DNA of 41,113 nt from a virus: IMG/VR virus record IMGVR_UViG_3300030390_001445, positions 1 to 41,113 of that record, one strand, 5' to 3'. Positions 1 through 41,113 of this stretch are shown here, in pieces. Position numbers and translations under genes: made by a program. Below the pieces are notes generated by a model. It made no database searches, was not told the DNA's origin, and saw only the letters and a program-made list of their open reading frames with translations. Every line of letters begins with the position of its first letter. The first letter of the stretch is position 1.

Positions 1-252
1 ACAGGCAAATTAGGGCTTGGAAGTGGAACTATAGATACGAGCAGTATAAATAACAATTTCACTAATAAAATAGTTCACTTAGATAGCGCAATAACGAGTA
101 GTGGGTTCGTATTAAACGAATATGTTTTTCCAATTGTTGGAGGTGCTACAATAACAGCAGGCGACGTAATAAGTCCGACCCTTTATTTTTCAGCACAAGC
201 ACAAACTACAAAAAACGGGGTTACTATACAAATTGAAATAGAAGAAGTATAA
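1..252 (+). CDS. Tail fibre protein, C-terminal fragment (5' partial)
   Basis: The reading frame is open from base 1 and ends at TAA, giving 83 residues. It is the same C-terminal domain as residues 291-373 of the fibre gene at 39762-40883. Differences cluster near bases 96-117, where this copy reads TSSGFV and the other TSAGFF, with one further N/S change near the end. The stop overlaps the next start as TAATG. The 5' part lies outside the window. It probably forms the distal or attachment part of the tail fibre; that role is inferred from position at the end of the tail module. Confidence 0.8.
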   Translation, partial: TGKLGLGSGTIDTSSINNNFTNKIVHLDSAITSSGFVLNEYVFPIVGGATITAGDVISPTLYFSAQAQTTKNGVTIQIEIEEV

Positions 253-482
253 TGAGACAATTTATAAAAGATAATAAACCATACAGTCAAACTGATAGGA
301 CGGACTTAATAGAGCATTATTTATCTATTGGATGTGAAGAAGTTGACGTATTGTACAACAATGAATTTATAGACCCTATTTGGAATGGTTCGGGATTTGT
401 AGAAAGTGCAACGCAAGAAGAAATAAACGCTTCTAAAAAGTCTACTTATTTAGAAAAATTGATTAAATTAGTCAACTATTTA
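1..482. repeat. Left copy of a diverged genome-end overlap
   Basis: This stretch matches 40632-41113 base for base at a constant offset of 40,631, with no gaps and about 26 substitutions by my count (about 95% identity). It covers the end of the tail-fibre gene and the start of the next gene. The match implies a circular or concatemeric genome of about 40.6 kb. The substitutions mean the two copies come from different molecules or from two non-identical units. Confidence 0.93.
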
Positions 483-917
483 GATAATCGTATATTAGTA
501 TCTTCTGTTAACAAAGAAGAAAGCGACATTGATTACTTAAAAAACCAAACTAATAGATATACTGAAAAATATAAGGTTGCTAAAAAATACGTTGAATTAT
601 TAGGAGTATGGACTGATAATGATAACTATTGGTATAATGCAATACTATCAGAGTTGAGCGAAACTAATCAAATTCAAGGGTATAATATGAGTACTATGAA
701 TTTCATGCAATTGATAGTAATGTATTATGAGGGTGGTGAGTTTAGAAAAATACGTTTCGACACCGCTTTAGAGCGTTTCAGAGCAAAGACAAAGGATTTT
801 ATACTTGTTTATAATTGGGTTAAAGCTGATGCTTGTATGTCGCTTGCTGAAAGTTTACCAAATGCAATGAGTTTACAAGAGTTGGATGCTAAATTAGTTG
901 AATTAGAAAATATTTAA
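252..917 (+). CDS. Tail-fibre-associated protein (possible fibre chaperone)
   Basis: A 221-residue protein overlapping the fibre stop by TAATG, so it is probably translationally coupled to it. The first ~70 residues hold a phrase typical of fibre-assembly proteins, ATQEEINASKK, after a short beta-rich segment with NNEFIDPIW. The rest is mostly helical with no membrane segment. I recognise no family with certainty. A chaperone or accessory role in fibre assembly is inferred from position and from the N-terminal segment only. A second, slightly different copy of its start lies at 40883-41113. Confidence 0.6.
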   Translation: MRQFIKDNKPYSQTDRTDLIEHYLSIGCEEVDVLYNNEFIDPIWNGSGFVESATQEEINASKKSTYLEKLIKLVNYLDNRILVSSVNKEESDIDYLKNQTNRYTEKYKVAKKYVELLGVWTDNDNYWYNAILSELSETNQIQGYNMSTMNFMQLIVMYYEGGEFRKIRFDTALERFRAKTKDFILVYNWVKADACMSLAESLPNAMSLQELDAKLVELENI

Positions 918-920
918 AAT

Positions 921-1355
921 ATGTATTACATTGTATTATTTTGCTTTTTGCTATTGCTTTGGTATTTAAACAAAACATCTAAAAATGATTATTTTTTAAA
1001 CCCAAAAGAAAACGATTATAATTTAATTATTTCTTTATATGAAAATTTCGGAATAGATAGTGTTTTGTTTAGTAAGGCCTGGGACTATTTTGTTTGTTTT
1101 CCAGAGGATTACAATGGAACAAGTGTTATAAATGATAGATACATGATAAAAGGATTAGAGCCTTTTAGTGTTACTCATGATTACGAATGGATAATAGCCA
1201 CGTCTTTAAAGGATTTATACAAATCAAATTTGAATTATTGCAATGAATTAAGAGCGGTTAATTCTAATTGGGTTTGGGTATGGTGTTTTATTTTCATAGG
1301 GTTAAATATAGTTTCTTTAGCAAAGTCAATTAAATACATTAAAATTTTTAAATAA
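921..1355 (+). CDS. Small membrane protein, unknown function
   Basis: 144 residues with a hydrophobic N-terminus (YYIVLFCFLLLLWYL, about residues 2-17) and a second segment near residues 118-134 (WVWVWCFIFIGLNIVSL). A soluble domain of about 90 residues lies between them. It begins 3 bases after the previous stop and heads a run of four membrane proteins that ends just before the amidase. A lysis or envelope role is plausible from context but not shown. Confidence 0.6.
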   Translation: MYYIVLFCFLLLLWYLNKTSKNDYFLNPKENDYNLIISLYENFGIDSVLFSKAWDYFVCFPEDYNGTSVINDRYMIKGLEPFSVTHDYEWIIATSLKDLYKSNLNYCNELRAVNSNWVWVWCFIFIGLNIVSLAKSIKYIKIFK

Positions 1356-1361
1356 TTAAAT

Positions 1362-1820
1362 ATGCCAAGATTACCACACGAAAGCCTACCTTGTGCGCAA
1401 TGTACAAAATCAGTAAGATGCACACCGTGCCCTTACAGCAAATCAATATTTAAAAAAGTAAGCAATAATTTAAGAAAGCATGTCGTTGTTTATTCTTTTT
1501 TTTACATATTCTTTATGGAGTTGATGTCAATACAATTATCTAATCAAAAGAATTATTTAACGTATTGGTTTCCTTTATTAAGTATGACTGGTTTTTTCGC
1601 TTTATTTCTTAATTTATTTTTATTAAGAGAGCGTTTGAAATTCTGTTTAAGAAAAACAATAGTAGTAAGTTGTTTAACTTTATATTATTTATTTGGAATT
1701 GTTTGTTTAGTGTTTCAATTTTCTGATGAAATTTACACTTACATTATTAATTATGGCTTATTAGGGGTTGCTTTATCAACTTTAATATTAACTTTATACA
1801 CTTTAAAAAATGAGCGTTAA
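1362..1820 (+). CDS. Membrane protein with N-terminal Cys pairs
   Basis: 152 residues. The first 25 contain CAQC and CTPC, two Cys-x-x-Cys pairs that could bind a metal or form disulfides. About four hydrophobic segments follow (near residues 42-52, 68-86, 97-117 and 124-144), so it is a polytopic inner-membrane protein. It overlaps the next gene by 11 bases. Not recognised; it lies in the presumed lysis region. Confidence 0.55.
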   Translation: MPRLPHESLPCAQCTKSVRCTPCPYSKSIFKKVSNNLRKHVVVYSFFYIFFMELMSIQLSNQKNYLTYWFPLLSMTGFFALFLNLFLLRERLKFCLRKTIVVSCLTLYYLFGIVCLVFQFSDEIYTYIINYGLLGVALSTLILTLYTLKNER

Positions 1821-2028
1821 TTTAAGACGTAAAATAGGCTTTTGGGTTTTATTATTTTTAGGTTTAGCTTTAAATATATTTCAGTCTTATAAATATTTCA
1901 CTAATCAATTAGAATACTCTAAATTAGAGTTCGTTGTTTTGATTGTTGGATTAAGTTTTAATTTTGCACCCACTTACATTTTAAGATTATTTGAAAAGTG
2001 GCTTTTAAAAAATAACAAAAATGAATAA
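1810..2028 (+). CDS. Small two-helix membrane protein
   Basis: 72 residues with two hydrophobic segments (about residues 8-24 and 38-60) and a basic C-terminus. It starts inside the end of the previous gene (ATGAGCG) and overlaps the next by 8 bases, so the group is translated together. Size and topology suit a holin or antiholin partner, but I cannot separate these roles by sequence. Confidence 0.55.
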   Translation: MSVNLRRKIGFWVLLFLGLALNIFQSYKYFTNQLEYSKLEFVVLIVGLSFNFAPTYILRLFEKWLLKNNKNE

Positions 2029-2251
2029 TTCAACAGACCACTCAACCCCTTTATTTTCAGTTTTAACTGGAACGCTTGGAGGTATTTATGCTTTTTTTCA
2101 GAATTACGGATTAGAAATTAGTGATATTATGGAACTTTTTAAAGTTGTTTCTTTTGGTTTAATTGGGGGTGCTTGTGGATATGCTGGAAAGTTTATTGCA
2201 ATGCGTGTTCATTTATACCTAAAAGAAAAGGCGAAAAAAGCCTGTAAATAA
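2021..2251 (+). CDS. Putative holin
   Basis: 76 residues: a short polar N-terminus, two hydrophobic segments (about residues 11-28 and 38-60, the second rich in Gly and Ala), and a strongly basic tail (KEKAKKACK). This is the usual layout of a two-helix phage holin. It is the last membrane gene before the amidase at 2327. The holin would open the inner membrane so the endolysin reaches the cell wall. The call rests on size, topology and position, not on a specific family match. Confidence 0.55.
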   Translation: MNNSTDHSTPLFSVLTGTLGGIYAFFQNYGLEISDIMELFKVVSFGLIGGACGYAGKFIAMRVHLYLKEKAKKACK

Positions 2252-2326
2252 AAAAACAACTTGAAAAATATATTGTATAAACACATATAATTTAAAAAAA
2301 TTAACATTTAATACAGAAAAAATGTA

Positions 2327-2740
2327 ATGAGAGATATTAAATACATAGTAATTCACTGTACAGCTACAAGTCCAGACGCGAAAAAAGAAAGTATTTTAAA
2401 CTATTGGAAAAATGTTTTAAAGTGGAAAAGTGTAGGCTATCATAAGTTAATAGATAAGTTTGGAATTATACACGAATTAGCAAATTATGAACAAATAACA
2501 AACGGTGTTAAAGGGTATAATTCCAATTCAATTCATTTTAGTTATATCGGTGGCGTAGATGAAGCAGGAAAACCAAAAGATACAAGAACACCGAAACAAA
2601 AAGAAAGTCTTTTATATCTTATTCAAAACGCTAAAAAACTTTACCCAAACGCAATAGTACAAGGACACAAGGACTTCAAAGGAGTTGTAAAAGCTTGTCC
2701 GAGTTTTGAAGCTAAACAAGAGTACAAAGATGTAAAATAA
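2327..2740 (+). CDS. Endolysin: N-acetylmuramoyl-L-alanine amidase (T7 lysozyme-like)
   Basis: 137 residues, the size of a single-domain Amidase_2/T7 lysozyme enzyme, which cuts the bond between muramic acid and L-alanine in peptidoglycan. Visible motifs: IHCTAT with zinc ligand H10, GYHKLID with Y38/H39, and GHKDF with H114 followed by KACPSF with K122 and C124. This matches the His-His-Cys zinc set and catalytic Tyr/Lys of the family. No signal peptide is visible, so it would depend on a holin. It follows the holin candidate after a 75-base gap. Confidence 0.9.
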   Translation: MRDIKYIVIHCTATSPDAKKESILNYWKNVLKWKSVGYHKLIDKFGIIHELANYEQITNGVKGYNSNSIHFSYIGGVDEAGKPKDTRTPKQKESLLYLIQNAKKLYPNAIVQGHKDFKGVVKACPSFEAKQEYKDVK

Positions 2741-2771
2741 TTTGTTTATATTTACTTTAAATAATTTAGCT

Positions 2772-2975
2772 ATGGAAAATTACATTGATTATTATTTAGA
2801 GTTAATAAGTCCTAAAACTATAATAGGGAGTTTTAAAAGTGATTTAGAGTTTCAAAGCTGGTGCGAAACAAGAAGCAAAGAGTATTTAAAAGACTTATTA
2901 GAGGACTTTGAACGACACGAGGAATATTTGCATTGCGCGGTTATATTTAGAGTTTTAAAAGCTATTCAGAAATGA
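2772..2975 (+). CDS. Small hypothetical protein
   Basis: 67 residues from the ATG at 2772; upstream extension would need a TTG, so I prefer the ATG. The sequence is acidic and helical (for example EEYLHCAVIFRVLKAIQ at the end). Its TGA stop lies in the loop of the terminator at 2957-2990, which closes the lysis transcript. Function unknown. Confidence 0.6.
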   Translation: MENYIDYYLELISPKTIIGSFKSDLEFQSWCETRSKEYLKDLLEDFERHEEYLHCAVIFRVLKAIQK

Positions 2976-2990
2976 GTAGCTTTTTTATTT
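2957..2990 (+). terminator. Rho-independent terminator
   Basis: An 11-bp stem, aaaagctattc (2957-2967) with gagtagctttt (2974-2984), has one G-T wobble and a 6-base loop, followed by a T run. It overlaps the end of the preceding gene. Confidence 0.8.
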
Positions 2991-3050
2991 AGAACGAATA
3001 TAAATAACAATTATTTTAAAAAGCATAGTATTTAATTTAATTTAATTAAT

Positions 3051-3058
3051 TATATTTG
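3051..3058 (+). promoter_or_regulatory. Bacteroidota-type promoter (-7 box TATATTTG)
   Basis: A perfect TAnnTTTG box follows the AT-rich tract TTTAATTTAATTTAATTAA, the same kind of spacer seen at the 6876 and 9332 promoters. No clear TTG sits at the -33 position. It lies after the terminator and 30 bases before the gene at 3088, and would drive the genes leading into array 1. Confidence 0.6.
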
Positions 3059-3087
3059 TACTCAATAACAATTAAAACTAACTAATT

Positions 3088-3183
3088 ATGAAAACAATTA
3101 AAAAAGAATTACCGTTAATTATTGCAATAGCTTGCACTTTCACAGGCTTATTATCTACAATATCAATCTTAAAAATAATTTAA
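3088..3183 (+). CDS. Single-helix membrane micropeptide
   Basis: 31 residues: a short basic start (MKTIKKE) and one hydrophobic helix to the C-terminus (LPLIIAIACTFTGLLSTIS). The start is preceded by the ACTAATT-ATG context common in this genome, and the next ATG follows 2 bases after the stop. Function unknown. Confidence 0.5.
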   Translation: MKTIKKELPLIIAIACTFTGLLSTISILKII

Positions 3184-3185
3184 TT

Positions 3186-3332
3186 ATGGCAAACAAAAAA
3201 GGAGCAGGAAGAAAAAACAAGTTTAAAGTAAAAGCTGAAAAGAAGTTTTATTTAGTGCCTCTAAAAGTACTGAAAGAATTTAACGCTATTTACGAAGATT
3301 TAACAGAAGAATATTTAAATAAAAAAGAGTAA
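3186..3332 (+). CDS. Small basic protein before array 1
   Basis: 48 residues from the ATG at 3186 (MANKKGAGRKNKFK). Starts further upstream would overlap the micropeptide in another frame and are unlikely. The N-terminus is very basic and the C-terminus acidic and helical. Its TAA stop is part of GAGTAAC, the first box of the first attC-like site, so this gene abuts the array. No matching GTT box is visible upstream, so it is probably an anchor gene and not a cassette. Confidence 0.6.
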   Translation: MANKKGAGRKNKFKVKAEKKFYLVPLKVLKEFNAIYEDLTEEYLNKKE

Positions 3333-3516
3333 CGCCCCTCAGCTTGTAGTAGTTGCAATAATAACTTAAAATAACAAAAATTATGTATAAATTAAAGTAC
3401 AAAGGAAAAGGAGAACACTCAGTTAGACAATTAGAGTTAATAATTGAACAACAAGCAGAAGAATTACACTTACTGAATAGCGGACAAATGCAATTACTAC
3501 AAACTGATGTTAGTAG
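3327..3516 (+). repeat. attC-like site a
   Basis: Left box GAGTAAC (3327-3333) followed by G. Arms ttgtagtagttgc (3344-3356) and gcaattactacaa (3490-3502) pair over 13 bp with one wobble. Right box GTTAGTAG is at 3509-3516. The 190-bp element is long for an attC because its loop holds the start of the gene at 3383. Base pairing is seen directly; the attC name is inference. Confidence 0.68.
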
Positions 3517-3610
3517 TAGTAATTATATTGACGAAAGCCCAGAGCCGAGAATAAATATACATAGATTTAACGATAATGAATATGACGAACACGGACATTT
3601 TTTAAGATAA
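3383..3610 (+). CDS. Cassette 1 protein with attC-encoded N-terminus
   Basis: 75 residues, not recognised. The start and first 42 codons lie in the loop and right arm of attC site a; the right arm encodes the LLQTDVS stretch, like LQQTGVS in the gene at 4245. The GTT box at 3509 is a whole codon (phase 0). Only codons 43-75, an acidic polar tail ending EHGHFLR, belong to the cassette. The N-terminal part is predicted helical (QLELIIEQQAEELHLL). The gene may therefore be a junction product of two exchangeable halves. Confidence 0.6.
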   Translation: MYKLKYKGKGEHSVRQLELIIEQQAEELHLLNSGQMQLLQTDVSSSNYIDESPEPRINIHRFNDNEYDEHGHFLR

Positions 3611-3616
3611 TTATTA

Positions 3617-3671
3617 CTACTAACGTTTTAGTATAAACCATCGTTTTAATGTGGTTTATACATTGTTAGCA
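3617..3671 (+). repeat. attC-like site b
   Basis: A compact site: left box CTACTAACG (from 3617), perfect 10-bp stem gtataaacca (3631-3640) / tggtttatac (3652-3661), and right box GTTAGCA from 3665. The left box region ATAATTATTACTACTAAC (3607-3624) is complementary in 17 of 18 bases to 3509-3526, the start of the same cassette. Confidence 0.75.
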
Positions 3672-3732
3672 CCCGTTTTTTTCTTTTAGTAGAATTATTT
3701 TAAAAATATTTACACTTTTTTACTCAAAAAGT

Positions 3733-3762
3733 TTGCAAGTACAAATATTTGTTGTATATTTA
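3733..3762 (+). promoter_or_regulatory. Promoter inside cassette 2
   Basis: TTG at 3733-3735, a 19-base spacer and TATATTTA at 3755-3762, one base from the TAnnTTTG consensus. It lies 26 bases before the gene at 3789 and inside the cassette, so cassette 2 carries its own promoter. Confidence 0.6.
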
Positions 3763-3788
3763 CACTATCAAATTAAAACAAAGAAATA

Positions 3789-4013
3789 ATGAAAACAAAT
3801 AACACAAACGATTTTAGCAAAAGAACTCAAAGCCAAATAGCTTCAATACTTATTTCAAATGGTATTGCTTTTAATCCTGAAAATATGGGTGATGGAAGAA
3901 CTTTTTACATAAACGATACGACTATAAAAACGAGAGTAGGATTAAAAAAAGCAGGTTTTATACTTGATTTGTCAAATGTAAATGACAAAGGTTTAACTTT
4001 TAAAGCGTACTAA
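3789..4013 (+). CDS. Cassette 2 first protein, unknown
   Basis: 74 residues starting 26 bases after a cassette-internal promoter. It mixes polar helices (RTQSQIASILISNGI) with a basic patch (IKTRVGLKKAG). It overlaps the next gene by TAATG, so the two are co-translated. A two-gene cassette with its own promoter is common for toxin-antitoxin modules in integrons, but I recognise neither protein, so this is only a possibility. Confidence 0.6.
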   Translation: MKTNNTNDFSKRTQSQIASILISNGIAFNPENMGDGRTFYINDTTIKTRVGLKKAGFILDLSNVNDKGLTFKAY

Positions 4014-4192
4014 TGAACGAAAACATAATAATACTAACTAATAAAGAATCCTACGAAGCGTGGGGTTCTCTTGTTGAGTTATGCAAAGTGAAAGGTTTTA
4101 GCTATAACTATTTGAAGCGTTTAAAATATCCTTTTGATTACAAAGGTCTTCATTTTATTCGTGTGCCGTTTCGGTCTTCAAATGGGTGCTAA
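4013..4192 (+). CDS. Cassette 2 second protein, small basic
   Basis: 59 residues, coupled to the previous gene by TAATG. The core (WGSLVELCKVKGFSYNYLKR) looks like a helix-turn-helix-style segment followed by a basic aromatic tail (HFIRVPFR). This suggests DNA binding, for instance an antitoxin or regulator, but no family is certain. The stop TAA is part of GTGCTAAC, the left box of attC site c, so the coding end and the recombination box overlap. Confidence 0.55.
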   Translation: MNENIIILTNKESYEAWGSLVELCKVKGFSYNYLKRLKYPFDYKGLHFIRVPFRSSNGC

Positions 4193-4381
4193 CGTTTTGT
4201 AGCTTGTTGCAGTTGCAAAATAATAACTAAAAATTACAAAAATTATGGAAATTACAAAAGAAAAATATAAGGAAATACTTGAAATACAAATGATACCTTA
4301 TAATGAAAAAAGTAGATGGTTTGAAGAAACATTGACAAAAATAAACCAAGCCTTGCAATTGCAACAAACTGGTGTTAGCAC
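4186..4381 (+). repeat. attC-like site c
   Basis: Left box GTGCTAACG at 4186, arms ttgttgcagttgc (4204-4216) / gcaattgcaacaa (4355-4367) pairing over 13 bp with one wobble, right box GTTAGCAC at 4374-4381. It closely resembles site a, including a similar AT-rich stretch before the embedded ATG. The loop contains the start of the gene at 4245. Confidence 0.68.
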
Positions 4382-4508
4382 TTGTTTTTTAGAAGATTAT
4401 CAAGACCATTTTTTTGAAGTTAAATACAAACAAACATCTTGTTGTAAAATAGCACCTATAACAAATGAAAATTATTGTCCTAATTGCGGTAATAAGATTT
4501 TAAAATAA
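4245..4508 (+). CDS. Cassette 3 protein: attC-encoded N-terminus plus small Zn-ribbon-like tail
   Basis: 87 residues. The first 43 codons lie in attC site c (helical; right arm encodes LQLQQTGVS); the cassette proper starts at the GTT codon at 4374 (phase 0). The C-terminal part has CC near residues 66-67 and CPNCG near the end, a plausible zinc-binding ribbon. Function unknown. The stop is followed directly by the next left box GTGCTAAC, which is an exact complement of GTTAGCAC at 4374. Confidence 0.62.
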   Translation: MEITKEKYKEILEIQMIPYNEKSRWFEETLTKINQALQLQQTGVSTCFLEDYQDHFFEVKYKQTSCCKIAPITNENYCPNCGNKILK

Positions 4509-4645
4509 GTGCTAACGTTTTGCAACTACACGTCTGTTGCGACCAAACACAAAATAATCTTTCGGTTTAATACGGAATTGAAAGATACAAAACAAACATT
4601 AAATTAATCACTAATATAGCAATAGCGTGTAATTGCTGTTATAAC
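4509..4645 (+). repeat. attC-like site d
   Basis: Left box GTGCTAACG (4509), right box GTTATAAC (4638-4645). Arms gcaactacacg (4522-4532) / cgtgtaattgc (4626-4636) and gttgc (4536-4540) / gcaat (4619-4623) pair around a small asymmetric bulge. About 78 bases of loop hold no gene. This gap between genes contains nothing else that I can identify. Confidence 0.7.
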
Positions 4646-4654
4646 TCGTTTTTT

Positions 4655-4984
4655 ATGGGAGCATTTGGAGAATTATTAATACAACGTTGGGGCGGTAATT
4701 TAGAATATTACAGAGGCGATAAGGTTACAAAAAAAGAAATTGAAAAAACCTTTGAAGAAAATACAAAAGAAAAAGAAGAAATATTTTTTGAATTAAAAGT
4801 TTTAAGAGCAAGAAAACATTTAAGTTCATTAAAATCTAGCTTAATTTACAGAACAGATGAAGCTAAATTATATACTGAAAGTGTTATAAAAAATGGTTTT
4901 AATAAATTAGGTTTTGAGCCTATTATACAGGATAAAATGTGGATTGAATTTTCTTCTTTTATAGATAAATATTGTAAAAAATGA
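4655..4984 (+). CDS. Cassette 4 protein, unknown
   Basis: 109 residues, starting only 9 bases after the GTT box of site d, with a T-rich lead. It is mostly helical and charged (KKEIEKTFEENTKEKEEIFF), with coiled-coil character in the middle. No family recognised. The TGA stop overlaps GAGTTATAAC, which is an exact 10-base complement of the start of the cassette at 4638. Confidence 0.6.
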   Translation: MGAFGELLIQRWGGNLEYYRGDKVTKKEIEKTFEENTKEKEEIFFELKVLRARKHLSSLKSSLIYRTDEAKLYTESVIKNGFNKLGFEPIIQDKMWIEFSSFIDKYCKK

Positions 4985-5120
4985 GTTATAACGTGTTGCA
5001 GCTATATTTAGTTGCGGACTTTGAAAACAAAAACTTTAAATAAACACAAAATGAAATTAGAAAACAAAAACTCGGATAAACCACAAGACCCGCAATTGAA
5101 TATAGGTGCTGTTGTGTGTA
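4983..5120 (+). repeat. attC-like site e
   Basis: Left box GAGTTATAACG (4983). Left arm 5000-5017, with agctatatttagttgcgg, pairs with right arm 5090-5110. Right box GTTGTGTGTAG begins at 5111. The ATG at 5051 lies in the loop. Confidence 0.7.
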
Positions 5121-5353
5121 GTGCTTCTATTGATGATGTTGCAAGCGGTAATGTTATAATTGACATGAGAGGCTCTGAAAAATGGGGCGAGAAAGTAAAT
5201 AGGTTGTTTGAAATTCTAAAACAAGCAGCACCCAAAAAAGACAGAATGCCTGCATATTTATTTGCCCCATTTTATTATTGCGAAGATGGTTATTGGTACG
5301 AAAGCACATGGCGTGAAAGTGGAAGTGTCCCCGTGTTAGATATTGTTGATTAG
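5051..5353 (+). CDS. Cassette 5 protein with attC-encoded N-terminus
   Basis: 100 residues from the ATG at 5051. An in-frame ATG at 5012 lies in the attC left arm and is less likely. Residues 1-20 come from attC site e and end PQLNIGA; the GTT box at 5111 is phase 0. The same N-terminal pattern (AQLGIGVVSGS) occurs in the gene at 15788. The cassette-encoded part contains an aromatic region (FAPFYYCEDGYWYESTW) and is not recognised. Confidence 0.6.
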   Translation: MKLENKNSDKPQDPQLNIGAVVCSASIDDVASGNVIIDMRGSEKWGEKVNRLFEILKQAAPKKDRMPAYLFAPFYYCEDGYWYESTWRESGSVPVLDIVD

Positions 5354-5431
5354 CATTACACACAACTTCTTTATACACCTATAAAAGAAATACCTAAAAC
5401 TATTAAAAATCAATTAATTAAAGTATGATAT
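5354..5431 (+). repeat. Array 1 terminal sequence, shared with array 2
   Basis: After the last left box (CATTACACACAAC, 5354-5366) comes a 29-bp sequence, 5364-5392, identical to 20228-20256. It can fold as ttctttata / tataaaagaa. A second block, ttaaagtatgatat (5418-5431), is identical to 20282-20295 at the same 54-base spacing. No GTT box follows, so this is not a normal attC; it may be the fixed 3' border or target of cassette insertion. Confidence 0.75.
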
Positions 5432-5948
5432 GAAAAAAACACTAATTTTATTATCAGTAATTATCTTAACTTCTTGCGGTCCGCGTAAAGTAAACAAACA
5501 AGAACTTGAAACCAAACAAGAAACTAAAACAGAAGTTAAAGAAGTTTCTAAAAGTTTAGATAGCACTAAAACTGAAACAGAAGAACAAAGTAGCGCTAAA
5601 ATCAATTTTGAAGTATCTACAAAGGATTTTCTATTTGAACCAATAGACAATACTAAACCTTTTTTTATAGGCTCGCAAAAGTACGAAAACGTAAAGGTAG
5701 TTAACAAAGAAAGTAATTCTAAATATTTAGAAGAAACTGAACTTTTAAAAAAGCAAACTGAATACAGATTTTCACAACTTGAAAATACTATTGAAAGTTT
5801 AATAGAAGAAAATAAAGAGTTAAAAAGCAATGTTAAACAAGTAGATAAAAAAGAAAGTTTAGTTAGTTTGTTTATGTGGCTTTCTATATTGTTACTAATT
5901 ATTTTACTATTGATTTACGCTTACAACAAATATTTAAAAACTAAATAA
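5430..5948 (+). CDS. Putative unimolecular spanin (lipoprotein with C-terminal TM)
   Basis: 172 residues. The N-terminus is a lipoprotein signal (MKKTLILLSVIILTSCG, lipobox Cys16). The middle is long, charged and coiled-coil-like, and a C-terminal membrane helix spans about residues 146-165 followed by a basic tail. A lipid anchor at one end and a membrane helix at the other is the layout of a u-spanin, which links outer and inner membranes and fuses them in the last step of lysis. The endolysin lies 2.7 kb upstream, across array 1. The function is inferred from topology. Confidence 0.62.
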   Translation: MKKTLILLSVIILTSCGPRKVNKQELETKQETKTEVKEVSKSLDSTKTETEEQSSAKINFEVSTKDFLFEPIDNTKPFFIGSQKYENVKVVNKESNSKYLEETELLKKQTEYRFSQLENTIESLIEENKELKSNVKQVDKKESLVSLFMWLSILLLIILLLIYAYNKYLKTK

Positions 5949-5951
5949 ATT

Positions 5952-6812
5952 ATGATACAAAAAAAAGCTCACAATTTTCACACTTATAAAATAGAGTGTA
6001 ATCACAAAGATGAAAAATGGTTTTTATTAACTGGAGATTGGCATTTTGACAATCCTAAAACAAATAGAAAGTTATTATTTAAACATCTTGAACAAGCCAA
6101 AGAAAGAAATGCAAAGATAATTATTAACGGAGATATGCTTTGTTTGATGCAAGGTAAGTACGACCCAAGAAAAAACAAATCAGCAATACTACCAGAACAC
6201 AATAACGATAGGTATTTAGACGCTGTAATTTATGATACCGCTGAAAAAATGTTACCTTATGCTGAATATATTTTGCAGATAAATACAGGTAATCACGAAA
6301 GTTCAGTTTCTCAAAGAGCCGAAACAGATATACTAATGAGATTAGTAGAAAGGATTAATACACTTGCAAATACTAATATTCAATTAGGTGCTTATATGGG
6401 CTATATAAATATAGTACTTCATTATGGAGGGAAAAAAGAAAAGTTTAATAATTCAAAACCGATAAATATAGCATACGACCACGGACATTGGGGGGGCGTT
6501 ATTACAAAGGGTGCACTTTCAGTAAGTAGACACGCTTCTATATTTCCTGACGCTGATGTTATAATGAGTGGGCATACTCATGATGGGTGGGTAATGACGC
6601 ATAATAGATATGTTATGAATCACCATAAAAATAAAATACAAGTAAAAAAACAATGGCACGTTAAAACAGGAACTTATAAAGAAGAGTTTGATACTGGTAA
6701 TGGTTGGGCTGTTGAAAAAATAGGTATGCCAAAGCATTTAGGTAGTTGTTGGATGCGTGTAATTTACAACTCTAAAAAAGATAATGAGTTAGAATTCACA
6801 ATGACTTCATAG
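5952..6812 (+). CDS. Calcineurin-like metallophosphoesterase
   Basis: 286 residues with the full metal-binding series of the family: GDWHFD (D29, H31), NGD (D61), GNHE (N114, H115) and GHTHDG (H208, H210). Such enzymes hydrolyse phosphodiesters or phosphomonoesters with two metal ions; substrates in phages include nucleic acid ends and nucleotides. It starts 3 bases after the spanin gene and is followed by a terminator. No signal peptide, so it is cytoplasmic. The exact substrate cannot be told from the sequence. Confidence 0.88.
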   Translation: MIQKKAHNFHTYKIECNHKDEKWFLLTGDWHFDNPKTNRKLLFKHLEQAKERNAKIIINGDMLCLMQGKYDPRKNKSAILPEHNNDRYLDAVIYDTAEKMLPYAEYILQINTGNHESSVSQRAETDILMRLVERINTLANTNIQLGAYMGYINIVLHYGGKKEKFNNSKPINIAYDHGHWGGVITKGALSVSRHASIFPDADVIMSGHTHDGWVMTHNRYVMNHHKNKIQVKKQWHVKTGTYKEEFDTGNGWAVEKIGMPKHLGSCWMRVIYNSKKDNELEFTMTS

Positions 6813-6817
6813 AACTA

Positions 6818-6846
6818 AATCCCACTTTAAAAGGTGGGTTTTTTAT
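6818..6846 (+). terminator. Rho-independent terminator
   Basis: A hairpin of cccactt (6821-6827) with aggtggg (6832-6838), flanked by A and T runs so the stem extends, then TTTTTT. It lies just after the phosphoesterase gene. Confidence 0.8.
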
Positions 6847-6875
6847 TTAGAATGATTTTAAATTACTTTTAATAT

Positions 6876-6905
6876 TTGGTAATTAATTTAATTTAATTAT
6901 CTTTG
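6876..6905 (+). promoter_or_regulatory. Bacteroidota-type promoter
   Basis: TTG (6876-6878), a 19-base spacer, TATCTTTG (6898-6905): a full match to the Bacteroidota consensus. The 25 bases 6875-6899 are identical to 9331-9355. It follows a terminator and drives the early operon from 6936. Confidence 0.85.
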
Positions 6906-6935
6906 CTATGTATTAATAACTAAACAACTAATATT

Positions 6936-7187
6936 ATGAAACTAACTAACTTAATAAAATTAATTAACGAAGAAATAAAAATGGTTGCAATTACAAATAT
7001 AGACTATTCTAATATTTCAGAAGATAATTTTAAAAAAGGTTTAACAGGATACTATTCAAGTGTTAAAAACGATATAGAATTTACTTTTGATGCTTATGAT
7101 ATAAATGATTTAGTTATTGAAAATGTAACTTTTAAAGATAACGACCAAATACCAAACATTATTAACTATTTAAATAAACTAACTTAA
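6936..7187 (+). CDS. Small hypothetical protein, early operon leader gene
   Basis: 83 residues, first gene after the 6876 promoter. A helical N-terminus (LTNLIKLINEEIKM) precedes a short alpha/beta region. An internal ATG at residue 16 could also serve as start, but the upstream ATG has the usual ACTAATATT context. Function unknown. Confidence 0.6.
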   Translation: MKLTNLIKLINEEIKMVAITNIDYSNISEDNFKKGLTGYYSSVKNDIEFTFDAYDINDLVIENVTFKDNDQIPNIINYLNKLT

Positions 7188-7189
7188 TT

Positions 7190-7324
7190 ATGGACTTTGT
7201 GACTATTTCAATAGAAAATTATAACGAGGTTTTAAAACTTCTTAAAGAAGCTGATGAAGCACAAAGAGTAAATGTATACTCTAAAAACAGAATTAAAAAA
7301 GCAATTGAACTACTAAAAAAATAA
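7190..7324 (+). CDS. Helical micropeptide
   Basis: 44 residues, two bases after the previous stop and two before the next ATG, in the same TAATTATG start context used through this operon. It is one amphipathic helix-rich peptide (VLKLLKEADEAQRV). Function unknown. Confidence 0.5.
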   Translation: MDFVTISIENYNEVLKLLKEADEAQRVNVYSKNRIKKAIELLKK

Positions 7325-7326
7325 TT

Positions 7327-7467
7327 ATGGAGGATTTACTGAAATTAAAAGACGCTCAAATTATAGCTTTACAAGCTGAATTACAAAAGCACAAAGACCT
7401 TTTAAAAGAGGTTTTAGAAACTATGCAAGAAGCTAACGAAACAATGAGAAACGAACTTAAAAAGTAA
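7327..7467 (+). CDS. Coiled-coil micropeptide
   Basis: 46 residues with heptad character throughout (LLKLKDAQIIALQAELQKHK) and no Gly or Pro. It is likely a small coiled coil. It lies between similarly spaced early genes. Function unknown. Confidence 0.5.
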   Translation: MEDLLKLKDAQIIALQAELQKHKDLLKEVLETMQEANETMRNELKK

Positions 7468-7471
7468 TATT

Positions 7472-7918
7472 ATGGGAGCAAATTCAAACTTATTTTTAAT
7501 GTTGCAAGAGCAACAAGTAGAAACAAACAACTTTCTACCAACTAAAAAAGAAATACAATTATCGGCTAAAACATTTGTAAAAAACACTTTAGAAGCTGGA
7601 GAAGTTTCTGAAATGGAATTATACACACAAGCTTTAAGAATTAACGAGGCTTTAGAAATTGTAACTGCTGAACTTAAAAACTCAATACCTCAAGAAAACT
7701 TTGAAGCGTTTGGAGTTAAAGGAACTTACCGAAGCGGTGGAGAAACTATAAATTATAAAGAAGATGAAATTTGGCGTTTATTAAATGAACAAATTAAAAA
7801 AAGAGAAGCAATGTTAAAATTAGCTGTACAAAATGGAGAAGAATATACTATTGATGGGGTTTATGTCCCTTTAGTTTCAACCACTCCAAGAAAATCAAGT
7901 TTAGCAATATCATTTTAA
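7472..7918 (+). CDS. Early phage protein, unknown (recombination-region neighbour)
   Basis: 148 residues, mainly helical (ELYTQALRINEALEIVTAEL) with a glycine-containing segment GTYRSGGETINY and a hydrophobic C-terminus. It precedes a putative annealing protein and an SSB-like protein, so a helper role in DNA recombination or replication is plausible from position only. I do not recognise the family. Confidence 0.6.
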   Translation: MGANSNLFLMLQEQQVETNNFLPTKKEIQLSAKTFVKNTLEAGEVSEMELYTQALRINEALEIVTAELKNSIPQENFEAFGVKGTYRSGGETINYKEDEIWRLLNEQIKKREAMLKLAVQNGEEYTIDGVYVPLVSTTPRKSSLAISF

Positions 7919-7928
7919 AAAACTAATT

Positions 7929-8315
7929 ATGAATATAGAAAAATTAACAGCACTTTATAAAAAGTACGAACTTACAAAAGATGACGTTTATAAGCATCAA
8001 CATTACATTATTATAACACGTTCTGGAATTGATAAAATACAAGCTAAAGAAAAAGTTTTTATTGATTATGAAGTTATAAAATGTGAACCTAAATTTTGTG
8101 TTGTGAAAGCTAATGCAACTAAAGAAGATGCTAAAATACAAACTTTTGGAAGTGCAATAAAAGGAGACAATTTTAAAGATGGTAATACTCAAACTTGGTA
8201 TGTTATGGAAATGGCAGAAAAAAGAGCAATGTCAAGAGCGGTATTAAAACTTACAGGGTTTTATGAACTCGGAGTATTTGGAGAAGATGAAAGTGAAGAT
8301 TTTAAACGTAAATAA
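7929..8315 (+). CDS. Possible single-strand annealing or DNA-binding protein
   Basis: 128 residues. The C-terminal half carries TWYVMEMAEKRAMSRAVLK followed by TGFYELGVFGEDE, a pattern reminiscent of the AEKRA-type helix in phage annealing-related proteins (Rad52/ERF-like groups). The N-terminal half is beta-rich. The gene sits directly before an SSB-like gene, as recombination proteins often do. The assignment is tentative. Confidence 0.45.
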   Translation: MNIEKLTALYKKYELTKDDVYKHQHYIIITRSGIDKIQAKEKVFIDYEVIKCEPKFCVVKANATKEDAKIQTFGSAIKGDNFKDGNTQTWYVMEMAEKRAMSRAVLKLTGFYELGVFGEDESEDFKRK

Positions 8316-8337
8316 TAAACACTTAAATAATTAAACT

Positions 8338-8697
8338 ATGGCTTTAGGAGTAACAGGAAAAATCACAAAGATTTTAGACTTACAAACAGGAACAACCGCA
8401 GCAGGTGCTGAATGGAAAAAACAAAGTTTCATTTTAGAAACTACTGAACAATACAATAATATATATTGTTTTGAATTATTTGGAGCTGAAAAAGTAGATA
8501 ATTTTCTACAATACAATAAAGTAGGCAATGAGGTAAAAGTTGATTTTAACGTAAATACAAACGAATGGAAAGGAAAGTATTTTACAACTTTGTCAGCGTG
8601 GAAAGTATTTAAAGCTGATGCAACGAGTTCAAACAATGCGCAAGTTGTAAATGAAAATCTACCAGTTGGAGCTGATGATTCTGATTTGCCCTTTTAA
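8338..8697 (+). CDS. SSB-like OB-fold protein (DUF3127-like)
   Basis: 119 residues. The start (LGVTGKITKILDLQTGTTAA) followed by EWKKQSFILET and CFELFG resembles the DUF3127 family, which is predicted to have an SSB-like OB fold and is common in Bacteroidota. The C-terminus is a short linker with an acidic tip, DDSDLPF, like the partner-binding tail of SSB. It probably coats single-stranded DNA during phage replication. A terminator follows. Confidence 0.8.
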   Translation: MALGVTGKITKILDLQTGTTAAGAEWKKQSFILETTEQYNNIYCFELFGAEKVDNFLQYNKVGNEVKVDFNVNTNEWKGKYFTTLSAWKVFKADATSSNNAQVVNENLPVGADDSDLPF

Positions 8698-8728
8698 TTT
8701 AGAACTACTAATTAAAACATTTGATTTA

Positions 8729-8758
8729 CAAGTCCCTGCTAATTTGTAGGGACTTTTT
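8729..8758 (+). terminator. Rho-independent terminator
   Basis: Stem aagtccct (8730-8737) / agggactt (8748-8755), perfect over 8 bp, then TTTT. Confidence 0.85.
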
Positions 8759-8770
8759 AAAAACTAAATT

Positions 8771-9259
8771 ATGAGAGAAATAAAAGTAGGCGATAAGTAT
8801 TTGTGTAAAGCCAACGATTACGATGATGGTTATTTTACAAGCGGTAATATTTATGAAGTTAAAGAAGTTTTTGAAAACGGAGTTGGCTTTTTAACAGATA
8901 ATAAAAGAGCTTATACAATTTGGGCTCAATTTTTACAAAAAGACTTCACGGACTTACAAGAAGAAAAAATAATTCACAACGAAAAAGAAATTCAAAGCAT
9001 TATAAAAGAATACGGAATTAAAACATATAATTTAAATGAATACGATTTTGTAAACCCAGAGCATTATAAAAAAGGGAATAAAGAAGTAATTGATATGATG
9101 TTGGATATTTGGGGCGTTGAAAAATTAATTGCTCATTGTGAAATGTGCGCTTTTAAGTACCGTATGCGTATAGGAGAAAAACCAAACCAACCAATTGAGC
9201 AGGACTTAAAAAAAGCTAATTGGTACGAAAACAAAGCAAAAGAATTAAAAAATAATTAA
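8771..9259 (+). CDS. DUF3310 protein with N-terminal beta domain
   Basis: 162 residues. The N-terminal ~55 residues (VGDKYLCKANDYDDGYFTSG) look like a small beta-barrel module. The C-terminal part matches DUF3310: NPEHYKKGNKEVIDMM, then HCEMCAFKYRMRIGEK and the DLKKANWYENKAKEL helix. DUF3310 is common in phages near replication genes and is sometimes labelled as a nucleotide kinase component, without proof. It lies between two terminators and has no obvious promoter of its own. Confidence 0.8.
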   Translation: MREIKVGDKYLCKANDYDDGYFTSGNIYEVKEVFENGVGFLTDNKRAYTIWAQFLQKDFTDLQEEKIIHNEKEIQSIIKEYGIKTYNLNEYDFVNPEHYKKGNKEVIDMMLDIWGVEKLIAHCEMCAFKYRMRIGEKPNQPIEQDLKKANWYENKAKELKNN

Positions 9260-9278
9260 CTCGTAAACACCTAAAAAT

Positions 9279-9308
9279 CAAACCCTTTCAATCGAGAGGG
9301 TTTTTTTA
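9279..9308 (+). terminator. Rho-independent terminator
   Basis: Stem aaaccctttc (9280-9289) / gagagggttt (9294-9303) with one wobble and a 4-base loop, then seven T in total. Confidence 0.87.
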
Positions 9309-9331
9309 TTGAAAAAAAAGTGTTAAAGTTT

Positions 9332-9361
9332 TTGGTAATTAATTTAATTTAATTAATTTTA
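9332..9361 (+). promoter_or_regulatory. Bacteroidota-type promoter (second copy of the module)
   Basis: TTG (9332-9334), 19-base spacer, TAATTTTA (9354-9361), a near match to TAnnTTTG. The 25 bases 9331-9355 equal 6875-6899. It would drive the replication operon from 9390. Confidence 0.7.
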
Positions 9362-9389
9362 CACCATAGAAATAAACAAATAACTAATT

Positions 9390-9740
9390 ATGACACAAAA
9401 AGAAATAACAACGCATAAGATAATTACAAGCGTTTTAGCAATGCAAATAAGTTCAAATATATTAACAGACTTACAAAGTACAAAAGTCTTTAAAAATAGC
9501 CTTAAAATGCATATTAACAGAACTATTGACGCTTTAAAAGAAGTTGAAGTAAAACACTACGATAATTTTTTCAATTCCAAAGAAACTGAAACAAGCCAAG
9601 TTTATGAAGTTTACGAAAACTTTATTAAAATAATTTCACAAGTTCCTATTTACGATACTGAAAACTTGTTAAAAATGTATGAGGCGTATAAAATTGACGC
9701 TAAGAGTATGCAAGGAATAACAAATAAAATTTTAAGATAA
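9390..9740 (+). CDS. Hypothetical protein upstream of the DnaA-like gene
   Basis: 116 residues, helical (TTHKIITSVLAMQISSNIL). First gene of the operon driven by the 9332 promoter, overlapping the next gene by one base (TAATG). Not recognised; a regulatory or replication role is only suggested by location. Confidence 0.6.
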   Translation: MTQKEITTHKIITSVLAMQISSNILTDLQSTKVFKNSLKMHINRTIDALKEVEVKHYDNFFNSKETETSQVYEVYENFIKIISQVPIYDTENLLKMYEAYKIDAKSMQGITNKILR

Positions 9741-10069
9741 TGACAACAGAAAAAATAATCAAAACCATTAACGAAACGCTTGAAGTTGATATAAGAAGTA
9801 AAACCCGCAGACGTGAAGTAGTTTACTCAAGGTTTATTTTTTATCACTTAATGAGAAATAAATTACACAGAAGCTACTCTTTAGCAACTATCGGGGCGTT
9901 TCTAAAAAAAGACCACGCAACCGTATTACATGGATTGAAACAATTTGATTTACTAATCAATTACGATGATTTTAAAATTCAGTACCAGAAAGTAATATTA
10001 AAACTAAATGAAAATACATTAAACGAGGTTAAAATTTGCCCTTGTTGTAACCAAGAAATTAAGAAATAA
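9740..10069 (+). CDS. DnaA domain IV-like DNA-binding protein
   Basis: 109 residues. Residues ~22-70 match the C-terminal DNA-binding domain of DnaA: SRFIFYHLMRNKL, then RSYSLATIGAFLKKDHATVL with the IG turn (I51-G52) and the KDHATV signature (58-62). There is no AAA+ domain, so it cannot act as a full initiator by itself. The C-terminus has a CPCC motif (100-103). It may bind DnaA-box-like sites to help start phage replication or compete with host DnaA. Coupled to both neighbours by one-base overlaps. Confidence 0.8.
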   Translation: MTTEKIIKTINETLEVDIRSKTRRREVVYSRFIFYHLMRNKLHRSYSLATIGAFLKKDHATVLHGLKQFDLLINYDDFKIQYQKVILKLNENTLNEVKICPCCNQEIKK

Positions 10070-10416
10070 TGAGATACAATATACACGAGGTTTTAGATAT
10101 ATTAAAACCAACACGAAAAGAAAGCGCAAAGTTAAAAGTTTGGAATGTACATTTAAAAAACTACTCCAAAGAACTTTGGGAGGATGTTGAAAGAATTAAA
10201 AATGGTTTAGAGCCTTTGCAAATTATAACAGAAGTTAAAGAAGAAAGCGAAAATGAAAAACCTACACGATTATTTTTTTCAATCAATAACGAGGGCGTTT
10301 ATGATAAGTATGATGTAAGCATTTTAACTGATATATCTACTTATGAAATAACCGCTAAAACAAGAAGAACTCATTTAACTAAAAATGGATTTATTATTAA
10401 ACGTATAAAATTTTAA
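10069..10416 (+). CDS. Hypothetical early protein
   Basis: 115 residues. The first 50 include a lysine-rich, tryptophan-containing helix region (KLKVWNVHLKNYSKELWEDV); the second half is beta-like and ends in a basic tail (RRTHLTKNGFIIKRIKF). It is coupled to the DnaA-like gene. Function unknown. Confidence 0.6.
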   Translation: MRYNIHEVLDILKPTRKESAKLKVWNVHLKNYSKELWEDVERIKNGLEPLQIITEVKEESENEKPTRLFFSINNEGVYDKYDVSILTDISTYEITAKTRRTHLTKNGFIIKRIKF

Positions 10417-10418
10417 TT

Positions 10419-10721
10419 ATGGCTTTTGAAGATACATTATTATTAAAATTAAATAGAGAATACTCAAAAGAAGAGTTAGTAGATTTTGTATTAAGAAGAA
10501 TAAAAGAGTTAAAGTTAAGTAACGGTAAAAATGAGTCTTACATACAAGAACTAATAAAAGAGAATAGCGAGTTAAAAGCTAAGTTAAGAAACACCAAACA
10601 ACGAACAAATAGTATTGAGTTATCTAAAAAAATAGAAAGATACAAGAAAAACACAAAATCACAATTAGAACATATTGTAAGATTAAAAAACGAAATTAAA
10701 GAACTAAAATCTAAATTATGA
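10419..10721 (+). CDS. Coiled-coil protein
   Basis: 100 residues, almost entirely helical and charged, with long heptad stretches (for example ENSELKAKLRNTKQ and LEHIVRLKNEIKELKSKL). Probably a small dimeric coiled coil. Its TGA overlaps the next ATG as ATGA. Function unknown. Confidence 0.6.
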   Translation: MAFEDTLLLKLNREYSKEELVDFVLRRIKELKLSNGKNESYIQELIKENSELKAKLRNTKQRTNSIELSKKIERYKKNTKSQLEHIVRLKNEIKELKSKL

Positions 10722-10813
10722 AAGCATCAACAAGGGTACGATACAACTATTTATTAATAGGAATATCAATCGGTTTAGCAATATCAATACTAATTTTAAA
10801 TATAATATTATGA
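10718..10813 (+). CDS. Single-helix membrane micropeptide
   Basis: 31 residues: a basic start (MKASTRVRYNY) then one hydrophobic helix (LLIGISIGLAISILILNIIL). It is joined to both neighbours by ATGA overlaps, which supports translation. Function unknown; superinfection or envelope roles are typical guesses for such peptides. Confidence 0.55.
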   Translation: MKASTRVRYNYLLIGISIGLAISILILNIIL

Positions 10814-10950
10814 CACGTAAAGAAAAATTAATTGAACAAAGAAACGAACTACAACAAGAGTTAAAAATACTTGCTAAACGTGGTTTAAACAAAGAAATTG
10901 TTAACGCTAAATATCATTTAGTACTTAAAAAATTAGAAGATGAGAGATAA
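10810..10950 (+). CDS. Helical micropeptide
   Basis: 46 residues, basic and helical (KEKLIEQRNELQQELKILAK), overlapping the previous gene by ATGA and the next by 11 bases. Possibly coiled coil. Function unknown. Confidence 0.5.
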   Translation: MTRKEKLIEQRNELQQELKILAKRGLNKEIVNAKYHLVLKKLEDER

Positions 10951-11086
10951 TTTAAAAGTAGCTAGAAGTTACAGCGAAAGCCAAAAGCAAAGAATTGAAA
11001 GTTTAAAAACTTTAGAACTTGCAAAAATGCAGGAAAAAGAATTGAATAAAAAAGTAAAATATTTAACTAAAAGATTTGTTTTATAA
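10940..11086 (+). CDS. Helical basic micropeptide
   Basis: 48 residues starting within the end of the previous gene. Lys/Glu-rich helix (SYSESQKQRIESLKTLELAK). Last gene of this operon. The -33 element of the next promoter lies inside its 3' end. Confidence 0.5.
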   Translation: MRDNLKVARSYSESQKQRIESLKTLELAKMQEKELNKKVKYLTKRFVL

Positions 11087-11106
11087 AAAATAAATAATTA
11101 TATTTG
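11076..11106 (+). promoter_or_regulatory. Bacteroidota-type promoter for a short RNA
   Basis: TTG (11076-11078), 20-base spacer, TATATTTG (11099-11106): full consensus. No gene follows before the terminator at 11140-11178, so the product would be a short untranslated RNA. Confidence 0.7.
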
Positions 11107-11112
11107 AATATA

Positions 11113-11178
11113 ATATTAGTTTTTTTTGGTTAGTTAAATAGCTGGTAGGAATGTAGAAATGAAACTATCAGCTTTTTT
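11113..11178 (+). ncRNA. Candidate small RNA ending at an intrinsic terminator
   Basis: Between the 11076 promoter and the end of a hairpin, agctggtag (11140-11148) / ctatcagct (11165-11173) with one wobble and then TTTTTT, lie about 65 bases with no plausible reading frame. The unit could be a small RNA or simply a terminated leader. The transcript start is estimated from the -7 box. Confidence 0.45.
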
Positions 11179-11211
11179 AAAACTTTTTAGCTATTATTTA
11201 AAATAAAATGT

Positions 11212-11219
11212 TATCTTTG
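11212..11219 (+). promoter_or_regulatory. Bacteroidota -7 box (TATCTTTG)
   Basis: A perfect TAnnTTTG box just before the structured region at 11226; no clear TTG at -33. It could start both the structured RNA and, by read-through, the replication operon at 11353. Confidence 0.5.
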
Positions 11220-11225
11220 TATTTG

Positions 11226-11325
11226 TATTGAAGTGAGACCCAATATAAATAATTAAAAATATTTCATAACCTCATAAGGAAAGGCGGTCTCACACTAAGC
11301 TAATTCTTATGGGGTTTTCTTTTAC
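11226..11325 (+). ncRNA. Candidate structured RNA with interleaved stems (pseudoknot)
   Basis: Two long stems are interleaved. Stem 1 is gtgagacc (11233-11240) with ggtctcac (11286-11293), 8 bp perfect. Stem 2 is aacctcataagga (11268-11280) with ttcttatggggtt (11304-11316), 13 bp with two G-U wobbles. Stem 2 starts inside the loop of stem 1 and closes beyond it, the H-type pseudoknot order. Stem 2 is followed by TTTTCTTTT, so it may also terminate transcription. It resembles no riboswitch I recognise. It could be a discrete RNA or a 5' leader controlling the operon at 11353. Confidence 0.6.
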
Positions 11326-11352
11326 ACGTATATTAACTTAATTTTATATAAT

Positions 11353-11559
11353 ATGGAAATCAAATTTAAAACAGAAGTACACGAAAATTACAGTACTCAA
11401 TTAACAATTAGTAAAATTGAAAATGGTGTTTTTATTACTAATTCAAGTATTGAAGGAAATTTAGAAAATGAAGAAGCTACTCACTTCTTATCTAAAGAGG
11501 ATTTAAAAGATTTTATTGGAGCTTTATTACACGTTCAATCTAAATTAAGAAATGAGTAA
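11353..11559 (+). CDS. Hypothetical protein, replication operon leader
   Basis: 68 residues: a beta-rich N-terminal half (KFKTEVHENYSTQLTISKI) and a C-terminal helix (LSKEDLKDFIGALLHVQSKL). First gene downstream of the structured RNA; overlaps the next by one base (TAATG). Function unknown. Confidence 0.6.
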   Translation: MEIKFKTEVHENYSTQLTISKIENGVFITNSSIEGNLENEEATHFLSKEDLKDFIGALLHVQSKLRNE

Positions 11560-12221
11560 TGGAAAAGCCAACTAAAAGAAAAGCTTTTAATTTTTTAAGA
11601 AGTTATTTTGATGTCGTTAATGAATTAGAAAATGACACCGATAAACTTAATTTTTTAATGGCTATAATCAATAAACAATTTTTAGATGAAGACCCAAAAG
11701 AATTAACTTTTTTAGTTAATCTTTGTTATTCAAGTCAAAAACACTCAATAGAATCGAGTGTAAAAGGCTGGAAAAGAGCTAATAATACAGATATGAATGG
11801 CAACCCCTTGACAGACCCCCCGACCCCCTTAGGGACTAACCCCCAGACCAACCCTGAGGAAGAGAAAGAAGAAGAAGAAGAGAAAGAAGAAGAGAAAGAA
11901 GAATGTAAACAAAAATTAGAGCCAATAAATTGGCCAGAGTTATTAGAGTTTTTTAATAAAGTAACTAAAAAGAAAAGTAGAAGTATTCCAGATAAAGTTA
12001 AAAAGGCGTTTAAAGCAAGATTAAAAGATGGCTACACAAAAAAAGATATTGGTTTAGCTATTAGAAATTGTTACAACGACCCTTACCACATTGAAACAAA
12101 ACATAAACATTTAACTTTAGAGTTTATATCAAGGGCGGATAAAATGGATAAGTTTTGCAATTCTGAAGATAGAAAAGAAAACGGTAAGACTAACCAAAAA
12201 TTTATGACTTATGATGATTAG
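11559..12221 (+). CDS. Replisome organiser/helicase-loader-like protein
   Basis: 220 residues in three parts: an N-terminal helical domain (FNFLRSYFDVVNELENDTDK) like those of phage replication-initiation proteins; a proline/threonine then polyglutamate linker (residues ~83-115); and a C-terminal helical domain (RSIPDKVKKAFKARLKDGYT, then DIGLAIRNCYNDPYHIE and LTLEFISRADKMDKF) like the conserved C-terminal domain of phage replisome organisers. It sits directly before the primase-helicase and probably loads it. The linker DNA has a C-rich patch (about 11806-11860) unlike its surroundings. Confidence 0.7.
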   Translation: MEKPTKRKAFNFLRSYFDVVNELENDTDKLNFLMAIINKQFLDEDPKELTFLVNLCYSSQKHSIESSVKGWKRANNTDMNGNPLTDPPTPLGTNPQTNPEEEKEEEEEKEEEKEECKQKLEPINWPELLEFFNKVTKKKSRSIPDKVKKAFKARLKDGYTKKDIGLAIRNCYNDPYHIETKHKHLTLEFISRADKMDKFCNSEDRKENGKTNQKFMTYDD

Positions 12222-14043
12222 CGACAAATTTTTTAATTTAGGAATACAAGTTAAAGGAAATAGAACTGAACAAAAATGCAAATGTCCTAATTGCGTAACA
12301 CTTGGAAAAACTAATATAAACGATACTTGTTTGTCTATTAATTTAGAAAGTGGTTTGTATAATTGTCATAAGTGCGGTTGGAAAGGATGTGTGGCTGAAA
12401 CTAATTTTAAACGTGAAGAAATGCAAATAATTTATAAATTACCTGTAAAGCCAAATATATCTAAATTAACAGATGAGGCGTTAAAATATTTCGAAGATAG
12501 AGGTATTAGTCAAGCAGTAGTTTTAAAAAACAAAATTGCAAGTACTTCAGATGGTAACGGTGTTTTATTTCCTTACTTTAGAAATGGTCAATTAATAAAC
12601 TACAAAACAAGATTATTAAAAGAAAAAAGATTTTTTCAAGCAAAAGAGGCCGAGCCTATAATGTATAATCTTGACAGGATAACAGGACAAAAAGAAATAA
12701 TAGTGTGTGAGGGCGAGTTTGACGCATTAAGTTGGGAGGTTGCAGGATATGAAAACCATACTTCAGTTAATCAAGGTGCGCCAAATGAAAATGATACTAA
12801 CGTAGATAAAAAGTTAGAATGTATTACAAATTGTTATGAAGTTTTTGAAGATGCTGAAGTTATTTATTTGGCCGTAGATACAGATAATAATGGAATACGT
12901 TTACAAAAAGAGTTAATTCGTAGGTTTGGAGCTGAAAAATGCAAGATAGTAGATTTTAAAGATTGCAAAGACGCAAACGAATATCTAATTAAATATGGTG
13001 CTTTTGAGTTATCAATGCTTTTAAAAGAAGCTAAAGACGTAAAAATTGAGGGCGTTTTTACTTTAGAAGATAACTTTGAAAGTATGTTAAGTGGTTTTAA
13101 AAATGGTTATCAACGTGGCCAAACTACTTACATAAATGAAATAGACCAAGCTTGGAAATGGAGAAAGGGAGAAGTTACAGTTTGGACTGGCTACCAAAAT
13201 GAGGGAAAATCTTTATTTTTAAATCAACTTTCAGTTATAAAGGCCTTTTATGATAAAGATAAGTTTGCGGTTTTTAGTCCAGAGAATATGCCGATGGATG
13301 ACTTTTTTAATGATTTAATTGAAATGTTAGTTGGTAAGACTTCAGACCCTTATTATAAAAGTTTACAAATGTCAGAGATTGAATATTTAAATGCAAGTAG
13401 CTTTTTAAATAGACACTTCTTTTTAGTTTATCCAGACTTTGACTTTAAAATAGATACAATTTTTGAAAAGGTTAAATATTTAGTTAGAAAGCAAGGAATT
13501 GACCATTTAATAATTGACCCTTATAATACGGTTGAGCATCTAATGAGAAGCGGAGAAAGAGAAGATTTATACATTAGTAGGTTTATGGCCAAGTTAAAAA
13601 GGTTTGCAATTGAAAATGAAATTTCAATACATTTAGTGGCGCACCAAAACACAGCAAGGCCAGACGCAAACGATGGAGGCCGATATTATAAACCAAATTT
13701 AAATAATATTAAAGGCGGTGGAACTTTTGCGGATAAGGCCGACAATGTAGTGTACGTATGGAGGCCTAACAGGGCTTTAGATTTTAGATGTACTGAAGTT
13801 GTTTTTGGTTCTCAAAAGATTAAAAAACAAAAATTAGTAGCAAGGCCTTGCGAGGTTTTAAATATTGATTTTGATTTTAAAGCAAATAGATATACGTTTG
13901 ATGGTTTTACGCCTTTTAAAGATATTGATAAAAAAAGAGATATTAAACCAATAGAGAAAAAAGAATACAATATAATACCTGCTACAATAGAAGAGGCTTT
14001 TGATAATAACGAAAACAATGAAGAAAGTGAAATTCCGTTTTAA
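12211..14043 (+). CDS. Bifunctional primase-helicase (T7 gp4-like)
   Basis: 610 residues. A zinc ribbon (C25, C28, C52, C55) is followed by a TOPRIM primase core (VCEGEFDA with E167; AVDTDNNG with D223/D225). A RecA/DnaB-type helicase follows: Walker A GYQNEGKS (K333, S334), Walker B LIIDP (D436), and the HLVAHQN segment with H478. It would unwind the fork and make primers. Its start overlaps the previous gene by 11 bases. The C-terminus is acidic and ends ESEIPF, like the tip of the SSB-like protein at 8338 (DDSDLPF). No phage DNA polymerase is visible, so host polymerase is probably used. Confidence 0.9.
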   Translation: MMISDKFFNLGIQVKGNRTEQKCKCPNCVTLGKTNINDTCLSINLESGLYNCHKCGWKGCVAETNFKREEMQIIYKLPVKPNISKLTDEALKYFEDRGISQAVVLKNKIASTSDGNGVLFPYFRNGQLINYKTRLLKEKRFFQAKEAEPIMYNLDRITGQKEIIVCEGEFDALSWEVAGYENHTSVNQGAPNENDTNVDKKLECITNCYEVFEDAEVIYLAVDTDNNGIRLQKELIRRFGAEKCKIVDFKDCKDANEYLIKYGAFELSMLLKEAKDVKIEGVFTLEDNFESMLSGFKNGYQRGQTTYINEIDQAWKWRKGEVTVWTGYQNEGKSLFLNQLSVIKAFYDKDKFAVFSPENMPMDDFFNDLIEMLVGKTSDPYYKSLQMSEIEYLNASSFLNRHFFLVYPDFDFKIDTIFEKVKYLVRKQGIDHLIIDPYNTVEHLMRSGEREDLYISRFMAKLKRFAIENEISIHLVAHQNTARPDANDGGRYYKPNLNNIKGGGTFADKADNVVYVWRPNRALDFRCTEVVFGSQKIKKQKLVARPCEVLNIDFDFKANRYTFDGFTPFKDIDKKRDIKPIEKKEYNIIPATIEEAFDNNENNEESEIPF

Positions 14044-14044
14044 G

Positions 14045-14075
14045 TTGTTTTATTCCGTTTTAATTACTATATTTG
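14045..14075 (+). promoter_or_regulatory. Bacteroidota-type promoter
   Basis: TTG (14045-14047), 20-base spacer, TATATTTG (14068-14075), directly after the helicase stop and 24 bases before the HNH gene. Confidence 0.75.
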
Positions 14076-14098
14076 TATATAATTTTAAATAAAAAACA

Positions 14099-14593
14099 AT
14101 GAAAAAGTGTTTCAAATGTAACGAGGTTAAGGGTTTAGATTTTTTTTATAAACATAGCGGAATGTCGGATGGTTATTTAAATAAATGTAAAATTTGTAAT
14201 AAAAAAGATTCTAAATCTAACTACGTTAAAAATTCAAAAAACGAATTATGGATGCAAAAAGAAAGGGTTAGATGTGTAGAGAGAAACAAAAGGCTTGGTT
14301 ATAGTAAAAAATATAAATTAGATTGTTTATTTAATATAAGGGAATATAAAAACCTAAGCAGAAAACTAAACATACAAAAGCCTTATGAAATACATCATTG
14401 GAATTATAATGATGGGTTTGTTGAAGATATTTTAATAATGCATTTAAAAGAGCATAAAATAGCGCATAAATATATATTTAGAAAAAAAGGAGAATATTTG
14501 TTTAAAACAGTTAATGGAGAAATATTAGACACAAAAGAAAAGCACATAAAGTATTTAAAGGAAAAAGGAATAGTTATATTTAGAGAATTTTGA
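14099..14593 (+). CDS. HNH-like endonuclease with N-terminal zinc finger
   Basis: 164 residues. N-terminal CFKC (C4, C7) and CKIC (C30, C33) form a probable zinc finger. The central [10 protein letters not shown] (H99, H100) with [12 protein letters not shown] is the shape of an HNH-type nuclease core, as in phage free-standing homing endonucleases. The canonical second HNH Asn/His are hard to place by eye, so activity is uncertain. It has its own promoter, which suits an inserted gene. Confidence 0.6.
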
Positions 14594-14745
14594 TTTCTAA
14601 AGACAAAATACAAAGCTACTTAGAAGCTGAATGTATAATACAACAAGAAACAAGAAGATTGTTAAACTCTAAAATAACAAATTTTGAAAGTTGTAATGTT
14701 CTTTCTATAAAATCAGTTAAATTTATAAAACACTTTAAAAAATAG
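14590..14745 (+). CDS. Small TTG-start protein
   Basis: 51 residues if started at TTG 14590, which overlaps the HNH stop as TTGA. No ATG is available at the start of the frame. The sequence is helical and basic at the end ([10 protein letters not shown]). It fills the otherwise empty gap before 14751. Start codon and reality are moderately supported. Confidence 0.4.
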
Positions 14746-14750
14746 AAATT

Positions 14751-14972
14751 ATGACACCAAAAGAAAAAGCAGAAAATTTATTATTTAAATTTAAAAAAAT
14801 AGATAGTGATTCTGAAATGTTTGATGGATTTAAAATGAAAGACTTTTACGCTCAAAGATGCGCATTAATTGCAGTTAATGAAATTTTAGACTCTACGATA
14901 TATTATTTTGAAGATAACGATACATTTGTAAATTATTGGCAAGAAGTTAAAAAAGAAATAGAGAAGCTATGA
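14751..14972 (+). CDS. Conserved-looking small phage protein
   Basis: 73 residues (MTPKEKAENLLFKFKK, then CALIAVNEIL and NYWQEVKKEIEKL). This pattern is familiar from unnamed Bacteroidota phage proteins. Predicted helical. Overlaps the next gene by ATGA. Function unknown. Confidence 0.65.
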   Translation: MTPKEKAENLLFKFKKIDSDSEMFDGFKMKDFYAQRCALIAVNEILDSTIYYFEDNDTFVNYWQEVKKEIEKL

Positions 14973-15316
14973 AAAACTTAAACGAAACACTTGAAAATAT
15001 TACAAGCCTTATTGATGCTTATGCGGATACTTCAATAAACGATGGAGAAAATCTAAACGAAATATTAAAACTACTTTCTAATAATTTATTCTATCTTGAA
15101 AAGTTCAGAGCAGATTACAAACTTAAATACGAAAGTAAGATATATGAACTTACTAAAGATAAGAAAATGACTGTTTCAAGAGCCGTGAACATTGCAGAAG
15201 TGGAAGTTAAAGAAATGTATTTAATACGCAGAATTTCAGACGCTGGTTATCGTAATTGTGATGCAATAAGAACTAATATAAGTTTCTTGAAAACCGAAAG
15301 AAATAACTCAAAGTAA
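14969..15316 (+). CDS. Helical hypothetical protein
   Basis: 115 residues, nearly all helix (SLIDAYADTS, LLSNNLFYLEKFRADYKL, SRAVNIAEVEVKEMYLIRR). Coupled to the previous gene. Last gene before array 2. Function unknown. Confidence 0.6.
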   Translation: MKNLNETLENITSLIDAYADTSINDGENLNEILKLLSNNLFYLEKFRADYKLKYESKIYELTKDKKMTVSRAVNIAEVEVKEMYLIRRISDAGYRNCDAIRTNISFLKTERNNSK

Positions 15317-15367
15317 AATAATTGAAAGATTTTTTTAAAAAAGTTTTTTTAATTGAATTAAATTAAT

Positions 15368-15375
15368 TACCTTTG
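15368..15375 (+). promoter_or_regulatory. Promoter leading array 2 (-7 box TACCTTTG)
   Basis: A perfect TAnnTTTG box only 5 bases before the first attC-like site. The upstream spacer repeats AATTAAATTAATT; the -33 position reads TTT in place of TTG. Its place directly ahead of the first cassette resembles the cassette promoter of an integron. Confidence 0.6.
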
Positions 15376-15380
15376 AATAT

Positions 15381-15504
15381 GTTTAACGGTTAGATATAAA
15401 ACAAGTAGCGTTTATTATTACAGAACACAACAAAAATTATTAACAGGCAAATATCTGACTAAAAATGCCTAACTGAGCTATTTGTTTTATATGTTGTTAG
15501 AAAC
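15381..15504 (+). repeat. attC-like site g (first of array 2)
   Basis: Left box GTTTAACG (15381), arms atataaaacaagtagc (15394-15409) / gctatttgttttatat (15477-15492), 16 bp with one mismatch, right box GTTAGAAAC (15496-15504). The loop holds a second small hairpin (aggca / tgcct) and no gene; the 197-base gap between genes is explained by this site and the promoter. Confidence 0.7.
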
Positions 15505-15513
15505 AGTTATATT

Positions 15514-15708
15514 ATGAAAGTATTCAGACACAAAAACGGAAATTTATACACAATAGAACAAGTCGGAAGAGGTAAAACTATAACCCCACCAAAAGATTGG
15601 AAATGTTTTTACGCTAACCCATATAAGACAAACAAAAATGCACCATTATTACCAACTTTAGGTGAGCAACCAAATCTACAAGATTTCACTTTAGAATTTG
15701 AGGAATAA
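15514..15708 (+). CDS. Cassette 6 protein, unknown
   Basis: 64 residues starting 10 bases after the GTT box. Begins MKVFRHKNGNLYTIEQVGRG and ends with an acidic tail (LQDFTLEFEE); a small beta-rich fold is likely. Found directly behind the array promoter, the position of strongest expression in integrons. Not recognised. Confidence 0.6.
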   Translation: MKVFRHKNGNLYTIEQVGRGKTITPPKDWKCFYANPYKTNKNAPLLPTLGEQPNLQDFTLEFEE

Positions 15709-15710
15709 TT

Positions 15711-15849
15711 GGCTATAACGATTTGCAGCTATGCCCAGTTGGGCAATTAAAAGAACAAATTTTAAATAACAAATAAAACTTAATAAAATGGAAGAATCTT
15801 CAAAAAACAACGAACCCGCCCAATTGGGTATAGGTGTTGTTAGTGGCAG
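15711..15849 (+). repeat. attC-like site h
   Basis: Left box GGCTATAACG (15711), arms 15727-15744 (agctatgcccagttgggc) / 15818-15835 (gcccaattgggtataggt), 18 bp with few mismatches, right box GTTAGTGGCAG (15839). The ATG at 15788 lies in the loop. The sequence order is like site e. Confidence 0.72.
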
Positions 15850-16081
15850 TTTTTTATTCGACAAAGCATTGTTGGATAAAGCAACTATTAAACAACCTGA
15901 ATATGTGATGGGTGTTGATACATACGACAAAGATGCTCTTGCTTATTGCTTTGGTAGAAAAGTAGATGGAGTGTTTGAAATAATATTAGCAAAGACAATG
16001 CGTGATGAAAATGAATTTAAGCAAGAGGTTGAAAACTTGGCTAAATATTTCAACGCTGATGTCTTTCGGAGCGGTGATTAA
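15788..16081 (+). CDS. Cassette 7 protein with attC-encoded N-terminus
   Basis: 97 residues. Residues 1-17 come from site h (ending AQLGIGV); the GTT box at 15839 is phase 0. The cassette-encoded part has a compact alpha/beta look (YVMGVDTYDKDALAYCFGRK, FEIILAKTM, then a helix). The VMGVDTYDKDA stretch resembles an RNase-H-like first strand, but the rest is too short for such a nuclease. Function unknown. Confidence 0.6.
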   Translation: MEESSKNNEPAQLGIGVVSGSFLFDKALLDKATIKQPEYVMGVDTYDKDALAYCFGRKVDGVFEIILAKTMRDENEFKQEVENLAKYFNADVFRSGD

Positions 16082-16083
16082 AA

Positions 16084-16141
16084 TTGCCACTAACGCATTG
16101 TGTATGGCATCGTTTTAATGTGCTATACACGTTGTTGTATG
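16084..16141 (+). repeat. attC-like site i
   Basis: Left box TTGCCACTAACG (16084), complementary in 10 of 11 bases to the start of the cassette at 15839. Stem gtgtatggca (16100-16109) / tgctatacac (16121-16130) with one wobble, right box GTTGTATG (16134-16141). Compact, and its loop cgttttaatg also occurs in site b. Confidence 0.75.
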
Positions 16142-16209
16142 TCTGGTGCGACTTTAAAGCACAAACTTTTAATATAAACACAGACCTTTTTTCTTCTTTT
16201 TTGAGCGAG

Positions 16210-16235
16210 GGCAAATTAATTTGAAAAATTAAAAT
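16210..16235 (+). repeat. Methyltransferase leader repeat, copy 1
   Basis: These 26 bases, ending at the start codon of the methyltransferase, are identical to 19201-19226 before the methyltransferase at 19231. The core reads AAATTAATTTGAAAAATTAA. This suggests the two cassettes share an ancestor or a conserved translation leader. Confidence 0.85.
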
Positions 16236-17034
16236 GAATATAGATTTAAGATTAGGCGACTGCCTTGAAGTAATGAAAACGATAAAAGATAATAGTATTG
16301 ATTCTGTTATAACTGATATACCTTATGGCACTACTTCTTGTAAATGGGATAGCGTTATTGATTTTGATTTGATGTGGGAACAACTAAATAGAATTACTAA
16401 AAATAGTAGTGCAGTTGTTTTATTTGGTGCTGAACCTTTTACAACTAAATTAAGAATGAGTAATTTTCGTAACTGGAAATATGATTGGATATGGCACAAA
16501 AACCAACCAAGTGGACAATTTAACGCTTCTAAAATGCCAATGAAGGCGTATGAAACAATAAGTGTTTTTTATAAAGAACAGCCTGTATATAACCCACAAA
16601 TGATAAAACGAACTGAAAAAGAATTAAAAAGGCTATCACATAAAAGTATTGAAGGTTTTAGTACTAATACTGTTTATGGTGATATAAATAGAAAAAGTTT
16701 GAACAGATATGAAAACACAACAAAATATCCAACAAATGTTATAACAGGAATAAAATGCGTTTTTAATAGAGGTGGTGAAAAAGTAAAACACCCAACTCAA
16801 AAACCTTTAGAACTTATGAGGTATTTAATAAACACATATACTAACAAAGGTGAAACTGTTTTAGATTTCACGATGGGAAGCGGAAGCACAATGGTCGCTT
16901 GTGTTGAAACCAAAAGAAACGGAATTGGGATTGAATTAGATGAAAATTATTACAAACTTGCTAAAAAAAGGGTGGAAGAAAAAAAAGAAGAAAAAGACAA
17001 TGAACCACCAACTTTATTTAATGCACAGAATTAA
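16234..17034 (+). CDS. DNA methyltransferase (N4/N6 class), cassette 8
   Basis: 266 residues. The catalytic motif IV-like TDIPYG (D28-P30-Y31) is N-terminal and the AdoMet-binding motif DFTMGSGST (D211-T219) is C-terminal, the order of the beta group (Pfam N6_N4_Mtase). The DIPY form is a variant of DPPY. It would methylate adenine or cytosine amino groups in specific sequences. No restriction enzyme accompanies it, so protection of phage DNA is the likely role. Paralogue of the gene at 19231 and sharing its leader. Confidence 0.88.
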   Translation: MNIDLRLGDCLEVMKTIKDNSIDSVITDIPYGTTSCKWDSVIDFDLMWEQLNRITKNSSAVVLFGAEPFTTKLRMSNFRNWKYDWIWHKNQPSGQFNASKMPMKAYETISVFYKEQPVYNPQMIKRTEKELKRLSHKSIEGFSTNTVYGDINRKSLNRYENTTKYPTNVITGIKCVFNRGGEKVKHPTQKPLELMRYLINTYTNKGETVLDFTMGSGSTMVACVETKRNGIGIELDENYYKLAKKRVEEKKEEKDNEPPTLFNAQN

Positions 17035-17041
17035 GCACTTG

Positions 17042-17168
17042 CATATAACGCCTAACGCTTGTGTTTGTGGCGGTAAACTACACTAAAAATAACTGAAACA
17101 AAACAACAACCGAGTAAAATCAAATATATAAACCAAACACAGCCATAAGCACAAATGTATGTTAGTGG
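17042..17168 (+). repeat. attC-like site j
   Basis: Left boxes CATATAACG (17042-17050) and CCTAACG lie in tandem; CATATAAC is complementary in 7 of 8 bases to the cassette start GTTGTATG at 16134. Arms ttgtgtttgtggc (17059-17071) / gccataagcacaa (17142-17154), 13 bp with two wobbles. Right box GTTAGTGG at 17161-17168. Confidence 0.7.
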
Positions 17169-17194
17169 CTGGGCTTTTCACAAATAAAAACAAA

Positions 17195-17398
17195 ATGACA
17201 AACGAACAAATAAGAGAACGCCTTTTAAAAGCTGGTGTAAAAAACTTAAAAGAATTTGGTTATCCAGAAGTAACCATAGAAACAATATTAACTGATGAAG
17301 TTTATAAAGAGTTCTTTAAATCAATGTTGGAGGAAAATTTAGGGAACGGAAAACAAGTTGATGAAGTAATTAACCAGCTTTTATCTGAGGTCGTTTAG
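17195..17398 (+). CDS. Cassette 9 protein, unknown
   Basis: 67 residues from ATG 17195 (MTNEQIRERLLKAGV). An in-frame ATG at 17159 would sit across the GTT box and is less likely. Acidic and helical, ending EVINQLLSEVV. Not recognised; size and charge would suit a small antitoxin or inhibitor, but nothing shows this. Confidence 0.55.
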   Translation: MTNEQIRERLLKAGVKNLKEFGYPEVTIETILTDEVYKEFFKSMLEENLGNGKQVDEVINQLLSEVV

Positions 17399-17402
17399 CC
17401 TT

Positions 17403-17620
17403 GCCACTAACCTATGGTTGTATGTGTAGTTTCGTTTATTAATAACTTAAAACAAAAAAAAGATGAAGAAAATAATTAAAAGGCTTAAAGAAGCTAACAA
17501 AGAATTACTTAATAAATTTGGAGATGATAGTTACCAATTAAGATGTGAGCTTGCAGGTATAGTTAACGAAATTCAAAAGAAAAAAAGGATAAAGAAATTA
17601 CACATACAACGTGTTACTAT
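17403..17620 (+). repeat. attC-like site k
   Basis: Left box GCCACTAAC (17403-17411), exact 9-base complement of GTTAGTGGC at 17161. Arms gttgtatgtgtagtttc (17417-17433) / gaaattacacatacaac (17594-17610), 17 bp with one wobble. Right box GTTACTAT from 17613. At 218 bp it is the longest, because the loop contains most of the gene at 17463. It alone lacks the G after AAC. Confidence 0.7.
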
Positions 17621-17690
17621 ACCGTTTTATTGTTTAAATAGATTTACTGATAAAGAACAATGTTTAAAACAATGTAAGCACTGTAAATAA
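17463..17690 (+). CDS. Small basic protein mostly inside an attC loop (cassette 10)
   Basis: 75 residues. Codons 1-50 are in the loop and right arm of site k (helical and Lys-rich); the arm encodes KLHIQR, and the GTT box at 17613 is phase 0. Only 25 codons belong to the cassette, ending CLKQCKHCK, a Cys/His cluster that might bind metal. The tail follows directly after the junction, as in the gene at 4245. Function unknown. Confidence 0.58.
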   Translation: MKKIIKRLKEANKELLNKFGDDSYQLRCELAGIVNEIQKKKRIKKLHIQRVTIPFYCLNRFTDKEQCLKQCKHCK

Positions 17691-17707
17691 ATGACAAAAC
17701 AAAATGG

Positions 17708-17793
17708 TTAGTAACGTTATGTGGCTTTACGTCTGTTGTGCCTGTGTGGTTAGTATGTTTGGCACAATAGCGTAAAACCACTGTTATGGGCAG
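17708..17793 (+). repeat. attC-like site l
   Basis: Left box TTAGTAACG (17708). Left arm 17721-17742 (gtggctttacg then gttgtgcc) pairs with 17761-17781 (ggcacaatagcgtaaaaccac) around a small bulge. Right box GTTATGGGCAG (17783-17793). A textbook compact hairpin of about 85 bp. Confidence 0.8.
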
Positions 17794-17822
17794 TACTTTT
17801 TTTAACTAATTAATTTTAAACA

Positions 17823-18794
17823 ATGGAAGTAAATAAAATATATCACGATGATTGGATGAATAACCAACTACCTGACAAATCGGTTAAGTTGATTATTGCA
17901 GACCCGCCATATTTTGAGGTTAAAGGTTCGTTTGATTTTGTTTGGAAATCATTTGACGATTATTTAAAAGATGTTGAAAAATGGGCTATTGAGTGCAAAC
18001 GCTTACTTGCTGATAATGGAACTTTATTTTGGTATGGACACGCAAAAAAAATAGCCTATGCACAAGTAATATTTGATAAACATTTTAACCTTATAAACAA
18101 CCTTGTTTGGAATAAAGGCTCATTTATGGGATTAGAAGAAAGCGAAGGGTTAAGAAGTTTTGCGCCTTGCACTGAAAGGATTTTAATGTATGGAAGCAAA
18201 GCACAAGATACAACAGGATTAAAAGAAGTTGAGATGGAATATGTGGCACCAAGAAATCCGTTTGCATTGGAACTTAAAAAAGCAAGATTACTGAAAGGTG
18301 TAAGCATAAATCAAGTTGCTGAATATGGTAAATTTTACGGAAACGTAAATCACGGTGGAGCAGTTACAAATTGGGAACGTGGGTATAATGTTCCACTAAA
18401 AGAACAATGGCAAATACTTTGCGAAAACTTACCAATAGAACGCAAAGAATATGAGGAACTCCGCAAAGAATATGAGGAACTCCGCAGACCATTTAATAAT
18501 GTTTTTAAGTTACAGGAAGTGATTAATTACGGAAACGAAGCAACTAAAACAGGCTCAAAGTATGCTCACGAAACCTGCAAACCTGAAACACTTACAAGGG
18601 CTTTAATTTTGACTTGTAGCCGTTTAAATGATTTAGTATTTATTCCTTTTGCAGGAAGTGGAACAGAGGTTGCAATGGCAATAAAAGAGGGAAGAAACGC
18701 AATAGGATTTGATATTGAAGAAAAGTATGTTGAAATGGGAAACAAACGAACAGATATTATTAAGGCTCAACCGTCTTTGTTTGCAGGGTCTTAG
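17823..18794 (+). CDS. DNA methyltransferase with helix-turn-helix-like insert, cassette 11
   Basis: 323 residues. Catalytic ADPPYF (D27-Y30) is N-terminal; AdoMet motif FIPFAGSGTE lies at 273-282, followed by IGFDIEEKY. Between them, residues ~151-190 (LKKARLLKGVSINQVAEYGK, then VTNWERG) look like a Cro/XRE helix-turn-helix, a possible target-recognition part. After it a heptad KEYEELR is duplicated (208-221). It is a different lineage from the other two methyltransferases here. It would modify phage DNA against host restriction. Confidence 0.88.
   Translation: MEVNKIYHDDWMNNQLPDKSVKLIIADPPYFEVKGSFDFVWKSFDDYLKDVEKWAIECKRLLADNGTLFWYGHAKKIAYAQVIFDKHFNLINNLVWNKGSFMGLEESEGLRSFAPCTERILMYGSKAQDTTGLKEVEMEYVAPRNPFALELKKARLLKGVSINQVAEYGKFYGNVNHGGAVTNWERGYNVPLKEQWQILCENLPIERKEYEELRKEYEELRRPFNNVFKLQEVINYGNEATKTGSKYAHETCKPETLTRALILTCSRLNDLVFIPFAGSGTEVAMAIKEGRNAIGFDIEEKYVEMGNKRTDIIKAQPSLFAGS
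18441..18482 (+). repeat. Perfect 21-bp tandem duplication in methyltransferase gene
   Basis: Two exact copies, 18441-18461 and 18462-18482, encode the repeated heptad KEYEELR. Such in-frame repeats can change copy number and alter the spacing between domains. Confidence 0.9.
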
Positions 18795-18797
18795 TAT

Positions 18798-18938
18798 TGC
18801 CCATAACGTTGCGAGTATTGCCGTTCGTTGCGGATTTAATATTACAAACTTTCAAAAACAGATAAAAGATGAATACAGAACAGAACTTTCAAAATGGCAC
18901 AGAAGCCCGCAATGACGGCAATACTGTGTTAGCGGTAG
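18798..18938 (+). repeat. attC-like site m
   Basis: Left box TGCCCATAACG (18798), exact 10-base complement of the cassette start GTTATGGGCA at 17783. Arms 18814-18833 (agtattgccgttcgttgcgg) / 18907-18925 (ccgcaatgacggcaatact). Right box GTTAGCGGTAG (18928-18938). The ATG at 18869 is in the loop. Confidence 0.75.
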
Positions 18939-19120
18939 TGTTTCGTCCAAAGAACGGACATGAACTACTGCAAGCGTTGAAACAAAATAAGAAATGTGAG
19001 ATTGTAGATACTCACGCATTTTTAGCAGCAAAAGTACTTGAAGATAACCAATGTGGTTTTTGTTTTTCTTTCAAGCTGTCAAAATGGAATAAAGGTTGGG
19101 CAGGTTTTGAGCGGTCTTAA
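18869..19120 (+). CDS. Cassette 12 protein with attC-encoded N-terminus
   Basis: 83 residues. The first ~19 are from site m (ending ARNDGNT); the GTT box at 18928 is in phase 2 here, the only exception among six. The cassette part has an alternating beta/alpha look (VLAVVFRPKNGHELLQALKQ, CEIVDTHAFLAAKVLEDN) and a CGFCF motif. Not recognised. Confidence 0.58.
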   Translation: MNTEQNFQNGTEARNDGNTVLAVVFRPKNGHELLQALKQNKKCEIVDTHAFLAAKVLEDNQCGFCFSFKLSKWNKGWAGFERS

Positions 19121-19122
19121 CA

Positions 19123-19185
19123 TTACAGCTAACGCTTAGTATATGAGCCTGTACTTGTATGGCTTATATACATTGTTACCCATAG
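19123..19185 (+). repeat. attC-like site n (last of array 2)
   Basis: Left box TTACAGCTAACG (19123), complementary in 9 of 11 bases to the cassette start at 18928. Stem gtatatgagcc (19139-19149) / ggcttatatac (19161-19171), 11 bp with one wobble. Right box GTTACCCATAG (19175-19185). Confidence 0.78.
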
Positions 19186-19200
19186 TTATTTTTGTGCGGT

Positions 19201-19226
19201 GGCAAATTAATTTGAAAAATTAAAAT
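19201..19226 (+). repeat. Methyltransferase leader repeat, copy 2
   Basis: Identical over 26 bases to 16210-16235. Here it ends 4 bases before the start codon. The bases just upstream are also similar in both copies. Confidence 0.85.
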
Positions 19227-19230
19227 ATTT

Positions 19231-20211
19231 ATGATGAAACTAATACAAGGCGATTGCCTACAAGAAATGCAAAATATTGAAAGTTATAGCATTGACTTTA
19301 TTTTGACTGATTTACCTTACGGAACAACTGCTTGTAGTTGGGATGAAATAATACCATTTGAACCAATGTGGAAAGAATTTTACAGAATATTAAGACCAAA
19401 CGGTTTTATTGTTTTGACCGCTTCACAACCTTTTACAAGTAAATTAGTAAGTAGCAATATTAAAAACTTTAGCCACAATTGGGTATGGAATAAAAAACGT
19501 GGTACTGGACACTTGTTAGCCAAAAAAAGACCAATGATGGCAAGCGAAGATATTGTAGTTTTTACGAACGAACATAGCCACGACTTTACATTTAGAAGCC
19601 CGTTAAGAAAATACGCAAAGCAACTATTTAAGAACTTAGATAAAAAGAAAAAAGAAATATTTGCAGATATGGGTAATCAAAGCGTTTGCCATTTTATGAG
19701 AACGGAAAGCACTCAATTTAGTTTGTGTACTGAAAAATGTTATAATAGTTTGATTGAATTATACAACATAGATAAGTTAGATTTTTTTATTGAATACAAT
19801 AATTTAAAAACTGAAAATTTAGAATGGCTTGAAAGTTTCCCAAGAACATACAACCCACAAATGAGAAAAAGAGAAAAAGCAAGAAAAAGCAAAATGAAAG
19901 CATCTGAGAACACTTGCTATGGTGATTTAAGTGATTATGATGGTGAAGTTTTAGAAGAAAGATACCCTATTAATATAATTGAATTTGATAAAAGTGGGCA
20001 TAGTAATATGCTACACCACCCAACGCAAAAACCTATTGAATTACTTGAGTATTTAATTAAGACCTACACAGATGAAGGAATGGTTGTATTTGATGCAACA
20101 ATGGGAAGTGGAAGTACTGCGGTTGCGTGTAAAAATACAAAACGTAATTTTATAGGAATAGAGAAAGACCCACAATACTATGCCGTAGCATTAGCACGAG
20201 TAGATGGCTAA
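19231..20211 (+). CDS. DNA methyltransferase (N4/N6 class), cassette 13
   Basis: 326 residues. TDLPYG (D27-Y30) is N-terminal and FDATMGSGST (287-296) with IGIEKDPQYY is C-terminal, as in the beta group. It shares the segment PYGTT-C-WD and the SQPFTSKL region with the methyltransferase at 16234, but has an extra ~60 residues in the middle (about 110-200) that probably set target recognition. ATG-ATG doubles the start; either may serve. The paralogous pair in one array suggests repeated capture of related cassettes. Confidence 0.88.
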   Translation: MMKLIQGDCLQEMQNIESYSIDFILTDLPYGTTACSWDEIIPFEPMWKEFYRILRPNGFIVLTASQPFTSKLVSSNIKNFSHNWVWNKKRGTGHLLAKKRPMMASEDIVVFTNEHSHDFTFRSPLRKYAKQLFKNLDKKKKEIFADMGNQSVCHFMRTESTQFSLCTEKCYNSLIELYNIDKLDFFIEYNNLKTENLEWLESFPRTYNPQMRKREKARKSKMKASENTCYGDLSDYDGEVLEERYPINIIEFDKSGHSNMLHHPTQKPIELLEYLIKTYTDEGMVVFDATMGSGSTAVACKNTKRNFIGIEKDPQYYAVALARVDG

Positions 20212-20220
20212 AAAAATTAT

Positions 20221-20295
20221 TATGGGTAACTTCTTTATACACCTATAAAAGAAATATATTAAATAATTAATTTACAAGTAGTTAAAGTATGATAT
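20221..20295 (+). repeat. Array 2 terminal sequence, shared with array 1
   Basis: TATGGGTAAC (20221-20230) is an exact 10-base complement of the cassette start at 19175. Bases 20228-20256 are identical to 5364-5392, and 20282-20295 to 5418-5431, with equal spacing. The second block includes the start codon of the next gene. Confidence 0.8.
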
Positions 20296-20513
20296 TAGAA
20301 ATTAAACTTCTTGCTAAATGGCAATTTAAAGAATATGACTATTATAAAGTAACTACTTGTAAAAAGATTGTTAATACTAAAACGAGTAAATTAGTAAAAT
20401 GTGTTAAAGTAGGTGGTTCAATAGGTTATTACATAAACAAAGTATTTTATAAAAAATCAGATATTAATAAATACATAGAATTAATTCCTAAAAAGTCAAA
20501 TTGTCCGTTTTAA
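20289..20513 (+). CDS. Small basic protein after array 2
   Basis: 74 residues, very Lys-rich and beta-like (KVTTCKKIVNTKTSKLVKC, YYINKVFYKKSDINKYIE), ending NCPF. Its start codon lies inside the sequence shared by the two array ends. Not recognised; size and charge suit a nucleic-acid-binding protein. Confidence 0.6.
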   Translation: MILEIKLLAKWQFKEYDYYKVTTCKKIVNTKTSKLVKCVKVGGSIGYYINKVFYKKSDINKYIELIPKKSNCPF

Positions 20514-20517
20514 TTTG

Positions 20518-20525
20518 TATATTTG
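20518..20525 (+). promoter_or_regulatory. Possible -7 box (TATATTTG)
   Basis: Perfect TAnnTTTG directly after a stop codon and 20 bases before the ATG at 20546. The nearest TTG (20501) is too close for a normal -33, so this is weak. Confidence 0.4.
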
Positions 20526-20545
20526 ATTATGAAACATTTATAGTT

Positions 20546-20749
20546 ATGAAGCCAGAATTTAGAATAAAAGAAAATGAAAAAGGAAAATTTGAAGTTTACT
20601 ACATAGAAAGTTTAGGGTTTAGGTGTAAAGAAATTTTAAAACCTTATGTAACTTGGAGTGGTTTAGATAAAGTATATGAATTTGATACAATAGAATCAGC
20701 TATAAGAGAATTACAATTAGAGGTTATTAAAAATACAGAAAGGGCATAA
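20546..20749 (+). CDS. Small hypothetical protein
   Basis: 67 residues from ATG 20546 (MKPEFRIKENEKGKFEVYY). A longer TTG start would overlap the previous gene and the -7 box. Single beta-rich fold with C-terminal helix. One-base overlap with the next gene. Function unknown. Confidence 0.6.
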   Translation: MKPEFRIKENEKGKFEVYYIESLGFRCKEILKPYVTWSGLDKVYEFDTIESAIRELQLEVIKNTERA

Positions 20750-21276
20750 TGAAACAAAAGATTTGTAAAATATGTAAAGTTAAGTTTGAACCATTAAGAC
20801 CTTTGCAAATGGTATGTTCTTATAAATGCGGAATAGAATATACAAAAAAACAAGAATCAAAGAAGTGGCAAAAGGAAAAGAAAGTATTAAAAGAAAAATT
20901 ACTGACTAAAAAAGACTATCTTAACATATTACAAAAGGTATTTAATACTTACATAAGAACAAGAGATAAAGGAAAGCCTTGTATAAGTTGTGATAAGAAG
21001 TTAACTAAAGAAAATACAAACGCAGGACATTTCTATAGTGTGGGGGCTTATCCAAATTTAAGGTTTAATGAAAACAACGTTCATAATCAATGTATAGAAT
21101 GCAACCTACATAAGCATGGAAACGTTTTAGAGTATAGTTTAAGGCTGCCAAATAGAATTGGAGTAAAAGAATATAACTCACTACAAGAAAGTAGAAATAT
21201 ACCTCTTAAAATAGATATTACAGAATTAAAGGAATTGATATTATATTACAAAGAAAAAACTAAACAACTAAATTAA
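20749..21276 (+). CDS. NinG/Rap-like recombination protein
   Basis: 175 residues. N-terminal zinc finger (C6, C9, C23, C27), a Lys-rich helix, then CISCDKK, NAGHFYSVGAYPNLRFNE, HNQCIECNLHKHGN and an RIG motif. This is the signature of lambda NinG (Rap), a structure-specific recombination nuclease acting on branched DNA in homologous recombination. Length fits the family (about 200). Confidence 0.87.
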   Translation: MKQKICKICKVKFEPLRPLQMVCSYKCGIEYTKKQESKKWQKEKKVLKEKLLTKKDYLNILQKVFNTYIRTRDKGKPCISCDKKLTKENTNAGHFYSVGAYPNLRFNENNVHNQCIECNLHKHGNVLEYSLRLPNRIGVKEYNSLQESRNIPLKIDITELKELILYYKEKTKQLN

Positions 21277-21331
21277 TAGATAGTTATTTAAAAGATATTT
21301 AAAATAAGATTTAACAGGTAAAAAATATATT

Positions 21332-21505
21332 ATGATAATAGAAACTAAATTTGAATGTATGAAAAATAAAGCTGGGTATTCATTTTCATTAATACCTTGT
21401 TTAATTATAAGTAAAGATAATGATTTAAGGTACAAGGCTATTGATGTTGTATTCTGTTGGTTGTTTTTTTATTATAAGATAGAATTAATTGAAACTAAAT
21501 GCTAG
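21332..21505 (+). CDS. Small hypothetical protein
   Basis: 57 residues with a hydrophobic aromatic stretch (VVFCWLFFYYKIELIE) that may be a short membrane segment. ATG in an AT-rich context; overlaps the next gene by 7 bases. Function unknown. Confidence 0.4.
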   Translation: MIIETKFECMKNKAGYSFSLIPCLIISKDNDLRYKAIDVVFCWLFFYYKIELIETKC

Positions 21506-21657
21506 AAATAGAGGTAATAAAATTTGAACGTAAAAGCAATAAACCAACCGCAAAGAAAATAATGTCTTTGGATAATTGGAATAAATTTAATAAGTTTACA
21601 AAATATTATTATTATAAAGCGTATCAAATTGGATTTAGTTCGTTTGATTTAAAATAA
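21499..21657 (+). CDS. Small basic protein
   Basis: 52 residues, Lys/Tyr-rich (FNKFTKYYYYKAYQIGF). Overlaps the previous gene. Function unknown. Confidence 0.45.
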   Translation: MLEIEVIKFERKSNKPTAKKIMSLDNWNKFNKFTKYYYYKAYQIGFSSFDLK

Positions 21658-21670
21658 TTTTGTATATTTG
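21644..21670 (+). promoter_or_regulatory. Promoter before lipoprotein gene
   Basis: TATATTTG at 21663-21670 is a full -7 consensus; TTG at 21644-21646 gives a short 16-base spacer. It lies 21 bases before the gene at 21691. Confidence 0.5.
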
Positions 21671-21690
21671 TTTAACTAAACTAAAAAACT

Positions 21691-21912
21691 ATGAAAAAAA
21701 TAATCGGATTAATAATATTAGCAAGTTTGTTAATATCTTGTAATAATGATGATGATGTAAAAAATTGTAATTGCGATGCAAGGTACAAAGATGAGGGTAT
21801 GACTGGATTTTATGTAATTCAAGACGTGCCTATTAATTGTGAAACAGCTCAACCTTTAGAAGAAATAAACGGAACAATTTTTTTAGGTTGTGATAATAGA
21901 GATATACCATAA
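21691..21912 (+). CDS. Small secreted lipoprotein
   Basis: 73 residues. N-terminal signal MKKIIGLIILASLLISCNN with lipobox Cys17, then an acidic patch NNDDD and several Cys (NCNCDARY, CETA, GCDN). The acidic run just after the lipid Cys resembles the Bacteroidota lipoprotein export signal for the cell surface. A role in superinfection exclusion is a common one for phage lipoproteins but is only a guess here. Confidence 0.7.
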   Translation: MKKIIGLIILASLLISCNNDDDVKNCNCDARYKDEGMTGFYVIQDVPINCETAQPLEEINGTIFLGCDNRDIP

Positions 21913-22043
21913 TGAAAAAAAAGAGTAAACATATAAGTACTATTGAAGCTAAAAAAATAGCATTAAAAGATATTACTAAAGATAGTGAGTTTAACTATGT
22001 TTACAAGGAAAAAGATATTTTAAAAAGCCTTAAAAATGATTAG
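21912..22043 (+). CDS. Basic micropeptide
   Basis: 43 residues, Lys-rich helix (ISTIEAKKIALKDITKD). One-base overlap with the lipoprotein gene and 8-base overlap with the next. Function unknown. Confidence 0.5.
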   Translation: MKKKSKHISTIEAKKIALKDITKDSEFNYVYKEKDILKSLKND

Positions 22044-22164
22044 ATACTACATAGCAGAAGCTAATAACGGTTTTAAATTCTATTGCTTAGCGTCTAATGA
22101 TGTACAGGCAAAAGAAAAACAAAACGAATTAATAGCTCAGTTTCCAGAGTTAAAAAGAATATAA
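22036..22164 (+). CDS. Small hypothetical protein
   Basis: 42 residues with a beta-beta-alpha look (MIRYYIAEANNGFKFYCLAS). Tight spacing with neighbours supports translation. Function unknown. Confidence 0.5.
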   Translation: MIRYYIAEANNGFKFYCLASNDVQAKEKQNELIAQFPELKRI

Positions 22165-22167
22165 GTA

Positions 22168-22371
22168 ATGATAAAAAAATCAACACAACAATTTAAACCT
22201 TTAGACTATTCAAATATAATTGTAAAGAAATTCAATGATAATGAAATTTACTTATGTTCTTTCTTTGATAATTCTTACGATTACTTAGTAGGTACTCAAG
22301 CAGGTAGAGTAGAAACTAATGTTTTTTTAGAAGATATTGAATGGTGGATTTATACTAATGAATTAATATAA
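22168..22371 (+). CDS. Hypothetical protein upstream of terminase
   Basis: 67 residues, beta-rich with aromatic residues (CSFFDNSYDYLVGTQAGRVE, then DIEWWIYTNELI). Overlaps the small terminase start by TAATG. Function unknown. Confidence 0.55.
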   Translation: MIKKSTQQFKPLDYSNIIVKKFNDNEIYLCSFFDNSYDYLVGTQAGRVETNVFLEDIEWWIYTNELI

Positions 22372-22820
22372 TGGCGTATAGTAAAGAAGAAATACAATCT
22401 TTTAAAGATAATATAATCGAGCTTTTATCTAATGGAGAAAGCTTAAAAAGTATATTGGAAAATAATAAAGAAATGCCAAGCAGACCAATTGTTTATACTT
22501 GGCTGAATGAAGATAATGCTAATTTTGATAAAGAGTTCCTTAACAACTACGTGCGCGCGCGAGAGGATTCAGCAGACATTGACGCAGAGAAAATACAAGA
22601 GTTAGCAGAGAAGACTTTAAAAGGAACTTACGACCCTCAAAGTGCTAGAATAGCTTTAGATGCTTATAAGTGGAGTGCTGGAAAAAAGAAGCCTAAAAAG
22701 TACGGGGATAAGTTAGATTTAACTTCTGGTAATGAAAAAATACAACAAGCATCAATACCTTTGATTTTATCAGATGGTAGAACTTACGAAGATTTAAAGA
22801 ACGAGTTAAAACCAGAGTAA
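22371..22820 (+). CDS. Terminase small subunit
   Basis: 149 residues. N-terminal helical region with an HTH-like segment (SLKSILENNKEMPSRPIVYTWL), a central ARIALDAYKW helix, and the KKPKKYGDK phrase common in phage small terminases before an oligomerisation tail. It recognises phage DNA and hands it to the large subunit. The large subunit follows with a one-base overlap. Confidence 0.87.
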   Translation: MAYSKEEIQSFKDNIIELLSNGESLKSILENNKEMPSRPIVYTWLNEDNANFDKEFLNNYVRAREDSADIDAEKIQELAEKTLKGTYDPQSARIALDAYKWSAGKKKPKKYGDKLDLTSGNEKIQQASIPLILSDGRTYEDLKNELKPE

Positions 22821-24187
22821 TGGAGTATGGAATAACAGAGGTTTTTGTTAAACATGATTTTTACTCTTCTTTAAAAATTAAATTTATAAAAGAAGAAAAC
22901 GGAAAAACTTATTTACTAAAAGATTTAGGAGATAAGTTTTCTGTTGTTAAAGAGATTTCGAATACAAAAAAAGTATATTTAGCTTCTGAAAACTTCCATC
23001 CATCAAAATTAGATTACCAATTAAAGTATATTTATGAAGACGGTGAATACTCTGTATATCGTTATAAATATATAATGCACGTTGGAAGCTCAAGAAGTTC
23101 AAAATCTTTTAGTTTAGAAGAGGCTGCTATAAGAAAATGTGAAGAAATACCTAATTTAAGGATAAACATTTGGAGAGATACAAGAGAAAGTTTGTCTGGC
23201 ACAATATGGGCTGATTTTAAAAAATTATTTCCATTGTCTGGTAGAAAATATAATTTTACAAGAAACACAGTTCCTATTTATTTTAATAATAGTTCAAGAA
23301 TAGAACCACATGGAGCTGACAGTACAAATGCACATGGAACAACTCAGGATATAGCTTGGTTAAATGAGCCATATAAAATTACAAATGAAGCGTTTACTCA
23401 GATAGCAATGCGTTCAAATCAGGTTTGGATGGATTTAAACCCAAAAGCAAAACATTGGTCCGATACGGTAGCAAAAAATCCAAGATGTAAAGTTATACAT
23501 AGTACATTTATGTTAAACCCATTTTGCCCTACTCAACAAAAAGCAGAAATACTATCTTTCAATCCTGACAACCCTGTAAATGTAGCTAATGGAACTGCTG
23601 ATGCATATAATTGGAATGTATATGGACTAGGTTTAAAGGCTGAAAAACCAAACAGAATTTATAAAGGCTTCGGAGTTATTACAAAAGAGTTTTACGATGG
23701 TTTGCCTTTCCCAGAGTATTACGGAATGGATTTTGGCTCTACCAATCCGAGCGCGGTTGTGGGTGTTAAATACAATGGAGAAAATGAGTTTTTTACTCAC
23801 GAGTATCTATACAAGCCTATTAGCCAAATGACGGGTACATTAGCTGAAAATTTAATAGCATCAGGAATAAGAAAAGATTTACCTTTAGTTTGTGATAGTG
23901 CCGACCCGTCAAGAATTGCGGAGCTTACAGTTAGTGGATTTAATGTTATACCAGCATCAAAACCTAACGGCTCAGTTAATCAGGGTATAGATTTTATTAA
24001 CTCAATGAAAAACTTTTATACAGAATGTTCATTGAATTATGAGTATGAGTATGAGAATTATGAATGGGAAGTGATTAACGGAATGAATTTAGATAGACCG
24101 ATTAAAAAAGATGACCATATCTTAGACGCAGACCGTTATATTAAAACATATTTACAGTTTTATTTAGGTATAAATCAAAGAATTTAA
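22820..24187 (+). CDS. Terminase large subunit
   Basis: 455 residues. ATPase: Walker A GSSRSSKS (89-96), Walker B IAWLNEP with E183. Nuclease: acidic residues in YGMDFGS (D304), CDSADPS (D359, D362) and DDHILDADRY (D431-D438), the RNase-H-like set. The motor packages DNA into proheads through the portal and cuts it. The first ~70 residues before the ATPase resemble those of PBSX-type terminases. No stop or frameshift is seen. Confidence 0.93.
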   Translation: MEYGITEVFVKHDFYSSLKIKFIKEENGKTYLLKDLGDKFSVVKEISNTKKVYLASENFHPSKLDYQLKYIYEDGEYSVYRYKYIMHVGSSRSSKSFSLEEAAIRKCEEIPNLRINIWRDTRESLSGTIWADFKKLFPLSGRKYNFTRNTVPIYFNNSSRIEPHGADSTNAHGTTQDIAWLNEPYKITNEAFTQIAMRSNQVWMDLNPKAKHWSDTVAKNPRCKVIHSTFMLNPFCPTQQKAEILSFNPDNPVNVANGTADAYNWNVYGLGLKAEKPNRIYKGFGVITKEFYDGLPFPEYYGMDFGSTNPSAVVGVKYNGENEFFTHEYLYKPISQMTGTLAENLIASGIRKDLPLVCDSADPSRIAELTVSGFNVIPASKPNGSVNQGIDFINSMKNFYTECSLNYEYEYENYEWEVINGMNLDRPIKKDDHILDADRYIKTYLQFYLGINQRI

Positions 24188-24216
24188 AAAATTATTTAAA
24201 ATAATTATAAATAAAG

Positions 24217-24248
24217 TTGCATTTATTAAAAAAGTTTTTATATATTTG
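24217..24248 (+). promoter_or_regulatory. Promoter of the structural operon
   Basis: TTG (24217-24219), 21-base spacer, TATATTTG (24241-24248). It lies between terminase and portal and would drive head and tail genes. Confidence 0.75.
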
Positions 24249-24276
24249 TGAATTATAAACAACGTTCTTTTCATTT

Positions 24277-25485
24277 ATGGGATTATTCAACTTTTTTGGA
24301 AGTAAAAAAATAGACGTAACACGTAATAAAGACGGTACATTTTGGTATGAAATACAAAACAATGCGTTTGGTAATTCTCAAAAGTACTTAGACTGGAGTT
24401 TAAACAACCCTGTCTTATTTAGTATTATTGCGCTACGTTCTAAGATGATTTCACAAATGAAAATAACACACCTTGACTCGCAAGGTAATGTTATAGAAAA
24501 TAGCGACGTTTTAAAATTATTAAAACAACCTAACTATTTTCAATCTCAAGAAGATTTTATGTTTCAATTAGCTTGGTTTTTATCGGTTAACGGTAACAAC
24601 TATTGCTATAAGAAACAACCTTTATCAACTCAATTACCTAAAGCTTTATATAATCTTATTCCAAGTGAAATAGATTTTGATAAGGTAATGGATATTGACA
24701 AGTTCATTACTGACGATAAAGATTTTAAAGAAGTAGGTAAAAAAACTATTAAATACACTTTAGATAGTCAAGAGTATAAACTACCTATTAATTCTATTAT
24801 TCCTTTTTACGACATTACTAACGGTTTGACTTGTAATTCATTATTACAAAGCCCAAGTCGTGTGGGTGCTATTTCTAAAACACTTCAAAACATAGATGAG
24901 AATTTAAAGTCTAAGAACTTAAATCTTAAAATGTCGCAAAAGTATTTAGGGGTTAATAAGAACATTGCTAACGGAACAAGCACACCACTAAGACAAGGCG
25001 ACAAAGATTTAATAGAGCGTACTTTAATGAGTAAGTCAGTATTAACCACTAACGGAGATATTGAAGTAAAACACTTAATAGGAGATTTAAAAAGACTTTA
25101 TTTAGATGAACAATTTGCGCAAGATGCTCAAACTTGTTTATTAGCATTTGGTTTAAACAATGATGTTTTAAACTACTTTGCGGGTGGCTCTTCTACGTTT
25201 GAAAACCAAGAGAAAGGAGAACAGAGATTTGTACAAAATGAAATACAAGGCGTATCTAATAATATAGTTAATAGTATTGCATCTTCTTTAGGTTTAATTG
25301 ATAAGGGAGAAAGTTTGCAAGCTTCATTCGACCATTTACCAGTTATGCAGTCTTTGATATTTGAAAAGATTACGACATTGACTGAATTGCAAAATAGTAT
25401 TAAAATCGGTTTAGAGAACGGAACTATTGAAGCTAATGAAGCTAAAGAAATGGTTAAGAATTTACGAATTAAATTAGGTTTATAA
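24277..25485 (+). CDS. Portal protein (HK97-like)
   Basis: 402 residues, standard size for the HK97 portal family. Typical phrases: FSIIALRSKMISQMKI (stem-side helix), WFLSVNGNNYCYKK, a central LNLKMSQKYLGV segment and a C-terminal TTLTELQNSIKIGL. It forms the dodecameric ring at one capsid vertex that DNA passes through. Placed between terminase and protease as usual. Confidence 0.87.
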   Translation: MGLFNFFGSKKIDVTRNKDGTFWYEIQNNAFGNSQKYLDWSLNNPVLFSIIALRSKMISQMKITHLDSQGNVIENSDVLKLLKQPNYFQSQEDFMFQLAWFLSVNGNNYCYKKQPLSTQLPKALYNLIPSEIDFDKVMDIDKFITDDKDFKEVGKKTIKYTLDSQEYKLPINSIIPFYDITNGLTCNSLLQSPSRVGAISKTLQNIDENLKSKNLNLKMSQKYLGVNKNIANGTSTPLRQGDKDLIERTLMSKSVLTTNGDIEVKHLIGDLKRLYLDEQFAQDAQTCLLAFGLNNDVLNYFAGGSSTFENQEKGEQRFVQNEIQGVSNNIVNSIASSLGLIDKGESLQASFDHLPVMQSLIFEKITTLTELQNSIKIGLENGTIEANEAKEMVKNLRIKLGL

Positions 25486-25601
25486 TGGAATTGAAAGAAA
25501 TAAATAAACATTTAGAGAAAGAAAGTATTTCTCCAGAGCTTAAAAAGGCTTTAGAAGTTAGAAAATATGTTTTAGAAAACAACAAAACAATAAAGAAATG
25601 A
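25485..25601 (+). CDS. Helical micropeptide between portal and protease
   Basis: 38 residues, charged helix (LKEINKHLEKESISPELKKA). One-base overlap with the portal stop and 4-base overlap with the protease start. Function unknown; it may help coupling. Confidence 0.5.
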   Translation: MELKEINKHLEKESISPELKKALEVRKYVLENNKTIKK

Positions 25602-26377
25602 ATATAAACGAATTAGTAACAAACAAAGAAGAACTTATTAAGCTAAAGAAAGCAGAAATAAAGACCGTTAAAGGTGGTTTAAGTTCTATTACTAAATCTA
25701 ATACCAATGAAATAAAAGGCACGTTTAAAAACAATGAAAATAGTTTAGAGCGTACTATTATTGGTAATACTTATTTATGGATGGATTCACACGATGATGT
25801 ACATGCTAAAGGGTGTTTCTCTAAATCTATAAAAGAAAGTAAGGGTGTTTTTCATTTACACGACCACGAGTTTAAAATTACTTCTAAAGTAGGAGAGCCT
25901 AAAAGTGTTTATGAAACTCAAATAGCTTGGAAAGACTTAGGTATAAATAAAAGCGGAACAACAGAAGCTTTATTTATGGATACTGAAATATTCAAAGATT
26001 ATAACGCTCAAATATTTAACGAATATAAATATAATCGTATTAATCAACATAGTGTAGGTATGCAATATGTTAAGATTGATTTAGCCGTTAACGATCAAAG
26101 TTATGAAGCTGAATATAAAGTATGGCAAGATAATATAGATAGTGTAGGAAACAAAGAAAAAGCTACTGAAAAGGGTTATTTTTGGTTAGTTCGTGAAGCT
26201 AAACTAATTGAAATTAGTGCCGTTTTAGCTGGTAGCAATGAATTAACACCTACATTAACAGAAGATAAAACAGAAGCCGTTGATAACACTTCTAAAACAG
26301 AGCCGTCAATTGACACTCAAAAAGCCGAGCAAGAAGCTCAAATAGAATATTTAAAACAAGTAATTAACAACATTTAA
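25598..26377 (+). CDS. Prohead protease (HK97 family, S78-like)
   Basis: 259 residues. Core from about residue 45: ERTIIGNTYLWMDSHDDVHA, catalytic-region FHLHDHEF (H86-H90) and INQHSVGMQY with candidate nucleophile S152, then LIEISAVLAGSNELTP, the typical family ending. The first 40 residues and the C-terminal 35 are polar and may be cleaved. It trims the capsid delta domain during maturation. Confidence 0.88.
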   Translation: MNINELVTNKEELIKLKKAEIKTVKGGLSSITKSNTNEIKGTFKNNENSLERTIIGNTYLWMDSHDDVHAKGCFSKSIKESKGVFHLHDHEFKITSKVGEPKSVYETQIAWKDLGINKSGTTEALFMDTEIFKDYNAQIFNEYKYNRINQHSVGMQYVKIDLAVNDQSYEAEYKVWQDNIDSVGNKEKATEKGYFWLVREAKLIEISAVLAGSNELTPTLTEDKTEAVDNTSKTEPSIDTQKAEQEAQIEYLKQVINNI

Positions 26378-26386
26378 TTTAAACAA

Positions 26387-27568
26387 ATGGAAGAATTAGT
26401 AAAAAGTTTTGAGGCTAAAATTGATGCTTTAAAAACAGAAAGCGTATCTAAAACAGAATTAGACGCATTAAAAAATGAATTGGAAACAATTAAGTCAAAC
26501 AACAAAGAAGCTGAATTAAAAGCTAACATTGAAGAAATGGCTAACAGATTGGTAGAATTAGAAACTAAAGGAATTTCAAACGTGAGAAAGACTTTAAAAG
26601 ACGAGTTAAAAGAAAATAAAGAAGCTATTGAGGCTATTGCTAAAGGTAGTAATGCAGAGGTTGTAATCAAAGCCGATACAAATAGAGCTTCTATTGCTAA
26701 CAACGAGCAAGCTTTAGATTTAACTGATATAGGGCAATTAGCAACAAGAAAATTATCTTTATATGATGTTTTCCCAAAAGTGCAAGTTTCAAGCTCAAAC
26801 AACAACGGAACTATTAGATATTACGATTGGGACGAGGCAACTATTGCACGTGCTGCTGCTTCTGTAGCTGAGGGTGTAGCTTTTCCAGAGTCTACTGCTA
26901 AATTTAAAAAAGGTTCTATTGTAATTGAGAAAATCGGAGATACTTTACCTGTAACAGAAGAGTTTTTTGAAGATGAGGCTATGTTTGCTTCTGAATTAAA
27001 CTTATTCTTAAACACTAACGTAGCTTTAGAGGTTGACAGACAATTATCTAACACAACAGGAGCTTCAAATACTTTAGTTGGTTTATATGCTTCAACTCCT
27101 GCCTACACTCCTGTAGCTTCGGGAATTACTGACGCTAATGTTTACGATTTGATTATCAAAATGGCTGAGGATATTACTGTGACAGGTGGTTCTAAATATA
27201 TGCCTGATACAATTGTAGCACCTCGTTCGGTTATTAACAAAATGAAGCTTAAAAAAGACGGAGATAATAACTATATGTTACCTCCTTTTGTTTCTGCTGA
27301 TGGTAGAAATATTGATGGTATGACAGTTGTAGAGTCTAATATTTCTCCTGCTAACTCAATCATTGTTTGTGATAGAAGATTTGCTAAGATTTACGAAAAA
27401 GGCGGAGTAGAATTATCAAAAGGTTATATTGGTAACCAATTTGTTGAGGATGCAATGACTTTAAAAGCTCGTAAAAGATTAGCTTTCTTAATTAGAGAAG
27501 CTGATAAGGGAGGATTTAGAAAAGTTACAGACGTAGCTGCTGCATTAGTTACTTTAGCAACTCCTTAA
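26387..27568 (+). CDS. Major capsid protein (HK97 fold) with N-terminal delta domain
   Basis: 393 residues. Residues ~1-95 are a charged coiled coil (EELVKSFEAKIDALKTESV) acting as scaffold and probably removed by the upstream protease. The rest has HK97-type features: LATRKLSLYDVFPKV, IVIEKIGDTLPVTEEF, MPDTIVAPRSVINK and LKARKRLAFLIREADKG. It builds the icosahedral shell. Confidence 0.93.
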   Translation: MEELVKSFEAKIDALKTESVSKTELDALKNELETIKSNNKEAELKANIEEMANRLVELETKGISNVRKTLKDELKENKEAIEAIAKGSNAEVVIKADTNRASIANNEQALDLTDIGQLATRKLSLYDVFPKVQVSSSNNNGTIRYYDWDEATIARAAASVAEGVAFPESTAKFKKGSIVIEKIGDTLPVTEEFFEDEAMFASELNLFLNTNVALEVDRQLSNTTGASNTLVGLYASTPAYTPVASGITDANVYDLIIKMAEDITVTGGSKYMPDTIVAPRSVINKMKLKKDGDNNYMLPPFVSADGRNIDGMTVVESNISPANSIIVCDRRFAKIYEKGGVELSKGYIGNQFVEDAMTLKARKRLAFLIREADKGGFRKVTDVAAALVTLATP

Positions 27569-27570
27569 TT

Positions 27571-27729
27571 ATGGTTAAAATAGAGTTTACAAGCGATTAC
27601 GCAACAAAAAAGCAAGGTAATATTGCTGAGTATGACGGACAATTAGCGAGTACTCTTATTAGCTTAGGAGTAGCAAAGTTGTTTAAAGAAGCAAAAGAAG
27701 TAAAAGAAAAGCCTAAAAAAAGTAAATAA
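27571..27729 (+). CDS. Small protein after capsid gene
   Basis: 52 residues. Short beta segment (VKIEFTSDYATKKQGNIAEY) and a Lys-rich tail. Small proteins of this place often sit between capsid and connector; no family certain. Overlaps the next gene by TAATG. Confidence 0.55.
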   Translation: MVKIEFTSDYATKKQGNIAEYDGQLASTLISLGVAKLFKEAKEVKEKPKKSK

Positions 27730-28361
27730 TGAGTATTAGTAACATTGATAATTTCGTAAATGATTTATATATTCCTTTAGCAAAAGGAACTATTAGCGGT
27801 ACTGCAAACACAGAAACGCCAAATAGTAGAGCTTATGTATTGGAGTTAATAGATGAAGTTGAAAAAGACGTGTTACTTAATGCTTTAGGTTTAGACTTAT
27901 ATAATGAGCTAATGGCTGCGTTGGTAGATTTGCCAAGTGCAGACCAAAAATGGAGAGATTTAGTAAACGGTGTTGAATATAACGGCAAGATTTGGGAGGG
28001 TTTAGACAACGCAAAGAGCCTATTTTTATACGCCGTTTACACTCTTTTCATTATGGAAAATTCAGACTTTCTAACTGCTTTAGGTGTAGCAAAATCAAAC
28101 GTAGAAAATGCTAATTTAACTACTAACACAACAAAGGTTAGTTATGCTTGGCAAAAGTTTTTAACTAAGTATCAAAACGGATGTTTAGCAGAGCCTTTAA
28201 TTTATAGTGATAGTGGTTCTAATTTTATTGACTATTACGGAACTAATGATAACATTCAAAGAAGTTTATACCAATACTTAAATGACAATTTAACCACTTG
28301 GGACACTTGGGATAATTCTAAGTTTAGACTTTACGAACAAATGAATAGTTTTGGTATATGA
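27729..28361 (+). CDS. Head-tail adaptor-like protein
   Basis: 210 residues, helical. VLELIDEVEKDVLLNALG then LYNELMAAL and DNAKSLFLYAVYTLFIMENS resemble the head-completion (gp6-like) or DUF6712-type proteins of Bacteroidota phages. It would attach below the portal. The assignment rests on gene order plus helical layout. Confidence 0.65.
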   Translation: MSISNIDNFVNDLYIPLAKGTISGTANTETPNSRAYVLELIDEVEKDVLLNALGLDLYNELMAALVDLPSADQKWRDLVNGVEYNGKIWEGLDNAKSLFLYAVYTLFIMENSDFLTALGVAKSNVENANLTTNTTKVSYAWQKFLTKYQNGCLAEPLIYSDSGSNFIDYYGTNDNIQRSLYQYLNDNLTTWDTWDNSKFRLYEQMNSFGI

Positions 28362-28855
28362 TAGTATTTGAAACTAAATTAGCCGAATTGTTTGACACGT
28401 TACCTTTAATGAATGTTAATAGTAATGATTATAAAGTGTTTTTCAATTGGGGTACAGAAGAAGTATTGAATAAGTATTTAGCTAAGCCAGATATGCAAAG
28501 TAGATACCCTTTAATTTGGCTTACTAATTCAGAAGACACTTATAAAACAGGTACTAACTATGTAAGACGTGATAATGTAAGGTTAATATTAGCTATGCAT
28601 TCTGATAAGGTAGATTATTTTAACCCTGAGGTGTTTAATACTGACTATAATGTAGTTTTAAATCCTTTGTTAGATAACGTTTTAAAAGCGTTAAAAAACA
28701 GCTCTATTAGTAGAATGGATTTAGATTATAAAGTTCAAAGACTACCTAATTACAGTGTTAATAATAACAATCAAACTTTAGACGTTTGGAACGCATTAAT
28801 ATTAGACTGTTCAATTGAATTAACTGATAATTGTTTAAAACCTATTAAATATTAA
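28358..28855 (+). CDS. Neck protein, tail-terminator-like
   Basis: 165 residues. The pattern YPLIWL, VRLILAMHSD, VVLNPLLDNVLKALKNS and a late WNALILDCSIELT fits the alpha/beta fold of tail terminators and head-closure proteins. Position right before the tail tube supports it. Overlaps the adaptor gene by 4 bases. Confidence 0.55.
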   Translation: MIVFETKLAELFDTLPLMNVNSNDYKVFFNWGTEEVLNKYLAKPDMQSRYPLIWLTNSEDTYKTGTNYVRRDNVRLILAMHSDKVDYFNPEVFNTDYNVVLNPLLDNVLKALKNSSISRMDLDYKVQRLPNYSVNNNNQTLDVWNALILDCSIELTDNCLKPIKY

Positions 28856-28857
28856 AT

Positions 28858-29013
28858 ATGGCAAAGAAGAAAGTAAAACAAGAGCCAAAAATACAAGGCT
28901 TTATATTAAAAAAGCGTTTTGTAACTAAAGATAAAACCTATGAAGTAGGAGAGCTTTATTCGCATAACGATAAAAGAGTGATAAATTTTTTAAAACAACA
29001 AGAAATAATTTAA
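28858..29013 (+). CDS. Small basic protein before tail tube gene
   Basis: 51 residues. KFIL-like strand (KIQGFILKKRFVTKDKTYEV) and GELYSHN turn, similar in style to the small protein at 27571. Small neighbours of tail genes in this phage group are uncharacterised. Function unknown. Confidence 0.55.
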   Translation: MAKKKVKQEPKIQGFILKKRFVTKDKTYEVGELYSHNDKRVINFLKQQEII

Positions 29014-29017
29014 AAAT

Positions 29018-29950
29018 ATGGCATTAATAGACATAGTAAATAGTGTAATGTGTGGAGCAGGCGATGTACTTGGAACAGGTACAAAGAACTGTAAACAGGA
29101 CATTAAAAGAGTGACAACTTTAGCCTTGATTGAAAGAGGTTATACGTTCGCAGATGGAGATATTGACACTTTAGCTGGCGTAAGATTGTTACAACAAAAA
29201 GGAAAAGCAATAATTCTAAATGGAGTTGTTGAAATTGCTGATAATACAGCAGAAGATAATATAATCACTCGTACAGGTTCTGGAGAAAAGATTGTAGCAG
29301 GTAAAAACCCTTACGAATATACAGTAACTTTTGATAATGGTTTAGCTTATCACAAAGCATTAACAACGTTAAGCTCTTACAGAGGATATGATATTGTTTT
29401 CTTTGACTCAAAAGGAGATGTATTTTTCACACAAACTAAAGCAGGACTTTACAAAGGGTTTACTTTAGGAATGTTTGAAAACGGTAAATATATGATGAGT
29501 AATGGTGCTGATGCGGCTTCTCAATCGGTTACTTTTCAAATGATTAATAGATTAGAATTTGATGAGCGTGTTTCTTGGATTGTATCTGATAATTTAGACT
29601 ACAATGCTCAGGAGGATTTAGACGGATATAATGACGCTTCAATCACTTTGACTGCTCCAGCTGATACAGATACTTCTGTTTCTTTCTCAATCAAAACAGT
29701 TGCGGACAATCATTTAGTTTCAATTAGCGGATTATTAGTATCTGACTTAGTTTATACTGTTAATGGGGCTACAGTTGTACCAAGTGCTATTACAGAAGTA
29801 AGTGCTGGCAATTACACTTTAACGGTTGCTGCGGTTTCTGCTGCTGATGTAATTACTTTAGCATTGTATGATGGTGCTGCAAATTCTTACATAGCTGATG
29901 TTGACGGTATTTTATACAAGTCTAACATAGCTTCAACAGTTGTAGTTTAG
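29018..29950 (+). CDS. Major tail tube protein, likely with C-terminal Ig-like domain
   Basis: 310 residues. The first ~210 residues have the beta-rich look of a tail tube (NPYEYTVTFDNGLAYHKAL, VFFTQTKAGLYKGFTLG, VTFQMINRLEFDERVSW). Residues ~215-310 (ASITLTAPADTDTSVSFSI, then SAGNYTLTVAAVSAADVITL) form an Ig-like add-on as on many tail tubes. A strong terminator directly follows, as is usual for a highly expressed tube gene. Confidence 0.7.
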   Translation: MALIDIVNSVMCGAGDVLGTGTKNCKQDIKRVTTLALIERGYTFADGDIDTLAGVRLLQQKGKAIILNGVVEIADNTAEDNIITRTGSGEKIVAGKNPYEYTVTFDNGLAYHKALTTLSSYRGYDIVFFDSKGDVFFTQTKAGLYKGFTLGMFENGKYMMSNGADAASQSVTFQMINRLEFDERVSWIVSDNLDYNAQEDLDGYNDASITLTAPADTDTSVSFSIKTVADNHLVSISGLLVSDLVYTVNGATVVPSAITEVSAGNYTLTVAAVSAADVITLALYDGAANSYIADVDGILYKSNIASTVVV

Positions 29951-29973
29951 TTTTTTTTTCATAATTAGTTTTT

Positions 29974-30004
29974 AAAGGGTGGTACATATTGCCACCCTTT
30001 TTTT
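29974..30004 (+). terminator. Strong rho-independent terminator
   Basis: Perfect 9-bp stem aaagggtgg (29974-29982) / ccacccttt (29992-30000) and T run. It separates the tail tube gene from later tail genes. Confidence 0.92.
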
Positions 30005-30018
30005 AAATCACTTCACAA

Positions 30019-30459
30019 ATGGCTACTACTATTTTCGATTATATGCAAAAGGTTAAAGGTGTTAGAGATAACATACCAAACGAAACCGAGAAAATAATAA
30101 AAGCTAAAGAGCAATTCATTTTAAACTTAAATAGACAAGCTCAGTTAATGCAGGGTATTGATGCTGATGGGGGAAAAATAATACCAGAGTACAAGCCTTT
30201 TACAATTCAAATAAAACAATTAATAGGTCAACCATACGATAGAGTTACTCTGTTTTATAGTGGTAAGTTTTACGCTAAATTCAAGATTATCTATAATAAA
30301 GATATGAGTTTTGAGATTATATCTACTGATAATAAAACGCCTAAATTAATGGAAAAGTACGGGGATGATATTTTCGGACTTACAAAAGAAAATCAAGAAA
30401 TACTAAACAATAATATAATACTTCCTGAACTATGGAAATTCTTAAAAACTTATTTATAA
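30019..30459 (+). CDS. Tail-region protein, unknown
   Basis: 146 residues, mixed alpha/beta: FDYMQKVKGVRDNIPNETEK, KPFTIQIKQLIGQPYDRVTL, LFYSGKFYAKFKI and KYGDDIFGLTKENQEIL. It sits where tail assembly proteins are found and its 3' end overlaps the next gene by 28 bases in the -1 frame. I do not recognise the family with certainty. Confidence 0.6.
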   Translation: MATTIFDYMQKVKGVRDNIPNETEKIIKAKEQFILNLNRQAQLMQGIDADGGKIIPEYKPFTIQIKQLIGQPYDRVTLFYSGKFYAKFKIIYNKDMSFEIISTDNKTPKLMEKYGDDIFGLTKENQEILNNNIILPELWKFLKTYL

Positions 30460-31064
30460 AAAAACAAACTAAAAAAACTTCTTATTCTTATTTTTCTTGT
30501 GATGAAATTAGCCTTTACAATTGGACTAAATATTTAGAAACTCAAGACTTAAAATATTTTAATTCTGAACTCGAAGAAACCAAAGACAATAAAGACGCTA
30601 TGTATTCAGTTTTCGGAGAATACTTAGAACTTACTGAAAATAGACAAGTAATTGTAAGGTTTAGTAAGATGCACAAGATAATGAAGTTACAAGGAAAATA
30701 TAATACAGTTTCATTATTATTAAAAGCTCTTTACAACTACAAAAAAGAGTGCGGAATGGAGCAATTTAATGAGTTTATAGAGCAATTAGAGGCTCATAAC
30801 TACAAAATAGATAAGAAAAAAGACATTTTTAAACAAATAGAACAAATATCTAAACGCATACAAGGTTTAAAAACCCAAATAGAACTACTTGAAATTGACT
30901 TTAAAAAAGACGATGAAAAGGAAAAACAAAACATTGATAGTGAGATTATAACTGTTTCAAGGGTTTTAGAGTTAAAATATAAGATTGATAAGAAAGAAAC
31001 CACTTTAAAAGAGTGGATAGAATATGTAAAACAAGCTAAAAAAGTTTCGGAAAATGGCAAATAG
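30432..31064 (+). CDS. Tail assembly chaperone candidate
   Basis: 210 residues, helical and charged, located directly before the tape measure, the usual place of tail chaperones. The C-terminal ~90 residues are coiled coil (IEQISKRIQGLKTQIELLEI). It overlaps the previous gene by 28 bases in the -1 frame and the tape measure by 11. No classical slippery heptamer is in the overlap, and it has its own ATG, so a frameshift product is not supported. Confidence 0.5.
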   Translation: MEILKNLFIKKQTKKTSYSYFSCDEISLYNWTKYLETQDLKYFNSELEETKDNKDAMYSVFGEYLELTENRQVIVRFSKMHKIMKLQGKYNTVSLLLKALYNYKKECGMEQFNEFIEQLEAHNYKIDKKKDIFKQIEQISKRIQGLKTQIELLEIDFKKDDEKEKQNIDSEIITVSRVLELKYKIDKKETTLKEWIEYVKQAKKVSENGK

Positions 31065-34000
31065 TATAGATTTAATAGTTAGTAAACAAGCTCAACAAGG
31101 CTTAGATCAACTATATGAGAGTTTAAGAAAGACTAATGAAGAACTTTTAAAGGCTTCTAAAACTCAATTAAACTTTGCAGGTGGCTCAAGTCCTAAAAAC
31201 TTGCAAGAATTTAACTTAGCAACTCAAAACTATACTAAAAACCAACAACAATTAACAGCAGTTGAAAAGGAACGTTTAAGAGTTGAAAGAGCTTTAGAAA
31301 CTACGCAAGCACGTATAGCTACTGCAAATGACAAAAACACTCAAAGTTTAACACAACAAAGAGGTGTTTTAAAGACTTTAAATAGTGAGTATGCTAAGTT
31401 ATCACAAAGACACAACGAGGCTGCAAGAGCCGTACAGGATTTAATAGCGCGTGGTAAGTTAGCAACTCAAACACAAGCGCAATATAATAGAGAATTACAA
31501 AATGCACAAGGTAAGTTTAACCAACTTAACAGCAAGGTAATTCAAGCTGATACAGCGGTTAAAAGATTTAATAGAAATGTAGGTAATTATCCAAGTGCAG
31601 CAGCACAAAATATAAGAAGTCTATTAGGTGCTTTTGGTTTAGTTAGTGGTATTTATTTATTCGCTCAAGCTATTAGGGGCGCATTTACAACTATTAAAGA
31701 CTTTGATAAAGCTAATGCCGATTTAGCTGCTACAATGGGTAAAACTCGTAAAGACATTACAGCTTTAACTAACGACCAAAAACGATTAGGTGCTGCTACT
31801 AAATTTACAGCTACAGAAGTAGCAGGATTACAAAAAGAGTTCGCAAAGTTAGGTTTTAGCGACAAAGAAATATTAAACGCTACCGAAGCTACTTTAGCCT
31901 TAGCCGCTGCGGTTGATACTGATTTAGCTAATGCCGCTATGGTTGCGGGTGCTACTTTACGAGGTTTTGGATTAGATGCTTCTGAAACTGGCAGGGTTAC
32001 TGATGTAATGGCTTCAAGTTTTACTAAATCGGCTTTAGATATTTCAAACTTCTCAGAAGCTATGAAGTATGTAGCACCAATTGCAGGGCAAACAGGCGTA
32101 TCTATTGAATTTGCTACTGCTATGCTTGGTAAACTTGCTGATGCAGGTGTTAAAGGTTCTCAAGCGGGTACTTCTTTAAGACGTATTTTAACCGAAATGG
32201 CTAAAACAGGACTACCAGCAGCGCAAGCATTTGATAAGGTTGCTAAAAGTGGTATTTCTGTAACCGATGCAATGGATGAAGTAGGGCGTACTGCTCAGAC
32301 TGCTTTATTGGTATTAAGTAAAAATAAAACAGCAGTTAGTGAACTTGCTTTAGCTTTAGATGACGCTGGCGGTGCTGCTCAAAAAATGGCTGACGAGCAA
32401 TTACAATCATTAAGTGGGCAATTAACTTTATTAGCTTCTGCTTGGGATGGATTTATATTATCTTTAAGTAATAGTAGTAGTTTTTTAGGCGGTTTCTTTA
32501 CTCAATTAATAAGCGAAACTAAAAACGCATTAGAAGGACTTACATTTTTACTAAATTCAGCAGAGGAAAACTTTGAAAACTTTAAATCTAAGTTGAGTAA
32601 AGAGGTTGAAAGCTCTATGACTGATGCTATATTTGAGAAACAAAAAGGACTACAAAAAGAAATTTTAAAAGTAAATATTTTAATTGACAAACAATTAGCC
32701 TTATTAGAGAAACACCCAAACAATGAAATAGCAAAAGCTGAATTAAAACTTCTTGAAGACAAAAGAAGATTGCTACAGTCAAATTTAGATATAGAAACTA
32801 AAGAAATTGAGTTAAATTCAAAATTTGCAATAGCTGATTTACAAAAAACAATAGATTTACAAGAAGAAAAATTAAAAAGGCTTAATTATGAATTAGAGTT
32901 TATAAAAGAACAAGAAAAAACACTTGGCAGAACTTTGTCAACAGCAAAAAGATATGCAGATACAGCTACAGCGATAGAAAAGATAGAAAAATCTATCACA
33001 ATAAACAAAGCAGAACAACTAGCCTATCAAAGCGCGCTATCTACAGTAACTAAAAAAGAATTAGAAAAGCCAAAAGGCGCAACAGCTCCTAAAGCCGTAA
33101 AAGAAAATTTATTAGAACAAGTAGATACCAACTCTGCTGCAGCTTTTAAGCGTCAAATATCATTACTTGAACATCAACTAGATATAACTTCTAAAACATC
33201 AGCTGAATACGGCACGTTAGCTTTTATGTTAAAAGTTGTTAAAGACGCTTATAAGGCAATGTATGGAGAAGCTGAAAAAGCTACTGAAGTTGTAAAAGAT
33301 GCTAAATTTGGAACTGCTGACTATTACGAAAACTTAATATCTGTACTTAAAAAAGAACAAAGCGAATTAGCGACAAGTTCTAATGAGTGGCAACACTATA
33401 ATAGAATGATTGAAACGGTTGAAATTGATTTAAAAAGATTAACGGGTACGGTCGAAGATAATAAAGCTAAATTAAAAGAATGGTCTGACGAATACAGAAA
33501 GAGTTTTACTGATGATTTTATTTCAAATAGTGGATTTGATAAGATTTTCTTTATAATGGAAAACTTTGAGAATTTAAAAGAAAGCGGAGTTGATTCTGCT
33601 TTAGCTATTTCTGAAGCATTCCAACAAGCATTTAACACTATTTCACAAGCAAGTCAAGCTAACTTTGAGCAAGAGTTCCAAAGATTAGAACGTCAAAAAG
33701 AAATAAGTATTTTATTTGCAGGCGAAAGTATAACCGCAAAAGAAGAAATAGAGCGTCAATATGAAGAAAGAAGAAGACAAATAGAAAGAAGAAAAGCAGA
33801 AAGTGAAAAGAGATTAGCTATATTTAACGCGGTTATTGATACAGCTCAAGCGGTTGTCGCTGCGTTACCTAATTACGCTTTAGCTGCTGCGGTTGGTATA
33901 TTAGGAGCGGCACAAGTGGCATTAATAGCAAGTCAACCAATACCCGCTTTTGCAGAGGGTGGAGTTCACGACGGAGGTTTAATGTTAGTTAATGACGCTA

Positions 34001-34362
34001 AAGGTTCTAATTATCGTGAGGTTATAGAAACGCCAGATGGTAAGTTATCAAGTCCAACAGGTAGAAACGTAGTAATGAATGCGCCAAAAGGAACAAAAAT
34101 ACACACGCCAGAGCAATGGGATGCTAAATTAAATTCAATGCTTTTAGATGTTGGTATAAATCCAATTGGTAACGCACCTAAAATAGAGATAAAAAACGGC
34201 ATCACAAAAGAAGAAATGACACAAATAATGAGTAAATTTGCTAATAAGGATAGTTATGAATTTAACATCGATGAAAACGGTATTAAAAAAATGATTACGC
34301 GTAACGGACAAAAGGTAAATATTTTAAACTCAAGGCTAAGAATAAAAGGAAATGACGTATAG
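31054..34362 (+). CDS. Tail tape measure protein
   Basis: 1102 residues. Long N-terminal coiled coils (Gln/Asn-rich), then the PhageMin_Tail/TP901 core at about residues 200-400 (DKANADLAATMGKTRKDI, VAGATLRGFGLDASETG, GVSIEFATAMLGKLADAG, GTSLRRILTEMAKTG). More coiled coil follows, then a hydrophobic segment near residues 925-965 (AALPNYALAAAVGILGAAQV). It sets tail length, about 165 nm by the usual rule of 1.5 angstrom per residue, and may help DNA entry. Confidence 0.93.
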   Translation: MANSIDLIVSKQAQQGLDQLYESLRKTNEELLKASKTQLNFAGGSSPKNLQEFNLATQNYTKNQQQLTAVEKERLRVERALETTQARIATANDKNTQSLTQQRGVLKTLNSEYAKLSQRHNEAARAVQDLIARGKLATQTQAQYNRELQNAQGKFNQLNSKVIQADTAVKRFNRNVGNYPSAAAQNIRSLLGAFGLVSGIYLFAQAIRGAFTTIKDFDKANADLAATMGKTRKDITALTNDQKRLGAATKFTATEVAGLQKEFAKLGFSDKEILNATEATLALAAAVDTDLANAAMVAGATLRGFGLDASETGRVTDVMASSFTKSALDISNFSEAMKYVAPIAGQTGVSIEFATAMLGKLADAGVKGSQAGTSLRRILTEMAKTGLPAAQAFDKVAKSGISVTDAMDEVGRTAQTALLVLSKNKTAVSELALALDDAGGAAQKMADEQLQSLSGQLTLLASAWDGFILSLSNSSSFLGGFFTQLISETKNALEGLTFLLNSAEENFENFKSKLSKEVESSMTDAIFEKQKGLQKEILKVNILIDKQLALLEKHPNNEIAKAELKLLEDKRRLLQSNLDIETKEIELNSKFAIADLQKTIDLQEEKLKRLNYELEFIKEQEKTLGRTLSTAKRYADTATAIEKIEKSITINKAEQLAYQSALSTVTKKELEKPKGATAPKAVKENLLEQVDTNSAAAFKRQISLLEHQLDITSKTSAEYGTLAFMLKVVKDAYKAMYGEAEKATEVVKDAKFGTADYYENLISVLKKEQSELATSSNEWQHYNRMIETVEIDLKRLTGTVEDNKAKLKEWSDEYRKSFTDDFISNSGFDKIFFIMENFENLKESGVDSALAISEAFQQAFNTISQASQANFEQEFQRLERQKEISILFAGESITAKEEIERQYEERRRQIERRKAESEKRLAIFNAVIDTAQAVVAALPNYALAAAVGILGAAQVALIASQPIPAFAEGGVHDGGLMLVNDAKGSNYREVIETPDGKLSSPTGRNVVMNAPKGTKIHTPEQWDAKLNSMLLDVGINPIGNAPKIEIKNGITKEEMTQIMSKFANKDSYEFNIDENGIKKMITRNGQKVNILNSRLRIKGNDV

Positions 34363-37045
34363 TAACCCATTAGACAATAAACAATTTAGTTTTTATTTAA
34401 ACTTTAAAAATGATGAAACAGGTTTACTAGAAATAAGCGAGCCTGTTAAATTCGACGCTTCAACTTTTGTTATCGAACAAGATAAAAAAAGATATGGTAG
34501 AGATGTATTTTTTATGAATGAAGAAATTAGTTTAGAGTTTTATTCTGACTATTTTACACCTACTGCAAATAATGTTATTTTACCAAATGGAGAAGTAGTA
34601 AATCACTTAACACATGGATTTGAGTTTTTAAATAAGTATTATCGTGATTACGGCTTTGAAAGCGAGGTTGAATTTATTTTAAAACGTAATGATGTAACTT
34701 TCATAACAGGCTTATTAGATTTTAAAAGTGCTGATACTGATGAATTAACTTATTATAAATTTAAAGTTATTCAAAACACTAAACAAGCACAAATAAAAAG
34801 GCGTGAAGATGTAGAAGTTAACTTATTTAGCGATGAAGATTTAGACGGCAATGTAATAACTCCATTAAGCACAACTAATATTTTATTAAAAGCTAAGCCA
34901 GTAGTACAAGTTTCTGAATGGAGTGAAAAGAATTTAGGTTTAATACAGCAAACAGGGAGTGCGTTTAATTGTCAAATATCAATACCAGTAGCAAATGCGT
35001 TAACAAGATTTAAAATAGAGGATAGTTACGCGCCTTTTGATACTCATTTTAAAGGACTAGACGTTTCTTTTAGTCAAAACAACGCTTACAGGTATGCTAA
35101 TAGATTGTTAACAGCAAAAACAACCCTAACAGACGTTAATATAAAGATTAATAAGCTTTCAGTACAAGGTAGTACTAATTTAGGTACTTTTGGGCTTAAT
35201 ATTTCAAGAGCTATCTTTGATTCAAGTGGGAACTGGGTTAGCAATGTTGGAACTACTATAAATTTATTTCAGTCAGTTGGAGGTGTAACCAAAATAAATG
35301 AAGATTACGAGGTTAATATACCTTTAATGAATGTTGGAGAAAGTTTAATTATATCAATGGACTGTTTTTATTCTTCTGGAACTTTCAGAAGTTTTAATAT
35401 GTTTTTTAATTCATACAGTTTAGAAAGTTTAGAAATAAGTTTAAAATCAACAGCTATTAATTCAGTAATTAAAGGAATTAGACACATAGACTTAATAAAG
35501 CAAACTGTTAAAAGTATTAACGGAATGAGTGTTTTAGCTCCTAAATATAGTCTAGGAGGTTCTTTTTATGATAACTTCGTGTTTAATGGTAAGTTAATAC
35601 GTCAATTTGATAATGAGCCTTTTTACTCTAAGTTTAAAGAAGCAGTAGGGCAACTTCAAGAGTTGAATGCGGACTACCAAATAAACGAGGATGAGATTTA
35701 CATAGGGCAATATTCAGACTTTTATTCAAACAATGAAATAGCATCGTTTTTACAAAAACCAGATAGTGACTATAAAAGTAATTTTAATAATAGATATTCT
35801 ATTAATACAATGGAGTATAGTTACAAGTCTTTTGAGCAAGATAGAGATGAGGATGGAACTGTAGATGCGGTTCATACTAATACTCAATGGCTTTTACCAA
35901 ATAGGCAAGTAGAGAACAATTTAAAAATAGATGTCGATTATGTCCGTGACCCATTCGAGATTGAAAGCGCAAGACGACAAGGAATTTATACGAAAGACAC
36001 AACTTCATTAAGTAATGATGATAAAATATATATTATAGATGTTATTAGCTTAGCCCCAAACTCAAGAGATTCTTTTAATTCTTTTTTAAGATACAAATAT
36101 TCAATAAATGAAAATAATTTAAAGTTGATTTCAGATGGTAGTTTTAACTGGACTTTATTAGGCTTTAATTTAGGCAATATTGTAAATGTAACAATAGGAC
36201 AAACCGCATTAAGAAACTATACGGTTACAGCTTTTGAAAGTAGTGTAATAACACTAACCCCAACAAGCGGAACAATAACAACAAATCAAACATCTGAAAA
36301 TACAGTCATATTTGAATACCCATTAACAAACGTGCAATATGTAAACAGAACTAATCAAGAGTTCCAAGTTATTGAAAATGTTGCAAGTCCTGATAATTTC
36401 AGTAACTTACAATACACCATTAAACGTAACTTAAAACACTACGAAAGTTATTTAGCTTGTGCTTCAAAATATGCGCCGAATGGAGTTATTAAAAATACTT
36501 ACTTTAAGTCTAATGGCGAATTAATAACTGAATTTAGGAACGGTGGAGAAATAAAGGAAAATGATAGTTTTATTGTAGCTGATTTAGAAACTCGTTTATT
36601 AGAGCCTATAATTATAGAAACTAAGGTAATTGCTGAATATGACGCAATGATTGAAGTGTTACAGAAAATGCAGACTATTAACGCTGATAAGTCAATAGGG
36701 GGCTTTATTAGAGTAATGGATACTAATAACAAGTTAGTTAATTTATATCCTACTGATTTAAGTTATAATTGGGGCAAAAAAGAGCTTTCAATTACAGGTG
36801 AGCAAAGATATGTTTCTGATATTGTAGAAATAACAACAGAAAATAGTTTAATAATTATTAACAAAGTAGGCTACAATGAGAATATTTTAAGACCTTTAAA
36901 CGTAAAAACCAACGGGGATTATATACAATTATTTGATTTTAGAGGTATTGCGTTATTTAATGAAATAAAATTTGACAAAGTATTGGTTAATTCAAATAAT
37001 TTTAGTAATATTGTAGAACTTACAGACGCTCTTTTGAATTTATGA
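34352..37045 (+). CDS. Baseplate/tail hub protein (distal tail and tail-lysin region)
   Basis: 897 residues following the tape measure, the place of the Dit/Tal tail-tip proteins. Beta-rich throughout; it opens with a strand-rich domain, YLNFKNDETGLLEISEPV. Residues ~495-506 (DRDEDGTVDAVH) resemble a calcium-binding loop. A hub role is inferred from order, size and start; no enzyme motif was found. Confidence 0.6.
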   Translation: MTYSNPLDNKQFSFYLNFKNDETGLLEISEPVKFDASTFVIEQDKKRYGRDVFFMNEEISLEFYSDYFTPTANNVILPNGEVVNHLTHGFEFLNKYYRDYGFESEVEFILKRNDVTFITGLLDFKSADTDELTYYKFKVIQNTKQAQIKRREDVEVNLFSDEDLDGNVITPLSTTNILLKAKPVVQVSEWSEKNLGLIQQTGSAFNCQISIPVANALTRFKIEDSYAPFDTHFKGLDVSFSQNNAYRYANRLLTAKTTLTDVNIKINKLSVQGSTNLGTFGLNISRAIFDSSGNWVSNVGTTINLFQSVGGVTKINEDYEVNIPLMNVGESLIISMDCFYSSGTFRSFNMFFNSYSLESLEISLKSTAINSVIKGIRHIDLIKQTVKSINGMSVLAPKYSLGGSFYDNFVFNGKLIRQFDNEPFYSKFKEAVGQLQELNADYQINEDEIYIGQYSDFYSNNEIASFLQKPDSDYKSNFNNRYSINTMEYSYKSFEQDRDEDGTVDAVHTNTQWLLPNRQVENNLKIDVDYVRDPFEIESARRQGIYTKDTTSLSNDDKIYIIDVISLAPNSRDSFNSFLRYKYSINENNLKLISDGSFNWTLLGFNLGNIVNVTIGQTALRNYTVTAFESSVITLTPTSGTITTNQTSENTVIFEYPLTNVQYVNRTNQEFQVIENVASPDNFSNLQYTIKRNLKHYESYLACASKYAPNGVIKNTYFKSNGELITEFRNGGEIKENDSFIVADLETRLLEPIIIETKVIAEYDAMIEVLQKMQTINADKSIGGFIRVMDTNNKLVNLYPTDLSYNWGKKELSITGEQRYVSDIVEITTENSLIIINKVGYNENILRPLNVKTNGDYIQLFDFRGIALFNEIKFDKVLVNSNNFSNIVELTDALLNL

Positions 37046-38217
37046 TAGATTATAGTTTTATTAGGCTAAAGCCTACGTTAAATGAAGCATTGAATACTGG
37101 TAATTCGCCACTATCTCAATATATTTATTATAATCAAATTCATTTATTACCAAGTGAGAACTATTTACAGACTACAAACGTAAAAGATGGTATCGTTTTT
37201 AATGGAGATTATAGAGCTGAATTAATAGATTGTGAAGAAAACATTTTAGCAGATATTACTCAAAATGTTGGTATCTATGAATTTATAGATAAAAACGGAA
37301 TTAATCAAATTTCTTTTGAACTTGCTAAATTAAACGTAGACTTTGGTTTTAAAGAGTTGATTTTAAGATTAACACATACAGTTAGTAATAATGCTTTTTA
37401 TTCAAATCCTTTTGTTTTAACTGCTGAAAGTAGCTATGAAACGTCAAGATTCGATTATAAAAGTTACGGATATGTAAACGGTGTTTCTTATGAAATTGCG
37501 CCTTACTATCAGTCTATTCGTTTAAATTTTTGGTTCGACAATGTAGAAAATGAAACAGAAGTTTCAGACTATTACCAAATTTCAAACGGTAATACAATAT
37601 CAAATAGAGCTTTATACAAACAATTAGAGAAATATAAATCTGAATATTTAACGAGATTCGCTTATGAACGTGCTAATATAATGCTTATTAGTGACGTTAT
37701 TTATGTTGACGGTGTTAGAATTACAAATAAACCGCAAGTCAAAAACGGCGACCGTTTAGGGTTTTCTAATTTGTTTGACGGCTCATTTGCTTGTTATAAA
37801 GATTACAACGATACTTTTATATATGGCTATCAAATATTAGAGCCTTTAGGTTTAATTTCTCAAAGTCCTTTAGGTATTTATACACTATCGAGTTTACCGA
37901 CTGAAATAACAGGGGTATTTAATAGAAATATAACTTTAAATACAGGTACTATTGAAATTCGAAAAATTTCTGATGATAGTTTAGTTCAATACTATATTGA
38001 AGATGATATTAATGTAATTGGAAACACTTTTACAATTGATATAACAGGAGTTATCACGTTAAATGATGAATATTATATAACAATAACGAGCGGTTTATTT
38101 ACTAATGGTTTTGAAACTTATGAGGGAATAGACGACAATATAAGCTGGACTTTTAAAACTTCATTAGGAGATTTTGACAATACAGATTTTAATAATATAG
38201 ATTTTTTCACTAATTAA
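37042..38217 (+). CDS. Minor tail protein with C-terminal Ig-like domain
   Basis: 391 residues, overlapping the hub gene by ATGA. Beta-rich N-terminal domain; residues ~283-385 (TEITGVFNRNITLNTGTIEI, then NTFTIDITGVITLNDEYYIT) match the Big_5/SbsA-type Ig-like fold. Likely a tail-tip or fibre-base protein. No receptor-binding motif is visible. Confidence 0.6.
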   Translation: MIDYSFIRLKPTLNEALNTGNSPLSQYIYYNQIHLLPSENYLQTTNVKDGIVFNGDYRAELIDCEENILADITQNVGIYEFIDKNGINQISFELAKLNVDFGFKELILRLTHTVSNNAFYSNPFVLTAESSYETSRFDYKSYGYVNGVSYEIAPYYQSIRLNFWFDNVENETEVSDYYQISNGNTISNRALYKQLEKYKSEYLTRFAYERANIMLISDVIYVDGVRITNKPQVKNGDRLGFSNLFDGSFACYKDYNDTFIYGYQILEPLGLISQSPLGIYTLSSLPTEITGVFNRNITLNTGTIEIRKISDDSLVQYYIEDDINVIGNTFTIDITGVITLNDEYYITITSGLFTNGFETYEGIDDNISWTFKTSLGDFDNTDFNNIDFFTN

Positions 38218-38225
38218 AAAAAGAT

Positions 38226-38678
38226 ATGAGTACAAAATTAGATATAACAAATAGTATTAACACCATTGATGATGGTGGTTTAAATACGGCTTTAGAAGTT
38301 AGAACAACTTTAAATACTTTAAAAGATAATGCTTATGGAAGCGTCATAAATGATACTCAAGCTACAACAAATATATTAACGGCTGATAATGCTACCAATA
38401 GACAATATAATATTAATATTGTAAAACAAGGTAGAAAAGTATTATTAATTGGTTTTTTAAAAAATAATACTGCATCAATGATATCTGGAGAAGTTTTTTT
38501 AACTATAAACGCAGGAGAATATACTCAAGATTCTAATGTTATAACTTTTTATGCTAAAAAACAATTTGGAGGCTCTAATGTTAGGTGTTCTTTAGGTGCT
38601 AACACATTAACACTTATTGATACAATAGGTGCAAATGAAACAATATTTTTTGAAACAACTTACTTTACACAAAATTAA
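38226..38678 (+). CDS. Small tail protein, beta-rich
   Basis: 150 residues. Helical start with ALEVRTTLNTLKDNAYG, then beta strands (KVLLIGFLKNNTASMISGEV, TLTLIDTIGANETIFFETT), much like short fibre or carbohydrate-facing domains. Placed among tail-fibre genes. Function inferred from position. Confidence 0.55.
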   Translation: MSTKLDITNSINTIDDGGLNTALEVRTTLNTLKDNAYGSVINDTQATTNILTADNATNRQYNINIVKQGRKVLLIGFLKNNTASMISGEVFLTINAGEYTQDSNVITFYAKKQFGGSNVRCSLGANTLTLIDTIGANETIFFETTYFTQN

Positions 38679-38680
38679 TT

Positions 38681-39760
38681 ATGGCAATAATAGGACAAAA
38701 AATAACGGAATTTAGAGAAGAATACAGCGAAAACTTATTGCCTGCTAATTCTTTATTTAATAACGCAATACCTGTAAATTTAACAAGCGGTTCAGCTTCT
38801 TTTGATTTTACTAATGATTATAACTTTGCTGGTGGTAAAAGTTTATATTGTTTTATGCAGTCTTATAAAACAACTGACATAGCTTTTAATTTTGGGAGTG
38901 AATTAACTACAACTATAAATAACACAGGAAATTACATTTTTTCTTTTAGGTTGTTAAATGCTAATACTACAACTATCGGATTTCCTGCCTTTGTTATTTA
39001 TGCAAAAATTTGGGTTAACGGCATAAATGTAGATGATTTGGAATTTCACATGGTTTCAGATGAAACAACTTATTCTAAAAAATGGGTTACTTTTGCACAG
39101 AGTTACAATTTCACACAAACAGATGAGGTTGATTTTTCATTTTATATTGATGCGGATTTAAGTTATCCTTTTAATAATTTAGGTTTTTATATTGACGGTT
39201 TAAAACTTGAATATGACGACAGATTTTTAGGAACACCAAGTATTTATAGTAAGCCTTTAGATAATTTTGCTACTGAAAACTATTGTAATAACTTAACTGG
39301 TTGGGGACGTTATTTAGACGACACTTATACAGTTGGAAGTCCTTTATCTATTTTAAGCGGTGTTAGAGGAACTTTTACAAATAACGCAGTTTCTAAACTT
39401 GAAACACAATTACCAAGTGATGCAACAACTTTCTTTGACGAAACAACTCAAAAAATTATTGCTACAAATAATGGGGATAGCTATAATTTAAGCATAAGAT
39501 TTAAAGCTAAAATGTCGGTAAATAATGGTTATTTTGATATTGATTTAGATATTGGTGGTACGCAAGGAATTATATCACAAGAGAGCGTGGTATTTACAAG
39601 GTCTGCAAATACAGAACAAAGATTTGATATTGATTTAACTGTGTTTAGTGGTTCTACTTTTGTAGCGAATGGTGGTACTTTAAGTATAACTCCTCAAAAT
39701 GGAAATATGGAAATTTACGATATTTCTTTTGTAATTGTTAGAACACATAAAGCAAAATAA
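38681..39760 (+). CDS. Tail fibre-like protein with jelly-roll carbohydrate-binding features
   Basis: 359 residues. Two jelly-roll-like halves: residues ~20-180 (GSASFDFTNDYNFAGGKSLY, GFPAFVIYAKIWVNG, VDFSFYIDADLSYPF, then FYIDGLKLEYDD) and ~190-355 (SYNLSIRFKAKMSVNNGYFD, ending MEIYDISFVIV). Such domains bind sugars. It probably takes part in host recognition. Assignment by fold impression only. Confidence 0.6.
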   Translation: MAIIGQKITEFREEYSENLLPANSLFNNAIPVNLTSGSASFDFTNDYNFAGGKSLYCFMQSYKTTDIAFNFGSELTTTINNTGNYIFSFRLLNANTTTIGFPAFVIYAKIWVNGINVDDLEFHMVSDETTYSKKWVTFAQSYNFTQTDEVDFSFYIDADLSYPFNNLGFYIDGLKLEYDDRFLGTPSIYSKPLDNFATENYCNNLTGWGRYLDDTYTVGSPLSILSGVRGTFTNNAVSKLETQLPSDATTFFDETTQKIIATNNGDSYNLSIRFKAKMSVNNGYFDIDLDIGGTQGIISQESVVFTRSANTEQRFDIDLTVFSGSTFVANGGTLSITPQNGNMEIYDISFVIVRTHKAK

Positions 39761-39761
39761 T

Positions 39762-40883
39762 ATGGCAACAATAGAAATAAGAAAAAAAACAAGTAAAGTC
39801 TGGCAACACGTTTCAAGTGATTTCGGAACTTACATAGTGTCTAAAATGTATTGCAAAACAGATGGTAATATATTTAAAGTTACTGAACATGGAGGCGCAA
39901 AACGTGGAGAATATAATATTTCAGATATTACAATTTATGACGATACTGTAAGCGGTGGGGCTGAAACATTTGCAACACCTTTATTATTAATGAAGCGTTT
40001 AGAAGCACTTTCATATGTGGGTTTTTATTATGATGGGGATGTTATACCAGCTGATTTAATCAGTACAGACGCATCTAATACATTAATTTTAGGAAGTGAC
40101 GGAAAACTTTATAGCGCAGGTGGCGGTGCGGTTGCGTTTAGTTCTATTACTGGCGACCCTTACGATAATACTAATTTAACAAATGCTTTAAATGCAAAAG
40201 AAAACTCTTTAGGATTTACGCCAGAAAACGTATCTAACAAGAGTACAAATGTAGAAACAGACCAATCAAGTAATACAAAATACCCGAGTGTTAAAAGTGT
40301 TTACGATTGGGCGGTTGGTAAGTATCAAAACATTTTAGTAAGTGGTGTTAATATAAGACCAGTTAACGGAGAAAGTTTATTAGGTAGTACCAATTTAGTG
40401 GTTAGTGGTTTAAGAAAGCAAACATACACATTAACAAGAGATTGGTTAACTTCCACTTTGGATAGGGTTTATTATATTAGTTTTAATAATAATGCTATTG
40501 AGCATAGACCCGTTGGGTCTAATACTACGGTAATTGATAGTTTATTTGGGCGTAATGCAGGAATGTTTATAGCTCCTTATAATTGCAGAATAAAAAAAAT
40601 AATTTGTACGACAAGAAATACAGGCTCTTTTACAGGCAAATTAGGGCTTGGAAGTGGAACTATAGATACGAGCAGTATAAATAACAATTTCACTAATAAA
40701 ATAGTTCATTTAGATAGCGCAATAACAAGCGCTGGTTTCTTTTTAAATGAATATGTTTTTCCAATTGTTGGAGGTGCTACAATAACAGCAGGCGACGTAA
40801 TAAGTCCTACTCTTTATTTTTCGGCACAAGCACAAACTACAAAAAGTGGGGTTACTATACAAATTGAAATAGAAGAAGTATAA
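39762..40883 (+). CDS. Tail fibre protein
   Basis: 373 residues from ATG 39762. A TTG start 27 bases upstream would overlap the previous gene. N-terminal domain (~1-60, IEIRKKTSKVWQHVSSDFGT), middle with KENSLGFTPENVSNKS and SVKSVYDWAVGK, which is the LGFTPEN...YPSVKSVY fibre phrase common in phage tail fibres, and a C-terminal beta domain (~290-373) that is repeated with changes at bases 1-252. Likely receptor binding. Confidence 0.75.
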   Translation: MATIEIRKKTSKVWQHVSSDFGTYIVSKMYCKTDGNIFKVTEHGGAKRGEYNISDITIYDDTVSGGAETFATPLLLMKRLEALSYVGFYYDGDVIPADLISTDASNTLILGSDGKLYSAGGGAVAFSSITGDPYDNTNLTNALNAKENSLGFTPENVSNKSTNVETDQSSNTKYPSVKSVYDWAVGKYQNILVSGVNIRPVNGESLLGSTNLVVSGLRKQTYTLTRDWLTSTLDRVYYISFNNNAIEHRPVGSNTTVIDSLFGRNAGMFIAPYNCRIKKIICTTRNTGSFTGKLGLGSGTIDTSSINNNFTNKIVHLDSAITSAGFFLNEYVFPIVGGATITAGDVISPTLYFSAQAQTTKSGVTIQIEIEEV

Positions 40884-41113
40884 TGAGGCAATTTATAAAA
40901 GATAATAAACCATACAGTCAAACTGATAGAGCTGATTTAATAGAGCAATATTTATCTATTGGATGTGAAGAGGTTAACGTATTGTACAACAATGAATTTA
41001 TAGACCCTATTTGGAACGGTTCGGAGTTTGTAGAAACTGCAACGCAAGAAGAAATAAACGCTTCTAAAAAGTCTACTTATTTAGAAAAATTGATTAAATT
41101 AGTCAACTATTTA
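40632..41113. repeat. Right copy of a diverged genome-end overlap
   Basis: Matches 1-482 with about 26 substitutions and no indels. Changes cluster at four spots (equivalents of bases 96-117, 215-216, 299-305 and 386-406). It marks the point where the sequence passes one full genome length. Confidence 0.93.
40883..41113 (+). CDS. Tail-fibre-associated protein, 5' part (3' partial)
   Basis: First 77 codons of the gene whose complete version is at 252-917; the frame is open to the window edge. TAATG overlap with the fibre gene is kept. Amino-acid differences to the other copy are few (for example D/N at residue 32 and H/Q at residue 22). Confidence 0.75.
   Translation, partial: MRQFIKDNKPYSQTDRADLIEQYLSIGCEEVNVLYNNEFIDPIWNGSEFVETATQEEINASKKSTYLEKLIKLVNYL

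Follow-up and report, generated by a model that had tools for sequence, protein, structure and literature searches.

A viral genome (IMG/VR record IMGVR_UViG_3300030390_001445; the window analyzed here is the whole stretch from position 1 to 41,113, 41,113 nucleotides in length) contains, just ahead of its replication genes, a region at 11226-11325 in which two long stems cross in order. Is this an RNA structure that phages maintain, and if so, is it a discrete RNA or the leader of the operon behind it?

Both stems of the preliminary description are present where it placed them. Stem 1 joins GTGAGACC (11233-11240) to GGTCTCAC (11286-11293) in 8 pairs, all perfect, and stem 2 joins AACCTCATAAGGA (11268-11280) to TTCTTATGGGGTT (11304-11316) in 13 pairs, two of them G-U. 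Two helices had been overlooked. TATTG (11226-11230) pairs with CAATA (11241-11245) and closes hairpin 1, in whose loop the 5' strand of stem 1 sits, and GGC (11283-11285) pairs with GCT (11299-11301) as an apical stem within hairpin 2. Because each arm of stem 1 lies in a hairpin loop, the crossing is a loop-loop (kissing) interaction; the pseudoknot first proposed stands as a crossing, and "kissing loop" describes it more exactly. The position directly after the TATCTTTG box and before a T-rich run was also read correctly. The features of the locus are listed here.

11140-11173, plus strand: separate terminator-like hairpin 5' of the element's promoter
11212-11219, plus strand: -7 promoter box of the Bacteroidota type, TATCTTTG (TAnnTTTG), identified from sequence; it precedes the element in nearly all relatives
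11226-11245, plus strand: hairpin 1, stem TATTG/CAATA and loop AAGTGAGACC, at the expected 5' end of the RNA; its pairs covary
11233-11240, plus strand: kissing arm 1, GTGAGACC, within the loop of hairpin 1, the perfect complement of 11286-11293; covarying
11246-11267, plus strand: linker, A/T-rich here and in all relatives, of variable length
11268-11316, plus strand: hairpin 2, outer stem 11268-11280/11304-11316 and apical stem 11283-11285/11299-11301, -18.4 kcal/mol; covarying
11286-11293, plus strand: kissing arm 2, GGTCTCAC, within the apical loop of hairpin 2
11314-11324, plus strand: T-rich run, directly 3' of hairpin 2 except for its first bases, which are the end of the hairpin 2 stem; it completes an intrinsic-terminator-like signal
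11353-11559, plus strand: first ORF, 68 aa, PHROG 7002, function unknown; its ATG is 36 nt past the end of hairpin 2
11559-12221, plus strand: replication-initiation-type protein (PHROG 16167, 428, and 18020)
12211-14043, plus strand: DNA primase-helicase (PHROG 239, E = 4.7e-81)

That such a crossing would rarely arise by chance was borne out. Hairpin 2 is the dominant helix in ordinary folding (z = -2.3), and when the 100 nt were shuffled 3000 times with dinucleotides preserved, a comparable crossed pair appeared only once. Among 2051 segments tiled across the 41 kb, a comparable crossing was found in only two, both covering the 11226-11325 site. Each kissing arm has the other arm as its sole complement within the window, and neither loop has a second target elsewhere in it. 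A candidate second copy at 953 lies inside a coding ORF with unrelated spacing and was attributed to chance.

The absence of compensatory changes had been named as the result that would refute the structure, and such changes are present. We kept the statistics within subfamilies because a general alignment of all subfamilies did not work. In a sequence-only MAFFT alignment of 17 elements (A7), 98.7% of the cells were paired, 14 pairs carried double changes, and none of 500 shuffles matched any of these measures; both sides had changed in 7 of 7 kissing pairs and in 4 of 4 hairpin 1 pairs. When the partner was slid by 1 to 3 columns as a control, pairing fell to 27 to 42%. The window's own subfamily (A2, six sequences) had 13 pairs with double changes (0/500 shuffles), and in its kissing helix 6 of 8 pairs were doubly changed, the other 2 being invariant. 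The cultured phage filifjonk9-1, which reads TAATG-AAGTGAGACG-CATTA ... CGTCTCAC, has compensated changes in both the hairpin 1 stem and the kissing pair.

We also searched all viral contigs with the pattern GGTGAGTAGAG-N9-TCGAAAGCC, in which the internal loop and apical stem are fixed and the kissing loop is free. This search returned 52 contigs (32 distinct elements, 9 loop types), and all 52 had a perfect 7- to 8-nt complement of the N9 in the loop of a 5' hairpin, which was almost always just 3' of a promoter box. It is important to note that the search itself dictates the conservation seen in the fixed portion of the pattern, and many of the 52 contigs are closely related. A second, independent route was to search for the motif AGTTATNGGTNATCTTAAAACC alone: 15 of 17 contigs had a kissing RNA directly 5' of it, and the remaining 2 look like coding sequence. 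We regard a conserved kissing RNA as almost certain, and comparative analysis has shown that loop-pairing hairpins (6 to 10 bp) are maintained by selection in many phages.

Two further observations concern sequences in and around hairpin 2. Its internal loop AGUA/GAA (in L010, L007, and the 52-contig subfamily) has the sarcin-ricin (bulged-G) signature, as recognized by eye, and other subfamilies have tandem G-A-like internal loops. The motif AGTTATNGGTNATCTTAAAACC is a second conserved element, absent from the window; 15 of 17 contigs (L295, L308 [10464-10485], L294, L303, L307, L299, L298, and others) have it between the terminator of the kissing RNA and the start codon, and it apparently forms a hairpin, NGGT/ACCN', with a covarying outer pair (C-G, A-U, U-A).

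The element is widely distributed. BLAST matched 28 records of Flavobacterium phages (isolates of Muminvirus and Lillamyvirus, with their RefSeq copies) in which the corresponding place is occupied by an unannotated stretch of 76% identity; a small ORF, then an initiation-type ORF, and finally the primase follow it. The primase-helicase as query yielded several hundred IMG/VR loci. A promoter-anchored structural search (TAnnTTTG box, hairpin 1, hairpin 2 with a T-run, and loop-loop complementarity) found the architecture in over 20 distinct phages, ~800 to 1100 nt 5' of the primase, that could not otherwise be aligned with one another; kissing arms included GTGAGACC, GTGAGAAG, GTAGAGAG, GGTCTCAC, GCGTAGGA, GTGCAG, CTCACTAC, and GTCGAAG. 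The window scored 51.5 in this search. With a score of at least 44 there were 19 matches in 1918 real boxes, duplicate boxes or records of one element included, versus 0 in 1918 shuffled boxes, and with a score of at least 41 there were 29 versus 1. Matches above threshold in L120- and L066 (AT-rich repeats), L050, and L015 were taken as chance; the kissing arms of L006 and the overlapping boxes of L004 and L058 were checked by eye.

Altogether, dozens of phages have the architecture, including Flavobacterium, Cellulophaga, and Tenacibaculum isolates. In Cellulophaga phages phi10:1 and phi19:1 and Tenacibaculum phage JQ the element falls within unannotated gaps, and Nekkels_1 has a variant with more branching. 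In morran9-1 (L355 1158-1301) a 48-aa hypothetical ORF, gp042 of the GenBank record, is annotated over the kissing RNA, probably spuriously. The element is missing from many marine relatives of the primase and thus is not universal in this replication module, and blastn matches in Lak and Parabacteroides phages covered the promoter box region only, with no element. A search of 395 Bacteroidota genomes with model R1 under strict filters found no elements; this model covers the large clade (that of the 52 contigs) plus a few others but does not recognize the window's subfamily. So far, the RNA family has been found only in phages.

The preliminary description allowed either a discrete RNA or a leader of the replication operon, and position favors the leader. 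Transcription is expected to start ~4 to 7 nt 3' of the box at 11212-11219, for which there are no 5'-end data. A TTTG at the -33 spacing of Bacteroidota promoters was present in 23 of 53 relatives; a sigma-70 scan was uninformative about promoters of the Bacteroidota. At the other end, 51 of 53 elements are T-rich where the stem ends (at least 6 T in the surrounding 12 nt; L298, L302, and L064 are among those with an imperfect U-run), and their hairpins corresponding to hairpin 2 are mostly at -15 to -20 kcal/mol. In the window, hairpin 2 is the stablest terminator-like hairpin on the plus strand. Our criterion for an attenuator, a stable hairpin plus U-run between promoter box and start codon, was therefore met. 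In the 51 elements with a readable first ORF, the ATG follows the end of hairpin 2 by 6 to 50 nt (median, 20), with recurrent spacings of 17 nt (12/51) and 15 nt (6/51), and none has a promoter box in between. We consider it very probable that the element is a cis leader, and the free RNA gene is the less favored half of the original proposal.

The separate hairpin at 11140-11173 probably ends the upstream operon; filifjonk9-1 has a hairpin and T-run at the same place. A promoter-like pair, TTTG and then TATATTTG near 11099-11106, precedes this hairpin, and within 11075-11173 the two may form a 65-nt promoter-terminator unit just 5' of the element.

Across relatives, the genes behind the element encode replication-initiation and primase-helicase proteins, DUF6291 or DnaD-like first ORFs ("DnaD-like" is our own reading; Pfam gave no match), a KilA-N protein, or homing endonucleases. 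The leader lies 5' of free-standing homing endonucleases at L311 3159-3247 (GIY-YIG with NUMOD3), L339 9172-9264 (a similar protein), L070 4544-4629 (NUMOD4/HNH_3), and L061 1819-1910 (HNH_3). Timing or dosage likely matters for the operons led by the element. In the window, the ORF 3' of the primase (14099-14593) has a zinc-ribbon/HNH-type look and no Pfam match.

Our main reading, to which we give a probability of about 0.6 in the absence of expression or termination data, is that the ~95-nt 5' leader RNA is a cis-acting transcription attenuator for replication genes and sometimes for homing endonuclease genes. Transcription would start at hairpin 1 from the box at 11212-11219, and the loop of hairpin 2, once emerged, would kiss hairpin 1. 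Hairpin 2 and the U-run would then end many transcripts, so that the replication genes would be made only on read-through, and the kissing contact would tune the termination decision and lock the released short RNA. The kissing complex could form before the 3' arm of the terminator emerges, and it could speed hairpin closure or be a platform for a factor or for an RNA of the same type. Hairpin 1 and the kissing pair are compatible with hairpin 2, and no conserved competing stem was recognized; thus, our proposal is not that of a classical switch in which one fold excludes the other. That no alternative structures can be seen, as a classical attenuator would have, speaks against attenuation. 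Termination itself is inferred, and we judge its regulation to be probable without being secure. The kissing pair is best explained as the identity-bearing part of the leader, and the whole is an RNA element under active maintenance, probably a switch.

Several other explanations have to be weighed against the attenuator. The element might be a small RNA gene, producing a stable 95-nt RNA, its hairpins locked by the kissing pair, that acts in trans on RNAs or proteins of the host or of other phages while other transcripts serve the operon. It has its own strong promoter box and a terminator-like hairpin, its structure is conserved far better than its sequence, and it is phage-borne. However, the short and often identical distance to the ATG, with no box in between, ties it to the gene behind; its kissing loops are unavailable to any third RNA, and a conserved single-stranded stretch for target binding was not seen, so that we find this explanation rather unlikely. 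A leader that senses a protein or ligand, in which a factor would read the shape of the kissing complex and so determine termination or translation, is also unlikely in our view. Rop recognizes the ColE1 RNAI/RNAII kissing complex by shape, and here too the shape is kept while the sequence is free, in a U-rich position close to the start codon. One large clade has an invariant AGUA/GAA internal loop, in part because the search pattern contained it, and L010 and L007 have this loop as well. Neither a conserved pocket nor a ligand-like consensus extends across subfamilies, though, and there is no shared candidate protein identified and no Rfam riboswitch match.

We hold a put-like antitermination leader to be very unlikely. 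The nascent folded RNA would stay on the polymerase for read-through of later terminators, with the U-run as a pause for folding, and position and size do agree with HK022 putL. Most of the primary sequence, loops included, differs between phages, unlike an RNA that touches polymerase directly, and the window's operon has few intrinsic-terminator-like hairpins behind the element. Finally, an ordinary terminator or insulator with fortuitous complementarity would fit the many inter-operon terminator hairpins in these genomes, but as stated it is refuted by the 52 perfect partners in 52 contigs, by covariation in every kissing pair, and by shuffles that fail to reproduce the pairing; we give it next to no credence.

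About 30 loop types were found in all, with sequences that vary by phage yet stay complementary. Each of the three commonest types in the 52-contig subfamily (GTCGTGG, GTAACGG, and GTTGCAG) occurs before three unrelated first genes (MAKNF, MERxK, and MRKA), and one loop type also precedes genes with ~70% mismatched positions, that is, unrelated sequence. Conversely, L318 and L328 have different bases at 6 of 14 kissing positions, although their flanks are nearly identical (8 differences in 300 nt downstream and 3 in 60 nt upstream), and other phage pairs have different loop types with a downstream divergence of only 2 to 4%. Thus, the leader is a mobile cassette whose type changes more quickly than the sequence around it. 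Where a contig has two copies (L061, L070, and L297), the loops differ in each case. This exchange resembles that of specificity determinants, for which plasmid incompatibility loops offer a comparison (PMC9458437), although it could also reflect recombination of the whole cassette, with no selection acting on type. Unrelated subfamilies (around the window and L002 versus L010, L011, and L071) share the hexamer GTGAGA in their kissing helix, on the hairpin 1 side in some and the hairpin 2 side in others, and this is unexplained.

Loop identity passes between phages much as a type marker would, and a more speculative extension of the attenuator builds on this: released short leaders might pair with nascent leaders of their own type, and the outcome would be gene-dosage feedback or the exclusion of co-infecting phages of that type. 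Such like-type trans control is possible but doubtful; once locked by its own kissing pair, a released RNA would hardly be free to pair in trans. The fuller hypothesis of a phage RNA type system, in which leaders, exchanged as cassettes, control one another's replication operons in trans when their types match, is more doubtful still. If true, loop type would set which genomes sense each other in a cell, with different types blind to one another, and would bring dosage control or superinfection exclusion among same-type phages. Two cultured phages of one host strain, filifjonk9-1 (GTGAGACG) and morran9-1 (GTGAGAAG), differ by one compensated pair and make cis versus trans action directly testable. 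Gene regulation in Bacteroidota phages is little known, and the element represents an undescribed structured-RNA family with unusually clean loop-loop covariation at a replication switch point. Moreover, its natural loop types are a ready set of orthogonal kissing pairs.

Among known systems, lysine and purine riboswitches combine kissing hairpins with an expression platform; the element differs in having two hairpins only, without a conserved ligand pocket or multi-way junction. The leaders of phage P4 (CI RNA) and Gifsy-1 (IsrK) yield a short RNA by premature termination and contain complementary segments in the same leader. A short RNA from premature termination in a phage operon leader is what we propose here, but the architecture differs, no trans function has been shown, and the element's phages are not temperate as far as tested. 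A P4-like role in lysogenic immunity is unlikely: of 30 element-bearing records, a good number being fragments, 1 has a tyrosine integrase. Such a role is also disfavored by the R1 result in Bacteroidota genomes; Muminviruses are described as lytic only (PMC7077304).

Rfam 15 gave no match at the gathering threshold, neither for the window nor for 23 loci from relatives. The sole full-length bacterial near-match was the trpB motif, RF04312 (21.7 bits against a 59-bit cutoff; E, 0.36 to 0.43), which likewise has a 5' hairpin, an A-rich linker, and a terminator hairpin in a 5' untranslated region. In the portion of its description available to us, this motif occurs in Firmicutes and Fusobacteria 5' of amino-acid genes, and no kissing loop is mentioned (PMC11109978). 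We rejected membership on the score, far under threshold, and on the different phyla.

Two systems come closer. ColE1 RNAI/RNAII and other plasmid copy-number controls are the nearest analogue by their 7-nt kissing loops: they control replication genes or priming, and the criterion of fully paired ~7-nt loops whose type varies while the fold is kept was met, in cis. Unlike in those controls, both loops of the element are on one RNA and pair in cis, in a phage rather than a plasmid; both arms are on one strand of one leader, and no opposite-strand promoter was recognized by eye. HK022 putL is a ~70-nt RNA of two stem-loops just 3' of an early phage promoter that acts in cis without a protein (PMC9378689), and put RNA is the closest functional analogue in location and size. 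The element meets the corresponding criterion, a two-hairpin RNA of ~70 to 95 nt at the start of phage transcripts directly after the promoter. It differs in its kissing pair, its terminator-like hairpin 2, and a start codon 6 to 50 nt behind; its sequence is not conserved, varying almost completely between subfamilies (no direct alignment to put was made), and there is no evidence that it acts on polymerase. Membership was established for neither system. Our survey of the open-access literature, which did not cover subscription papers or preprints, turned up no account of an RNA of this kind from Bacteroidota phages. Thus, as far as could be searched, the element is a new RNA family, one that would work somewhat like the plasmid kissing-loop controls or the HK022 put leader while belonging to neither.
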